A DNA stretch of 64,000 nucleotides, taken from NCBI GenBank assembly GCA_020466095.1, contig CM035806.1:95529919-95593918 (forward strand), in the 5' to 3' direction. This document shows positions 1-64,000 of this stretch, one piece after another. Position numbers and translations under genes: made by a program. The notes beneath the pieces are model-generated. The model saw only the letters and a list, made by a program, of their open reading frames with translations. It did no database searches and was not told where the DNA came from. Every line of letters begins with the position of its first letter. Within the stretch, counting starts at the first letter, position 1. The DNA comes from Chlorops oryzae. Lineage: Eukaryota > Arthropoda > Insecta > Diptera > Chloropidae.

Positions 1-2430
1 TTTTTTTTGCATTTATTTATAGCTTGGGTAGTTGTGAATATGCCCCTAAGAGGATTTTTTGAAATTCGAAATAGCTTAGAGGATATAGCCTTCTTTGTCG
101 AGCCAGATCTGCGCTAAAACGAGTAATTTTTGCGTTGCTTCAAACTTTAAACGCGTTTATCTCGAAACCACGTTTTTCGAACTGGCGGCCATGATATCTC
201 CAGTTCAACTGAACCGATTTTCATGAAACAAAGTGGAATCGACGCAGAATTGTCACCATTCTCGGGTGAACCTCGACCATAATTTTAAAAAATTGTTTAC
301 TATTTTTTTTTTTACACTAAACTACAAAAAAAAGCCCGAAATTGAAATTTTTTTTTGAATGGCCGCCATTTTGTCAAAAAAAGTCACAAAATTAAGCTTG
401 AGGTTAACCCGAGAATTACATCTACACTGATTATAACCCCGTTTTTTTTCCATTTCGGACGCTCCGGAGACCCGGAATCGTGGCCGCCGTGACGGCACCT
501 TTTTTTTTCACCACCAACTTTGAAGTCTCATTACTTTTTGAACAGCCCACGTATCGAGGCAAAAAAAATTTTTTTATTTACTTTGAACATTTTGTAATAC
601 AATAAATAAAAAAAGTTTTCAATTATTCTTTGCGTTTTCAAATAAGAATTTTTTTAAAAAGGGTCCAAAAAACGGGTTTTCAATGAGAAGACCCCCTTAA
701 CATATTTTCCATGGTCTAACATTTTTCATAACATTTTTCGGCAAGTTTATTTAACATTTTCTTAACATTTTTTGACCTTAGTATTTAACATTTTATGGAG
801 TCTCTAGTTATGACCTTTCGGCAGTTCAAAACAGACGAAAAAATCGAAATGAAAGATTTAATTCTTCAAAATTGTAACTATATGACTTTACTAAACGAAT
901 GTTGCTAGTGCTGAAGTATGTACATTGTATATTCATACACATACCTACATTCATTCAAACTTTTCACACAATTTTGCTAATGCACACCATTGAATAAAGC
1001 GAAACCCCCAGTGAAATGCCATAAAATTAATTGAATTAAATAACATAATTGCACGGAACAGGATTAAGAATTATTTGCGTCCCTTCGTGCCTTCGTCAAT
1101 CCCATATATTGAGAGTGGTGGTGTGATGTGCTGACATCGGTGATTGAATTGAGTTGAAAACGAACGACCAATCAAAAGCATTCTTACCAGAGAAACAAAA
1201 ACCGTTTATCGTTGCGATTGGTCGTCATCGCAGTAAGTAGGACATCACGAGATTTTCAATTGGCTGGGAGCTAATGGCATTTATTTATGGACCCTCTGCA
1301 TTGGCATTTTTAACTGTGGGTCTCCTGCCAATGTCGCTTCCGTCTCCGTCTCCGTCTCCACCCATTAAATTTGTAAGCAAATTAAACTGGTAATTGAGTT
1401 TAATTGAATAACTTATCTTCTTAGACAAACTGATTTTTTAAGTGACAGGCAACACCTTCGTCGCTTTCTACCATTCCTTGCTTACCTCGCTACTTATGCT
1501 GCCACAAAGGCCAGTGCGTTTTAATTCAGTTGTTGTTTGACAGTTGTTGTGTTCAGTGTTGATAGTAGAAAACGAGTGTCTTTTAAGTGATATTTTTTTT
1601 TAAGTAAAAAATTGAAAAGAGGTATACAAAAATAAAAGTCGTGTTAAGTGTAAAAATTCTACTGCATTATGTGATGTTCAGCAATATGATTATGACATTA
1701 AAATTGTTTTCAACCCGAAAATAGATGTCTTAATAAAACAAAATTTTATACCTACATATGCAGAATATAAATATGTGCTTGGATAAGAGAAGCCTAATTG
1801 TTGCGACAGGTATTTTCGGGAGCTCTAACGGACTTACTTCTACAATATTTTTCTGCCACTCAAGAATGTGTATTGCTTGAGTAAAAAAAAATCCACGAAT
1901 TTTCAGTGCTGCAGTTTTTAGACCTAGAAAATTTTGGAATTGCATATATTTATTCCTCTTCAGATTTCCATAAAATTGATCGAATATAGTTTAAAAAACT
2001 ATTAAAAAAAAAACACGTTCCAGTCCTGGCGAACCTAATCACAATAATTACATCTTTGACAATTTTTTTATTTTTTATTTATTTTATTAAGCCGTAAAAA
2101 CATACTTAGAGTTAAAAAAGAAAAAAATAATATACAAGAATATGGCAAGGCCTTAATTCTATAACTTAGGATGTTAGCAAAGCAGGGACCCGAAATAATA
2201 ATTATTGAAATTTCAGATTTTAAAAAAGTTGCCTCTACTTCGAAGAAAATTTTTTTAATTCTTTGTATAACTTTTACAAATTCAAAAAATTCAATAAGTC
2301 TTTCCATAACTTTTTCTTTCCAATTTTTGGTTTTTACGTTTCTTAATAACTTTTATTTTTATCATGAGAAGTTTTTACGTCTTTGAAAATTTTGATTGTT
2401 GAATTTTTATTCGCGTCACTTGTAATAAAC
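1..2430. other. Unassigned AT-rich DNA, no gene seen
   Basis: I see no ORF with family-like sequence here. Bases 1-840 have many A/T runs mixed with GC-richer blocks such as tggccgccat, a texture common in old insect repeats, but I cannot find the ends of an element. Bases 900-1560 look like ordinary single-copy intergenic DNA, with a short CCGTCT run (three copies near 1340-1360). The short ORFs at 1730-1945 and 2068-2386 are low-complexity and have no recognisable domain. Confidence 0.5.
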
Positions 2431-2432
2431 TA

Positions 2433-2600
2433 CCCTGCAGTAATATGGACTGACCTAAGTGTAGCCTTCGGTCAGTCCTTCATGTTACCAGTACTAGTCC
2501 CTTCATAATTCCACTTCTAATGTATTCAACTGACCTTTTTAACATGGGCCTGTCCTAGGGGAGGGACTAGTCCGCAAAACGGCTGATCATAGGCCAGTTT
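2433..2600 (+). repeat. Terminus of a CCCTGCAG-type MITE, other end not found
   Basis: The stretch starts with CCCTGCAGTAAT, the same 12 bases that start the repeat units at 16255 and 16911, and is close to the CCCTGTAG end at 41811. The interior is rich in GGACTGACC / GGTCAGTCC and ACTAGT motifs in both orientations, as in those relatives. No clear partner terminus was found, so only one end is annotated. Confidence 0.4.
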
Positions 2601-3110
2601 TTTTGGTGTCAATTGTCGTAATTTTGTCTGGTTTTTGGATAGTCAAATGAGGAAAATAAACAACAAATTTCTTATATATTATATATTCTAAGTTGATGAA
2701 AGTGCCATTTACTGACTACCCATAAACTAACCTCTTTATGACAATGCATGAATATCCCAACTAGCAAAATAGGTCGAAAATTGGTTATCTCTTACCCATT
2801 TTAGGTCAGAATATTTCGTTGACCTAACCTAAATAGGGCATAATTACGTCTGTACGACGTCGATTCGTCCTTCCGTGTATTACCGTCCATTGGCTGACGA
2901 CGTAAACTATTTTTCTTCAAACATAAAACTTCTAAGGCAATTAGAAAAAAATTTTCCTCTTATAAAAATTTGAAAAGACGTAAAAAATATTTCTCAAAAA
3001 CAAAACTTATTTTTCAATTAATAAAATTTTTTCTCATTCATAATAGTTATATGAAAATCTAAAAATATAAAAATTTTTTTAATAATTATGAAATTAAGTT
3101 TGTTGTATGC
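2601..3110. other. Unassigned AT-rich DNA
   Basis: No gene, RNA or clear repeat boundary seen. The last ~25 bases before the hAT-like element at 3119 (from about 3090) recur at 6563-6590 and are part of the duplicated host sequence described separately. Confidence 0.4.
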
Positions 3111-3118
3111 ATATGCAT

Positions 3119-6087
3119 TAGGGTGGGTCGTTCTTATATGAAAAAAAAAAAGTTGTATGATCGCGTTGGAATAGTAAAATTATGTTTCCTTATGTATAAA
3201 AAATAATTTTGTGTAAAAAAAAAATTCAAAATAAGTTGCATCTTCATACCGCGCAAGCGGATTGAAAGTTGGAAACAAAAATTTATATGAGATATATGAG
3301 ATATGAGTCGGAAAAACTTCAATGATAAAATTTAGAATTTCTCAGCTTTAATCTCATTTTTTAAATACATTATGTTCCCAGATATTTTTGGTCATAAAAC
3401 TATCTTTCAAAGGAAAGCAACGAAACTACGATCGACAAAAATTTTACGGAGATATGGTCGAAGAAACTCAGACCTGAGGAAATTTCTCCAAGACATGCCA
3501 AAAATGTGTTCGAACCTATCAATTTTGTAATCATTTGGAAGAAGGCATATTGCCATTTCAAAAAAATCTTCCTCGAAGAAAATCGGTTATTTCATAAGGT
3601 TGTTATAACAATTTATATATTTATCTATTTATCGGTTTCATTTCAGAACGTGCCCTGAAAAAAAGTCCACGAAAGTTTAAAATCCTTCTACTTGAGCTCG
3701 AACAGGAAAAAACAACGCTCAATTACGATTATAGATTTTTTAAATCGGTTCACAGAAACCAAAGTTACACGGCTTTGAAATTGGACAATTTATTATTTTT
3801 TAAATCCTGTGTTAGTTAAAAAAAATGCCGAAAAGTATACTACATTTTTTTTTGATTCGATAATGAGCTCATGTTTGGGAAAAATACAGAGATTTCCGAT
3901 TTAACGAGCTCAATGTTGCCAGCACTTCTCGTTAAATCGAATTTCTCGTTAAATTGAGTACCATCATAAAATCGTTTTTTTGCTTATTGTAAGAGATTAA
4001 AATTATAAATTGGGCTTATAAACAATTTTTTATTTCAAAAGAATTATTATAACAAAAAAAAAAAAAAAAAAAACATAACTCTTCATTTTGGTTCATATTA
4101 AACATATACATAACGTCTATGTAAACAGAGTAAAAAACTAATGAGATCACGTTTTGTTTAAATTATAAAATACATAGGTAATATGGGGCATTCTTTTATA
4201 AACCGAACAAAAAAAGGGGGAAAATTAACCTAGGTCTTTTCAATTGCGCGATATTTTTTACAGCTTCTAGATATGAAATTATTCAACATGTAGTCCAAAA
4301 TATTTCTCAGAATGCTTTATTTATGGAAGACCGTTAGTTTAAAGTTTGCTGCGTTTTCGTTTTTTAACAAAAATTCAAAGAAAATTTGATGAATTGAATT
4401 GAGAGTTTACTGTCAAAGAGTAATGATGATAAGTAAACAACTGCAGTGTTGCCAGTAGAAAAATATATTTTTGCGTTAAAAAAGGGGGAAGGATTTGAGA
4501 AATCTTTTGCTTGATTACATGGCGAGTCTGATTTATACCAGACCTGTAGCAATCCAACTTCCCCCGGGTGGGGCAAAGAATTTTCCACAAATTTTTCCTT
4601 TGAATTTTCGTAATTCCTTCCACCTAAGACCAAGAATCGTGGTGGGAAAGGCCCCTCCTAGCCCCTAGGTTGGTACGCGACTGATTTCTACTAACGTATG
4701 CTTACGTGGGGATTAAAAAATTGACATCACTGAACAACTGTGCACAATTAAAGCGGTAAGTCCAACAGCGCCTGCGCTTTTTCGATTTCATGCAGGTCAT
4801 GCAAAATTGAACATTACTTTTCATACATTGACTGCTTGCGGCAGTTGGCGCAGCACACGCGCTTTTAGACTCCTCGCTTAACTATTTCTTGGATTCCTCT
4901 TTGTTTCCCTTTATGCTTTTTCACTGATTTTTTATGTTGCTCGCTAAACCGAGTGCACAAAAAAATTTTTGTGCCATTTTGCTCGTTATATAAGATACTC
5001 AATGGAACGAATTTAAATGCTCGTTAAATGCGAAACTCGCTAACGCGAATACTCGTTAAATCGGAAATCTCCTGTATATAGCAAAGTCAACTTACTTCAA
5101 CTTTAAACCGCTTGGGAGGCTCAAAAATTCAGCATTGCTTGACTTTTTTAATCAATAAGTATTAATTCAATACTCTTGTAAATTGTGGATGTAGGAGGCA
5201 TTTCTCCAAACCAACCCTCTAGCTACGCCCGCTTTTTAAAATTTTGTAAATAAGCTCAAACTGAAAATTTAATCAAAATATCACATATATACAAATAGAT
5301 CAGTTTTCGTGATTTTCATAACAGACGATTGTACTGGAGGATATATTTTTCCCAAAAATGAGCTCATTATCGAATCAAAAAAAAAAATGTAGTATACTTT
5401 TCGGCATTTTTTTTAACTAACACAGGATTTAAAAAATAATAAATTGTCCAATTTCAAAGCCGTGCAACTTGGTTTCTGTGAACCGATTTAAAAAATCTAT
5501 AATCGTAATTGAGCGTTGTTTTTTCCTGTTCGAGCTCAAGTAGAAGGATTTTAAACTTTCATAGACTTTTTTTTCAGGGCACGTTCTGAAATGAAACCGA
5601 TAAATAGATAAATATATAAATTGTTATAACAACCTTATGAAATAACCGATTTTCTTCGAGGAAGATTTTTTTGAAATGGCAATATGCCTTCTTCCAAATG
5701 ATTACAAAATTGATAGGTTCGAACACATTTTTGGCATGTCTTGGAGCAATTTCCTCAGGTCTGAGTTTCTTCGACCATATCTCCGTAAAATTTTTGTCGA
5801 TCGTAGTTTCGTTGCTTTCCTTTGAAAGATAGTTTTATGACCAAAAATATCTGGGAACATAATGTATTTAAAAAATGAGATTAAAGCTGAGAAATTCTAA
5901 ATTTTATCATTGAAGTCGGAAAAATCTCATATAAATTTTTGTTTCCAACTTTCAATCCGCTTGCGCGGTATGAAGATGCAACTTATTTTGAATTTTTTTT
6001 TACACAAAATTATTTTTTATACATAAGGAAACATAATTTTACTATTCCAACGCGATCATAGAACTTTCGTAAAAACGACCCAGCCTA
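3119..6087. mobile_element. hAT-like DNA transposon with ~750-bp inverted repeats
   Basis: The ends are inverted copies: TAGGGTGGGTCG at 3119 and CGACCCAGCCTA ending at 6087. The inverted arms run about 3119-3886 and 5335-6087 with high identity. Flanking ATATGCAT is present at 3111-3118 and 6088-6095, an 8-bp target duplication. The empty site exists in this window near 6583-6595, where the host sequence has a single ATATGCAT, which confirms the boundaries. A TAGGG start and 8-bp duplication fit the hAT superfamily. No transposase was recognised inside; the centre is occupied by a pogo-like MITE. Confidence 0.8.
3887..5074. mobile_element. pogo/Tigger-like MITE nested in the hAT-like element
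   Basis: The left end CAGAGATTTCCGATTTAACG at 3887 matches, inverted, the right end ctcgttaaatcggaaatc..cctg ending at 5074. Both are flanked by TA (3885-3886 and 5075-5076). A TA duplication, a CAG start and a TTAACGAG-type inverted repeat are typical of pogo/Tigger members of the Tc1/mariner superfamily. Further CTCGTTAAAT blocks lie inside near both ends (3925-3960, 5015-5060). No transposase ORF was recognised; the ORFs at 4364-4633 have no family features. Confidence 0.65.
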
Positions 6088-6180
6088 ATATGCATACAGA
6101 GAGTTGTTTTTGCAATTTAACTGTGAAAGTTTATGATGAGCTTAACTTCTCTTTTTCGTCGATAGCGAATCAACAGATTC
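6088..6180 (+). repeat. Direct repeat, copy split by the hAT-like insertion
   Basis: The sequence from about 3090 to 3118 plus 6088-6167 equals 6563-6674 except for a few changes; both end in gatagcgaatcaac. The second copy lacks the 2969-bp hAT-like element and shows one ATATGCAT. The nature of the ~112-bp duplicated piece is unknown. Confidence 0.7.
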
Positions 6181-6562
6181 CTATATTTGTTGCATTTTTT
6201 GGTCCCTTATTCGGTGACACTTTTCTGCAACGAAAGTTTTTATTCTAGAAGAACAATAATTAATTTATTAATGTGAAAATTTATTTTCAAGCGATGCTTG
6301 AGAAAATCATCCATAAGCGACTATTTGCTGACGTACGTTTCGACCTGCCGTCTGGGGTCTCATCAGAGCAATTTTTACGGATTGACTGACTATTGAGTCA
6401 AATTTCGGTTTGCGTATTAAACTACCTTTGACTGCAAATCATACCCTTGAATTGTAGCATCAGAAATTACTCCTAATGGGAGATCTAACTAAAGCTTTTT
6501 GAGCTTGAAAGCATTCACTAAATTAATCAGTTCGTATTCTATGCGGCTGGCTCCCCGCTGTT
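6181..6562. other. Unassigned spacer
   Basis: This spacer lies between the two copies of the ~112-bp direct repeat. It includes a slightly GC-richer stretch (6325-6370) but no ORF, RNA or repeat end that I recognise. Confidence 0.4.
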
Positions 6563-6674
6563 TGAATTAAGTTTGTTGTATGCATATGCATACAGAGAGT
6601 TGTTTTTGCAATTTAACTGTGAAAGTTTATGATGAGCTTTAACTTTTCTTTTTCGTCGATAGCGAATCAACTAT
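6563..6674 (+). repeat. Direct repeat, uninterrupted copy (empty site)
   Basis: This is the uninterrupted version of the ~112-bp sequence broken at 3118/6088 by the hAT-like element. It shows the pre-insertion target TGCATATGCATACAG. Confidence 0.7.
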
Positions 6675-8170
6675 TTTAATTATTTTAGTCATAAAATAAT
6701 AATTATTTTAAGACTTTTTTCGAAAATACTTATAAAAGTCAGGTCCCTGTAGCAAAGCATTGAAAGTAGAGTCGAAATTTTAATGTATCGAAGGAAAGGC
6801 TACATAAAACCTTCGCATAGGGAATATGGTTTTAGAATCAACCGAGAATAGAAGGGATGGAAGGAATAAATGTTAAGTAAGTATAATAAACAGTAAAGAG
6901 ATAATCTGAAATAGTTAAATCCATGGGAATTATAAGTTGGTTACTAGTGCGTTGGTTGAATTTCTGCATTGAGTTTGAAATCTGCCAACAATAATGTTAA
7001 TGCGCTCTACAATCGTTGAAATATTTGTCTCAAAGTGTAGTCTGTCAGTGGGATAATGCTAAGGGCGATTTAGGATCATTTTTAATATTTTATTTTGTGA
7101 TATCTGGAGAGATTTTGTATGCATTTTTGCGCACGATCCCCAAACCGGGCAGGCATATGTTAGTATGGCTTGGAAGACAACCTTCATAATGATTATTTTG
7201 TTTTCAGTAGACAGATCTGATTTTCTGTTGATTAAAGGATATAGCATTTTTATGCTTGTTGAAACTTTATTCTTGACGTGAGTTACGTGTTCCTTAAAAG
7301 TCAGTTTTTTGTCCATAATAACACCTAAATATTTTTTCGCTTGGGGACCATGGAACATTTATATTGTTTAGTTTAAGATTGAAGCTAGGTAACATTCTTG
7401 GACTTCGTTTTCTAGTTAGGAAAATGGCCTGAGTTTTATGAGCATTCAATTTGATCTTCCACTTGTAGCTGTATTGACCAAAAACATCTAGCGCACACTG
7501 TTAAGAGGTTACACTGACATTCCCGATTTTGTGAGACGCATAGATTGCTGTATCATCTGCATACATCGCGTATTGACAAGGCTGAGTTTTAGGGCTGTCC
7601 GTGCAGAAAATTATAAAAAGAACCGGCCCTAGCACTGACCCTTGTGGAACTCCAGCAGGGATAGAAGTCAGGTCTGATAATTTACTATTTACGCAGACGT
7701 AAAAGAAACGGTCGCATAAAAAACTTTTAATAATTTTAATTAAATATTTGGGAAATTTATATTTAATTAGTTTGTAAATAAGCCCATTGTGCCAGACGGA
7801 GTCAAAAGCTTTTTCGATGTCAAGCAGTGCGATTGAGGTTGATTTTTTCTGAGCAAAGTTGTCTTTTACATGATTACATATGCGTTTTACTTGATGTGTT
7901 GTGCTGAGAAATGGCCTGAAGCCGAACTGTTCATCTGGCAGTATTTGGTTATCAGTTAAAAAGTCCCAAACTTTGAATTTCATTATTTTTTCAAAAATCT
8001 TTGCTAATTGAGCTAAGAAGACTGATAGGTCTGTAACTCTCTAGCTTATTTGCTGGTTTGTCATGTTTTAATATAGGAACAACTTTTGCTAGTTTCCAAG
8101 CTTTTGGAAAGTATTGCAGTTTGATATCTTTGACAAGTGTACAAAATTTGAACTAAATCTGATCGCTTGA
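6675..8170 (-). pseudogene. Jockey-clade LINE reverse transcriptase relic
   Basis: Read on the minus strand, this encodes pieces of a non-LTR reverse transcriptase in several frames. About 8165-7984 gives a stretch ending in ESYRPISLLSSISKIFEKI. Bases 7983-7501 give LLDIEKAFDSVWH, AGVPQGSVLGPVLF and the YADD catalytic box. Bases 7358-7059 give the thumb region with KYLGVIMDKKLTFKEHV. Weaker downstream similarity reaches about 6930, followed by an AT-rich 3' tail. Frameshifts and stops between the pieces and the lack of endonuclease and ORF1 show a 5'-truncated dead copy. It differs clearly from the intact LINE at 11.4-15.9 kb, so it is a separate, older family. Confidence 0.85.
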
Positions 8171-8471
8171 AGGACCACAAAATTCAAACCAAAAAAGTCA
8201 GTTCCAAACATACATACAGGTGAAACTAATACAGGCGTTTTAAAAACGTACAGAGCCTAACATTTATAGTATTGAAGGAAAGAGGTTTAACGTTTTGATT
8301 GCAATACAACCCCTTGGGGAAGAGATACCTATTCCATTGTGGTGGAAACGCCCGTCATATTCCCATTTTTCGATTTAGTTCAGATGTAAAAAAAAAAATA
8401 ATAGCTTAATAAATAGCGTTCCGGTAAAGGTCTATTATATAAAAGGCTGTGACGGCTGTGACCTGTATGGC
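8171..8471. other. Unassigned spacer
   Basis: This is the stretch between the LINE relic and the hAT foldback element. No gene or repeat boundary recognised. Confidence 0.4.
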
Positions 8472-8479
8472 CATTTCGG

Positions 8480-9014
8480 CAGTGGCGTGTCCAGAGAAAT
8501 ACTGCTTTGATAGTGCTTATATTTTCCACAGTGGTATATTGAACAATTATAAGACATTAACTCAAAAAATGTTAGGGGGGGCTAGAGGAAGTTTAGAGAG
8601 TTATGGACTAAAAACCAAAAACATCCGAAAAATTTATGGCGTCCGATTTGGATGAAAATTTATATATAGAATAAGCGAAAAATGCTTAGAATTTTGGCGT
8701 CAAAATTTTTTCAAGAAACCGATTACAACTAGTCTAGTAAGGGTCTAGTTCCAAACTGGTCCAGAAAGGACCAGTTTTTTGAAAAAATTTTAGTGCTAAA
8801 ATTCTTAGAATTTTTCACTTATTCTATATATAAATTTTCATCCAAATCGGGACGCCATAAATTTTTCGGATTTTTTGGTTTTTGGTCCATAACTCTCTAA
8901 GCTTCCTCTAGCCCCCCCCCCAAAATTTTTGGGTTAATTTCTTATAATTGTTCAATATACCACTGTGAAAAATATAAGCACTATCAAAGCAGTATTTCTC
9001 TAGACACGCCACTG
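8480..9014. mobile_element. Foldback hAT MITE with 8-bp target duplication
   Basis: The element starts CAGTGGCGTGTC and ends in the inverted equivalent (GACACGCCACTG), flanked by CATTTCGG at 8472-8479 and 9015-9022. CAGTGGCG ends and an 8-bp duplication are hAT hallmarks. Nearly the whole element is an inverted repeat of two ~250-bp arms meeting near 8745-8775 in a GGTCCAG-type inverted centre, so a transcript would fold into a long hairpin. It has no coding capacity. The ORF at 8449-8655 lies on one arm and is not a gene. Confidence 0.9.
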
Positions 9015-9022
9015 CATTTCGG

Positions 9023-9356
9023 TGCCGGTTTTTACAGCTTCTGCAATTTTTAAATAGCACAAATGCGAAATTTTGAATTTCTGGACTTACTTTTTCAACG
9101 TTAGTCTTTCAATTTTCGCACAATTCCCCGACCGCGTCTAACAACGATAAGAATTTCACTTGAAATTTTGAAGGATTTCTTTGCGTAGATGTTTCAAATA
9201 TACATACATACATTACATTAGAAAAACTTTTATTGTTCTGCCTTCATGTTTTGTTTTGGGCTCACATCACTCTTTGTAAAAAGTATAAAGTTTTGCTGTC
9301 TAATAAAATTATTTCCTATGTGGGGTTTGTAGTTGAAAAAGAATTAAGTACATAAT
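9023..9356. other. Unassigned spacer
   Basis: AT-rich sequence without ORF or recognised repeat end. Confidence 0.4.
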
Positions 9357-9565
9357 CAGGGCCGGATTTTTGCATCTTGCCGCCCCTGGGCACTTATAAA
9401 GTTGCCGCCCCCCACTCTTCCTCTAATTAAGGCATCGAATTTTTCGAAAAAAAAATACGAAACAATTCAACCTTTTTTACACTAGGGGCAGTGCCGGATT
9501 AGGGTAGGGCTAGCTGGGGCTATGCCCCGGGCCCAACTGGCAACGGGCCCCGAGCGTCCAATAAA
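9357..9565 (+). repeat. Two hAT-like terminus fragments
   Basis: CAGGGCCGGATTTTTGCATC at 9357 and CAGTGCCGGATTAGGG at 9489 are typical of hAT inverted-repeat starts, and both run into GC-rich sequence mentioning only subterminal motifs (ttgccgcccc, gggccccgag). Neither has a partner end here, so they look like truncated or nested remnants. The right boundary is where the tRNA-like-bearing element begins. Confidence 0.5.
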
Positions 9566-10005
9566 AGAGTTTTGACCAAGAAATTAAATTCGTTTCGTTT
9601 AGCGTAATGGTTTTGGCGTTCGCCCAGCGATCTGGTGGTCAGCGGTTCGAGGGCCCGGTGGAGGCGAGAAAATTTTAAGAGAAGTAAGATAAAAAAGATT
9701 TAAAATAAAAAATAGATAAAAAAAAAAAAAATAATTAATATAATATAACAAATAAATTTAAAACAAAGTCAAAACAAAAAATAAAATTTTTTCTTTTTTC
9801 TCAGTCGCCGGTGCTAGGCTATTTTCCTGCCCCATTTCGCTAGCGAAATGAGTGGTTAAAGGTGGCGCATAAAAGGACGACCTGTCCCCGGCAATGAGAT
9901 CGTAATGTTAAATTCGCCAGCGTCTTGAATAGGAAAGGGACCGATCCTCGACACCCAGTGACTAGTGAAATCGCTAGTGTTGTGGTGGCTCCGCTGACTA
10001 CTGGG
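9566..10005 (-). mobile_element. Truncated copy (X3) of the CCCAGTAGTCAG element
   Basis: On the minus strand the copy starts CCCAGTAGTCAGCGGAGCC at 10005 and matches the left ~440 bp of the copies at 22452, 25786, 30195 and 40844, including the internal TTTCGCTAGCGAAA-like palindrome and one tRNA-like domain (plus strand 9597-9668, A-box-like TAGCGTAATGG and B-box-like GGTTCGAGG). It ends at about 9566, before the second tRNA-like domain and the right terminus. Confidence 0.75.
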
Positions 10006-10499
10006 AAATTTATGAAATATTTGTTTACAATGTACATATGCGCACTTTAAATTCATTTCCTTGGCGTATGTATGGGTATTTTTTTATATGTGATAAAAAT
10101 ATTTCACATTCAGTGAAAGTTTGGTTACAAAATTGGCAAACTATTGACATTTTGAAAGTCAATACTTAATATAAAAAAAAAGTGAAATGTCCTTAAAATA
10201 TAATAAGGCACTTAAACCTACAAATGTTTAACGTTTGGCTGAAATAAAAAAAAAATGAAATTCTTTCAATTTCAAAAATTTTTAAGCAAGTTTATGATTA
10301 AAAAATTCGTTTTCAAAATATTGCACGATGCTCTTTTATCAATATTACTAAAAAGAAAGTTTTTAAATATGTTTGAACAAGCGTTTAACTAATATTATAA
10401 AAAAAAAGTATCGTATTTAGAGTTATACAACTAAATCATTAATATAACAGTCTTTACTTCAAGTCTTGCTGTTAAAAAATATATAAACATATACTGAAA
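10006..10499. other. Unassigned AT-rich DNA
   Basis: No gene or repeat end recognised. Confidence 0.4.
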
Positions 10500-10937
10500 G
10501 AAATATCGGCAGTAATATTGAATTAAAATTTTCGTAAATATTTGAATACGAATTTTAGTCAATATAACGAATTTTCATCATGCTGACGAAAATATTTGTT
10601 ATATTGCAGAAATTTTGTGAATGGAACGAAAAAAAATTCTTCAATACGAGTTAAATAGTTTAATCAATATAACAAAATTTCTTCATAGGTACGAAAACAT
10701 TTCTTCATACTGAAGAAATTTTCTTACTTATGACAAAAGCATTCGTAGGACATTTTAAAATTTACAATTTTCGTATAAATGTAGAAATTTCTTCAATATG
10801 ACGTAATTTGTTTGTTGATATGACGAAATTTCGTTAATATAACAAAACGTATTCGTGAAAATAAGAAATTAATTTCGTAAATATGAAGAAATTTTTTCAA
10901 TATGGCGAAGAAATTGTCTTAAAATTAATTTATATAT
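10500..10937. repeat. Degenerate GAAATTTCTTCAATATGA-type repeat field
   Basis: Many diverged, irregularly spaced copies of GAAATTTCTTCAATATGA and its complement alternate through the stretch. The same motif resumes at 15965-16020 directly after the 5-kb insertion and again at 18400-18770. There is no fixed period, so it looks like an old simple-satellite field of nearly palindromic units and not a clean tandem array. Confidence 0.55.
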
Positions 10938-11708
10938 TAAGGGCCAATATTACCAAGCATATTTAAAAAAATTTTAAAAATAAAATCCGATTTTCATTTT
11001 CACCACCGAAATTTTTAAAATATTTTTAAAAAAATTTTAAACTACCTCAGCAGGTCGTTTAAGTTTTTTTAAAGATACGGTAACAGCCCTGTTTTGGGCG
11101 GTAGAAAAACAGCTGATTACGTTCATTCTAAAATTTTTCGGAAAAAATCTGCGCAAAACGAAACAAGCAAAGCTTTAAATTTATGGATTCGGATTACAGC
11201 GATATGAGACTAATGAAAAATCGTGCGCACACGGCTCCATGCTCTAAAATAATATTTCAATCATTCGTGAATTTGACTGACTACCCTGACAGTGGAGCGT
11301 GCTGCCACATTTTGCTATACTTAAAAAAGTTGCATATTGAAAATGAAATTTAAAATAAAAAAATTTTTAGAGTAGTGAATTTGAGTTACAAGTTACAACA
11401 ACTGACACGGACGTGTGTTCTTTGTGCTCCTAGAAAAGTAAACAAAAACAATAACCCGGTGTAAACAAACGTTTCGGAGTATAATTACCTGTTGCCTAAA
11501 TCGAACGGAGTTCGTTGTCGCGTTGTCCGGCTCGCGAACTTTGTGCGTGGATCAGTTTCCGATTTTAAAAATTCGAAATAATTTAATTCAAGGGCTTGGA
11601 AACCCAAGGAGCTGTCTGTCCTGCTCGCGTTTTTAGACAGTTTGGCTCGAAAGAGACAGCTGGTAGTTGCTTCATATCAGCTGTCAGCAGCGCTACCAGA
11701 CTTCCATC

Positions 11709-13085
11709 ATGCCAATAAATCGGTCGCCGCCTCCGCTTAGCTCAGGCACAAACCATTCTACCAGCCATCCCGTAAGAGATGCCGCCTCAAAGTTGAACGA
11801 AATAATAGCAGATAAACTAAACCCCTCGGGCTCAGCTAATAATCTACCAAAATTAGTTTTTGAAAGACAACGCTCCAATTCAATTAGTGAAGTCACTTTG
11901 AATCAAAGATACTCTTCGGTTTCAACCACTCCTGACCCCAAATCAACTCAGATGCCGAAAAAATGGTCTGTGGTGAAAAACACAAAACGATCTAGAGGTA
12001 GCCCTCAACAAATGAAAGTAGCCAAACAGCAAAAGCTAAACTATTGGCTTAGCAATTCAAATCAATTCAATGTTCTTTCCGTTGATGATGGCGAAAATAC
12101 CGTAACCAACGAAGTGATTCAAGAAGAAAAAACACCTAAGCCCCCGCCAATTTTTGTCGACAAAGTCGAAAATATTCATCCCCTCTTAGAAATGCTAAAT
12201 GAGTTCGAAAGAAATAACTATGAAATTAGAGTTATCTCAGCTAGTCGAGTTAAGATCCTGCCGAAAACCCCGGACGCATTCTCTAACATTGTTAAAATGC
12301 TTGAAAAGAAAAATACCGAGTTTTTTACATATAAACCAAAAAATGAGAGAAGCTTTAAAGCTATACTCCGAAACATGCATCCATCTGTAGAACCAGATGA
12401 AATAAAAAATGCTTTAAGAGAGCACGGTCACTGCGTAACAAATGTCTGGAACATGAGACACTCGCAAACTAAGAAGGCTTTTCCAATGTTTGTTGTTGAA
12501 CTAGAACAAAATACAAATAACAAGGAGATTTACAACCTTAAATCACTACTAAACAGCCGTATCTCATTTGAGCCTCCTCATCCTAAGCGTGATCTTCCTC
12601 AATGCTCGCGATGCCAGCTGTACGGCCACACAAAATCGGGATGCCGAAGGCAACCAAAATGCATTAAATGTGCGGGAAACCATATATCTGCAGAATGTCA
12701 AAGGAAAACTAGATCTCAAGATGTGAAATGTGCACTCTGTGAGGGAAACCATCCTGCAAATTATAAAGGTTGCTCAATATATAAAAAACTCAGATCAGCT
12801 GCTTATCCACCATTAAGACAAAAAAATATGCTCCCTAACAACAACATCGTTTCTCAAAATGCCCACCTACCTCAGCCATCTCGATTGTTTCCGAACTCAC
12901 ATCAGCCTACCTACGCCCAAATGGTGAGTGGCGTCCCAAATCAAGCTCCAAAAAGCAAAGAAAGCGATGACCTAATAAGCGAAATGCGCGACATGATGAA
13001 ACTCTTAAAAGATGTTATGAGCCAAATTACTGCGATGACCAATCTGCTTGTTAATCTTGTCACAAAAAATATGTCATGTCAATAA
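11709..13085 (+). CDS. LINE ORF1: Gag-like RNA-binding protein, three CCHC knuckles
   Basis: This is the ORF1 protein of the Jockey-clade element, 458 residues from the ATG at 11709 (MPINRSPPPLS). The frame is open upstream to 11667 but has no earlier ATG. Residues 1-150 are low-complexity, serine/proline/lysine-rich. The middle (about 165-290) is the expected nucleic-acid-binding fold region. At about 299-355 there are three zinc knuckles: CSRCQLYGHTKSGC, CIKCAGNHISAEC and CALCEGNHPANYKGC, the arrangement seen in Jockey, TART and HeT-A Gag proteins. A C-terminal amphipathic helix-like stretch (SEMRDMMKLLKDVMSQIT) may mediate self-association. These proteins bind element RNA and escort it during retrotransposition. 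The stop overlaps the ORF2 start by 10 bp, implying reinitiation or a similar mechanism for ORF2. No frameshift or stop is present. Confidence 0.9.
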   Translation: MPINRSPPPLSSGTNHSTSHPVRDAASKLNEIIADKLNPSGSANNLPKLVFERQRSNSISEVTLNQRYSSVSTTPDPKSTQMPKKWSVVKNTKRSRGSPQQMKVAKQQKLNYWLSNSNQFNVLSVDDGENTVTNEVIQEEKTPKPPPIFVDKVENIHPLLEMLNEFERNNYEIRVISASRVKILPKTPDAFSNIVKMLEKKNTEFFTYKPKNERSFKAILRNMHPSVEPDEIKNALREHGHCVTNVWNMRHSQTKKAFPMFVVELEQNTNNKEIYNLKSLLNSRISFEPPHPKRDLPQCSRCQLYGHTKSGCRRQPKCIKCAGNHISAECQRKTRSQDVKCALCEGNHPANYKGCSIYKKLRSAAYPPLRQKNMLPNNNIVSQNAHLPQPSRLFPNSHQPTYAQMVSGVPNQAPKSKESDDLISEMRDMMKLLKDVMSQITAMTNLLVNLVTKNMSCQ

Positions 13086-15745
13086 ACCTTGCATTATGGA
13101 ATGCTAATGGACTGTCACACCACATTCAGGAATTAAAACTATTTTTAACTGATAATAATATAGACATCTTGCTAATCTCAGAAACGCATTTTACAAATAA
13201 AAGCTTCTTCAGGATCCCAGCTTACTGCTTCTACCACACAAATCACCCTGACGGCTCTGCTCACGGTGGATCAGCTATCCTTATAAAAAACAAAATTAAG
13301 CATCACGAGTCTGTTCACTATAAAACGAAAGAGATTCAAGCAACAAATGTGCTCGTTGAGGATTTTGATGGCTCACTTCTCATTTCCTCTATATACAGCC
13401 CCCCAAAGCATAACATAAAAAAGGAGCTATATACTAAGTTCTTCAAAACACTATGCCATCGTTTTTTAGCTGGTGGAGACTACAACGCGAAAAACATCGT
13501 ATGGGGATCTCGACTCACAACGACAAAAGGTCGCAAGCTACTTAACTCAATTAACGAACTGAAGTTAAAAGTTTTTTCTTCCGGAGAACCCACATACTGG
13601 CCATCAGATCCGAACAAAGTTCCAGACCTCATAGACTTCTGCGTAACAAAAGGGCTACCAAACGTAACCTGCAAATCCAGCCTTGAGCTCTCATCCGACC
13701 ATTCGCCCGTTCTTATATCAATAAGTAACAAACTTCAAAATGCTACTAAGAAAAGTCACATTTCGAACAGCCGTACAAATTGGACCTATTTCAGAACAAT
13801 TTTGTCAACAGCTTTAAACAAAAATTTTCCATTAAAGGATGAAGATGACATCGTCGAGGCTACCGAACATCTGATAAGGAAAATACAGGAAGCAGCCTGG
13901 GAATCCACTCCAATATCAACACCTAACGCTCAGAAATGTAAGACACAAAATAATTTAATAGCTGGCAGATCCCGAGATAAACGACAAATGCGAAAATTAT
14001 GGCAGCGTACAAGATCTCCGGAACACAAACGTTACCTTAATAAAATTACAAAAAATTTAAAGAAACTACTTTTGCAACAGAAAGATCAGGACGTGAAATA
14101 TTTTTTGGAAAACCTAGACGCCACTCATCTATCAAACTATTCCCTTTGGAAAGTTTTTAAAAAAACAAAAACCAAAATCGACTTCCGAGCGCCACTGCGA
14201 AAGCCTGACAGCTCTTGGGCAAAGACTCCAATGGAGAAATCTGAGCTCTTTACTGATCACCTCAAAAAAGTGTTCTCTCCGCACAGTTTCGCGGGTGGTC
14301 CTATTACAGATGCGAAGGTCTTTGCTTACCTAGATGAAACCCACCAAATGGAGTTGCCGACTAAAAGAGCATCTAGAAACGAAATAATTGCTATAATAAA
14401 AAAACTTAAACGTCATAAAGCTCCCGGATATGATTTCATCACTAGCAAAGTACTACAAAATCTTCCGACTGAGGCACTAAATTTTATCACACATTTGTTC
14501 AACGCTTGCCTCACCAAAAACGTTTTTCCAGCGCAATGGAAAGTTGCTGAAATCAAAATGATTCCAAAGCCAGGAAAATCATGCGAAGATGTTAAATCTT
14601 ATCGACCTATAAGTCTCCTTCCCATCTTGTCAAAAGTGTTGGAAATTTTATTTTTGAAACGCCTCCTACCTATCATTGAAAGTAGGAAAATCATCCCAAA
14701 TCACCAATTCGGATTTAGAAGGAAACACTCCACAATAGAACAAATTCACAGGATCGTTGAAATAATTCAAACGGCATTCGATCAACATGATTACTGCTCT
14801 GCTGTTTTCTTGGATATTTCACAAGCATTTGACAGAGTGTGGCACCAAGGACTTCTGTTCAAATTAAAACAAATGCTCCCGCTGAATATGTATCTCTTCA
14901 TCAGATCCTATCTTTCACACCGATTTTTTTACGTAAACTGCGAGGAAGAGATGTCTACTTTTCAAAAAATTGATGCTGGCGTCCCGCAGGGTAGTGTACT
15001 GGGTCCAATTCTCTACCTGCTCTATACTCATGACCTTCCTACTACAGAAGGCCTCCAAACTGGTACTTTTGCTGATGACACCGTCATCATCACAACTGGG
15101 CCAGAACCAAACGAAGTGTCACTAAAACTTCAAACCGGACTTGATGAAATATCTGCTTGGCTAAAGAGTTGGCGACTAAAAGTAAACGAACTAAAGTCAA
15201 CACATGTTACGTTTACAACGCGGAAAAAAACATGCCCCCAAATAAAATTAAACGGCATCGAAATTCCTCGCTCTGAGAGTGCCAAATACCTGGGTATGCA
15301 TCTGGATAGGCGACTCACATGGAAGGAACATATCTTCACCAAAAGGAAAGCCCTGGGCATTCAATTTCGGAATATGTATTGGCTACTAAATCGCAAATCA
15401 CCTTTATCAGCGTACAATAAACTTCTCCTATACAAATCCGTTCTCAAACCCGTATGGTCCTATGGAATTCAATTGTGGGGAACTGCCGCAAACTCAAACC
15501 TAGAAATCCTCCAGAGATTCCAATCAAAAACGCTACGCATTTTGGTTGATGCTCCTTGGTATGTGACCAATGCCCAAATTCATCGCGACCTGCGCGTACC
15601 ATTCGTTAAAGATGAAATCAAAAGGCTAACTACCAAATATCGAGATCGTCTTCAATCCCACCCAAACGAACTGGCTTCCAAGCTGATGTCTCCATCAAAA
15701 TCCTTTAGAAGACTAAATAGGAAAACACCGCTGCAGCTTATTTAA
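13076..15745 (+). CDS. LINE ORF2: APE endonuclease and reverse transcriptase
   Basis: 889 residues with no interruption. Residues 1-215 are an apurinic-type endonuclease: N9 in LWNANG, E36 in ISETH, the GGDYNAKN motif at ~136 and the SDHSP motif (D208, H209). Residues ~440-720 are the reverse transcriptase with SYRPISLLPILSKVLE, FLDISQAFDRVWH (catalytic D580), AGVPQGSVLGPILY and FADD at 665-668 (two catalytic aspartates; F replaces the commoner Y). Thumb and C-terminal parts follow (KYLGMHLDRRLTWKEH). Length and order match the Jockey clade, which has no RNase H. The enzyme nicks target DNA and primes cDNA synthesis from element RNA in the nucleus. The start overlaps ORF1 by 10 bp in another frame. 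All key residues are present, so the protein is probably functional. Confidence 0.93.
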   Translation: MSINLALWNANGLSHHIQELKLFLTDNNIDILLISETHFTNKSFFRIPAYCFYHTNHPDGSAHGGSAILIKNKIKHHESVHYKTKEIQATNVLVEDFDGSLLISSIYSPPKHNIKKELYTKFFKTLCHRFLAGGDYNAKNIVWGSRLTTTKGRKLLNSINELKLKVFSSGEPTYWPSDPNKVPDLIDFCVTKGLPNVTCKSSLELSSDHSPVLISISNKLQNATKKSHISNSRTNWTYFRTILSTALNKNFPLKDEDDIVEATEHLIRKIQEAAWESTPISTPNAQKCKTQNNLIAGRSRDKRQMRKLWQRTRSPEHKRYLNKITKNLKKLLLQQKDQDVKYFLENLDATHLSNYSLWKVFKKTKTKIDFRAPLRKPDSSWAKTPMEKSELFTDHLKKVFSPHSFAGGPITDAKVFAYLDETHQMELPTKRASRNEIIAIIKKLKRHKAPGYDFITSKVLQNLPTEALNFITHLFNACLTKNVFPAQWKVAEIKMIPKPGKSCEDVKSYRPISLLPILSKVLEILFLKRLLPIIESRKIIPNHQFGFRRKHSTIEQIHRIVEIIQTAFDQHDYCSAVFLDISQAFDRVWHQGLLFKLKQMLPLNMYLFIRSYLSHRFFYVNCEEEMSTFQKIDAGVPQGSVLGPILYLLYTHDLPTTEGLQTGTFADDTVIITTGPEPNEVSLKLQTGLDEISAWLKSWRLKVNELKSTHVTFTTRKKTCPQIKLNGIEIPRSESAKYLGMHLDRRLTWKEHIFTKRKALGIQFRNMYWLLNRKSPLSAYNKLLLYKSVLKPVWSYGIQLWGTAANSNLEILQRFQSKTLRILVDAPWYVTNAQIHRDLRVPFVKDEIKRLTTKYRDRLQSHPNELASKLMSPSKSFRRLNRKTPLQLI

Positions 15746-15964
15746 AATTTAACTTAAATAAGCTCATTATTTTATAAGGCCACTCCACAGGGAGTGTGCC
15801 CTTCATAGAATTTCATTGTTTTTTATTTTTTAATTTTAATTACAACCTATCAATAATTGTAAGATGTCTTATGCATGTAGACAGAATACAAACTAAATAT
15901 GTAAAAAAAAAAAAAAAAAATTTAATTTTAAAATTTTTTTAATTATGTTTGGTAATATTGGCCC

Positions 15965-16074
15965 TAAATAAAACGAATTTATTTCGTGTAAATAAAGAAA
16001 TTTCTTCAATATGACAATATGACAATATGTACGTATATAAATGTATGTATGTATGTCATGAAATTGAGCATTTT
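15965..16074. repeat. Continuation of the GAAATTTCTTC repeat field
   Basis: Immediately after the MITE the motif aaatttcttcaatatgac recurs, followed by a short (ATGT)n run near 16040-16055. This shows that the MITE and its LINE were inserted inside the field that ends at 10937. Confidence 0.5.
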
Positions 16075-16730
16075 CAATGGGCTCGAGCTTAACACTGCAA
16101 TAATAACATTTAACTCGATCGAGCAACTCGAGATACTCGAATAGTTGTACTCATATTCGAATATGCGCGTCTCACTCGTACAACTATTCTCTGCTCCCGT
16201 TTTAATTCTTTTTCACACTCTCTGCTTCACGCCAACGAGTGGCAATGCTTACTTCCCTGCAGTAATGAAATGTTTTCGGTGTAAAATGGACCGGACCTAG
16301 GTGAGTCCATATAGGACCGACCTGAAAATGATATGCACCGCGACCGACCCAAGGTGAATCTCAATTGGACTCACCCTCTTCTAGTCTAAAATGAGCGTAG
16401 GTGGGGTGAGTTCGTTAAACTTGTACTTGTTATTGTTGTCTGTTTTAAGTCCCTCAATCTGATCGTTGAGCTACCATAGGCAAGTTAGCTTGATGGTTAA
16501 GACTCTCGCTTCGCAACCGAGAGGGTGGGAGTTCGAGCCCTTGCTCGTTTTAGAAAGCATTTTTTTTTTCATTTAACTAAGTTTTTTTTATGTTCATATT
16601 TATTTTTTTTAAATAATTTTATTTTCAAGAAATTTTTTTCGTGAAAGTGAAAAATTCTTTACGCATGTTTCCCAAAATCTTGAGCAACCAAAAACTCAAG
16701 TCAGCGTTTTGATCAAAGCATTAAACTCAA
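16075..16730 (+). repeat. Tandem duplication, unit 1 (656 bp)
   Basis: Bases 16075-16730 and 16731-17384 are near-identical head-to-tail copies. Each begins caatgggctcgagc and ends in gttttgatcaaagcattaaa. Each holds a block rich in TCGA/CGAG motifs, the CCCTGCAGTAAT terminus, GGACCGACC-type motifs and a tRNA-like fold. Only a few small indels separate the units, so the duplication is recent. Confidence 0.9.
16480..16547 (+). ncRNA. tRNA-Ala-like sequence, copy 1
   Basis: A tRNA-like fold can be drawn: partial acceptor stem GCAAG/CTTGC, D-arm and A-box-like TAGCTTGATGG, anticodon arm CTCTCG..CGAGAG with loop core TTCGCAA (anticodon CGC in that register), and T-arm GGGAGTTCGAGCCC matching the B box. 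The acceptor stem is only five pairs long, there is a C-C mismatch next to the loop, and there is no TTTT terminator directly after. I read it as a tRNA-derived relic carried in a repeat, not a working tRNA gene. Confidence 0.5.
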
Positions 16731-17384
16731 CAATGGGCTCGAGCTTAACACTGCAATAATAACATTTAACTCGATCGAGCAACTCGAGATACTCGAATAG
16801 TTGTACTCATATTCGAATATGCGCGTCTCACTCGTACAACTATTCTCTGCTCCCGTTTTCATTCTTTTTCACACTCTCTGCTTCACGCCAACGAGTGGCA
16901 ATGCTTACTTCCCTGCAGTAATGAAATGTTTTCGGTGTAAAATGGACCGGACCTAGGTGAGTCCATATAGGACCGACCTGAAAATGATATGCACCGCGAC
17001 CGACCCAAGGTGAATCTCAATTGGACTCACCCTCTTCTAGTCTAAAAATGAGCGTAGGTGGGGTGAGTTCGTATAAACTTGTACTTGTTATTGTTGTCTG
17101 TTTTAAGTCCTCAATCTGATCGTTGAGCTACCATAGGCAAGTTAGCTTGATGGTTAAGACTCTCGCTTCGCAACCGAGAGGGTGGGAGTTCGAGCCCTTG
17201 CTCGTTTTAGAAAGCATTTTTTTTTTCAATTAACTAAGATTTTTTTATGTTCATATTTATTTTTTTTAAATATTTATTTTTCAAGAAATTTTTTTCTGTG
17301 AAAGTGAAAAATTCTTTACGCATGTTTCCCAAAATCTTGAGCAACCAAAAACTCAAGTCAGCGTTTTGATCAAAGCATTAAACT
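16731..17384 (+). repeat. Tandem duplication, unit 2 (654 bp)
   Basis: Second head-to-tail copy of 16075-16730, ending where the sequence diverges at 17385. The duplicated segment includes DNA upstream of the CCCTGCAG terminus, so the duplication did not start at the element end. Confidence 0.9.
17137..17204 (+). ncRNA. tRNA-Ala-like sequence, copy 2
   Basis: The same fold as at 16480-16547, identical in stems and loops, carried by the second tandem unit. Probably a repeat-borne relic. Confidence 0.5.
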
Positions 17385-17393
17385 TGCTTGTTG

Positions 17394-17460
17394 GCGTAAT
17401 GGTTAAGACACCAATTTACCAACCAGAGTTCTGCGGTTCGTGGCTCGGCCGAGGCGGAAA
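17394..17460 (+). ncRNA. tRNA-like sequence, degenerate
   Basis: GGCGTAATGGTTAAGAC resembles an A box and GCGGTTCGTGGCTC a decayed B box, with an intervening anticodon-arm-sized stretch. The B box departs from GGTTCRANYCC and no acceptor stem can be drawn. It lies inside the CCCTGCAG-type element just after the tandem duplication. Confidence 0.35.
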
Positions 17461-17771
17461 AATCAAAAAGGAAATAATATAATGTTGTGTAACAAAAAGG
17501 TTTAAAAAAAACATAAAATAATATAATATATAAGCAAAATACGAAAATTTTTTTTTTCATTTTTTATATAAAAAATAAATATAAAAAAAAAAAAACTCAC
17601 CCTCATTTAAGGCCATATGGACCCACCCACAAGCGACCCTAAAAGCTTTGAAAAAGGACGGTTGTTTTTCAATGACAGCGCTGTGGAAAAACGCGTGAGT
17701 TGAACGTATTGAAACGCGACCGGTCCTCACCTCTTTGAGACCGACCGGGGTCGGTCCCAATTACCATAGGG

Positions 17772-18399
17772 TTTGTTCAAGTCGCTTGAATTAGTACAAT
17801 GACGTTTTCGTAAACATGTGAATGTATTCGAATACGCGAAAAGGCATACCCATGCAGGGCTCTAGTTCATATTTCGTACTGCAGCATCCGGTGACACTGG
17901 AAGTTGATACGCTGAAAACAAAAACTCAGCACAATATCTCATTTTTTAATGCTTAATTTTGGAATATAATTGTAAGATATAGTACAGAAAATATATATCT
18001 ATATATAATATTGATCTTTGGAGGCATTATAAGAAACGCAATACTAAATAAAAATAATATTAAAATTAATTTCGATGTAATTTACTTTGACTTGACATTT
18101 TGGTTTAAAGTGCATATTTTTAGGGAAAATGCTGCATTATTTTGAAAAATTTCTTTAAGTCCTTTCATAATATTTTAGAATTTTCGTCCTTTTAACGACA
18201 CAATCAGAGATACATAAAATTGTTTTTTAATTCTTATCGCGAGTCTTTATTAAGTCAATCATTATTGCTTGCAATGAGAAAGTTAATATACTGTTTTGTG
18301 TGTATGATATTTTGACGATTTTCTTGTCTACAAAAAAATAGCAGATGTGAGACAGACGGTACTGACAACAGTTAATATAATACATATGTATGATGAAAT
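17772..18399. other. Unassigned AT-rich DNA
   Basis: No gene, RNA or repeat end seen. Confidence 0.4.
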
Positions 18400-18780
18400 T
18401 TTGAAATATATATATATGAAGAAATTTCTTCAATTTAACTAAGCAGGGCTGCGTATTTCAATAAATTTCTTCATATTGAAGAAAATCGTTCGTAATTTTG
18501 AAGAAATTTATTCAATATCAATAGTTATTTTCGTAGATATGAAAAAATTTCTTCAATAAAACAAAGCAGGATAATATACTTGAAGAAGTTTGACTAAAAT
18601 AATTTCGTAGATATGAAGATATTTCTTCAATATAACGAAACTTTTGTCCTGATTTGAATTTCTTCATATTGAATATCGTCTTTATTCATATTGATTGCTT
18701 TTTTAGTTAGCTCTATTTTTACTGCCGTTTCTTCAATAACGCAGCCCATTTCTTCAATATTACCTACGGATTTTTTTCGG
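18400..18780. repeat. GAAATTTCTTC repeat field, second block
   Basis: Repeated, diverged gaagaaatttcttcaatat and its complement, like 10500-10937. ORFs in this block (for example at 18691) come from the repeat and are not genes. Confidence 0.5.
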
Positions 18781-18948
18781 GTAGGCCTCAGTTCACATTT
18801 CCCTATTCGCTGCGCAAGGGGGAACGCAGAAATATATGTAGAGGGGGCACCTTTTTTTTACTGGATGACAAGTCTCCATGGATTCGCTGTAAATTCATTC
18901 AAAATTTTTTGTACCTGCTCATCGTTGTTGTCTTTAATAAAATTTCTA

Positions 18949-19737
18949 CACAGAGAAAAAAACACGTAGTAAATTCAAGAGTGCGACGCTCTTAGAGAAA
19001 ACGCTCTTGAATCTAAAGGATTTAGCTTTTAACCCAACAATGAAAACGCTCTTGGCTATCATTTAAGAGTGAAAGTAGTAACTTTAATAGTGAATCCGTA
19101 GATTTAAATACTTTCGCCTTTAAAATTCGGATTTTTACAGCTAAACTGTTATTCCAACTACATTTTATTGAATTTGTTAAGAGCGAAACTATTTAAGTTA
19201 AGAGCACTGAGCACTTAAATACATTTCTTTTCGTTCGGTATAATTCTCATTTGTTTCATAAAATATGACATATAAGACATTTATTCATCTTAGAACTTTT
19301 TAAGCATTGCGAAAGCAGTCACGACAACGGAGTGGCAAAATCGGATGAAGTCCATCCGATGGCTATTTTTGGTGTTATGTTAAGAGTAGGAAACACATTT
19401 TTCTGAAATTATTTTTGCGAATAGTTAAAAAAATTATCTACAGCTGTGCATTTTTAATCAACAGTGTCGTCACTTTTGGAAATTATTAAAAGTTTTCAAT
19501 TTTAAATCAAAATTTTCGCTTTTGGAGATTTTATAAGCTGTGCATTTCAAATCCACCGTTTTCGCGCTCGGAAATTTTAAAAGCCACCTTTCTTAACGCA
19601 ACAATTTCGCTCTTAAAAAAAATAACAGTGATAACATTGTTGGTTTAAAAGCTAAAAACTCTTGAGATCATTTTAAGAGCGAAAATTGTTGGGTTAAGAG
19701 CGAAATTGGTATAATTTACAGTTATTTTTTTTCTGTG
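18949..19737. mobile_element. MITE with CACAGAGAAAAAAAC ends and TA flanks
   Basis: The left end CACAGAGAAAAAAACA at 18949 pairs with TTTTTTTTCTGTG ending at 19737. TA lies outside each end (18947-18948, 19738-19739), suggesting a Tc1/mariner-type 2-bp duplication. The interior repeats CGCTCTTAA / TTAAGAGCG many times in both orientations. No coding sequence. The same terminus type appears at 22426 and, inverted and diverged, at 28012. Confidence 0.55.
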
Positions 19738-19899
19738 TATGTGTGCTTAACATACACAAACCTATAAAGAAGAGATATATTGAAGTCGACCTTATCAAAT
19801 TTTGAAATTTTCTTACTGTTCAGGCGATTTTCAGTCATGGTAGTTCTTAGCCATGTCTTAACCTTGCGTGTAGAGTGCTGATTGATCTTTCCACTGTTG

Positions 19900-22450
19900 C
19901 TGTTGTACACGGCATTGCAAGTAAAATATCAAGCGCCTCCCTTATTTTTGGGAAAAAATCAGTTTCGTTGTAAGCAACGACCAATTCTGTTGGATGTTTT
20001 ATTTTTTTCCAAATGCTCATACTATAGTTCTAGCTCATTTTCTATGCCTTCCAAGTTATAGAATGAACTTGCAAGACAAATTTTAGTCTTAAGACCATTC
20101 AAACTAATGGTAGGAATATGCGTTATTGAACACTTCAGTGAATCCAGATAGGGCACAAAAGTAGCTCTTCGGTAGTATTCCGATGCTAATTTAAATGGGG
20201 GGCTCGTTCTGCTCTGGTTTGTTTCTCTACAGCCCCGTGGGCTCACAAATACCAAAAGAAAGATCGTTGGCCAATTTTTGGCACTCTTTAAAAATATCAG
20301 CGAACTCTATTTTAGGAGCTGATCTGTGTATTTCAACAACATTCAAAACTTTACGTATGTGATCTCTGCATTTTAAAACATCGTTATTTATTGTTTGCAT
20401 AATGTTCACAACTGGTTCACGAAGAGCGTAGTATTTCGCGATATTGCACATGGAAATTAAAAAACACACTTCTACCAGCAGCGCTATGTAGCTGAAATGC
20501 GCGTTTTCTTGTTTCAGTATTTCCTTCCGTGCCCAACTTTTCTAATCCTGCTACTATTTCACAATAATATTTTTTGTATATTTTTTTTTATCGCTTATAC
20601 TTTGGTACTTTCCTAACCATCGCGTTTCACAAAATGAATGTATATTTGTGGCATACTTTCTGCGAACAACGGACACTTTAAAAAAATTTATTATGTCTTA
20701 TAGTTGAATTAGTATTCCGTATTTCAAATCGTTTATCACCAAATTGAAGCGATAACTGGCGCAATGGAAATAAAAACTTTTTGTATATGTGTTTTTATAC
20801 CCAGCGTAAGCGGGGTATATTAGTTTTGTGCAAATCTTGTAACAGGGAGAATTAAGCTCCGGAGATATAGAAAAATATATATAGAAATGATCAGGATCAA
20901 AAACTGAATCGATTTAGACATGTCCGTCTGTCCGTCCGTCCGTCCGTCTGTCCGTGGTCGGATTTTCCTCCGAAACGGCTGGACCAATCAAGTCGAAATT
21001 TGGCACACAGGTATATCGGGATCCGAGTATGATCCTAAGTAAAAATGGGAGACATCCGCCCACTGCCACGCCCACAAATGAATTTATTGTGTTTTCAATA
21101 AAATGCTTGTAACTTGCGAACCACTCAACACATTCCATTGATATTTGGTGTGCTGGTAAACTACAAAAAGGGACATTTTTTGGCAAAAAATGGACGCCGC
21201 CCTCCTCGAGCCACGCCCACAAATAAGCCCAAAAATAAGGTCTTATCGTAACTTCCGAAGTAAACGGCGTAGAAGCTTCAAATTCGCAGCATAGGTTGAC
21301 CAAGGCAAATGAAAGGTGTAGGAACAAAAATTTATGTAGCCCGCCCCACTGCCACGCCCACAAATAGAGAAATTTCATAACTTCCGAAGTAAACGGCGTA
21401 GAAGCTTCAAATTCGCAACATAGGGTCACCAAGGCGAATGAAAGGTGTAGGGAAATAATTTATGTTGCCTTCCCACTGCCACGCCCACAAATAGAGAAGC
21501 AAAACATAGTGCGCTCATAATGTCGGGACGCTGGGTATTTCAAAGTCGGGCTTGACCGACTTTAGCTTTCTTACTTGTTTTAACATACTTTGAACACCAC
21601 CAGTCGTTCCGGCCTACGATGCGCATCCATCAAATCTAAGCCCGATACATTTCATTGGGTCCAAAATAATTTCTGTTATGAACTCTTTGATATTTGCAGC
21701 TATCGTTTCTGCATCCATGGCCATCAGCTCTACAAAACCAAAAAACTCTTCACGAATTATTCGTTTGTTTTCGTCAAAGAACCTTATCCCAATGGAAAGT
21801 TGTTCTTTCCCAGCCATGTCTGCGGCCTCATCTGCCAGAACGCTGAATGCAGAAGCTTTTTTTTTTACATCGTTACAGATGTATTCCATTATAACTTGCG
21901 ATACTCAAAAATTTCATTTTGTATTCGTGGAGACATGTAGTAGCATTTTTTCCCGTCTTCAATATTTTGTTTTATGTTTCATCTCCAGCTGATATTTTCA
22001 TCATTATTGAATCATGTAGAATCCCTTTAAAAAACAACAAATGCTCGCACAACAAATGACGAAACAATACCCGGTTTGTTCAGTGGTTTAAATAATAAAC
22101 AATGCAAACAAAAAGCTCCTTTAAGTCTACGCGAATAAACCAACCACCGTTTATATATATCTAACCAGTGTCTATTAAACTTGCGTTTTAAATGTGTCGC
22201 ATCAGTCGCAAAATCATAATTTTCGTCCGGTTTCCAACAATTTAGTAAAAGCTACCTTTCTTTGTTCAGCAGACATAGTGCTGGCCATAACTATCCATTT
22301 TCCAATGTCTTTAGGACGGCAACCATCTACAGTTTCGTTTGTGTCATTGTTTTTTTTTTTCACTGCTGCCATCATATGGGCTACGTTTCCTTTTCGATTT
22401 TGCAACAAGACACACTTTAAACCCGCACAGAGAAAAAAAAACGTGTACAT
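19900..22450 (-). pseudogene. hAT transposase pseudogene (TTF zinc-finger / 52-kDa-repressor type)
   Basis: Read on the minus strand, the pieces occur in family order. Near 22200-22080 there is a TTF-type zinc-finger region (RRLKGAFCLHCLLF). Then 21889-21614 encodes FSVLADEAADMAGKEQLSIG and EEFFGFVELMAMDAETIA, the N-terminal part of the hAT catalytic core, with a stop right after FDGCAS where the family continues. A mini-me-like element interrupts at 21581-20793. The helical region resumes at 20469-20227 (REPVVNIMQTINNDVLKCRD) and, after a frameshift, at 20255-20022 (EYYRRATFVPYLDSL). Several frameshifts, a stop and the insertion make it non-functional. Host genes of this type are domesticated relatives, but this copy is clearly dead. 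Confidence 0.8.
20793..21581 (-). mobile_element. mini-me/DINE-1-like element, family 2, copy 1
   Basis: On the minus strand it starts AACAAGTAAGAAAGCTAAAG, followed by a hairpin AAAGTCGG..CCCGACTTT. It holds ~110-130-bp internal repeats with GTGGGCGTGGCAGTGGGC, a (GACG/GACA)n run, the core before (TA)n, and a 3' hairpin in TACCCCGCTTACGCTGGGTA. This (TA)n - core - (GTCY)n layout is that of dipteran mini-me elements. The 172-codon ORF here is repeat sequence. The element interrupts the hAT pseudogene. Confidence 0.8.
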
Positions 22451-22782
22451 ACCCAGTAGTCAGCGGAGCCACCACAACACTAGCGATTTCACTAGTCACT
22501 GGGTGTCGGGGATCGTCCCTTTTCTATCCAAGACGCTGGCGAATTTAACATTCCGATCTCATTGCCGGGGATAGGTTGTCCTTTTATGCGCCACCTTTAA
22601 CCAGTAATTTCGCTAGCGAAAAGGGGCAGGAAAATGGCCTAGCACCAGCGACTGAGAAAAAAGAAAAATTTCATTTTTTGTTTTGAATTTTTTTAAATTT
22701 ATTTATTTTATTAATTATTATATTTTTTTGTTTATCTATTTTTTGTTTTAAATCTTTTTTATCCTACTTCTCTTAAAATTTT

Positions 22783-22858
22783 CTCGCCTCCACCGAGCCT
22801 CGAACCGCTGACCACCAGATCGCTGGGCGAACGCCTTAACCATTACGCTAAACGAACG
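22783..22858 (-). ncRNA. tRNA-like domain 1 of element X1
   Basis: Minus strand: TAGCGTAATGGTTAAGGCG resembles an A box (TRGCNNARYGG) and CAGCGGTTCGAGGCTCGG a B box, separated by about 35 bases. No matching acceptor stem, so it is a Pol III promoter-like or tRNA-derived block and not a tRNA gene. Also present in X2 (26118-26193), X3 (9597-9668) and X4 (30512-30590). Confidence 0.5.
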
Positions 22859-23097
22859 AATTTAATTTCTTGGTCAAAATGCTCACTTGAGTTGAGGGTT
22901 GCTCAGATTTTGGGAAACGAATTTAACGAATTTTTTCACTCCAAAAATTGTTTACTTGAAAATGAACCATTAAAAAAAAAATAATAATAAAACCTTAAAA
23001 TTTTAGGGGAAAATGTTTGTCTTCCAAATTAACTGAACTATGAACAAAAAAAAAAAACTCTAATTTATAAAAAAAGTAAAGAATTTAGGAAAAATTC

Positions 23098-23176
23098 TCG
23101 CCGCCCGCAGGGATTGAACCCCGAACCTCCCGGCTATCGAGTCATAGTTTGAACCACTGCGCTATCGAACGCTTGA
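23098..23176 (-). ncRNA. tRNA-like domain 2 of element X1
   Basis: Minus strand: TAGCGCAGTGG matches the A-box consensus exactly and GGGGTTCAATCCC matches the B box exactly, with tRNA-like spacing. An acceptor stem is not evident. Also present in X2 (26432-26512) and X4 (30823-30903). This domain is better preserved than domain 1 and derives from a different tRNA. Confidence 0.55.
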
Positions 23177-23868
23177 CGGACAAATGATCAGAATGCGTGC
23201 TAAAAGTAGACAACAGCAAAAACAATCATACGCAGCGAATAGGGAAATGTGAGCTGAGGCCTATCTACTCTTTCAGGTTCATGTGGTAGGTGAAATGGCT
23301 AGTCATCAAGGACTGGAACTTTGGCATGTCACAAATATCGGGGGCGACCTACTGACTACTGGGTACATACTCGAATTTTTATTATGGAATATGAAGATGA
23401 GGCATTTTTTGTTTAAAAATCGTTGGTTGAAAAAGTTTGTTGAGTGATATTTTTGAATATTTTACTATTAATTCAAGTTGCTGAATTTAGTTAATTTTTT
23501 TTTTCTTTTATTTCTTTTTTTTCTTAATTGGTCGTTTTACAAGAATATCTTATTTAAAGGACAGTCTATGCATGTATGTTAAATCCAGGTTTTGTAAAAG
23601 TTTCAAATTAAGAGTATGTTTTTCGAACGTCAGTGGCAGCGCTGTAAACACATAAATTCTTTAATTGAAATTTTTTGTCTTGAAAATTTGTATCCTTCAA
23701 AAATTTTAAATAATTTCAACCAATCGAAAACTTTAAAATCTACGTCACAAGTGTACATGCGCAGAAGAATCAAAATCTGAACTCCGATTGTCATAACCTT
23801 ATAACCTATCATCCTTGATCTTAATGAACCCAAAATGACATATTTTCAAAATAATCAAATAAAAGTAA

Positions 23869-24357
23869 GGGCCAATATTACCAAACATATTTAAAAAAAA
23901 TTTTTAAATTAAAATTAACAATTTTTTTAAATAAATTTGATTTTCAATATCGCATTTTTTTAAGCATCGAATTTTACGGCAGCACCGTCTACTTCCAGGG
24001 CTGTGAGTACATTTGACAACTGATTAGATCGTTATTTTCAAAAACGGATTCTATAAAGAGCCATTCTAACGATTGTTTCGTACTCCATATTGCTGCCCTG
24101 TGACTGACTCCAAAGCTTTTAGTCCTGTCTGTGGTATTGTGTTATTTCCAAAACTGCATTTTTTTAAAAATTATTTCTTTGAATTTTTCCAAACAGCTGG
24201 TTTTTGAAAATCGAATTCAAATTTGATGTCATATTTAAACGCAGTGCCGAGGTGATTTAAAATATTTTTAAAATTTAAATAAAAAATTGGAATGGTAAAA
24301 ACCAAAAGCGGATTTTAGTTTTAAAAATTTTTTAAATATGCTTCGTAATATTGGCCC
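23869..24357. mobile_element. PIF/Harbinger-like MITE, intact copy (489 bp)
   Basis: GGGCCAATATTACCAAACAT at the left and CGTAATATTGGCCC at the right, flanked by TAA (23866-23868 and 24358-24360). Same family as 10941-15964. Non-coding. Confidence 0.8.
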
Positions 24358-24477
24358 TAAGATATATGAATAATTTTTATCTTTCTTCCTTTTCGTGCTT
24401 AGAAATTAACATTTGCAAGCTTATTCATTCGGTTTTATTATACTTTTATATATATATATATATTATATTTAGCGACG

Positions 24478-25506
24478 CACAGTGGTTTATTTGTGGAAAA
24501 AATGCATTTTTTGAAGTACCTTATTCCAATATTTGATGTTTTTATCTGAGTTAAGCATTGTTTCAATAAGAAGAATTCATGATATTTTTTTCCGAAAAGG
24601 AAATTTTTATCCTCAATAAAGTTATTGAAAGTCAGAAAACATTTTTTCACCTAAAACCATGAAAATATTGGTTATATAAAGCAACATTTTTTTCTTATTA
24701 TATTGTTTTGATGGCTCCTTTTGTTGGTTTAATATGAAAAAGTAGAATTTTATCGTCAAAATATAACAAAAATTAAATCAATCCATAAAGAATTTTTGAA
24801 GTTATGAGCAATGTAACAGGCAGCTTTCTAAACATCAATTTTCCGCCTTTTATGGACAAAAACTTAGTTACCTTTGTTTACCTTTGTGCTCTACTTATAT
24901 AAAAATGAAAGGTTGAGATGTCGTCTTTCAATATCTGAAAGAAATTTCTGCCGACAGCTGCCTACCAGTGAGTTATTCCAATTTAAATGAAAAAATACTT
25001 GCAAAAAAAATTGTGACAGAGTCTCTACGAATGAAGACGTTTTCTGTCGGTTATGACAACTTCGGATCCTTATATTACTTTTATAAGACGTCAACCCTCT
25101 AAAAATACCTTGGAATTAGATCCGGTCGTAATTGAAATGATAGCCGAATAAATTAAAAATTGTATTTCTTATTTGCAATAATTTCAAGAAGTTGTTCACA
25201 TTTAGGGAATGGTGGTGGGGAATTCAGTTGTGGGTGGTGGGCGTGGCCGATTTCGATGGAACTTTCAGAATGTGTTTATATTGTCGTATTTAAGGTTTGT
25301 GTATAATTTTATGACAATCCGAGCAAAAATAAAAGTTTTATATGCAAAAAGATTTTGGTGGTGTATGGGAGGTGGGCGTGGCCGATATGGATGAAATTTT
25401 AAAATTTTCTTAACTTCACCTATAGCAATGGGTGTACCAAAATTCATTGCTCTACAACAACTCCTTCTATTTTTTTCCAAAAAATATATGAAGCCAAACC
25501 ACTGTG
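24478..25506. mobile_element. Non-autonomous Transib-like element with RSS-like 12/23 ends
   Basis: The element begins CACAGTGGTTT (24478) and ends AAACCACTGTG (25506). The flanks are CGACG (24473-24477) and CGATG (25507-25511), a 5-bp GC-rich target duplication with one change. The tandem copy at 27701-27720 has the uninterrupted site TTTAGCGACGTAGTTG, which proves the insertion. Left end: heptamer, 12-bp spacer, A-rich AAAAAATGC (24497-24505). Right end, read inward: heptamer, 23-bp spacer, AAAAAAATA (25476-25468). The right subterminal sequence (tagaaggagttgt) is shared with the Transib element at 51885. No transposase ORF remains, so it must have been moved in trans. Confidence 0.85.
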
Positions 25507-25507
25507 C

Positions 25508-25785
25508 GATGTAGTTGCCCCAATAGCGTTGTAATTTTTAGTTAGGTCCAAAGTCAGTTCACCGAAAGAGGATATCACGGTTTTCAAACCTTAAAAAAAT
25601 TGGAAAATTTGTCACATTTCGATACAAAATTCTCATAAAAAAATGTACAGTTAATTTCCCATATTGTAAAATTTTCAAAACTGAATTTATTTAATATTGA
25701 TATTATTTTTATTGTAATTGATTCTGATTCATAACACAATCTGCAAGGGTCTCCGATTGCATAAGTATGCAATTGGTTGCAATTA
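25508..25785 (+). repeat. Tandem-duplication right segment, first copy
   Basis: Near-identical to 27712-27985; both run from gtagttgccccaatagcg to ggttgcaatta. It shows where the duplicated block ends. Directly after it, element X2 begins at its terminal base. Confidence 0.85.
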
Positions 25786-26698
25786 CCCAGTATTCAGCGG
25801 AGCCACCACAACACTAGCGATTTCACTAGTCACTGGGTGTCGTGGATCGGTCCCTTTCCTATCCAAGACGCTGGCGAATTTAACATTCCGATCTCATTGC
25901 CGGGGACAGGTCGTCCTTTTATGCGCCACCTTTAATCAGTCATTTCGCTAGCGAAAAGGGGCAGGAAATTGGCCTAGCACCAGCGACTGAGAAAAAAGAA
26001 AAATTTCATTTTTTATTTTGACTTTTTTTAAATTTATTTATTTTATTAATTATTATATTTTTTTGTTTATCTATTTTTTATTTTAAATCTTTTTTATCTT
26101 ACTTCTCTTAAAATTTTCTCGCCTCCACCGAGCTTCGAACCGCTGACCACCAGATCGCTGGCCGAACGCCTTAACCATTACGCTAAACGAACGAATTTAA
26201 TTTCTTGGTCAAAATGCTCACTTGAGTTTAGCGTTGCTCAGATTTTGGGAAACGTATTTAACGAATTTTTTCACTCCAAAAATTGTTTACTTGAAAATGA
26301 ACCATTAAAAAAAAAAAAAATAATAAAACCTTAAAAATTTAGGGGTAAATGTTTGTCTTCCAAAATAACTGAACTATGAACAAAAAAAAAAAAAACTAAT
26401 TTATAAAAAAAGTAAAAAATTTTGGAAAAATTCTCGCCGCCCGCAGGGATTGAACCCCGAACCACCCGGCTATCGATCATAGTTTGAACCACTGCGCTAT
26501 CGAACGCTTGACGGGCAAATGATCAGAATGCGAGGTAAAAGCAGACAACAGCAAAAACAATCATACGCAGCGAATAGGGAAATGTGAACTGAGGCCTATC
26601 TACTCTTTCAGGTTCATGTGGTAGGTGAAATGGCTAGTCATCAAGGACTGGAACTTTGGCATGTCACAAATATCGGGGGCGACCTACTGACTACTGGG
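25786..26698 (+). mobile_element. CCCAGTAGTCAG element, copy X2
   Basis: Left end CCCAGTATTCAG (one change), right end CTGACTACTGGG. Both tRNA-like domains are present (26118-26193 and 26432-26512, minus strand). Its right flank equals that of X1, so it arose by the tandem duplication and not by separate insertion. Confidence 0.75.
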
Positions 26699-27149
26699 TA
26701 CATACTCGAATTTTTATTATGGAATATGAAGATGAGGCAGTTTTTTTTAAAAATCGTTGGTTGGTTTGTTGAGTGTATTTTTGAATATTTTACTATTTTA
26801 ATTGCTGAATTTAGTTAATTTTTTTTTTTTTTTTTTTTTTTTTTCTTAATTGGTCGTTTTAAAGAATATCTTTTTAAAGGACAGTCTATGCATGTATGTT
26901 AAATCCAGGTTTTGTAAAAGTTTCAAATTAAGAGTATGTTTTTCGAGCGTCAGTGGCACATAAATTCTTTAATTGAAATTTTTTGTTTGAAAATTTTATC
27001 CTTCAAAAATTTTAAATTTTCAACCAACGGAAATTTAAAATTACGTCACAAGTGTACTGCGGAAAGAATCAAAATCTAAACTCCGATTGTCATAACCTTT
27101 AAACTTCATCCAAATAAAAAATGCATTTTTAAAATTAAAATAATAAAAA

Positions 27150-27593
27150 AAAAATTTTTTTTTAAATTAAAATTAAAAATTTTTTTAAATAAATTTCATT
27201 TTTATCGCATTTTTTTAAGCATCGAATTTTACGGCAGCACCGTCTACTTCCAGGGCTGTGAGTACATTTGAAATTAATGATTTTCAAAAACGGATTTTAA
27301 AACCTTCTAACGATTGTTTCGTACTCCAAATTGCTGCCCTGTGACTCCAAAGCTTTTAGTCCTGTCTGTGGTATTGTGTTATTTCCAAAACTGCATTTTT
27401 TTTCTTCCAAATTTGAATTTTTCCAAACAGATGGTTTTTGAAAATCAAACTCAAATTTGATGTCATATTTAAACGCAGTGCCGATGTGATTTAAAATATT
27501 TTTAAAATTAAAAAAAAAAAATTGGAATGGTAAAAACCAAAAGCGGATTTTAGTTTAAAAAATTGTTTAAATATGCTTGGTAATATTGGCCCT
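27150..27593. mobile_element. PIF/Harbinger-like MITE, copy lacking its left end
   Basis: Duplicate of 23869-24357. The right end GGTAATATTGGCCC and TAA flank are intact, but the left GGGCCAATATTACC has been lost within an A/T-rich deletion. Confidence 0.7.
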
Positions 27594-27711
27594 AAGATAT
27601 ATGAATAATTTTTATCTTTCTTCCTTTTCGTGCTTAGAAATTAACATTTGCAAGCTTATTCATTCGGTTTTATTATACTTTTATATATACTATATATTAT
27701 ATTTAGCGACG

Positions 27712-27985
27712 TAGTTGCCCCAATAGCGTTGTAATTTTTAGTTAGGTCCAAAGTCAGTTCACCGAAAGAGGATATCACGGTTTTCAAACCTTAAAAAAAT
27801 TGGAAAATTTGTCACATTTCGATACAAAATTCTCATAAAAAAATGTACAGTTAATTTCTTATATTGTAAAATTTTCAAAACTGAATTTATTTAATATTGA
27901 TATTATTTTTATTGTAATTGATTCTGATTCATAACACAATCTGCAAGGGTCTCCGATTGCATAAGTATGCAATTGGTTGCAATTA
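27712..27985 (+). repeat. Tandem-duplication right segment, second copy
   Basis: Equals 25508-25785 with few changes. Continues into taattcgggaac, the sequence lost at the 25785/25786 junction. Confidence 0.85.
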
Positions 27986-28012
27986 TAATTCGGGAACTTT
28001 TTTTCTCCGTGT

Positions 28013-30194
28013 GAAAGTTTTAAAAATTTCATCACTGCTATAAGTAGTCAGTAGAATCATCGCAATGCCATAATATAGCTTAAGAAGATATTCATCATGA
28101 GCAGTGCCGGCCACGGAAGCAAGCTAGAAGCAAAAAGAGCGTAAGCACTCGTATGTGCACAAAATTGCTCTCAAATGAGCAGCAAAGCTGAGAGCCAAAA
28201 ATTCGTTCAGTTGAGTGGAAAACGTCAAGCGAGACGGAGCTGCGTCGGATGAAGCTAGATGAGAACGTAAATTTTTTCAGCCTTGATACACTTTGAAGAA
28301 AATGAATTTTTTATACTTCAGGATTTTTTTCATCGTGTTCTTAACATGCAGTTATTTTTATTATATAATATCTATAAATTCAGCACATCATTGATTTTTT
28401 CAATAATTCTCTGCTCTTCACTCTAATTTTTCAAGATAAAAGAGCTCAAGATGAGCTGAAAAAGCTCCAAAATGACCCATCCCTACCTCTTGGACGAGGC
28501 GTCGAGTTTTTGCGACATATCGATCCAGGGACATACCCAGTTCTAAAGAACAAAATTTATCGGCTCTAAGAAAAATTTATGCAATTTTGTATGAAAACAT
28601 CCACAACTGTTTCTCGCTGTGCAATGTGCACGCACACAAACGCAATTAGTAAATGTATGCCGGCACTGATCATGAGAATTCTCACTCTCTGTATTGACGA
28701 CATTACAAACGAAAAGTATTATTTTTTTTTTCAATTAACAGCACAAAACGCTTTGAATTAAAAACGAAAAAAAACCAGGAATAGAGTGTGAATGATGAAG
28801 ATAGCTCACGAATTTCCCCATTTCGGTACATTTTTTTTTGAGCCGCGAACGCTGAATCTACGTGAAATTTAATTGAATTGAATATGATATTGACATAAGG
28901 CGTTATGCCAATGACACCACTTCATTTACAGACGCTACTTTTCATGTAGAGCGTTACTCATATTTCACAGTAAATGGTTTACTCATGCTGGCGTTCGGCC
29001 GTTATATGTTTATTTACTCTGCTGCGCGCTAATGGTTTTACTACAGCCAAACGTTACGTGACGTACAATCTTCCCTGACAAATATTGAACAGGTAGGTCA
29101 TACAGAATATCCTTTGCAGTGGTGCCAAACGAAGGCTATAAATTTTTAATTAGGCTAAATTGCGCACTCAGTTAAGTGTGCTACCAACAAAAGGAAGATA
29201 ATTGAATTTGCTTTTTAAATAATTAACACCATCTATTGTTTACAAAAAAAAGCGCTATTTATTTTAGCGGAACAATGGAGAACTTAGCAGCGATTGCTTC
29301 GTTGATTGCTCCTCTTAGGAGTTTTGACTTCGTGTACGAGTATTAATTTATCGTAACTTATGTATGTACGTATAAAAAGGATGAACTTGCAAAAATCTGC
29401 ATCCTTATACCGGTTTTTTTTTCTTTGGGTAAGGTAAATTTAATTGATGGATGGTTGGCCCTGAATAAAGAGTCGGAACAAATCTGGAATAACATGCAGG
29501 CCATAGTGCAAGGAATGGCGGCATGTGGTACGGTCCCACAAAATTTCGAAGAGAAAAGCAAAAATATTAAGCAAAACTATTATTTAGGCATTACTTATAT
29601 GAATTCATCTCGCAGTCGGTAGCCAAACCTCCATCACTAGGTTTTACGGATATTGGATTAAACTGGTAACGTTTTGTTATAAGTGCAATAAATGAAGTTT
29701 GAATTAATTTTCATAGAAAATTTTTTGAAAATCACAGTAGTTTTAGTCATTTTTCATAAAAAGTTCATTCCAAAATGCATTACTTTCAAACACTTATTAC
29801 TCAAAAAATGGGTAACAGGCAAATTTCGCACGAACAAACATTGTTCCTCTTGACCTAAGCTTATCATCTGGTTAAGTTTGTCCAAACATTCTGGGGACAA
29901 CCTCTATATCAATGCTCCCACTGTTCCCAACCCATCCAACATTTGGAATATTGTTTTTTGACAAAAATCACCAATCACGAAAAAGACTCTTCAATATGTT
30001 TCAAAAGCTATTCGCACAAAAACAAAACATAGAGCAATCGCCAATTAATCACGTAGGGGATTGAAGAAATATGATCATTTCAATTCTTGCTATACTATTT
30101 TTCACTCAAAATTTGACTCAAAATTTATTTGGATGGAATTCGAATTTAAAGTTATAAACGAACAAAATCCATGACTTTCGATGTGGCAAACACG
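28013..30194. other. Mostly unassigned DNA; possible hAT end near 28485
   Basis: No clear gene. Bases 28462-28485 read, on the minus strand, TAGGGATGGGTCATTTTGGA, which resembles a hAT terminus; no partner was found. An ORF at 29425-29622 (65 codons, plus) reads VNLIDGWLALNKESEQIWNN and has a fairly protein-like composition, but it has no recognisable domain and lacks upstream context. It may be a relic of an unknown coding sequence. Confidence 0.35.
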
Positions 30195-31088
30195 CCCAGT
30201 AGTCAGCGGAGCCACCACAACACTAGCGATTTCACTAGTCACTGGGTGTCGGGGATCGGTCCCTTTCCTATCCAAGACGCTGGCGAATTTAACATTACGA
30301 TCTCATTGCCGGGGACAGGTCGTCCTTTTATGCGCCACCTTTAACCAGTCATTTCGCTAGCGAAAAGGGGCACGAAAATGGCCTAGCACCAGCGACTGAG
30401 AAAAAAGAAAAATTTCATTTTTTGTTTTGACTTTTTTTAAATTTATTTATTTTATTAATTATTATATTTTTTTGTTTATCTATTTTTTATCTTACTTCTC
30501 TTAAAATTTTCTCGTCTCCACCGAGCCTCGAACCGCTGACCACCACCAGATCGCTGGGCGAACGCCTTAACTATTACGCTAAACGAACGAATTTAATTTC
30601 TTGGTCAAAATGCTCATTTGAGTCTAGCGTTGCTCAGATTTTGGGAAACGTATTTAACGAATTTTTTCACTCCAAAAATTGTTTACTTGAAAATGAACCA
30701 TTAAAAAAAAAAAATAATAAAACCTTAAAAATTTAGGGGATAATGTTTGTCTTCCAAAATAACTGAACTATGAAAAAAAAAAAACTAATTTATAAAAAAA
30801 GTAAAAATTTTAGGAAAAATTCTCGCCGCCCGCAGGGATTGAACCCCGAACTTCCCGGCTGTCGAGTCACAGTTTGAACCACTGAGCTATCGAACGCTTG
30901 ACCGGCAAATGATCAGAATGCGACGTAAAAGCAGACAACAGCAAAAACAATCATACGCAGCGAATAGGGAAATGTGAGCTGAGGCCTATCTACTCTTTCA
31001 GGTTTATGTGGTAGCTGAAATGGCTAGTCATCAAGGACTGGCACTTTGGCATGTCACAAATATCGGGGGCGACCTACTGACTACTGGG
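30195..31088 (+). mobile_element. CCCAGTAGTCAG element, copy X4
   Basis: Complete copy from CCCAGTAGTCAG to CTGACTACTGGG with both tRNA-like domains on the minus strand (30512-30590, 30823-30903). The flanks (aaacacg and tatgtac) show no obvious target duplication, so either the duplication is short or the copy has been rearranged. The ORF at 31008-31205 crosses the right end and is not a gene. Confidence 0.75.
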
Positions 31089-31464
31089 TATGTACTGAAA
31101 GTTCCATTTTTGCTTTATTCTACTAGAGTCATGCCGCGCAACTATAAAAGAAAGACCAATCGTGCACAAGTCAATGAAACCGAAGGATACAAACAGAAAA
31201 ATTAGAGAAAAGGGTTAATCTCGAATTTATACTAGCTCTCCAGAGCTAATCAGACTTCAAGAGCTGCAAAAAAATAAGAAAATTAAGCCTGATGGCAACC
31301 AAGCTTCAAAAAAACAAAATTTTAACCAAGCTAAAGAATCTAATATTTCTTTGGTACAAAAACGTATAAAAAAGGAGCCTAAGCAACAAAAGTGAACACA
31401 TTTAACTAATTTATGTTTAACCAATGAATTGAAAAAACAAGTCCTTATTTAATAAAGTTTAATA

Positions 31465-31916
31465 GGCCGTTTACATATGCCATTTTATTCGCGTTTTATC
31501 AACTTTGCCCGTTTTAGCACTAAAACAACTTAGATTTTTCCCGTTTTATCGTACAAAACTAAAACGAGAAACTTTCCTGTTTTAATTTAAAACAAGTAGC
31601 TAAATAACATAAATCCTGCTTATAACTGCTAAAAATATCGAAATCTGAGTGTCATCACTATAAAAATGCAAGACATATGGTAATTGAAATATCTAATTTA
31701 AAAATTGTGAGGTTGTTTCCACAACCAATGTGGAAAACGAACACAATTTCAATAATTGCTTCTTATCTAAATAACAATATTCACTCATATTTCACGTGTT
31801 AAGCAAACAAAAGATAATTACAAAATGACAAAACGACATGTGCATATGTAAACACCCCGTTTTGGCTTAGTCGTCTAGCTTAAACGAGTAGCGCTAAAAC
31901 GTATTTGTAAATGCCC
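31465..31916. mobile_element. Candidate MITE with GGSCRTTTACAWAT ends
   Basis: GGCCGTTTACATATGCC at 31465 and, inverted, GGGCATTTACAAATACG at 31916, both next to TA. The interior repeats CGTTTTA / TAAAACG in both orientations. The inverted repeat is short and imperfect, so this is tentative. Confidence 0.4.
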
Positions 31917-32357
31917 TATAACGCTCAGCAGAAATTCGAAGTTAATTTTCTTGCTTGTATTCATAAAAATATCGGAAGGATAATCTTTAGTATTTTTTGG
32001 CATAAGTTATGGTTATCTCGAATTCGAGTCGCTTTTGATCAGAATTTTAATAAAATGTTGGGTGGGCAAGCGAGTATAGTTGTATTCAAACCTACCGAAA
32101 CGCACTTGTTCACACCTTTTTCCCCCATTATGGTTATAAAATCTACAAAATGCATGCACTTTCAATATTTTCCCGGCTGGAAATTTTAACAAGGGCCTTG
32201 GCTAGAATTTCCTAGTTAATTTCTTCGGGGCTGTCCAGTAAAGTCTAGACAGATACTTTGATAAAAAAAAATACATATACATATTTACATATCTGAGAAA
32301 GTCGCTGTAATATTCAGTACAATAAAAGGAGATTTATTATATCAATATGAAACTTTA

Positions 32358-32919
32358 TCGTCGTTGCGACTGCAAAAGCGCGTAACAGCAATCTGCAATA
32401 CCGCGTATTTACAAAATTCGCAAACTGATATATCGTGCTTGTCTACGATGGCAACCCTTTCTATTTAAGAGTAAATTAAGAAAGTGAAATGTAACTCAAA
32501 ATGAAATGTAATTTTCCACTCAAATTGTTGTTACACTCATAAGTCGTGAAATGTACTCGAACACATTGTAAGAAGAAAGGAGAAACTTATAAGACAGATC
32601 GAAAGGGCTCAGTTGTTGTCCGAGACCCTGAGCGCATTGCCGCACCCGAAACGATCTGTTTTATTTTCAAAGAGTTTAGGCAGTCTTTTAATTCGCTAAT
32701 TAAAAGGCCAGAGTCTTTTTCAGTGCTATTGCCATCTGATTGATATGGGAATAATTTAAATCACCCATTTGAATTGGCCTAAGGAACATCCATTTAACGT
32801 CATCAAAACCGGCGTATTAGTTCTTGAGATGTATTTGGCACGATATTTCGTGTTTGCGACTTTTGTAAATACGCGGTATTTCAGATTGCTGTTACACGCT
32901 TTTGCAGTCGCAACGACGA
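32358..32919. mobile_element. MITE with TCGTCGTTGCGACTGC ends
   Basis: About 75-80 bp at the left (32358-32435) recur inverted at the right (32840-32919). Shared blocks are GTCGTTGCGACTGCAAAAGC, GTAACAGCAATCTG and ACCGCGTATTTACAAAA. TA flanks both ends (32356-32357, 32920-32921), consistent with a Tc1/mariner-type MITE. No transposase. Confidence 0.65.
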
Positions 32920-32921
32920 TA

Positions 32922-33412
32922 TGTCAATCACTAGCAATAACCGCACCACGGTAGCACCTCATTGGTTACGACATATATGCAGAGTTGACCATCACTACAA
33001 GGCCGTTTTCATTATGCGCAATAGTAGTGGTACAACAAAGCCATAAAATTAGAGAACCGAGAGAATAACAAAGCGACAAGCGTCATAGATCCCACCTCGA
33101 CAATAGTCTGTAGCATACTGAGCTCTCCACGCACTCTAACTGAGGCAAAACTAAATATTATACGAAAAAAAGTTTAAAAAATTAAAACAGAGCGACGCAT
33201 GTCTTGCCTCTGCAAAGTTTGTCATAGCACTGATTTGAAAAATTGACGTGACTTCGATTTTTTGCTCGCTTCGGTTGTTCGCTTCGCTTCTCGAAGGCAT
33301 TTTGCTTTAATTGCCACCTCGTTTTATACTTCTTCATCTCTCGCTCACAATTTCTATACGTGTGCAAAAATGTTCTCTTTTACGCTCTTTTACCCCTGGA
33401 GCTTACCCTTTG
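32922..33412. other. Unassigned DNA
   Basis: No gene or repeat boundary recognised; the ORFs at 33182-33367 and 33262-33585 lack family features and the latter runs into a MITE. Confidence 0.4.
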
Positions 33413-33420
33413 TGCACCTC

Positions 33421-33637
33421 CATGATACAAGAAAACAAGATAGCGCCGCTTCAGCACCGCTATTTTGTGGCTTTCTTGAGTTTGCGACGTCACTGAGCGA
33501 GAAATTGTTGTTGTTTCCCATGCTATTCAAAAAAGTAAAAAGCCGGTTTAACATGGGAAACAACAACAACGAATCGTGGTTTTAAGTTTGTGACGTTTCC
33601 TCTCTCAAGTGGCGCTATCTTGTTTTCTTGTATCATG
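33421..33637. mobile_element. P-like MITE, 217 bp, 8-bp target duplication
   Basis: The left end CATGATACAAGAAAACAAGA is inverted at the right end (to 33637). TGCACCTC flanks both sides (33413-33420, 33638-33645). A CATGAT start with an 8-bp duplication resembles the P superfamily. A second inverted block, gttgttgtttcccatg / catgggaaacaacaac, lies inside. It is too short to code. Confidence 0.75.
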
Positions 33638-33645
33638 TGCACCTC

Positions 33646-35453
33646 TACATATATGTATAACGATATATATCATTGAAGAGTCGATTCCATTTTGGCTGTT
33701 TTCACCACGGTCTTACTTTTTCAATGCGAATCTACTCCGTTTTTAAATTTCACAATCTTTCAACTATAATTTGTAAAATATAAGAAGTTGGCAAAGCATT
33801 GAATCTGTTTAAAATATTGGTTGATATGCAAAATATAACATCATCTGGAATCAATTTGTGTGTAAAACCTTATTTTGGACATATTTAATGTTAAACTCTT
33901 TTTTTTTAATCTACTCCGATATTTTCAGCATATAAATTTTCACTTTTACTCCGTTTTTTTGTGGTTGCTTACTACGTGTGCTTATCACGTGATACCTTCA
34001 TATGCATATATTTACGGCTTATTTGGTTTATAAGCTTTTAAATTCCAAATAGAATTTGTTATAAAATGTTTTTCTTCTTCTTTTATTTCATTTTATTATT
34101 TATTTTTTAATTGTTTGGGAGTTGTACAGCAAAAAGTGTTCGTATGCAATTTATTTTGTTGCACTGTGCGTATCAATTAACTGTTTTTAGTTTTTATTGA
34201 CTTCGATTTATTTAAATCTTTTATGTTTTTCTTTCCGTTATTTGCTTTGTGCGTTCATATATAATTTGATTACAATTTAACTTTTACAAATAATTTCAAT
34301 TTGGTTTACTCGTCGCCATTTCTGTGGTGTATCCGAGCAGATCAAATGCGAACGCACGCGAAAACTTTGAAGTCTAATTAATAACTGTTTTTATTACCTA
34401 CGAGTCTAACATGTCGTTTACACTATGCTTACATACTAATTTATATACAGGGTTGCAAATAACTAATACTACGGTTGTTTTTTTGGTCAGAGGTGGGAAC
34501 GCTGCCCTCTCCAATGAGCATTTTTCACTTAGGTACTCACCAAAAGTATTTCTGTCTCGCTCTTTTTTTCTGCCAAGTAGCACCTCTTTCTAGTGGCACG
34601 AAACCATATAGAACTTTAGGTCGAACTCTTCTTTCTCCTTATCCCTGCAATGTGTTAGAGCTACACTGCTTCAACATAGGCATATAGCATGAGGAACAGA
34701 GAAGCATGCTAAGGCAGCGAAATCTTTAGCTCTGCTCTGGTGAAATGCATTGCCACTTTTATTTTTAATTTTGGGAAAATGCCCGGTGGACCACCAGTGC
34801 GCTGTCCCAGCCGGAAATTTCACTACTTCTGCAGTACTTCTGAAGGGGTGAATATTCGTACTGCGACTACTCGCATTAATAACTTTTACTTCTCATGAAG
34901 TTTGTTAGGAGATGACCGCTATTTTCAGTACTTCAAAATTCATGTGTGATTAAATAGCAGAGCAACCAAAAATATGCAAATGCATTATGCATTTTCAAAT
35001 TGCATTTTTGGCGATTTAAAGCATATTTTTTGGGTTTAAGGCATTTTCGTGCATTATTCAACAAAATTTAGCTATGGCCCACATAAAACTTCATATACAT
35101 ACTACAAAAACTACAACTTTCCCAGAATAATTGGATCATCCAAAGGTTTTTCTTAGATCGCTCCTTTCCGAGAAATGGATTACTAGAGAATGCTCAGATT
35201 TTATGTATTTGTTAACATAGGATGTCCCGGCGGAGGAGTAAAATTTTTGACCTCGGAAAGGAGATCAAGTGGAGTAGTCAGTCTGTCCTAATTCAAGAAA
35301 GAACATAAGGGAGTAATATTAAAAGCTCGATTGCTCGCTTATTACTCCAAATGGATGAATGTCATTGCTCTTCTTTTGATCGGTTTGGGTATTAATCAGG
35401 TTTGTATGTCATCGTACAATTGCTCTGCAAAACCGGCAAAAAAAAAAAGACTG
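33646..35453. other. Unassigned DNA
   Basis: A long stretch without recognised gene or element ends. The short overlapping ORFs at 34398-34687 have no domain. Composition is ordinary AT-rich. Confidence 0.4.
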
Positions 35454-35848
35454 GTTGCACCCGCGATAATTTGATGTTGCACCCGAGATTATTATAAAAA
35501 TGAATAACTCTTTGTTTATTTTTCTCTTGTTAACACTTTTCATTTCCTGTAGTTTGTTCAATATACATCTAACAAAATATTAAGGCATAACAAATAAAAT
35601 GTATCACAATTAACAGATTTATGCGTTTTTTGTCTCTGATCTAGAAACGTAGGGCCAAGTTTGTTGCACCCGCGATGGCAATTTAAATCATTCTCAAGAC
35701 TTTAATAGTATTATTTTAAAATACTTGTGACCTAATATGCAATGAAAATATTAAGATGTAGCCTTTTCAAGACTATTTTGATTAAAAATTTTATTTATTT
35801 AGTTACATGAAACTAAAACATACGTGTAAATGTTGCACCCGCGATAAT
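35454..35848 (+). repeat. Four dispersed copies of GTTGCACCCGCGAT
   Basis: The motif GTTGCACCCGCGATAAT or a one- to four-base variant occurs at 35454, 35476, 35663 and 35832, always on the plus strand, with AT-rich spacers of 5 to about 170 bases. A related GTTGCACCCG is at 60955. The function is unknown; it may be a subterminal repeat of an element whose ends I cannot define. Confidence 0.5.
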
Positions 35849-35977
35849 GGAATCGCCCATCAAATATTTTAGAAATGACCCTATGGATTTTCTCCAATTT
35901 TGGACTGAATTATATTGAATATTTTATTTTCGTCCCCATAAGTCAAATTGACTGTGATTATAATTACAGTGGCGTTG

Positions 35978-36180
35978 CACAGTGCTTCGATCCCATACAT
36001 TCGATGGACAAAAATGGAAAGAAGTGTCGTAGGGCAATGTTTGGCACAAGTCCCTAATATGGCTTAATTAAGAAATTTTCTAAGTTTCATCAAAATTGAC
36101 AACACCCACCGCCCATACCACCCAAAGGTATTTTTGGCTATAAAAATGGATATTTTGCTACAAATTTCTTAAAAGTTGGG
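35978..36180 (+). mobile_element. Solo Transib-like terminus (23-type)
   Basis: CACAGTG at 35978-35984, a 23-bp spacer, then ACAAAAATG at 36008-36016, followed by subterminal sequence related to 51885-51960 (ccatacatt in the spacer; gtgtcgtagggcaatg). The partner 12-type end was not found downstream, so this is a truncated copy or a single decayed end. The 23-bp spacing and the nonamer-like box are as in the complete copies. Confidence 0.65.
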
Positions 36181-36350
36181 GGAAGAGCATTTACATATGC
36201 GATCTTATCAAAATATAATATTTCCTCAATTAATTTCGTAAGATTTTTATTACTGTTTTCACGTTCGCGTCTTAAGTCTTTTCGCAGACAGTTCTGTTAA
36301 AAAAACGAGAGAGATAAAGCAAGGACTTACGACTTCAATTTGCTTAATAA

Positions 36351-37401
36351 CACAGCCACACAAAAAAAAAATTTTTGGTTTGATCTGGGTATCTCACTAC
36401 CTCTACCATATGTTTTCGGGGTCGCTGATTCCAAATCCGTTGCCCGTTTTGCTCCATCAGATCAGCATTTTGCCATAACCTCAAAAAACCTCAATTCGAG
36501 CTATTAAAATTTAATATCGTGGACAAATTTTTTTTTCGTTCTGATCTGGGTATCTGATTACTTCTACTATATGTTTTCGGGGTCGCTGATTCTAAATCCG
36601 ATGCCCGTTTTGCTCCATCAGATCAGCATTTTGCCATAACCTCAAAAAAAACTGACACGTAATAAGATTTGGTAATCTAATGTTTTGTGGAATAATTGTA
36701 CCGTCGGCATTGGCGTTACCCGATGCACACCGCGGGGAGGTTGCACGATCGGGTTTTGTGCATCATTGAGCCCTTATTGGGGCTGTTTTTTAAAGCTGAT
36801 GATATAGAATATTTTTTAGTCGGTCTCCATCTTTGAGCTGTATCGGGTTCTTTTCTCTTCAAATGACCTATGTAAGGATTCGCATATTTGAGGTCTTTCA
36901 AAAGTAAGAGAGTTAGCTACCACAGAAGAAGTAGATTCGTAGTTCCGAGTCCAGTTACTACTACATACTTGCTAGATAAATGTAACTTTACTGCCAACCG
37001 AGGCATCTTAATCATATTTCATTTACATATTTGGAATCAGCATCAGAAAATAAAAAATGCATTTATTTTCCGAGTTTAAAACAAAAACCGAATTTTGGGG
37101 CATTAGGGGGTTGAAGGGGGTAAATAGCGGAAAATTGAGCGATCAAAATAAATTTTGAAGGTCATTTTTGGATTCAGCGCATCAAAATACATAGGAATAG
37201 GTGGGTCTATATTCTGGCACATGACATTTTTTTTTTTTGTGGCTGTCAATAGCTCGAATTGAGGTTTTTTGAGGTTATGGCAAAATGCTGATCTGATGGA
37301 GCAAAACGGGCAACGGATTTGGAATCAGCGACCCCGAAAACATATGGTAGAGGTAGTGAGATACCCAGATCAAACCAAAAATTTTTTTTTGTGTGGCTGT
37401 G
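36351..37401. mobile_element. MITE with ~168-bp inverted repeats and TAA flanks
   Basis: CACAGCCACACAAAAAAAAA at 36351 is inverted at the right end (to 37401), and identity continues for about 168 bases through GATCTGGGTATCTCACTACC and TTTTCGGGGTCGCTGATTCC. TAA is present on both sides (36348-36350, 37402-37404). A diverged direct copy of the inner arm occurs at about 36535-36650. No coding sequence; superfamily uncertain (a 3-bp TAA duplication would allow PIF/Harbinger). Confidence 0.75.
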
Positions 37402-37840
37402 TAATCAGCCATATTTTTCTAAAATTGCAACGAAAAACAACGAAGGTAAAGACTTATAAATGCATGCACATTTCATAAATATTCAAAAGCATACTTTTTG
37501 GCTGAATTTAAGAATGTTTACTTACAAAGAAAACTTTAGTATAAAGCTTAGATCAGACTATTTGGTAAGAAACCAAATATTTTGTTAAATTTATTTGATT
37601 ATTATTTGACAAAAAACGAGTGTTTGTTATTAACAGCAAACAACCCTATCACACACGTTTCAAATTTGTACAAATATTTATCATTTTTCTATTTAGTCAA
37701 ATATGAACAAATACATTTATGCCAAACACATTTGGGAAAAATTTATCCCTATATCACACTATTTGGAACAATAGTGTTTGGTACAAAATTTTTTATTTGG
37801 TGTTTTTGTGAAAATTATTTGGTATTAAATATTAAATTAA

Positions 37841-38697
37841 AACAAGTAAAGAAGTTTACATCGGCTAAGCCGATTGCACACATACCTTTTCCTCAGCCTT
37901 AAATATGTTGAAACATTACCTTAACAAAAATTCCTGCCCTTTCGTTGTTCTAGCTACCATTATCTGTGCTTCGATTTAGCTTCTCAAACTCGAAATTATT
38001 ATTAATCACAAAATTTTTGCGAATGGTTGACATGGTCAAATTTTAACCGTTAGAGGACATTTTGTCTAGCAGCGAAATACTCAATTCAAAATAGTGAAAA
38101 TTTAATTTTTGCGAATTTCGCGAATGATGGTCATGGTCAAATTTTAACCGTTAGAGGACATTTTGTCTAGCTGCGAAATACTCAATTCAAAATAGTGAAA
38201 ATCAAATTTTTGCGAAATTCGCGAATGGTGATCATGGTCAAATTTTAACCGTTAGAGGACATTTTGTCTAGCTGCGAAAACCTCAATTCAAAATAGTGAA
38301 AATCAAATTTTTGCGAATTTCGCGAATGGTGGTCATGTTCAAATTTTAACCTTAAGTGACGACTTTATTAGGCGTCAAAATGCACAATCAGAAGAAGCAA
38401 AAAAAAATCATATTTGTATTCAGATATGAGAATAAGAGAAAGAGTGTTTTTTTCTAATGTGTAGGATGATGACCGTAAATATAGCGATGTCGCAATTTTT
38501 TTTCAGCGAAAGCTTAAGTCTACATAGTAGCTATACACACACCAAATTTCAATAAGCTGGGATGTATAGTAAAAAAGTTAGTCACGAAAAACGTTAAAAA
38601 TCGTGATTTTTGAAACTTCTGAACCACTTCCCACGACCCAAGAAGGGACTACGAAAAAAATTTGTATGCAGTTTTTCAGACATTTACCTGGTTCAGC
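37841..38697 (+). mobile_element. mini-me/DINE-1-like element, family 1, copy a (3'-truncated)
   Basis: Begins AACAAGTAAAGAAGTTTACA with the hairpin ATCGGCTAAGCCGAT, then four ~101-bp internal repeats (gaatttcgcgaatggtggtc...), and stops at ttacctggttc, before the (GACA)n run, core and 3' hairpin that the other copies have. Inserted within the inverted-repeat element. Confidence 0.75.
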
Positions 38698-38794
38698 CAA
38701 CACTTTCTTTGTCGATGGTTTTGCACCTCTGCCCTTTTTTTTCGGTAAAGCAACATCACAAAATTCCTCGCTTAAATCGCTATTATCCATTTTA
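38698..38794 (-). pseudogene. N-terminal coding fragment of unknown (transposase?) protein
   Basis: From an ATG at 38794 on the minus strand the frame reads MDNSDLSEEFCDVALPKKKG and on to about residue 33, ending at the junction with the mini-me-like element. It is basic and lysine-rich, as transposase N-termini can be, and is preceded by AT-rich leader. I do not recognise the family. It cannot make a meaningful protein as it stands. Confidence 0.4.
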
Positions 38795-39209
38795 CAAACA
38801 ATTCTCAATTAAATTAAATGAATAGCAGGCGAACTATCAAAATTATTTGACTGTATTTGCTATGCAGGAAAAATTACAGACCAAACAACCAAACACAATC
38901 AAACAGTCTCAAAATATTTAGTGCGATCAGAACGTACGCTATTACACTATTTGGTAAAACTCCAAATATTTGGTGTATTTTTCTTTGCTCAAATATAAAC
39001 CAAACGCGACCAAACACCAAATACAACCAAATATATTTGGATATCACACTATTTGCTAATGTTTGACATTGAAAAATACCAAATATTTGGCATTTTACCA
39101 AATAGTCTGATCTTAGCTTAAATCATGAAAATATACATTTTTAAAATCTTATTTTTCTTTATTTGTTGGTTCGATAGAAGTCTGATTTTTTCATTTTCAT
39201 AAGAAATTT

Positions 39210-39870
39210 TTGAGAAAGCGTGCACAGTCGGCAAGGAGCATGATATCGAATTGCGAATGCCGCGGTTAACTGCGAAACAAACACATCGCAACAACGTCGT
39301 CACTGATTCAGTTGAAGATTACTTTCGCATAACCATATACGTACCATACCTTGATTCTTTCATCGCTCATCTTCATGATAGGTTCCTCAATCATCGCAAT
39401 ATCCTATCAAATTTCGATTGCTTGTTCCCAAATAAAATGAAAGCACTCGATATAGAGTCTTGTGTTCAATTATTTACACAATACTCTTCTATCTTGAACA
39501 ATGACAGTCCTAACATCTGGATCAGTGAAGTTCAACTTTGGCATCGACGCATTTCTGGAAGGAATATAAAAAATTCACTTGATGCGATTGATATTTGCAA
39601 CGCAGATGCATTTCCGAACATCCATCAAATCCTTCGCATAATGGCAATTTTACCCCTTCACTACTGCTACAAATTAAAGGTCTTTCTCAACATTGCGTCG
39701 TCTCAAAACGTACCTCAGATCGACAATGTCTGAAGATCGACTAAATGGCCTAGCCTCACTGAATATATGTACATCGTGAGGTTGAAATTGACGTGGAAAC
39801 GATTTTGGAACACTTTTTTTCTGTGCTTCGAAGGGTTTCTTTGTTACATGAAACTCACCAAAACTGAATT
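39210..39870 (+). pseudogene. hAT transposase C-terminal pseudogene (52-kDa-repressor type)
   Basis: The frame to 39733 reads NNVVTDSVEDYFRITIYVPY and YLDSFIAHLHDRFLNH, then NADAFPNIHQILRIMAILPL, the helical and dimerisation-proximal part of hAT transposases. A frameshift near 39690-39700 moves the dimerisation signature RLKTYLRSTMSEDRLNGLA to another frame, followed by a decayed VEIDVE stretch. It lacks the N-terminal two thirds. It is the same broad family as the pseudogene at 19.9-22.4 kb but not an obvious duplicate of it. Adjacent to the inverted-repeat element ending at 39121. Confidence 0.8.
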
Positions 39871-40843
39871 GTTTTAATAAAGTCATTCAAATCGTTACTC
39901 TTGATTTTTAACCACTTGTTTTGATGAATTGAAACATTTAATTTAAATTATGAGTTAAAGTACAATTGCATGTTGTACGAATAGATTAATAATTAGGGCC
40001 GGTACAGCAAAAAAAAAAATAAACAACCAAAGCTGTTTGTTCTTTTTAGTTTTTCTCATCTCGAGTAATTTTTTCGAAGTCTTTGACTTCATAAATATAT
40101 GTAGGTATACCTGTATGTATACGAATAAGCAATCGAATGCCTATGTAACGAAATGTGTTACATTGCGTTGGGGGTTGTTATTTTCAGTCCAGTGAATGTT
40201 GCCACCCCTCTCAGCACGTTGCCTTGTTTTCGCCCTTATAATGACATTTTATTTCAATTTGGAAGGTACATCTGTCAGTGATTTCATTACAATTATTTTT
40301 TTAACCGTTGGCTTTATTATCATCATTAAATGTAACAGTTCCCGTGTCCCAAGGGTATTGTTTTGATTTTTGTGGGTTGGAAGATATGTACGATTGCGTT
40401 ATCGAGCAGTCTTACATTCCAAGCCGTTGGAACCGGAATATTTTATCTTAAATGTCACGTAAGTACTGGTGGTACGATTATCATTACAACATATCATTAT
40501 CCACAAAATACATATGTTTATGAGTTTAATATTTTAATGTTAATATGTGGGATATGGTTAGAAATTATTCATGTCCGATTCAACTTCTATTCTTTGGCGC
40601 GAAGAAGGGTGGAGGACATTCTTCATCTCTAACCATATTCCGACAATCAATAATTGAAAAATTCGATTAATTTTGTTTCGTACATACATATGAATTTACA
40701 CATCTGGATATGTACAATGTACCTTTATAAAATTATCGTTTAAATATGCTCGAAATTTAAGTTTTTCCTGATTCTGATTACAAATAACACTACTTTACAA
40801 CTGAAGCGGAGCCGCAAATAACGCTGCGCCTCGACGGGCATTA
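39871..40843. other. Unassigned DNA
   Basis: No recognised repeat end. The 89-codon ORF at 40363-40632 has a hydrophobic composition (IIITTYHYPQNTYVYEFNIL) but no recognisable domain or repeat of a known family; I do not call it a gene. Confidence 0.4.
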
Positions 40844-41140
40844 CGCAGTAGTCAGCGGAGCCACCACAACCCAAGCGATTTCACTAGTCACTGGGTGTCG
40901 GGGATCGGTCCCTTTCCTATCCAAGACGCTGGCGAATTTAACATTACGATCTCATTGCCGGGGACAGGTCGTCCTTTTATGCGCCACCTTTAACCAGTCA
41001 TTTCGCTAGCGAAAAGGGGCAGGAAAATGGCCTAGCACCAGCGACTGAGAAAAAAGAAAAATTTCATTTTTTGTTTTGAATTTTTTTAAATTTATTTATT
41101 TTATTAATTATTATATTTTTTTGTTTATCTATTTTTTATT
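40844..41140 (+). mobile_element. CCCAGTAGTCAG element, truncated copy X5
   Basis: Starts CGCAGTAGTCAGCGGAGCC and follows X1 for about 300 bp including the TTTCGCTAGCGAAA palindrome, then stops in the AT-rich tract before the first tRNA-like domain. Confidence 0.7.
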
Positions 41141-41810
41141 TTATCAGAATTTTAATTTAATTTCCATTATTTTTGGGTGAGAAAAATTTTTTGGGTGAGC
41201 GCAATAAATTTTTAGGTGAGCTCAGCTCACCCTGCCCTCCCTCTGGCTACGGTTGTTGTTTTTTGCGGTACGCTGGGCAAGAATATGCAGTAGAAATTAC
41301 ACTACGATCCTTATTTTCCCTCAACACCCCTCAGCACCGCTGATCAACCACCCGGCAGTAGGGTGAATTATAGCACTAAGCAAATAACATGTTATTTGCT
41401 TAGTGATTATAGCTATTCCACCCACCACGGGGACTGGTTGATCAGGCGGCTTAACATATTGTTATAATTATTTTTGATTTGTCTCAAAATTCGTTCTTCT
41501 TGAGGTCAAATAATGAGCACATTATTTTCCCTTTGAAAAGCATTACATTGTGACCAAAAGCTGTGTCGTAGTAGTAAAGGATTCTATCGTTAAAGGATTA
41601 TCTGAGCACTATCCGGGCACAAAATTCCCACAAAAGGTGGCACATTTGGGCGAGCTGCCTTAATTCGGCTCACATTTTAATAATAACTTTTCCTTGACCC
41701 TGTATTTTAAATTAATCTAGTCGTATTTTGTCGTATTGAAATGAAAAAACAATTGAATTTTTCAATTCAAACTTCTGTTATGTTATGTATACAAATCTCT
41801 GAATTGAGTT
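41141..41810. other. Unassigned DNA
   Basis: Contains a short inverted pair near 41375-41405 (gcactaagcaaataaca / tgttatttgcttagtg) that would form a hairpin. No gene. Confidence 0.4.
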
Positions 41811-42293
41811 CCCTGTAGAAAGCTGTTAAGCAATTTGCCTAAAATAACTAGTACTTTTACCAGTACTAAAAGAACTAGTGCAATGTTTTGGTAAGTTGGC
41901 ACCATAACTATACAGTGATCAGGGGAATAATTGCATTCATTCATTGAGGCGTTATAAATTTATATTAAATACACAACCGAATGGTTTTCTTTTATTATAC
42001 AATAAAAATTTATAATTATAAATATTTATTTCCATTTTGTACTGAAAAAAATCCACGATTCTAGTACCTTTTTCCCGTAAACATCACTAGTATTTAACTG
42101 GTGCAAATTAACCCAATTGGAACGAAAAGTACTAGAATAATTCTGGTGCATACTGTACTAGTGCTTTCCTGTACAGATGTTATACTGATTTTCGACAGAA
42201 TTTTATATGGACAGGGGTATAGAAAAGAACTAGTACTGGTGGCTTTTGCACTAGTAATGTACTAGTACGACACTAGTTCAAATTCCTACAGGG
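41811..42293. mobile_element. CCCTGTAG-type MITE rich in ACTAGT motifs
   Basis: CCCTGTAGAA at 41811 and TTCCTACAGGG ending at 42293 form inverted ends beside TT on both sides. ACTAGT or CTAGTAC occurs roughly ten times, clustered in both arms. Related by its ends to the units at 2433 and 16911. Confidence 0.55.
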
Positions 42294-43270
42294 TTGTTTT
42301 AGAAAAACCTTTATATTGTGAAAAAAGTTTGTGCTGCAGTTCTTAGATTTGACATATGAGCACACAATTGATTGGCCTACAATTTAAGATATCAGTTCTT
42401 TAAAGGGGATTGGTAATGTGTGGGCTATATTCATTCAAAGTCCAAAAAATTTAAATTCTTTCAAATATATATATCAAATTTTCAACTTTGAGCATCATTT
42501 TACACCATAAATTTAAAGATTTGTAAGTTATTATTGATGTCTTATTAAAGAATCAAGTTTTAAAAACTTTTAAAAATTTCGAAATATTTAAAACCAGGGT
42601 TGATATGATTTAAATCAGTTGATTTTAATCAGTGATTTAAATCAAGATTAAAATCAGTCATTTAAATCCGGATGATTGAAATACAAAATTTCTCCAATTT
42701 CATTTGCTTTGCTTCTTCTCGCGTATCTATATATAAGACCTTAGTGACTTATGGCTGCTCTGCCCATATTCTTAATTTGCTAGCTAAGGACCACAAGAAG
42801 TGAGATGGAACACTATGTGTGATTCACTAAAGAGTTATATTGACAACTGGCCAACATTGATGCAAATAGCTGATCAAAACAAAGATAAGATAGATAAAGA
42901 AATCAGAAATATTATTACAAATATGTCTACCAAAAGAAATGCTGAATACCTTGTTGAATGATTGGAGCCAATAGCTAAATCATTGGACAAACTTCAGAGT
43001 GACAGGTGCACAATTTCAGAATGTGTACGTATATGGAAAGACCTGACGGTGCTGCTTTAAGATGTTTTGAGCGTAGCTTTAATGAAGAAAGTCATGAACC
43101 GGTACCGCCAAGCTATGACACCGGCTCAGTTTTTGGCGAATATGATAAATCCAAAACTGCCTCAAGAGCAATTATCAGAGAACGAATCTGAAGAAGCCCT
43201 AACATTTTTAGGGAACACCTACGGACAGACAGGAGTAAGTTTCCTAATAAAAATAATACAATTGAAAGCA

Positions 43271-44952
<1,682 letters not shown>

Positions 44953-45348
44953 ATGGGCCGTTTACAGGAGTTCTAATGAACGAAGCAATTGTAAAAAATA
45001 CCAATACTTTAGACTGGTGGCGAGCAATAGATAGCATGAAAAAATGCATAACGGAACAAGAATTCAAAATAATAGAACAACTGTGCACCGTAATCGCTTC
45101 TTCCGCCGGGGTGGAGCGAGTGTTTTCTGCATTAAATTTGGTGCACAGTAAAATCAGAAACAAACTGGGTACAACAAAAGCTGGGAAGCTCGGATTTTTA
45201 TTGAAAAATCTTAATTGATGTATGAAATCTCTTTATTAAAATGTCAATGAATAAACTTTAAAAGCTTGCTGTGATCTGTCTTATCTAATTGAATTTAGCC
45301 CAAAATACAAATCATGACTTAAATCAAAAAAACCCGATTTAAATAAGA

Positions 45349-46189
45349 AACAAGTAAAGAAGTTTACATCGGCTAAGCCGATTGCACACATACCTTTTCC
45401 TCAGCCTGAAATATGTTAAAACATTACCTTAACAAAAAGTCCTGCCGTTTTCGTTGTTCTAGCTTGGATATCTATTTATACCTTATCTGTACTTCGATTT
45501 AGCTTCTAAGACTCGAGATTATTACTAAGCACAAAATTTTCGCGGATGGTGAGCATGGTCAAGTTTTAACCGTTAGAGGATATTTTGTCTAGCTGCGAAA
45601 TACTCAATTCAAAATAGTGAAAATAAAATTTTTGCGAATTTCGCGAATGGTGGTCATGGTCAAATTTTAACCCTTAGAGGACATTTTGTTTAGCTGCGAA
45701 ATACTCAATTCAAAATAGTGAAAATCAAATTTTTCCGAATTTCGCGAATGGTGGTCATGGCCAAATTTTAACCTTAAGTGACGACTTTACTTGGCGGCAA
45801 AATACACAATCAGAAGAAGCAAAAAAAACATCATTTTTGTATACAGATATGAGAATAAGAGAAAGAGTGTTTTTTTCTAATGTGTAGGATGATGACCATA
45901 GATATAGCGATGTCGCAATTTTTTTTCAGCGAAAGCTTAAGTCTACATAGTAGCTATACACACACCAAATTTCAATAAGCTGGGATGTATAGCAAAAAAG
46001 TTATCCAGGAAAAACCTTAAAAATCGTGATTTTTGAAACTTCTGAACCACTTCCCACGACCCAAGGAGGGACTACGAAAAAAATTTTTATGCAGTTTTTC
46101 GGACATTTACCTGGTTCAAGTCCATGCCGAATTTCAATATGATATCTTTCATGGCTTAGGAGTAAATTACGAAAAACTAAAGTGTGACC

Positions 46190-46241
<52 letters not shown>

Positions 46242-46366
46242 TGGCTAGATCGACTCCTCTTGTCACCCTGATCAAGAATATATATATATGTCTATATCTA
46301 TCGCGATTCCTTTGGTATGTTACATACTCCGAGCCAAACTTAATATACCCTTTCCTTCGGAAAATC
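45349..46366 (+). mobile_element. mini-me/DINE-1-like element, family 1, copy c
   Basis: AACAAGTAAAG to CTTTCCTTCGGAAAA with three internal ~101-bp repeats and (GACA)13. Nearly identical to copy e (58636-59648). Joined at its 3' hairpin, with no spacer, to an inverted partial copy that carries a long repeat array. Confidence 0.85.
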
Positions 46367-48395
46367 CGCGAAATTCGCGAAAACCTGATTTTCACTATTT
46401 TTAATTGAGTATTTCGCAGCTAAACAAAATGTCCTCTAAGGGTTAAAATTTGATCAAGACCACCATCCGCGAAATTCGCGAAAATTTGATTTTCACTAGT
46501 TTGAATTGAGTATTTCGCAGTTAAACAAAATGTCCTCTAAGGGTTAAAATTTGATCAAGACCACCATCCTCGAAATTCGCGAAAACCTGATTTTCACTAT
46601 TTTTAATTGAGTATTTCGCAGCTAAACAAAATGTCCTCTAAGGGTTAAAATTTGATCAAGACCACCATCCGGGAAATTCGCAAAAATTTTATTTTCACTA
46701 TTTTGAATTGAGGTTTTCGCAGCTAAGCTAAATTTCCTCTAAGGGTTAAAATTTGATCAAGACCACCATCCGCGAAATTCGCGAAAATTTGATTTTCACT
46801 AGTTTGAATTGAGTATTTCGCAGTTAAACAAAATGTCCTCTAAGGGTTAAAATTTGATCAAGACCACCATCCGCGAAATTCGCGAAAACCTGATTTTCAC
46901 TATTTTTAATTGAGTATTTCGCAGCTAAACAAAATGTCCTCAAGGGTTAAAATTTGATCAAGACCACCATCCGCGAAATTCGCAAAAATTTGATTTTCAC
47001 TATTTTGAAGTGAGTATTTCGCAGCTAAACTAAATTTCCTCTAAGGGTTAAAATTTGATCAAGACCACCATCCGCGAAATTCGCGAAAATTTGATTTTCA
47101 CTAGTTTGAATTGAGTATTTCGCAGTTAAACAAAATGTCCTCTAAGGGTTAAAATTTGATCAAGACCACCATCCGCGAAATTCGCGAAAACCTGATTTTC
47201 ACTATTTTTAATTGAGTATTTCGCAGCTAAACAAAATGTCCTCAAGGGTTAAAATTTGATCAAGACCACCATCCGCGAAATTCGCAAAAATTTGATTTTC
47301 ACTATTTTGAAGTGAGTATTTCGCAGCTAAACTAAATTTCCTCTAAGGGTTAAAATTTGATCAAGACCACCATCCGCGAAATTCGCGAAAATTTGATTTT
47401 CACTATTTTGAATTGAGTATTTCGCAGTTAAACAAAATGTCCTCTAAGGGTTAAAATTTGATCAAGACCACCATCCGCGAAATTCGCGAAAACCTGATTT
47501 TCACTATTTTGAATTGAGTATTTCACAGCTAAACAAAATGTCCTCTAAGGGTTAAAATTTGATCAAGACCACCATCCGCGAAATTCGCAAAAATTGATTT
47601 TCACTATTTTGAATTGAGTATTTCGCAGCTAAACTAAATTTCCTCTAAGGGTTAAAATTTGATCAAGACCACCATCCGCGAAATTCGCGAAAATTTGATT
47701 TTCACTAGTTTGAATTGAGTATTTCGCAGTTAAACAAAATGTCCTCTAAGGGTTAAAATTTGATCAAGACCACCATCCGCGAAATTCGCGAAAACCTGAT
47801 TTTCACTATTTTTAATTGAGTATTTCGCAGCTAAACAAAATGTCCTCAAGGGTTAAAATTTGATCAAGACCACCATCCGCGAAATTCGCAAAAATTTGAT
47901 TTTCACTATTTTGAAGTGAGTATTTCGCAGCTAAACTAAATTTCCTCTAAGGGTTAAAATTTGATCAAGACCACCATCCGCGAAATTCGCGAAAATTTGA
48001 TTTTCACTATTTTGAATTGAGTATTTCGCAGTTAAACAAAATGTCCTCTAAGGGTTAAAATTTGATCAAGACCACCATCCGCGAAATTCGCGAAAACCTG
48101 ATTTTCACTATTTTGAATTGAGTATTTCACAGCTAAACAAAATGTCCTCTAAGGGTTAAAATTTGATCAAGACCACCATCCGCGAAATTCGCGAAAATTT
48201 GATTTTCACTATTTTGAAGTGAGTATTTCGCAGCTAAACTAAATTTCCTCTAAGGGTTAAAATGTGATCAAGACCACCATCCGCGAAATTCGCGAAAATT
48301 TGATTTTCACTATTTTGAATTGAGTATTTCGCAGCTAGACATATTGTCCTCTAACGGTTAAAATTTGACCATGACCACCATTCGCGAAATTTTTT
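46364..48395 (-). repeat. ~101-bp tandem array with higher-order periods
   Basis: About 20 units; unit starts (ccaccatcc) fall at 46460, 46561, 46662, 46763, 46864, 46963, 47064, 47165, 47264, 47365, 47466, 47567, 47667, 47768, 47867, 47968, 48069, 48170 and 48271. Units fall into three types that cycle: A (gttaaacaaaatg), B (gcgaaaacctg, often with cctcaaggg lacking two bases) and C (gctaaactaaatttcc). The ABC cycle is ~301-303 bp, and 47064-47666 and 47667-48270 repeat a six-unit pattern of 603 bp. Each unit carries the palindrome CGCGAAATTCGCG. Confidence 0.9.
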
Positions 48396-48573
48396 TGCTT
48401 AATAATAATCTCGAGTTTTAGAACCTAAATCGAAGTACAGATAAGGTATAAATAGATATCCAAGCTAGAACAACGAAAACGGCAGGAATTTTCGTTAAGG
48501 TAATGTTTTAACATATTTTAGGCTGAGGAAAAGGTATGTGTGCAATCGGCTTTGCCGATGTAAACTTCTTTAC
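46364..48573 (-). mobile_element. Inverted partial mini-me-like copy with expanded internal array
   Basis: On the minus strand it starts at the usual 5' end (CGTAAAGAAGTTTACATCGG at about 48573), runs through the leader and then ~20 internal repeats, and stops at the junction with copy c without microsatellite, core or 3' hairpin. Other copies carry 3-8 repeats. Confidence 0.8.
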
Positions 48574-49740
48574 GTTGCAAAAATTTAAAACTTTAAATTA
48601 CAGTCCTACCGCCCATTTTTAAAACCCCTTCAAAAATGACTTATTTTAGCATGTAGTGTTCGTCACGTTCGCTCTTTTGAAATAAAAAAAAAAAAATATT
48701 AATTGAAAAGAAGAACCAATGCTCTGAGCATAATAGTATCGGTAAGTACAAGGAAAATATAGCACATTTTATAGCACAATATAGCACATTTTATCAAATG
48801 TAGTCTGTCACATGTGGAATTTCTAGGACGGCGGGGTCTAAAAGGAAGGTACTAACAAAAATTCAGGCATGATAAAAACTGGAAATGTGAACTGGAAAAA
48901 TTTATTGAGGCTTAGAGGTCCCTACGATGGGTTGAATTTTCGTCAGAAACGCGTAAAAGAGAGCTACAAAATTTTTATTTAGTTTTACATTTAATTTACA
49001 TTTTCTAATTTGACAGATTTTGAACTTTTTCAGTTTACTTTTAGGGGCAGAAAACACAAAATTTTATTTCAATTGGTGGGTTTTCCGGGAATAGTTCGAT
49101 GTTTTACCGATCAGTTGTTTCATAGTATGTTTAAGCGATTCGAAACTATGTATTTGCATATAAATTTGTCTTTGTAATTGACTGAAACTTCGCCTTATGG
49201 ACAAAATTTTGAATTTTTGGCTTTGATGCATTTTAGCGACCGCTAAATCTCAATGTGCCCCTTTACATTAGGGCAATTATTGCCGGAAATTTTTTTTTTG
49301 TAGGCGCGACGAAGCGCGGGGGGGGGGGGATTTGCTCGTTTTGGAATTGCCCATACTCGGCAATTCCGTTTTGCTCTTTTTCGTTGTGTCAAACCTAAAG
49401 TTGGCTGCGACCAGATTTTTGACATTTGCTTCATTCGCATTCTTCTTTCGGCGTGTTAAAATAGGGAATTTGTTCGGGAAATATTAAATTAAAAATCTTG
49501 AGGATTCATAATTTTCAAGTTTTTTTAAATCAATTATTAAAGTTTTTTTTTTCTGTAGATATAAAATGTTCTTAACCCTCACACTCTAATTCCTGGTTCC
49601 GTCTTTAGACGGACTTTTTTCGATTAAATTACCAAAAAAAAACGTTATATTAATAATTTCAGATTCGTGTTTTTCTACCCAAACTAATTCATATCTGAAC
49701 TTTTCATTGACAAAAAATTGGATTTTTTAAATTTTTTTGA
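48574..49740. other. Unassigned DNA within the hAT element
   Basis: No gene or element end recognised. A short run of tatagcacattttatagcac-like repeats lies at about 48757-48800 and a G(10) run near 49318-49329. It may be hAT 3' sequence plus unrecognised insertions. Confidence 0.35.
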
Positions 49741-49775
49741 TTTTAATCATGATTTCTATCAACCCTGTTTCAAAC

Positions 49776-50095
49776 CATATTTGGGGAATTCCACGTGAAA
49801 ACGACAACTTTTTTTTGATGTCTCCGAATCTCTCCAATTTGTTTTGTATAGCACCTCTATACGTGTACATGAAAATGCCAAATTTGTAGCTTCGAAAATT
49901 ACCGGGTGATCTAGATACAGGGTTCTGAAGTTTGCAAAATTGCAAAATTTTGATTGAAGTTAGTAACACTTAAATGCTTATAAGGTAGTCAAATTTCATT
50001 AGATTTTTTTTTTTTAACAAGAGCAATTTGGAAAGCCGTTAAAACGGTCTTTCATAGGGTGGCAAAAACAACTTTTTTTTTTGTAACTGCATTAT
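49776..50095. other. Unassigned spacer
   Basis: AT-rich stretch between the hAT right flank and mini-me-like copy d. Nothing recognised. Confidence 0.4.
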
Positions 50096-50227
50096 TTTTA
50101 TACCTTTTCCGAAGGAAAGGGTATATTAAGTTTGGCACGGAGTATGTAACATACCAAAGGAGTCGCGATAGATATAGACATATATATATATTCTTGATCA
50201 GGGTGACAAGAGGAATCGATCTAGCCA

Positions 50228-50283
<56 letters not shown>

Positions 50284-51227
50284 GGTCACACTTTAGTTTT
50301 TCGTAATTTACTCCTAAGCCATGAAAGATATCATATTGAAATTCGGCATGGACATGAACCAGGTAAATGTCCGAAAAACTGCATACAAATTTTTTTCGTG
50401 GGTCCCTTCTTGGGTCGTGGGAAGTGGTTCAGAAGTTTCAAAAATCATGATTTTTAACGTTTTTCGTTGATAACTTTTTTACTTTCCATCCCAGCTTATT
50501 GAAATTTGGTGTGTGTATAGCTACCATGTAGACTTAAGCTTTCGCTGAAAAAAAATTGCGACATCGCTATAACTATGGTCATCATCCTACACATTAGAAA
50601 AAAACACTCTTTTTCTTATTCTCATATCTGTATACAAAAATGATTTTTTTTGCTTCGTCCGATTGTGTATTTTGCCGCCAAATAAAGTCGTCACATAAGA
50701 TTAAAATTTGACCATGACCACCATTCGCGAAATTCGCGAAAATTTGATTTTCACTATTTTGAATTGAGTATTTCGCAGCATAACAAAATATCCTCTAAGG
50801 GTTAAAATTTGATCAAGACCACCATCCGCGAAATTCGCGAAAATTTGATTTTCACTATTTTGAATTGAGTATTTCGCAGCTAAACAAAATGTCCTCTAAG
50901 GGTTAAAATTTGATCAAGACCACCATCCGCGAAATTTGCGAAAATTTGATTTTCACTATTTTGAATTGAGTGGTTCGCTGCTAGACAAAATGTCCTCTAA
51001 CGGTTAAAACTTGACCATGCTCACCATCCGCGAAAATTTTCTGCTTAATAATAATCTCGAGTTTTAGAAGCTAAATCGAAGAACAGATAAGGTATAAATA
51101 GATATCCAATCTAGAACAACGAAAACGGCAGGAATTTTTGTTAAGGTAATGTTTTAACATATTTCAGGCTGAGGAAAAGGTATGTGTGCAATCGGCTTAG
51201 CCGATGTAAACTTCTTTACTTGTTTTT
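50096..51227 (-). mobile_element. mini-me/DINE-1-like element, family 1, copy d
   Basis: Minus-strand copy: 3' hairpin at 50100-50130, (TGTC)14 at 50228-50283, three ~101-bp repeats near 50710-51020, and the 5' end ACAAGTAAAGAAGTTTACAT at about 51227. Almost identical to copy f (62260-63387), including private changes such as gtggttcgctgctagac. Confidence 0.85.
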
Positions 51228-51245
51228 ATCTAAAATATTTGCACA

Positions 51246-51613
51246 AACGGCACATGATAGCACAAACTGGGCACATTACAGCACAATAATTTTTTTTGGG
51301 GAAATTCGAAAAAGTGCAAGCTAACTTGACACGAAATCAAGGACCTTCTCATAAAAATGGCATCCCTTGAGGAATTTTTTTTTTTCGAAACGGCACATGA
51401 TAGCACAAACTGGGCACATTACAGCACAATAATTTTTTTTGGGAAATTCGAAAAAGTGCAAGCTAACTTGACACGAAAAAAAGGACCTTCTCATAAAAAT
51501 GGCATCCCTTGAGGAATTTTTTTTCCGAAACGGCACATGATAGCACAAACTGGGCACATTACAGCACAATAATTTTTTTTCGGGAAATTCGAAGAAGTGC
51601 AAGCTAACTTGAT
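51246..51613 (+). repeat. 2.6-copy tandem repeat, 143/140-bp unit
   Basis: CGGCACATGATAGCACAAAC begins units at 51248, 51391 and 51531. Each unit continues through ctgggcacattacagcac and gtgcaagctaacttga. Units differ mainly in T/A run length. It abuts mini-me-like copy d. The ORF at 51321-51617 is repeat sequence. Confidence 0.85.
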
Positions 51614-51884
51614 GCACATGCTAATTTTATTATTTTATTGTACCTACATCTACTTACTTCAATTCCTACTTATATAATATCCTGTAGCCACTTGCCAAAG
51701 GTCTTTCATTTAGTTATAAAAACCAACTTTTGAAATAAATTCTTGTTTATTATGATTGGTTTTACATGTTTACGGCACTTCCCATATGTATGTACTTTGA
51801 AATTCAAAAATATTAACGTGACCAGATTCAGTGGCGGCACTAGACCAAATATGAGCGTCGGCGAAATTAGTTTGCGAGGCCCCG

Positions 51885-51923
51885 CACAGTGTGCCGACTC
51901 CATACATTGCTTGGCCAAAAATA
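51885..51923 (+). other. 23-type RSS-like end of the Transib element
   Basis: Heptamer CACAGTG (51885-51891), spacer 51892-51914 (23 bp), nonamer-like CCAAAAATA (51915-51923). The heptamer is identical to the vertebrate consensus; the nonamer consensus is ACAAAAACC. Presumed transposase binding and cleavage site, cut just before the heptamer. Confidence 0.8.
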
Positions 51924-52689
51924 GAAGGAGTTGTCGTAGAGCAATGAAATTTGGCATGGAGGTTTATTTTTATAAAATTAAGAAATTTTGAAAAAATTGT
52001 AAAAATCCGACCACCCCAACCCCCACCCCCCATGTAAAGGGGGGAACCAAATTCCGCAATTTTTGTCCTACAGACTTGAAATTCGGAGCAGAGCTTAAAT
52101 TCATGCTCTAAAATTGGAAAAATTTAACTTGGGTGGGCTGCCACGCCCACTTTTTGTGCTACGCCTACTCAAAGTTGGGTGATACAGGGGTAATGAACCC
52201 CCTGCAAATCGTATAAAACTTTTATAAAAATTGATGAATTTCAATTTAATTGTAAAATTCAAACATGTTTTCAATAGAAAAATTTAAAAAGACTAGCCCA
52301 GCCTTGCCAAAGAAAAAAAAGCGAGGTGGAAAAAACAGTGAATTTCAATGTATAAATCTCATATATTTGATACTGACGCTTACGTTATTCTTGAATTGTA
52401 GAGCTTTTTTATTTGATAAATTTCAAAGGAATAACTCACAATTAAATTTATTTGCGTTTTTAACGTTCATATAAGGTGTAGTAAAAAGATATATAGCTTA
52501 TTAAGCCATATAAAACTTGTAGTTATAATGCATATATCATCTAAATTAAAGAACAAAGTATTATTTGAAAGGTAATTAAGTTGAGTTTATTCTATTGGTT
52601 TTTTTTTAAGAGATATTAAATTTTTACTTATGCGTTTTTAAGTGCAGCTATGTATACATATACATTTTTATTTAAATTTATTCTAAGAT

Positions 52690-53384
52690 TTAATCATCTG
52701 AAGAGCTGCAGTTAGAATCTTCCGATAAAAAGTCTTCCATATCTATTTCTAAAGAAGAATCCGAATCCGTTTCATCTTTTTGTTCTACCAAAATATATGC
52801 TTTAATTTCTTCATTGGAGATCTTTCCTTTTTGCTTCAATTTTCTATATTTTGAAATAAGTGGCTCCGAAGACAACAGTAAATTTTTTAAAACGTCTCTG
52901 TTATCTGCCTCTCTGGAACATTTACGGGCTTTTTGCAATCTAGCATATCTGAATTCCTTATGCCGAGCCTCTAGTGCATCTTCCGACAGCATACCGATTG
53001 GGAGGGGAAAATGTTTTATAATGTCAATGCCATGACACAGAACTTTATGCACTGTAACTGGCATATAGTACCAGTCATACAGTGTGATATACAAACTATA
53101 TGTATTGTTTAGCAAAATACTAAATGTTTCAATATTTATAGCTGCACCACATGACAACACTTTTAAAATTGAAGCGAAATTTTTTATTAAATTAATATCA
53201 ATATCTGTAATTTTGAAAGAAATTTCAGCGTTATTGAAAAATTTTCTTGCTGTATTTCCGTCATTTGAGGTTCCATATCCTGTTCTGACTTTATCCACAA
53301 TCAAGCCCAACTCAGATCTGAATAGACTACAAATTTTACTCTTTTTGCGTTTTGTTTTTATACCATATTCTGCTATAGTTTATA
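52690..53384 (-). pseudogene. Transib/RAG1-like transposase, C-terminal part
   Basis: The minus-strand frame is open from about 53384 to the stop at 52690 (about 231 codons), with no good start codon, so it is the 3' part of a longer gene. Landmarks in order: ELGLIVDKVRTGYGTSNDGN, then GNTARKFFNNAEISFKITD, SCGAAINIETF, YDWYYMPVTVHKVLCHG, LPIGMLSEDALEARHKEFRY, ARKCSREADNRD, LLLSSEPLI, and an acidic tail ending SSSDD. This series is characteristic of insect Transib transposases, the family related to RAG1; the acid in LSEDA-EAR is the presumed third catalytic residue. The region carrying the first two catalytic aspartates is not recognisable upstream, so the copy is inactive. Confidence 0.85.
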
Positions 53385-54414
53385 TATTGCTAAATACTTA
53401 ATTATATTTAGTGTTGACAACCACCTTAAATTATAACTAATAATGTTAAATAAGTTAAACTTCAACATTTTAGCCGTTGTGTTTGAATATACGCTTTCGA
53501 ACTGTGTTCAATTGTTGGTAATTAGTGCATTTCCGCCTGTATTTTGGACCTTTACGAAAACTTGTATAACTCCGAAATCGCAACGAATTTTAATATAATT
53601 TTTTTTTTATTTTTAGAAGATATCATAGGCAATAAAATATCAAAAAATTGAGGAGGTCATTTTTTTTTTAATTTTTTAAAAATCTTTTGAAATTTGCATA
53701 GTTTTTGCATTTTTCCCAATATTTTTACCTATTTCACATGCATATTTTTACATTGTTCAATAGAAACATTAACAAAAACAATATAAATTATTAAATTTTA
53801 GGGTTTTTTCTTTCATACAATATATATTTTGTATAAACTTATTTGCAAAATTTCCTGGTATTTGTTTGTATGTGCAATTAATAATTTTATAACCTAATTT
53901 TAGTGCTCCATAACATGGAACATAAATCCGAAATCGCAACAAATTTGTTGAATTTTAACTTTTTTTTATGATAAGCGCCTATTACTTAATAACATATAAA
54001 ATAATTAGAGAGGTCATATTTCGCATAATTTTTTTTTTCAATTTTGAAATTCTGTGAAATGTTAAATTTTTCAGTATTTCACATATTTTTTTAACAGTAA
54101 TAATATTTTGTATATAATAATAATTTATATACACGAATACTTTTTTATGATTGTAAATAAGCTACACTTCAATTTGATATATGATACTTGGGTATTTATA
54201 GTTGTATACTTACTCTTTATTCGATTTGAACCCGCGCATATGCAATAATTGTGCAAAACAACAAAAGTTCACATTTTGCATAAGACAACTTCAAAGGCGT
54301 GTTGTGATCGCAAAACTAAAGATATCGGCAAGAAAATTTGGGAATTTCTAATTCAATGTATTCTTTAAGAATCCATAAAAAAAAATTATTCAAAATCTGC
54401 ACTTTTATTTTTAC

Positions 54415-54442
54415 TATTTTTGGCCGCACTCGGCACACTGTG
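54415..54442 (-). other. 12-type RSS-like end of the Transib element
   Basis: On the minus strand: heptamer CACAGTG (54442-54436), spacer 54435-54424 (12 bp, TGCCGAGTGCGG), nonamer-like CCAAAAATA (54423-54415), identical to the nonamer of the other end. Confidence 0.8.
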
Positions 54443-54455
54443 CCCCGCCCCAAAA

Positions 54456-57060
54456 TAGGGATGGCCACTTTTAAAAAAAACCCGGTTTCTTCTTAATCGG
54501 AGTTTTTTGATCCGGTTTAAAACCGGATAAGAAAACCGAGCTCAAACAACCGGTTTGTCGAAAAACCGTAGAATAAAGCTGGGTATTGCAAAAATCTTAA
54601 TCTAAACGCTTTAAAGTGTAAATCCAGTCTTTGTTTCTTTCCGTAATTTCATTTGATATTTGGCAGTACTGAAATCCATAATTCGGTTTTTTTTTTTTTA
54701 ACAATCGACTAATATGCCATTCAGAAGAGCACCGAAATCCCGGGATTTTGGCACTTGGATTTCGTGAAATCCACATCGAAATTCAAGCGTTTACACGACA
54801 ATATCGTGGACAATATCGACTTGAGAGGATTTGGTTTGACAGATATTTCTCTGTTTGCAGTGCTGCCAATTGTAGGGAAATTTCCTTAAAAATTTTAAGG
54901 GAATTTTTTTAAACAAAATATCCCTTGTAGGGCCAAAAGGACAGATTTCTTTAAATCGCTAAATGTACGGAATTTGTGATGTTTTCCAAAATATTTAATA
55001 AATTTTGTACAGAGAGCCAAAACTGCCTAATAGATTCAAGAAGATTTTCTCTATGAAACGTTTTTAGGCTAAGGGGTACCCACCCAGCAGAAAGAAGAGA
55101 AGATTGTTCCAAAGAAATTCCTTATTATTTTAATGTGATAAATCTTTTAATTTTATCAAGAAGGGAAACACATGAAATCAAGAAGAAAACTAGTTATTCA
55201 CAATTTTTTGCACTCAATTTCAGTTATTTTTGGCACCAAAAAGACAATCCATAGAGAAACACTTCTTGATTCCATTAGGTTTTTATAGTGAGTTGTATTG
55301 AAAATGCAATTCTTATTGATTTCATTGGGATATCTTCTTGATTTTTTCAAAAAGGTATTCTTATTGATTTCATTAGGTTCCTGTAAGATTATGGGTAAAC
55401 AATCTTCTTAATTTTTTTAATAAGGAAAACCTTTTTGAAAAAATCAATAAGAATTAATAATAAAAGCAACAAGTTTTCTTCTTGACTTATTCAAAAAGGT
55501 TTTCCTTATTACAATAATGAGACAGTTTTCTTGAAAAAAACCATAGAGATATCTTATTAATTTTGTTCTTTTTTATTAGGTATTAAAGACTGTCCCAGAA
55601 ATAACTGTCCTTTTGTTTTTTTTTTTTTTTATTGCAAAAAAACTAATGATGTTTTTTTAAAAATTCTTTCAGTTTATTATTAAGTGAACATTACAAAATA
55701 AATAAAAATTTTAATTACACTGAAAAAAATACATTCAAAAAAAATTATTCACTTTTTTATTAAGGTCCTCCATTAGGTTTTTTACCGACCTTTCGTTCAC
55801 CTTAGTGTATGCCCGACGCCATTTATGTCGAAATATTTCGATGTTCTTCGCAGTTTGTTTGGTCTTCTTAAGGCTTCTTTTTATTTAAGCCCAATATTTT
55901 CCGATTGGACGAAGTTCGGGGCAATTCGGAGGATTTGCTTCTCTTGGTACCACAGTGACATTATTGGCTTGGTACCAATCCATCGTTCTCTGGGCGTAGT
56001 GAGATGTTGCTAGGTCAGGCCAAAATAGTACTGAACCTTGGTGTTGACGTATAAAAGGCAGCAAAAGCCGGTCCAGACACTCTCTGATGTGAATTTCGGT
56101 GTTGATTGTGCGATCCGTCACAAATTCCTTACTTCGAAGGTCACATTTGCAAATGCCCTGCCACACCATGTATTTCTTTGGAAATTTGGTATGTTTTTCG
56201 GTGGTAAATTTAAAGGATGCTCCACCCCTTCTAACCGCAGTATAATATCCGTGTCCAGGTAACTGCTTGAAATCCGCTTTGCAATACGTTTCATCGTCCA
56301 TGATCACGCAATCAAATTTTGGCAGGTAATCGCGATACAGTTTTCGAGCCCTCCTCTTGGCTTTGGCGTCCTTTTCTTCTGACCTATCAGGGACTTTTTG
56401 TACTTTATAGCTCCTTAGGTTGTAAAATTTTTTAATCCGTTGAACACTTGACTTCGATGTTCCCGCTTTTGCTGCCATATCACGAACTGAAGTGCCTGGA
56501 TTCTGAGTAAACAGCCGCTTAACGTTCTGGAGTTCCTGACTACCCTGAAAGATTCTCAAAAATATAAGCCTACCATATTCATGGCTACATTTTTGTATGC
56601 AAGAGGCATATTATTAAAAAAAATATAACGATATTTGTGGTAGGGAAAATCGTAATGAATTGTGGGAATTTTTGTTTAGTTTGTAGGGAATTTTTCGTTT
56701 GCGTGTGGCAGAATTGCAGGTTTGTTTACTTTGTTTTTTTCAGAATTTGACAGTAGTGTTGCAGCATTTCTTCGATACATATCGAAAAACACAGAGTTGC
56801 ATTCAGTTTATTCCGGATATCTCTTGGGATTTCGTTGAAATCCAATTTCTGAGCGGATTTCGTTTGACATTCATTTGTATGGGAAATACGCTAGATTTCG
56901 ACTGGATATCGGCTGAAATCCTCAAAAGTGCCCAAATCCCGGGGTTTCGATGCCGTCTGAATGCCATATAAAACCGCGTCTCCCAAAAAGACTGTTACCA
57001 GATAAAACCGAATATTTAAAAAACCGGTTTGTTTTTAAACCGGTTGTGTGCCCATCTCTA
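54456..57060. mobile_element. hAT element with internal Tc1/mariner relic
   Basis: TAGGGATGGCCACTTTT at 54456 and, inverted, TAGAGATGGGCACACAACCG at 57060. The flanks are CCCCAAAA (54448-54455) and CCCAAAAA (57061-57068), an 8-bp duplication with one difference. CCGGTTT/AAACCGG motifs and a second inverted block (cgaaatcccgggatttt / aaatcccggggtttcg near 54738 and 56933) lie inside. It starts three bases after the Transib target duplication. No hAT transposase; the centre holds a mariner-type pseudogene and a field of caagaag/aaggaaaac motifs (55020-55560). Confidence 0.7.
55760..56559 (-). pseudogene. Tc1/mariner transposase, DD37E type, catalytic Glu lost
   Basis: The minus-strand frame 56559-55885 gives 224 residues. 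An HTH part (VRDMAAKAGTSKSSVQRIKK, residues ~25-45) is followed by the DDE domain: first Asp in VIMDDETYCKADF, second in VLFWPDLATSHYAQ, and PPNCPELRPIGKYWA. Spacing from the second Asp to the expected Glu is 37 residues, but the codon there is GGA (Gly). GAA to GGA is a single transition. Directly after KYWA the frame meets a stop; the C-terminal continuation (RSLKKTKQTAKNIEIFRHKW) is in another frame down to about 55760, so there is a frameshift. The N-terminal first HTH is truncated. Terminal repeats could not be identified. Confidence 0.88.
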
Positions 57061-57076
57061 CCCAAAAAAAAAAAAA

Positions 57077-58024
57077 AACAAGTAAGAAAGCTAAAGTCGG
57101 TCAAGCCCGACTTTGAAATACCCAGCGTCCCGACATTATGAGCGCACTATGTTTTGCTTCTCTATATGTGGGCGTGGCAGTGGGAGGGCAACATAAATTA
57201 TTTCCCTACACCTTTCATTCGCCTTGGTGAACCTATGTTGCGAATTTGAAGCTTCTACGTCTTTTACTTCGGAAGTAACGAAAAATCTTCATTTGTGGGC
57301 GTGGCAGTGGGCGGTCCATAAAAAAAATTTTCTTACACCTTTCATTCGGATTGGTGAACCTATGTTGCGAATTTGAAGCTTCTACGCCTTTTACTTCGGA
57401 AGTTATAAAAATTCTCTATTTGTGGGCGTGGCAGTGGGCGGGCTACATAAATTTTTGTTCCTACACCATTCATTTGCCTTGGTCAACCTATGCTGCGAAT
57501 TTGAAGCTTCTACGCCTTTTACTTCACAAGTTACGATAAGCCCTTATTTTTGGGCTTCTTTGTGGGCGTGGCTCACAGAGGGCGGCGTCCATTTTTTCCC
57601 GGCTATGTCCCTTTCGTAGTTTACCAGTACACCTAATATTAATGGAATGTGTTGAGTGGTTCGCAAGTTACAAGCATTTTACTGAAAACACATTATATTC
57701 ATTTGTGGGCGTGGCAGTGGGCGGATGTCTCCCATTTTTACTTAGGATCATACTCGGATTCCGATATACCTGTGTGCCAAATTTCGACTTGATTGGTCCA
57801 GCCGTTTCGGAGGAGATCCGACCACGGACGGACGGACAGACGGACAGACGGACAGACAGACGGACAGACGGACGGACGGACGGACGGACAGACGGACATG
57901 TCTAAATCGATTCAGTTTTTGATCCTGATCATTTCTATATATATATGTCTATATCTCCGGAGCTTAATTCTCCCTGTTACAAGATTTGCACAAAACTAAT
58001 ATGCCCCGCTTACGCTGGGTATAA
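57077..58024 (+). mobile_element. mini-me/DINE-1-like element, family 2, copy 2
   Basis: AACAAGTAAGAAAGCTAAAG with hairpin AAAGTCGGTCAAGCCCGACT at the 5' end, four ~110-130-bp internal repeats containing GTGGGCGTGGCAGTGGGCGG, a (GACG/GACA)n run at 57825-57900, the core before (TA)n, and the 3' hairpin ccccgcttacgctgggtat. Inserted in the A-run just after the hAT target duplication. Same family as 20793-21581. The ORFs at 57351-57999 are repeat sequence. Confidence 0.85.
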
Positions 58025-58029
58025 ACACT

Positions 58030-58400
58030 GTATTATGATTTGTAAACGTAACGGTTCATTGCAGCTTTTTGCTTCTACGGACAGTTTTTATCAATTTTAA
58101 CTTTGAGAAGCTTCTCTCAGCAGAAGCTGTACTAACTGGAACTGTTGTTAGCATAACATAATTCTTATCGCAATGAAGACATTTGGATATATTTCTTCCA
58201 AATTATTCTCCAAAATGTATTGAAGAATCTGTTTCGCGTCGTTCGTGGAGTCTAGTGAATATGATCTCAATAGCCGAAATTCCTCATACAGTTCGAAAGA
58301 ATGTACATATCGTCGTCCCGGAGTTATCTCCTCGTATATCACAAAATCAAAAAATTTGAGATAAGCACGTTTTCCCGCGTACTTTTTCAAGATCTATCCA
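58030..58400 (-). pseudogene. hAT transposase C-terminal relic (ZMYM1-like type)
   Basis: The frame 58390-58148 (minus) reads VIYEEITPGRRYVHSFELYE and AKQILQYILENNLEEIYPNV, the region before the dimerisation domain. A stop follows at IRIMLC. In the next frame the dimerisation signature TVPVSTASAERSFSKLKLIK follows at about 58150-58085, so one frameshift separates them. The rest of the gene is absent. This hAT lineage differs from those at 20-22, 39 and 42-45 kb. Confidence 0.75.
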
Positions 58401-58635
58401 TCTGTCGAGTCTCCAGGTTGCTATACCATATAGTTTACGAGATATTTGTGAGCTAAATAATTGTATATCCTTTAAAATGATAGTTTCTACGCGTTATAAC
58501 ATCGTATATCCATATTTTGTGGATATACTATGATTTATATATGAAATTTGCGCAGTTAAAAGTTGTTGTGTTATCTCATCGTAACAAAAAAAAATTTTTT
58601 TTAAGAAACATTTTTTTATGTTAATTTTAAATAAA

Positions 58636-59478
58636 AACAAGTAAAGAAGTTTACATCGGCTAAGCCGATTGCTCACATACCTTTTCCTCAGCCTGAAATA
58701 TGTTAAAACATTACCTTAACAAAAAGTCCTGCCGTTTTCGTTGTTCTAGCTTGGATATCTATTTATACCTTATCTGTACTTCGATTTAGCTTCTAAGACT
58801 CGAGATTATTACTAAGCACAAAATTTTCGCGGATGGTGAGCATGGTCAAGTTTTAACCGTTAGAGGATATTTTGTCTAGCTGCGAAATACTCAATTCAAA
58901 ATAGTGAAAATAAAATTTTTGCGAATTTCGCGAATGGTGGTCATGGTCAAATTTTAACCCTTAGAGGACATTTTGTTTAGCTGCGAAATACTCAATTCAA
59001 AATAGTGAAAATCAAATTTTTGCGAATTTCGCGAATGGTGGTCATGGCCAAATTTTAACCTTAAGTGACGACTTTACTTGGCGGCAAAATACACAATCAG
59101 AAGAAGCAAAAAAAAACATCATTTTTGTATACAGATATGAGAATAAGAGAAAGAGTGTTTTTTTTCTAATGTGTAGGATGATGACCATAGTTATAGCGAT
59201 GTCGCAATTTTTTTTCAGCGAAAGCTTAAGTCTACATAGTAGCTATACACACACCAAATTTCAATAAGCTGGGATGTATAGCAAAAAAGTTATCCAGGAA
59301 AAACCTTAAAAATCGTGATTTTTGAAACTTCTGAACCACTTCCCACGACCCAAGGAGGGACTACGAAAAAAATTTTTATGCAGTTTTTCGGACATTTACC
59401 TGGTTCAAGTCCATGCCGAATTTCAATATGATATCTTTCATGGCTTAGGAGTAAATTACGAAAAACTAAAGTGTGACC

Positions 59479-59518
<40 letters not shown>

Positions 59519-59648
59519 TGGCTAGATCGACTCCTCTTGTCACCCTGATCAAGAATATATATATATGTCTATATCTATCGCGATTCCTTTGGTATGTTAC
59601 ATACTCCGAGCCAAACTTAATATACCCTTTCCTTCGGAAAAGGTATAA
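58636..59648 (+). mobile_element. mini-me/DINE-1-like element, family 1, copy e
   Basis: Complete: AACAAGTAAAG 5' end, hairpin, three ~101-bp repeats, (GACA)10 at 59479-59518, core, (TA)n and 3' hairpin. Nearly base-for-base identical to copy c (45349-46366) apart from microsatellite length and a few A-run differences. Confidence 0.85.
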
Positions 59649-61851
59649 AGATTTATTCGTGTGAAAAAAAAAAACAAAAGAAGCAAAAAAAAAAAAAATT
59701 CTCATAGTAACACTCCTACAAAAATTTTCATTCTGAAAATAGTGTGGAATGCTTATTATAATATAACAAATTGCATTTCTTTAAAATGTTTAACGTCATC
59801 TTGTAGCACTACAGATCACGCCGCTCGATCAAGCGCTGTAAATACGTCCTCAAGCTTATTGTTCCTTTTAATAGAATACTATAAGATGCTTTTGAATTAT
59901 TTTTCTTGGTTTGTGTTATTGTCGGGCTAGACCGATTATAGATTCCTGACTTGTTCAAAGTCAAATGGAAATGAGTGCAAAACAGCACAACAGAGCTAAT
60001 GCAGGTAGTTCAGCTCCTTAAAACAAACGTGGAAGGTACAGTTTCGTTGTACCAACAACAATACCCAAATCAATTCTTTATTTTGTAGCTTAGTTGATTA
60101 CATAACGTATAATAATTTAATTTCCCCAACAAAAATAAGAATTCGAATTTTTTTTTTAGAATTTTTTTTTTGGAAATGTTTAGGTCACGGAAAAATAATA
60201 AGAAGAGAAATGTGTATCATATAAATAGGCACATTTTTAAGGTATCAGGTATGACTTTTGAATGCTACCTTTAATGTATAAAAAAAATTTCGCTATTTGA
60301 TGCAGTGGCAAGTCGTTTTTCTCAGGAAATGCGGAGTTAAGTCATTTTTCAACAATAAGATAATGATTTGGACTCCTTTTTCTATTTTTAAATGGAAAAC
60401 GGATACTTAAATAACAAATTTCCTATATGAACTCATTAAAAAAATTTTTGTTAAGTCGATTTTCGTGTCAAAACAAATAAAACAAAAAAACATTATCAAA
60501 TTTTTATTAATTCTTTTGCTCGTATATCCACTTTCCAACACAGGTTGCCAAAAAAGTGGCGTATGAATTGTCAAAAATTCTTGGAATGAAAAAAACCCTA
60601 TAACTTAAATAATTTTCCAAGTAACTTTAAATTAATGATCAGAAATAATAAAAAGTAAAGCATTTTATATAAGGAAAACAGAATCAACGATTTCCAACGA
60701 GCCATTTTTTTTATATGCCATGTTAAACTTTAAACTTCAATTTCCCAACAAAAGGTTGATTGTGATATACGAGGAAATAACTCCGGGACGACGATATGTC
60801 TGTATTTTCGCTTTGTCGAAGTATTGTTGATTGTTACACAAATTCATGATATGACCGTACGGAAAAATCATATTGATCCATATCAATCACAGTCATATAC
60901 CGAAAAGTAGGCAACATTTTTTTTAACTTGCTTGTTTAAGGATGTTGCACCCGTCTGAGCGTATTGAAACCAAGCATACTTAATCTTGGTATAAATTTCT
61001 ATTTTCGAGAATTTTAAATAAGCTAGTAGCATACCTCGAACAACAAAACAATTGTCGTGGAAAAATATCCTTCCGCGGGAGCATGTATTGGTTTTAGCGA
61101 ATTTGCCCGCAAACTATTTTTGTAATAATTTCTGAGTAATTTCCTCTTTCCAACTGGCGCGAAACGTCCCGCGCAATATCGCTGAGAGTGACATATATTG
61201 TTATATATGCTAAAAACAAAAGCAAAAATTATCCCTCTTGTTTTTTCGATTCTTTTGCTGTTTATTTTGCTTTTTTTCAGTGCTGCCGACTTGACGATTT
61301 TGTCTTACTTTTCGAGCAGATATTGTCAGGCCCAATAAGTAGAAGCCCCACTGAAATAGTAACCTACTTGGTATCAGCAAAGTGAATGCCTACTTCGGGG
61401 TACCTATTTGAGGTGCTAAAGGTAAGCGAAGCGGTGGCGATTGCCTACCGCCGTGTTAAATTCTCTGCTGAAAAACATTCAAAGTAGATTGACGAGGAAC
61501 TACCCTCCCACAACCCGGTAGTTAGCGATTTCGTTAGCTCGGAAGTAGCTCCGCGTACTGAAGGGGACCTAAAGCCTTTTCTGATTTTGTAATGCTACAC
61601 AAGTTTTTACTCTCACAGCTCCATGGAGCTCCCATGCCCAGCCCTGCCCAGCGGGATATGGTAGACAATGGTAAGCGAGCGAGGTAATCAATACAGCACA
61701 TTTCTACCACTTACCTGGATCGATGAAAATTAACATGGCGATGTCATTGAAAATTCGTTCATTGCCTCTTTCGCTTACCATTTAGTTGAAGAATTCTAAT
61801 ACCTAATAGTCCTTAGAAAATGTTAGAGAAAGTGCCTAACACGCCGATGTC
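59649..61851. other. Unassigned DNA
   Basis: No gene or element boundary recognised. At 60755-60796 the plus strand reads gtgatatacgaggaaataac.. and on through gggacgacgatatgtct, an inverted, near-identical copy of part of the hAT relic at 58300-58340 (VIYEEITPGRRYV in coding terms). GTTGCACCCG at 60955 resembles the motif repeated at 35.5 kb. Several short ORFs are featureless. Confidence 0.4.
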
Positions 61852-61882
61852 GCCGGGTTCAAATCCCGGTCGGACATCCCGC
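61844..61882 (+). repeat. T-arm-like hairpin used as insertion target
   Basis: CCGGGTTCAAATCCCGG is a perfect T-arm/B-box-like hairpin, extended by ATGTC / GGACAT outside. No A box or anticodon arm is evident upstream, so it is not a tRNA gene. An insertion begins at 61877 and duplicates AATCCCGGTCGGACA. Confidence 0.5.
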
Positions 61883-62233
61883 AAGGGTTATCATTATGAT
61901 TTACGGGCTTGGCAACCCCGCGGACGCTAGCCAACTGAGGGCCAAAACAGACCGACTGAGTATGGAGTCACGATTTGGTAGCGTCGTCATAGTGTGTTTT
62001 AGCATCCTGCCGGATATTGGGTTGGCCCTTCGGGGCGTTTCGTGGTGGCTGTGGTAATTTATGAGGTGTGGATAGCACCGTATCCCCACCCAGGATAGCC
62101 AATTCGGTCCATACTCACTGATGAGGCGAGATGGGTACCTGGGGGAAGAATGCACACTTCCCCTGGGGCAAAAACCAAAAACGTCTGGTGAAGCACCACG
62201 TGTATATACCGGACGCTAAACTGCAATATATAT
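61877..62233 (+). mobile_element. 357-bp insertion with 15-bp target duplication, LINE/SINE-like
   Basis: AATCCCGGTCGGACA occurs at 61862-61876 and again at 62234-62248. The sequence between is GC-richer than the surroundings and ends in caatatatat. A long duplication and a simple A/T 3' tail fit target-primed reverse transcription, so this is probably a 5'-truncated non-LTR element or SINE. The ORFs on the minus strand (61901-62256) have no domain I recognise. Confidence 0.6.
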
Positions 62234-62259
62234 AATCCCGGTCGGACAACACACAATTT

Positions 62260-62391
62260 TTTTATACCTTTTCCGAAGGAAAGGGTATATTAAGTTTGGC
62301 ACGGAGTATGTAACATACCAAAGGAGTCGCGATAGATATAGACATATATATATATTCTTGATCAGGGTGACAAGAGGAATCGATCTAGCCA

Positions 62392-62443
<52 letters not shown>

Positions 62444-63387
62444 GGTCACACTTTAGTTTTTCGTAATTTACTCCTAAGCCATGAAAGATATCATATTGAA
62501 ATTCGGCATGGACTTCAACCAGGTAAATGTCCGAAAAACTGCATACAAATTTTTTTCGTGGGTCCCTTCTTGGGTCGTGGGAAGTGGTTCAGAAGTTTCA
62601 AAAATCATGATTTTTAACGTTTTTCGTTGATAACTTTTTTACTTTCCATCCCAGCTTATTGAAATTTGGTGTGTGTATAGCTACCATGTAGACTTAAGCT
62701 TTCGCTGAAAAAAAATTGCGACATCGCTATAACTATGGTCATCATCCTACACATTAGAAAAAAACACTCTTTTTTTTATTCTCATATCTGTATACAAAAA
62801 TGATTTTTTTTGCTTCGTCCGATTGTGTATTTTGCCGCCAAATAAAGTCGTCACATAAGATTAAAATTTGACCATGACCACCATTCGCGAAATTCGCGAA
62901 AATTTGATTTTCACTATTTTGAATTGAGTATTTCGCAGCATAACAAAATATCCTCTAAGGGTTAAAATTTGATCAAGACCACCATCCGCGAAATTCGCGA
63001 AAATTTGATTTTCACTATTTTGAATTGAGTATTTCGCAGCTAAACAAAATGTCCTCTAAGGGTTAAAATTTGATCAAGACCACCATCCGCGAAATTTGCG
63101 AAAATTTGATTTTCACTATTTTGAATTGAGTGGTTCGCTGCTAGACAAAATGTCCTCTAACGGTTAAAACTTGACCATGCTCACCATCCGCGAAAATTTT
63201 CTGCTTAATAATAATCTCGAGTTTTAGAAGCTAAATCGAAGAACAGATAAGGTATAAATAGATATCCAATCTAGAACAACGAAAACGGCAGGAATTTTTG
63301 TTAAGGTAATGTTTTAACATATTTCAGGCTGAGGAAAAGGTATGTGTGCAATCGGCTTAGCCGATGTAAACTTCTTTACTTGTTTTT
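62260..63387 (-). mobile_element. mini-me/DINE-1-like element, family 1, copy f
   Basis: Minus-strand complete copy: 3' hairpin (tttccgaaggaaaggg), core, (TGTC)13 at 62392-62443, three ~101-bp repeats near 62890-63180, 5' end ACAAGTAAAGAAGTTTACAT at 63387. Nearly identical to copy d. Confidence 0.85.
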
Positions 63388-63624
63388 ATGTAAATAAGTA
63401 GATAATTCTGAAAAAAAAAAATTATATTTAAATTCAAAACTTAGAGGAATAAAAAGCATTCAACCAAAGTTTTAATGCAAATAAAAATTGTTCGAAAGAG
63501 CTTGTGCATTACGCTTTTGAAGGTGCGATGGAGGAGACTTTACTTTATGACTGGCATATGAGAACTTTTTCCTTAAATTGACTTGCCTCTTTCAAGTCCC
63601 CATTTTTTGACACCTTTTTTTTTA
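63388..63624. other. Unassigned DNA
   Basis: AT-rich, nothing recognised. Confidence 0.4.
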
Positions 63625-63712
63625 GCCTGCGGCAGGAATAGATCCCCAGCCCTTTAGATTGATAAGCAAATACGTTGTCCACTACGCCACTCAGAGATTC
63701 GAATTCATCATA
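63625..63712 (-). ncRNA. tRNA-like sequence
   Basis: Minus strand: TGGCGTAGTGG matches the A box consensus, and about 40 bases on GGGGATCTATTCCTG is a decayed B box. No convincing acceptor stem. Probably a repeat-borne tRNA relic like those in the CCCAGTAGTCAG elements. Confidence 0.4.
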
Positions 63713-63849
63713 CTTATTTAGACGTAAATCTTCTTTTTAAGGTGACAGTTTTCGCTCTGTATGCATTACCATTTTCGTCAAAGCTGCTTCGATGCGCATT
63801 TCTTCGATGAATGCTTTGAAGAATAAGTTAATGGAAAACAAATATCCCA

Positions 63850-63961
63850 CTGGGTGGTTGTGACGTTGGCCTTAACATGCAAAATAACAACAACGAAGCT
63901 CTCATTTTTTATTTGTGACATCATAGGGCTGAAGTGGCGCTATCTTGTTTTCTTGTATCAT
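63850..63961. mobile_element. Partial P-like MITE
   Basis: The right part, GTGGCGCTATCTTGTTTTCT through tgtatcatg, equals the right end of the 33421-33637 MITE, and aacaacaacgaa upstream also matches. The left end is missing or too diverged to place. Confidence 0.55.
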
Positions 63962-64000
63962 GGTTCTATCAATGAAAATCACCTTGATGCTTTACGAAAA

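Follow-up and report, generated by a model that had tools for sequence, protein, structure and literature searches.

The 12/23 rule of antibody-gene recombination pairs signals with unlike spacers, and an insect transposon whose two ends differ in the same way raises the question of whether that asymmetry is real and, if so, whether it is a property of the transposase or an accident of descent. Such an element lies at positions 51885-54442 of a 64,000-nt stretch of the Chlorops oryzae genome (contig CM035806.1; the whole analysed stretch is called the window below). A sequence-only reading of this DNA had described CACAGTG-23-CCAAAAATA at its left end, CACAGTG-12-CCAAAAATA at its right end and a perfect CCCCG target duplication. 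Direct reading of the letters confirms the ends and the duplication as first described, the five bases at 51880-51884 being identical to those at 54443-54447 (Table 1).

Table 1. Coordinates of the window element, its ends and a second Transib-like element (window positions)
Feature	Position	Strand	Basis
Second, diverged Transib-like element, 1029 bp	24478..25506		nonamer-blind search
Target-site duplication CCCCG, left copy	51880..51884		direct reading and script match
23-type end: CACAGTG, 23-nt spacer, nonamer CCAAAAATA	51885..51923	+	direct reading, nonamer-blind search
Heptamer of the 23-type end	51885..51891	+	direct reading
Spacer of the 23-type end	51892..51914	+	direct reading
11-bp block CTCCATACATT, spacer positions 7-17, without counterpart in the 12-nt spacer	51898..51908	+	cross-lineage end comparison
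Nonamer CCAAAAATA of the 23-type end	51915..51923	+	direct reading
Subterminal stretch inside the 23-type end, conserved between lineages	51924..51963	+	cross-lineage comparison
Transib transposase, C-terminal part, 229 aa	52690..53379	-	PDB 6pqn match, E 7.8e-43
Second, weaker A-box GTAAAAATA, spacer distance 21, inward of the 12-type nonamer	54406..54414
12-type end: CACAGTG, 12-nt spacer TGCCGAGTGCGG, nonamer CCAAAAATA	54415..54442	-	direct reading, script
Nonamer CCAAAAATA of the 12-type end	54423..54415	-
Spacer of the 12-type end	54435..54424	-
Heptamer of the 12-type end	54442..54436	-
Target-site duplication CCCCG, right copy	54443..54447		direct reading and script match

Transposase remnant and Transib identity

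The longest open reading frame within the element encodes 229 amino acids on the minus strand and aligns with chain residues 293-462 of the Hztransib transposase (PDB 6pqn); the aligned catalytic glutamate is present in this fragment, and the first two catalytic aspartates fall outside it. The fragment also matches 118 predicted proteins; where a source organism is named, it is an insect, with one mite as the exception. A Pfam search with the fragment returned no match. On the strength of the 6pqn and protein matches, the element is a Transib in which the transposase gene is reduced to its C-terminal part, and since this gene reads toward the 23-type end, the 12-type end is on the gene's 5' side. 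The Transib identity proposed in the sequence-only reading is borne out by the Hztransib match of the fragment (E 7.8e-43) and by that of a relative with an unbroken frame (E 1.3e-99). The traits of the superfamily are found here as well, namely a RAG1-related DDE transposase, GC-rich 5-bp duplications, and ends that start with CAC and contain an RSS-like heptamer.

The relative, located at C2:48090922-48095163, is comprised of 4242 bp with CGACG at both flanks, and has a 12-type end 5' and a 23-type end 3' of a gene that is a 557-aa stop-to-stop frame. Besides its match to Hztransib, this frame gives a weak match to RAG1 (E 0.0054) and, in a Pfam search, a sub-threshold match only. The catalytic triad of Hztransib consists of D126, D225 and E436 (PMC6941560); the aligned residues of the 557-aa frame are D, D and E, the offset to the PDB chain being our own reading. 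The frame starts with KASTSKGRPR, and its first ATG follows some 55 residues later, where the Hztransib alignment begins, so that GRPR would be included in the protein only via an upstream exon. Transibs are described as keeping the GRP positions of the RAG1 nonamer-binding domain (PMC9435367), and GRPR was found in two of the 118 relatives of the window fragment, both of them beetle proteins. No other frame in this single element is longer than 149 aa on the plus strand or 123 aa on the minus strand, a spliced gene being possible. Two further long-frame loci were inspected: at C1:84998746 a 23-type end lies on the downstream side, with no 12-type end in the upstream stretch examined, and C3:87308832 has neither end in the stretches examined.

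At least 159 Transib transposase matches are present in the genome, 150 of 1145 candidates having been scored. Some 30 of the listed loci, counted by hand, have open frames of at least 500 aa with no stop within the match; they share 41-59% identity with the protein of the window element, and all are located in this one genome. According to PMC4411706, autonomous Transibs are typically single-copy or few in number, and the many long-frame copies found here appear to be an exception to this usual low copy number.

Spacer pairs across the genome

The pattern CACAGTGN{8,28}CCAAAAATA has 781 matches in the 442-Mb genome, compared with 3 for the reversed control; these are pattern matches and not elements, some of them representing a 14-nt class inside another repeat. 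Among the 100 matches listed, the spacer is 23 nt in 45, 14 nt in 29 and 12 nt in 12, the remaining 14 being scattered across eight other lengths. The same 100 matches include four convergent pairs, in every one of which a 12 faces a 23 or a 22 (three with perfect duplications, one with a mismatch).

The family of the window element, family A, was sampled with 21 copies: the element itself and L039-L058, which are 20 of the 39 other places listed. Both ends were found in 16 copies, and all 16 combine 23/12 spacers with a perfect 5-bp duplication, the right heptamer being TACAGTG in one of them. For the other five the partner search gave no credible partner; at one of these, L053, the 14-nt convergent end has the flank of a composite repeat.

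Fourteen of the first 30 pattern loci served as 23-type anchors, chosen by their 23-type end only; together with three matches within convergent pairs, they make up the 17 that were followed among the 45 listed 23-type matches. A partner with a perfect duplication was found for eight anchors (L015, L016, L028, L036, L037, L038, L017 and L020), and all eight partners are of the 12-type, with a spacer of 12 in six and of 11-12 with a poor box in two (L016, L036). No partner was present within 3.5 kb of L009, L031 and L035 or within 1.5 kb of L019, L026 and L030, L019 and L031 having weak candidates only, with mismatched duplication and heptamer and without a box. Two same-direction copies of a 12-type end, L033/L034, likewise had no partner within 1.5 kb.

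A further lineage has a longer spacer at both ends: one element (L016/L077) is 24/13 with a perfect CCATG duplication, and another (L063/L069) is 24/14 with a weak duplication matching at 3 of 5 bases. Pairs were found at two of the five places in the 24/28-nt group; L065 has no partner in about 4 kb, and the partner search did not include L064, which shares the flank of L065, or L066, which runs into Ns.

The complete sample of 32 pairs consists of 16 from family A, eight anchors, two of the 24-nt lineage, the four convergent pairs, the second window element and the long-frame copy at C2:48090922-48095163. Compiled by hand and grouped by spacer sequence, without a tree, into about 11 lineages, it contains 27 pairs of 23/12, two of 23/11, and one each of 22/12, 24/13 and 24/14. 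The spacers differ by 11 bp in 28 pairs, by 10 in two and by 12 in two, and the duplication is perfect in 29 of the 32. Like-like spacer pairs number zero among these 32, in a sample whose ends were mostly found via CACAGTG/CCAAAAATA and which would therefore overlook families whose boxes are different or whose ends are symmetric. The sequence-only reading had left it to other copies whether a 12-type end always pairs with a 23-type end: unlike ends occur in 32 of 32, and neither random box distances nor 23/23 pairs, which would have made the pattern accidental, were seen among the sampled paired elements. The 12/23 asymmetry of these Transib ends is real.

Spacer substitutions and length changes

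Conserved asymmetry within a family is not independent proof that the transposase depends on it, because both ends are copied together. An ancestor may simply have gained one longer spacer, after which the two ends were co-inherited by elements whose transposase has no need of unlike spacers. The subterminal sequence common to the sampled 23-type ends, from which it follows that the lineages share an ancestor, is consistent with this history, as is the fact that shortened copies keep both ends automatically. Set against it are the spacers themselves: minimum spanning trees of the distinct spacers, built after two outlying 23-nt spacers were dropped, require at least 71 substitutions in the 23-nt and at least 35 in the 12-nt class, yet over these at least 106 substitutions the difference is 10-12 bp in every one of the 32 pairs. 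In the 23/12 lineages two length changes were counted (L062 and L016/L036), or three if the spacer of the second window element is read as 11. Flies accumulate roughly one indel per eight or nine substitutions, and the smaller number of length changes seen here is suggestive of a constraint on spacer length. The 24-nt lineage, in which the short spacer is longer too (24/13 and 24/14, in two elements, one with a weak duplication), also argues against an accident fixed by descent, which we consider unlikely.

Anatomy of the ends

The outer parts of both ends agree within an element and change together between lineages. Between the two ends of one element, 4.9 of the 6 outer spacer bases match, compared with 3.1 of 6 between lineages (permutation p 0.00075 for nine representatives, two from lineage B and two from lineage C, with lineages G, I, J and K absent). 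The spacer mostly finishes with GG at both ends. The long end additionally contains an 11-bp block, typically CTCCATACATT, with a conservation of 0.79 versus 0.61 for the outer six bases, and judged from these alignments the 23-nt spacer looks like a 12-nt spacer interrupted by this block, with the shared outer 13 bp on one side of it and the GG-nonamer on the other. Inside the 23-type nonamer (51924-51963 and equivalents) conservation is 0.79 over the first 20 bp and 0.58 over the next 20; the corresponding values inside the 12-type nonamer are 0.43 and 0.48. The stretch conserved at the 23-type end may serve as an additional binding site. The conservation of the nonamer itself is biased, since it was used to find most ends.

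A second A-box lies about 9 bp further in, at a spacer of about 21, in the short ends of L015, L033, L038, L060-L062 and others. If the short end worked through this second box, the one at 12 being a duplicate, the elements would be nearly symmetric, 21/23. In favour of such an arrangement, a second box with at most two mismatches is present at spacer 19-24 in 8 of 16 short ends, and the second box of L015 and L038 repeats the first exactly in tandem. The box near 12, however, has at most two mismatches in 14 of the 16 and is strictly better than the second box in 14 and tied with it in two, a comparison that favours the box near 12 insofar as some short ends (C, D) were chosen by exact box. 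Moreover, no second box is recognisable in L037, L063 or the second window element, the best candidates showing six mismatches. We regard the near-symmetric arrangement as very improbable. Poor short-end boxes, with three mismatches at best, belong to the second window element and to L036/L016.

Blind searches and matches set aside

Ends were also searched for without reference to the nonamer, using a heptamer with at most one mismatch, a 5-bp duplication with at most one mismatch, an element length of 300-5000 and agreement of the first 10 bp of both ends with at most two mismatches. In the 64-kb window this search returned two elements, versus a mean of 0.2 in 20 first-order Markov sequences, and both combine a 23-type with a 12-type end. 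One is the element at 51885-54442; the other, diverged, has its 12-type end at 24478 on the plus strand (A-box AAAAAATGC, spacer readable as 11 or 12) and its 23-type end at 25506 on the minus strand (A-box AAAAAAATA), between CGACG at 24473-24477 and CGATG at 25507-25511, which differ by one mismatch.

Other features share the window. Two adjoining long frames of 472 and 896 aa at 11667-15745 are presumably the gag and the endonuclease/reverse transcriptase of a non-LTR retrotransposon, and a 241-aa frame at 55885-56610 on the minus strand is one that we take to be a mariner-type transposase. A repeat with a short tandem array occurs at 44672-45232 and 49984-50457, and also as an insertion in L042, a 3720-bp copy of family A.

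A comparison made without any motif points to the same boundary. One family, whose transposase is 43% identical to the protein of the window element, includes two copies with 551-aa frames; on the downstream side of the match they agree at every position over 370 bp, until the shared sequence stops exactly at CACAGTG-23-CAAAAAATA, beyond which the flanks differ. This identity between differing flanks suggests recent movement of the copies. With the outer 13 bp of this family as query, only 23-type ends were found, besides one unrelated match.

The matches with a 14-nt spacer were considered as a third type of end and rejected, since they lie within a repeat of about 470 bp and are not free ends. 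Thirteen loci of this class were sampled (L010-L014, L018, L021-L025, L029 and L032, for example C1:1309028 and C1:4283501), with a spacer of 14 in 11, of 16 in one and of 22 in one; the outer flank is shared over more than 100 bp by 12 of them and over about 20 bp by L025. As far as the heptamer, their inner sequence agrees with that of the L063 short end, from which we conclude that the class descends from a genuine Transib end: a 14-nt short end was amplified inside the repeat, mostly with a conserved CCATG flank. Also set aside were L027 (spacer 22), with no partner within 1.5 kb, and, as unsupported, L067 (spacer 19), L068 (spacer 11) and C1:51654512 (spacer 28), the last of which has similar sequence at window position 8967 and in L019.

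Although AT-rich DNA can yield short motifs randomly and the 14-nt class of matches does sit inside another repeat, chance or an alignment artefact is already refuted for the 23/12 lineages by the excess of matches over the reversed control, the perfect duplications in all paired copies of family A, and the recovery of the ends without the nonamer together with the motif-blind boundary, and it retains a negligible probability.

Proposed mechanism

The reading that we prefer is that 51885-54442 is a shortened Transib with 23/12 RSS-like ends, probably moved by a transposase encoded elsewhere that pairs unlike ends. On the model of Hztransib and RAG, both ends would be taken up by a dimer of the transposase, which would nick the DNA at the heptamer and leave hairpins on the flanking DNA before inserting the element at a GC-rich 5-bp target site. 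In such a complex the RNase-H (DDE) core would cut at the heptamer and the N-terminal GRPR-containing stretch may read the A-box; the two ends would be held asymmetrically, their A-boxes having to differ by one DNA turn (10-12 bp). It is from the paired ends that we infer the enzyme's need for unlike partners. More tentatively, the Transib transposases of this genome might accept only pairs whose A-boxes differ by about 11 bp, at any absolute lengths and apparently without RAG2, a rule that we find conceivable without favouring it. If it were true, the 12/23 rule of vertebrates would reside in the RAG1-type enzyme itself, either inherited or evolved anew.

Comparison with known systems

The sequence-only reading implied that a 12/23 pair was new for an insect element, and in this respect it was anticipated: 12/23-asymmetric ends are in print for Transib5 of D. 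melanogaster and for Transib2, N1, N2 and N3 of A. gambiae (PMC8355894, citing Kapitonov & Jurka 2005). More broadly, all Subgroup I Transibs are reported to have asymmetric TIRs and Subgroup II to include both kinds (PMC9435367), and symmetric TIRs are attributed to most Transib families (PMC8289069). Like Transib5, Transib2 and N1-N3, the elements described here have a heptamer, a spacer and an A-rich nonamer, with spacers of 12 (+/-1) and 23 (+/-1) opposite each other. They differ from these, as compared by description only, in that the heptamers and nonamers are identical at both ends of 51885-54442 and the heptamer equals the V(D)J consensus, and in the presence within one genome of many lineages, long unbroken frames and a 24/13-14 lineage. 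Neither the 11-bp block nor a 24/13-14 lineage is mentioned in the portions of PMC8355894, PMC6941560, PMC8289069, PMC7204232, PMC9435367 and PMC4411706 that were available, subscription papers and Repbase being outside this scope. The kind of element is thus already known; what is added is the consistency of the asymmetry in one genome, the anatomy of the 11-bp block and a lineage with both spacers longer.

Hztransib of Helicoverpa zea has a homologous transposase, as judged from the E values for the fragment and the 557-aa frame given above; the difference lies in its TIRs, described as symmetric and as showing hardly any or no nonamer similarity (PMC8289069). The ProtoRAG/RAGL transposons resemble the present elements in their CAC ends, 5-bp duplications and RAG1-like enzyme, and the ends of ProtoRAG are also asymmetric; ProtoRAG differs in its 27/31 spacers and in being without a distinctive nonamer (PMC8355894). 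RAGL transposons carry RAG2L; in C2:48090922-48095163, the one element read for this purpose, no second frame exceeds 149 aa, a spliced gene being possible. The vertebrate V(D)J RSS shares the CACAGTG heptamer, an A-rich nonamer and spacers of 12 and 23, the difference being that the signals here flank a transposon and not gene segments. The nonamer CCAAAAATA, we believe, also differs from the RSS consensus.

Few 12/23 Transibs are named in the papers cited here, and the Chlorops oryzae genome keeps the asymmetry across many lineages. It offers an unbroken transposase frame with both its ends, as well as copies hinting at recent movement, and so makes it testable whether a RAG1-like enzyme without RAG2 insists on unlike ends, and whether its criterion is 12/23 or one DNA turn. 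The answer bears on the origin of the 12/23 rule in antibody-gene recombination and on whether that rule precedes RAG2.
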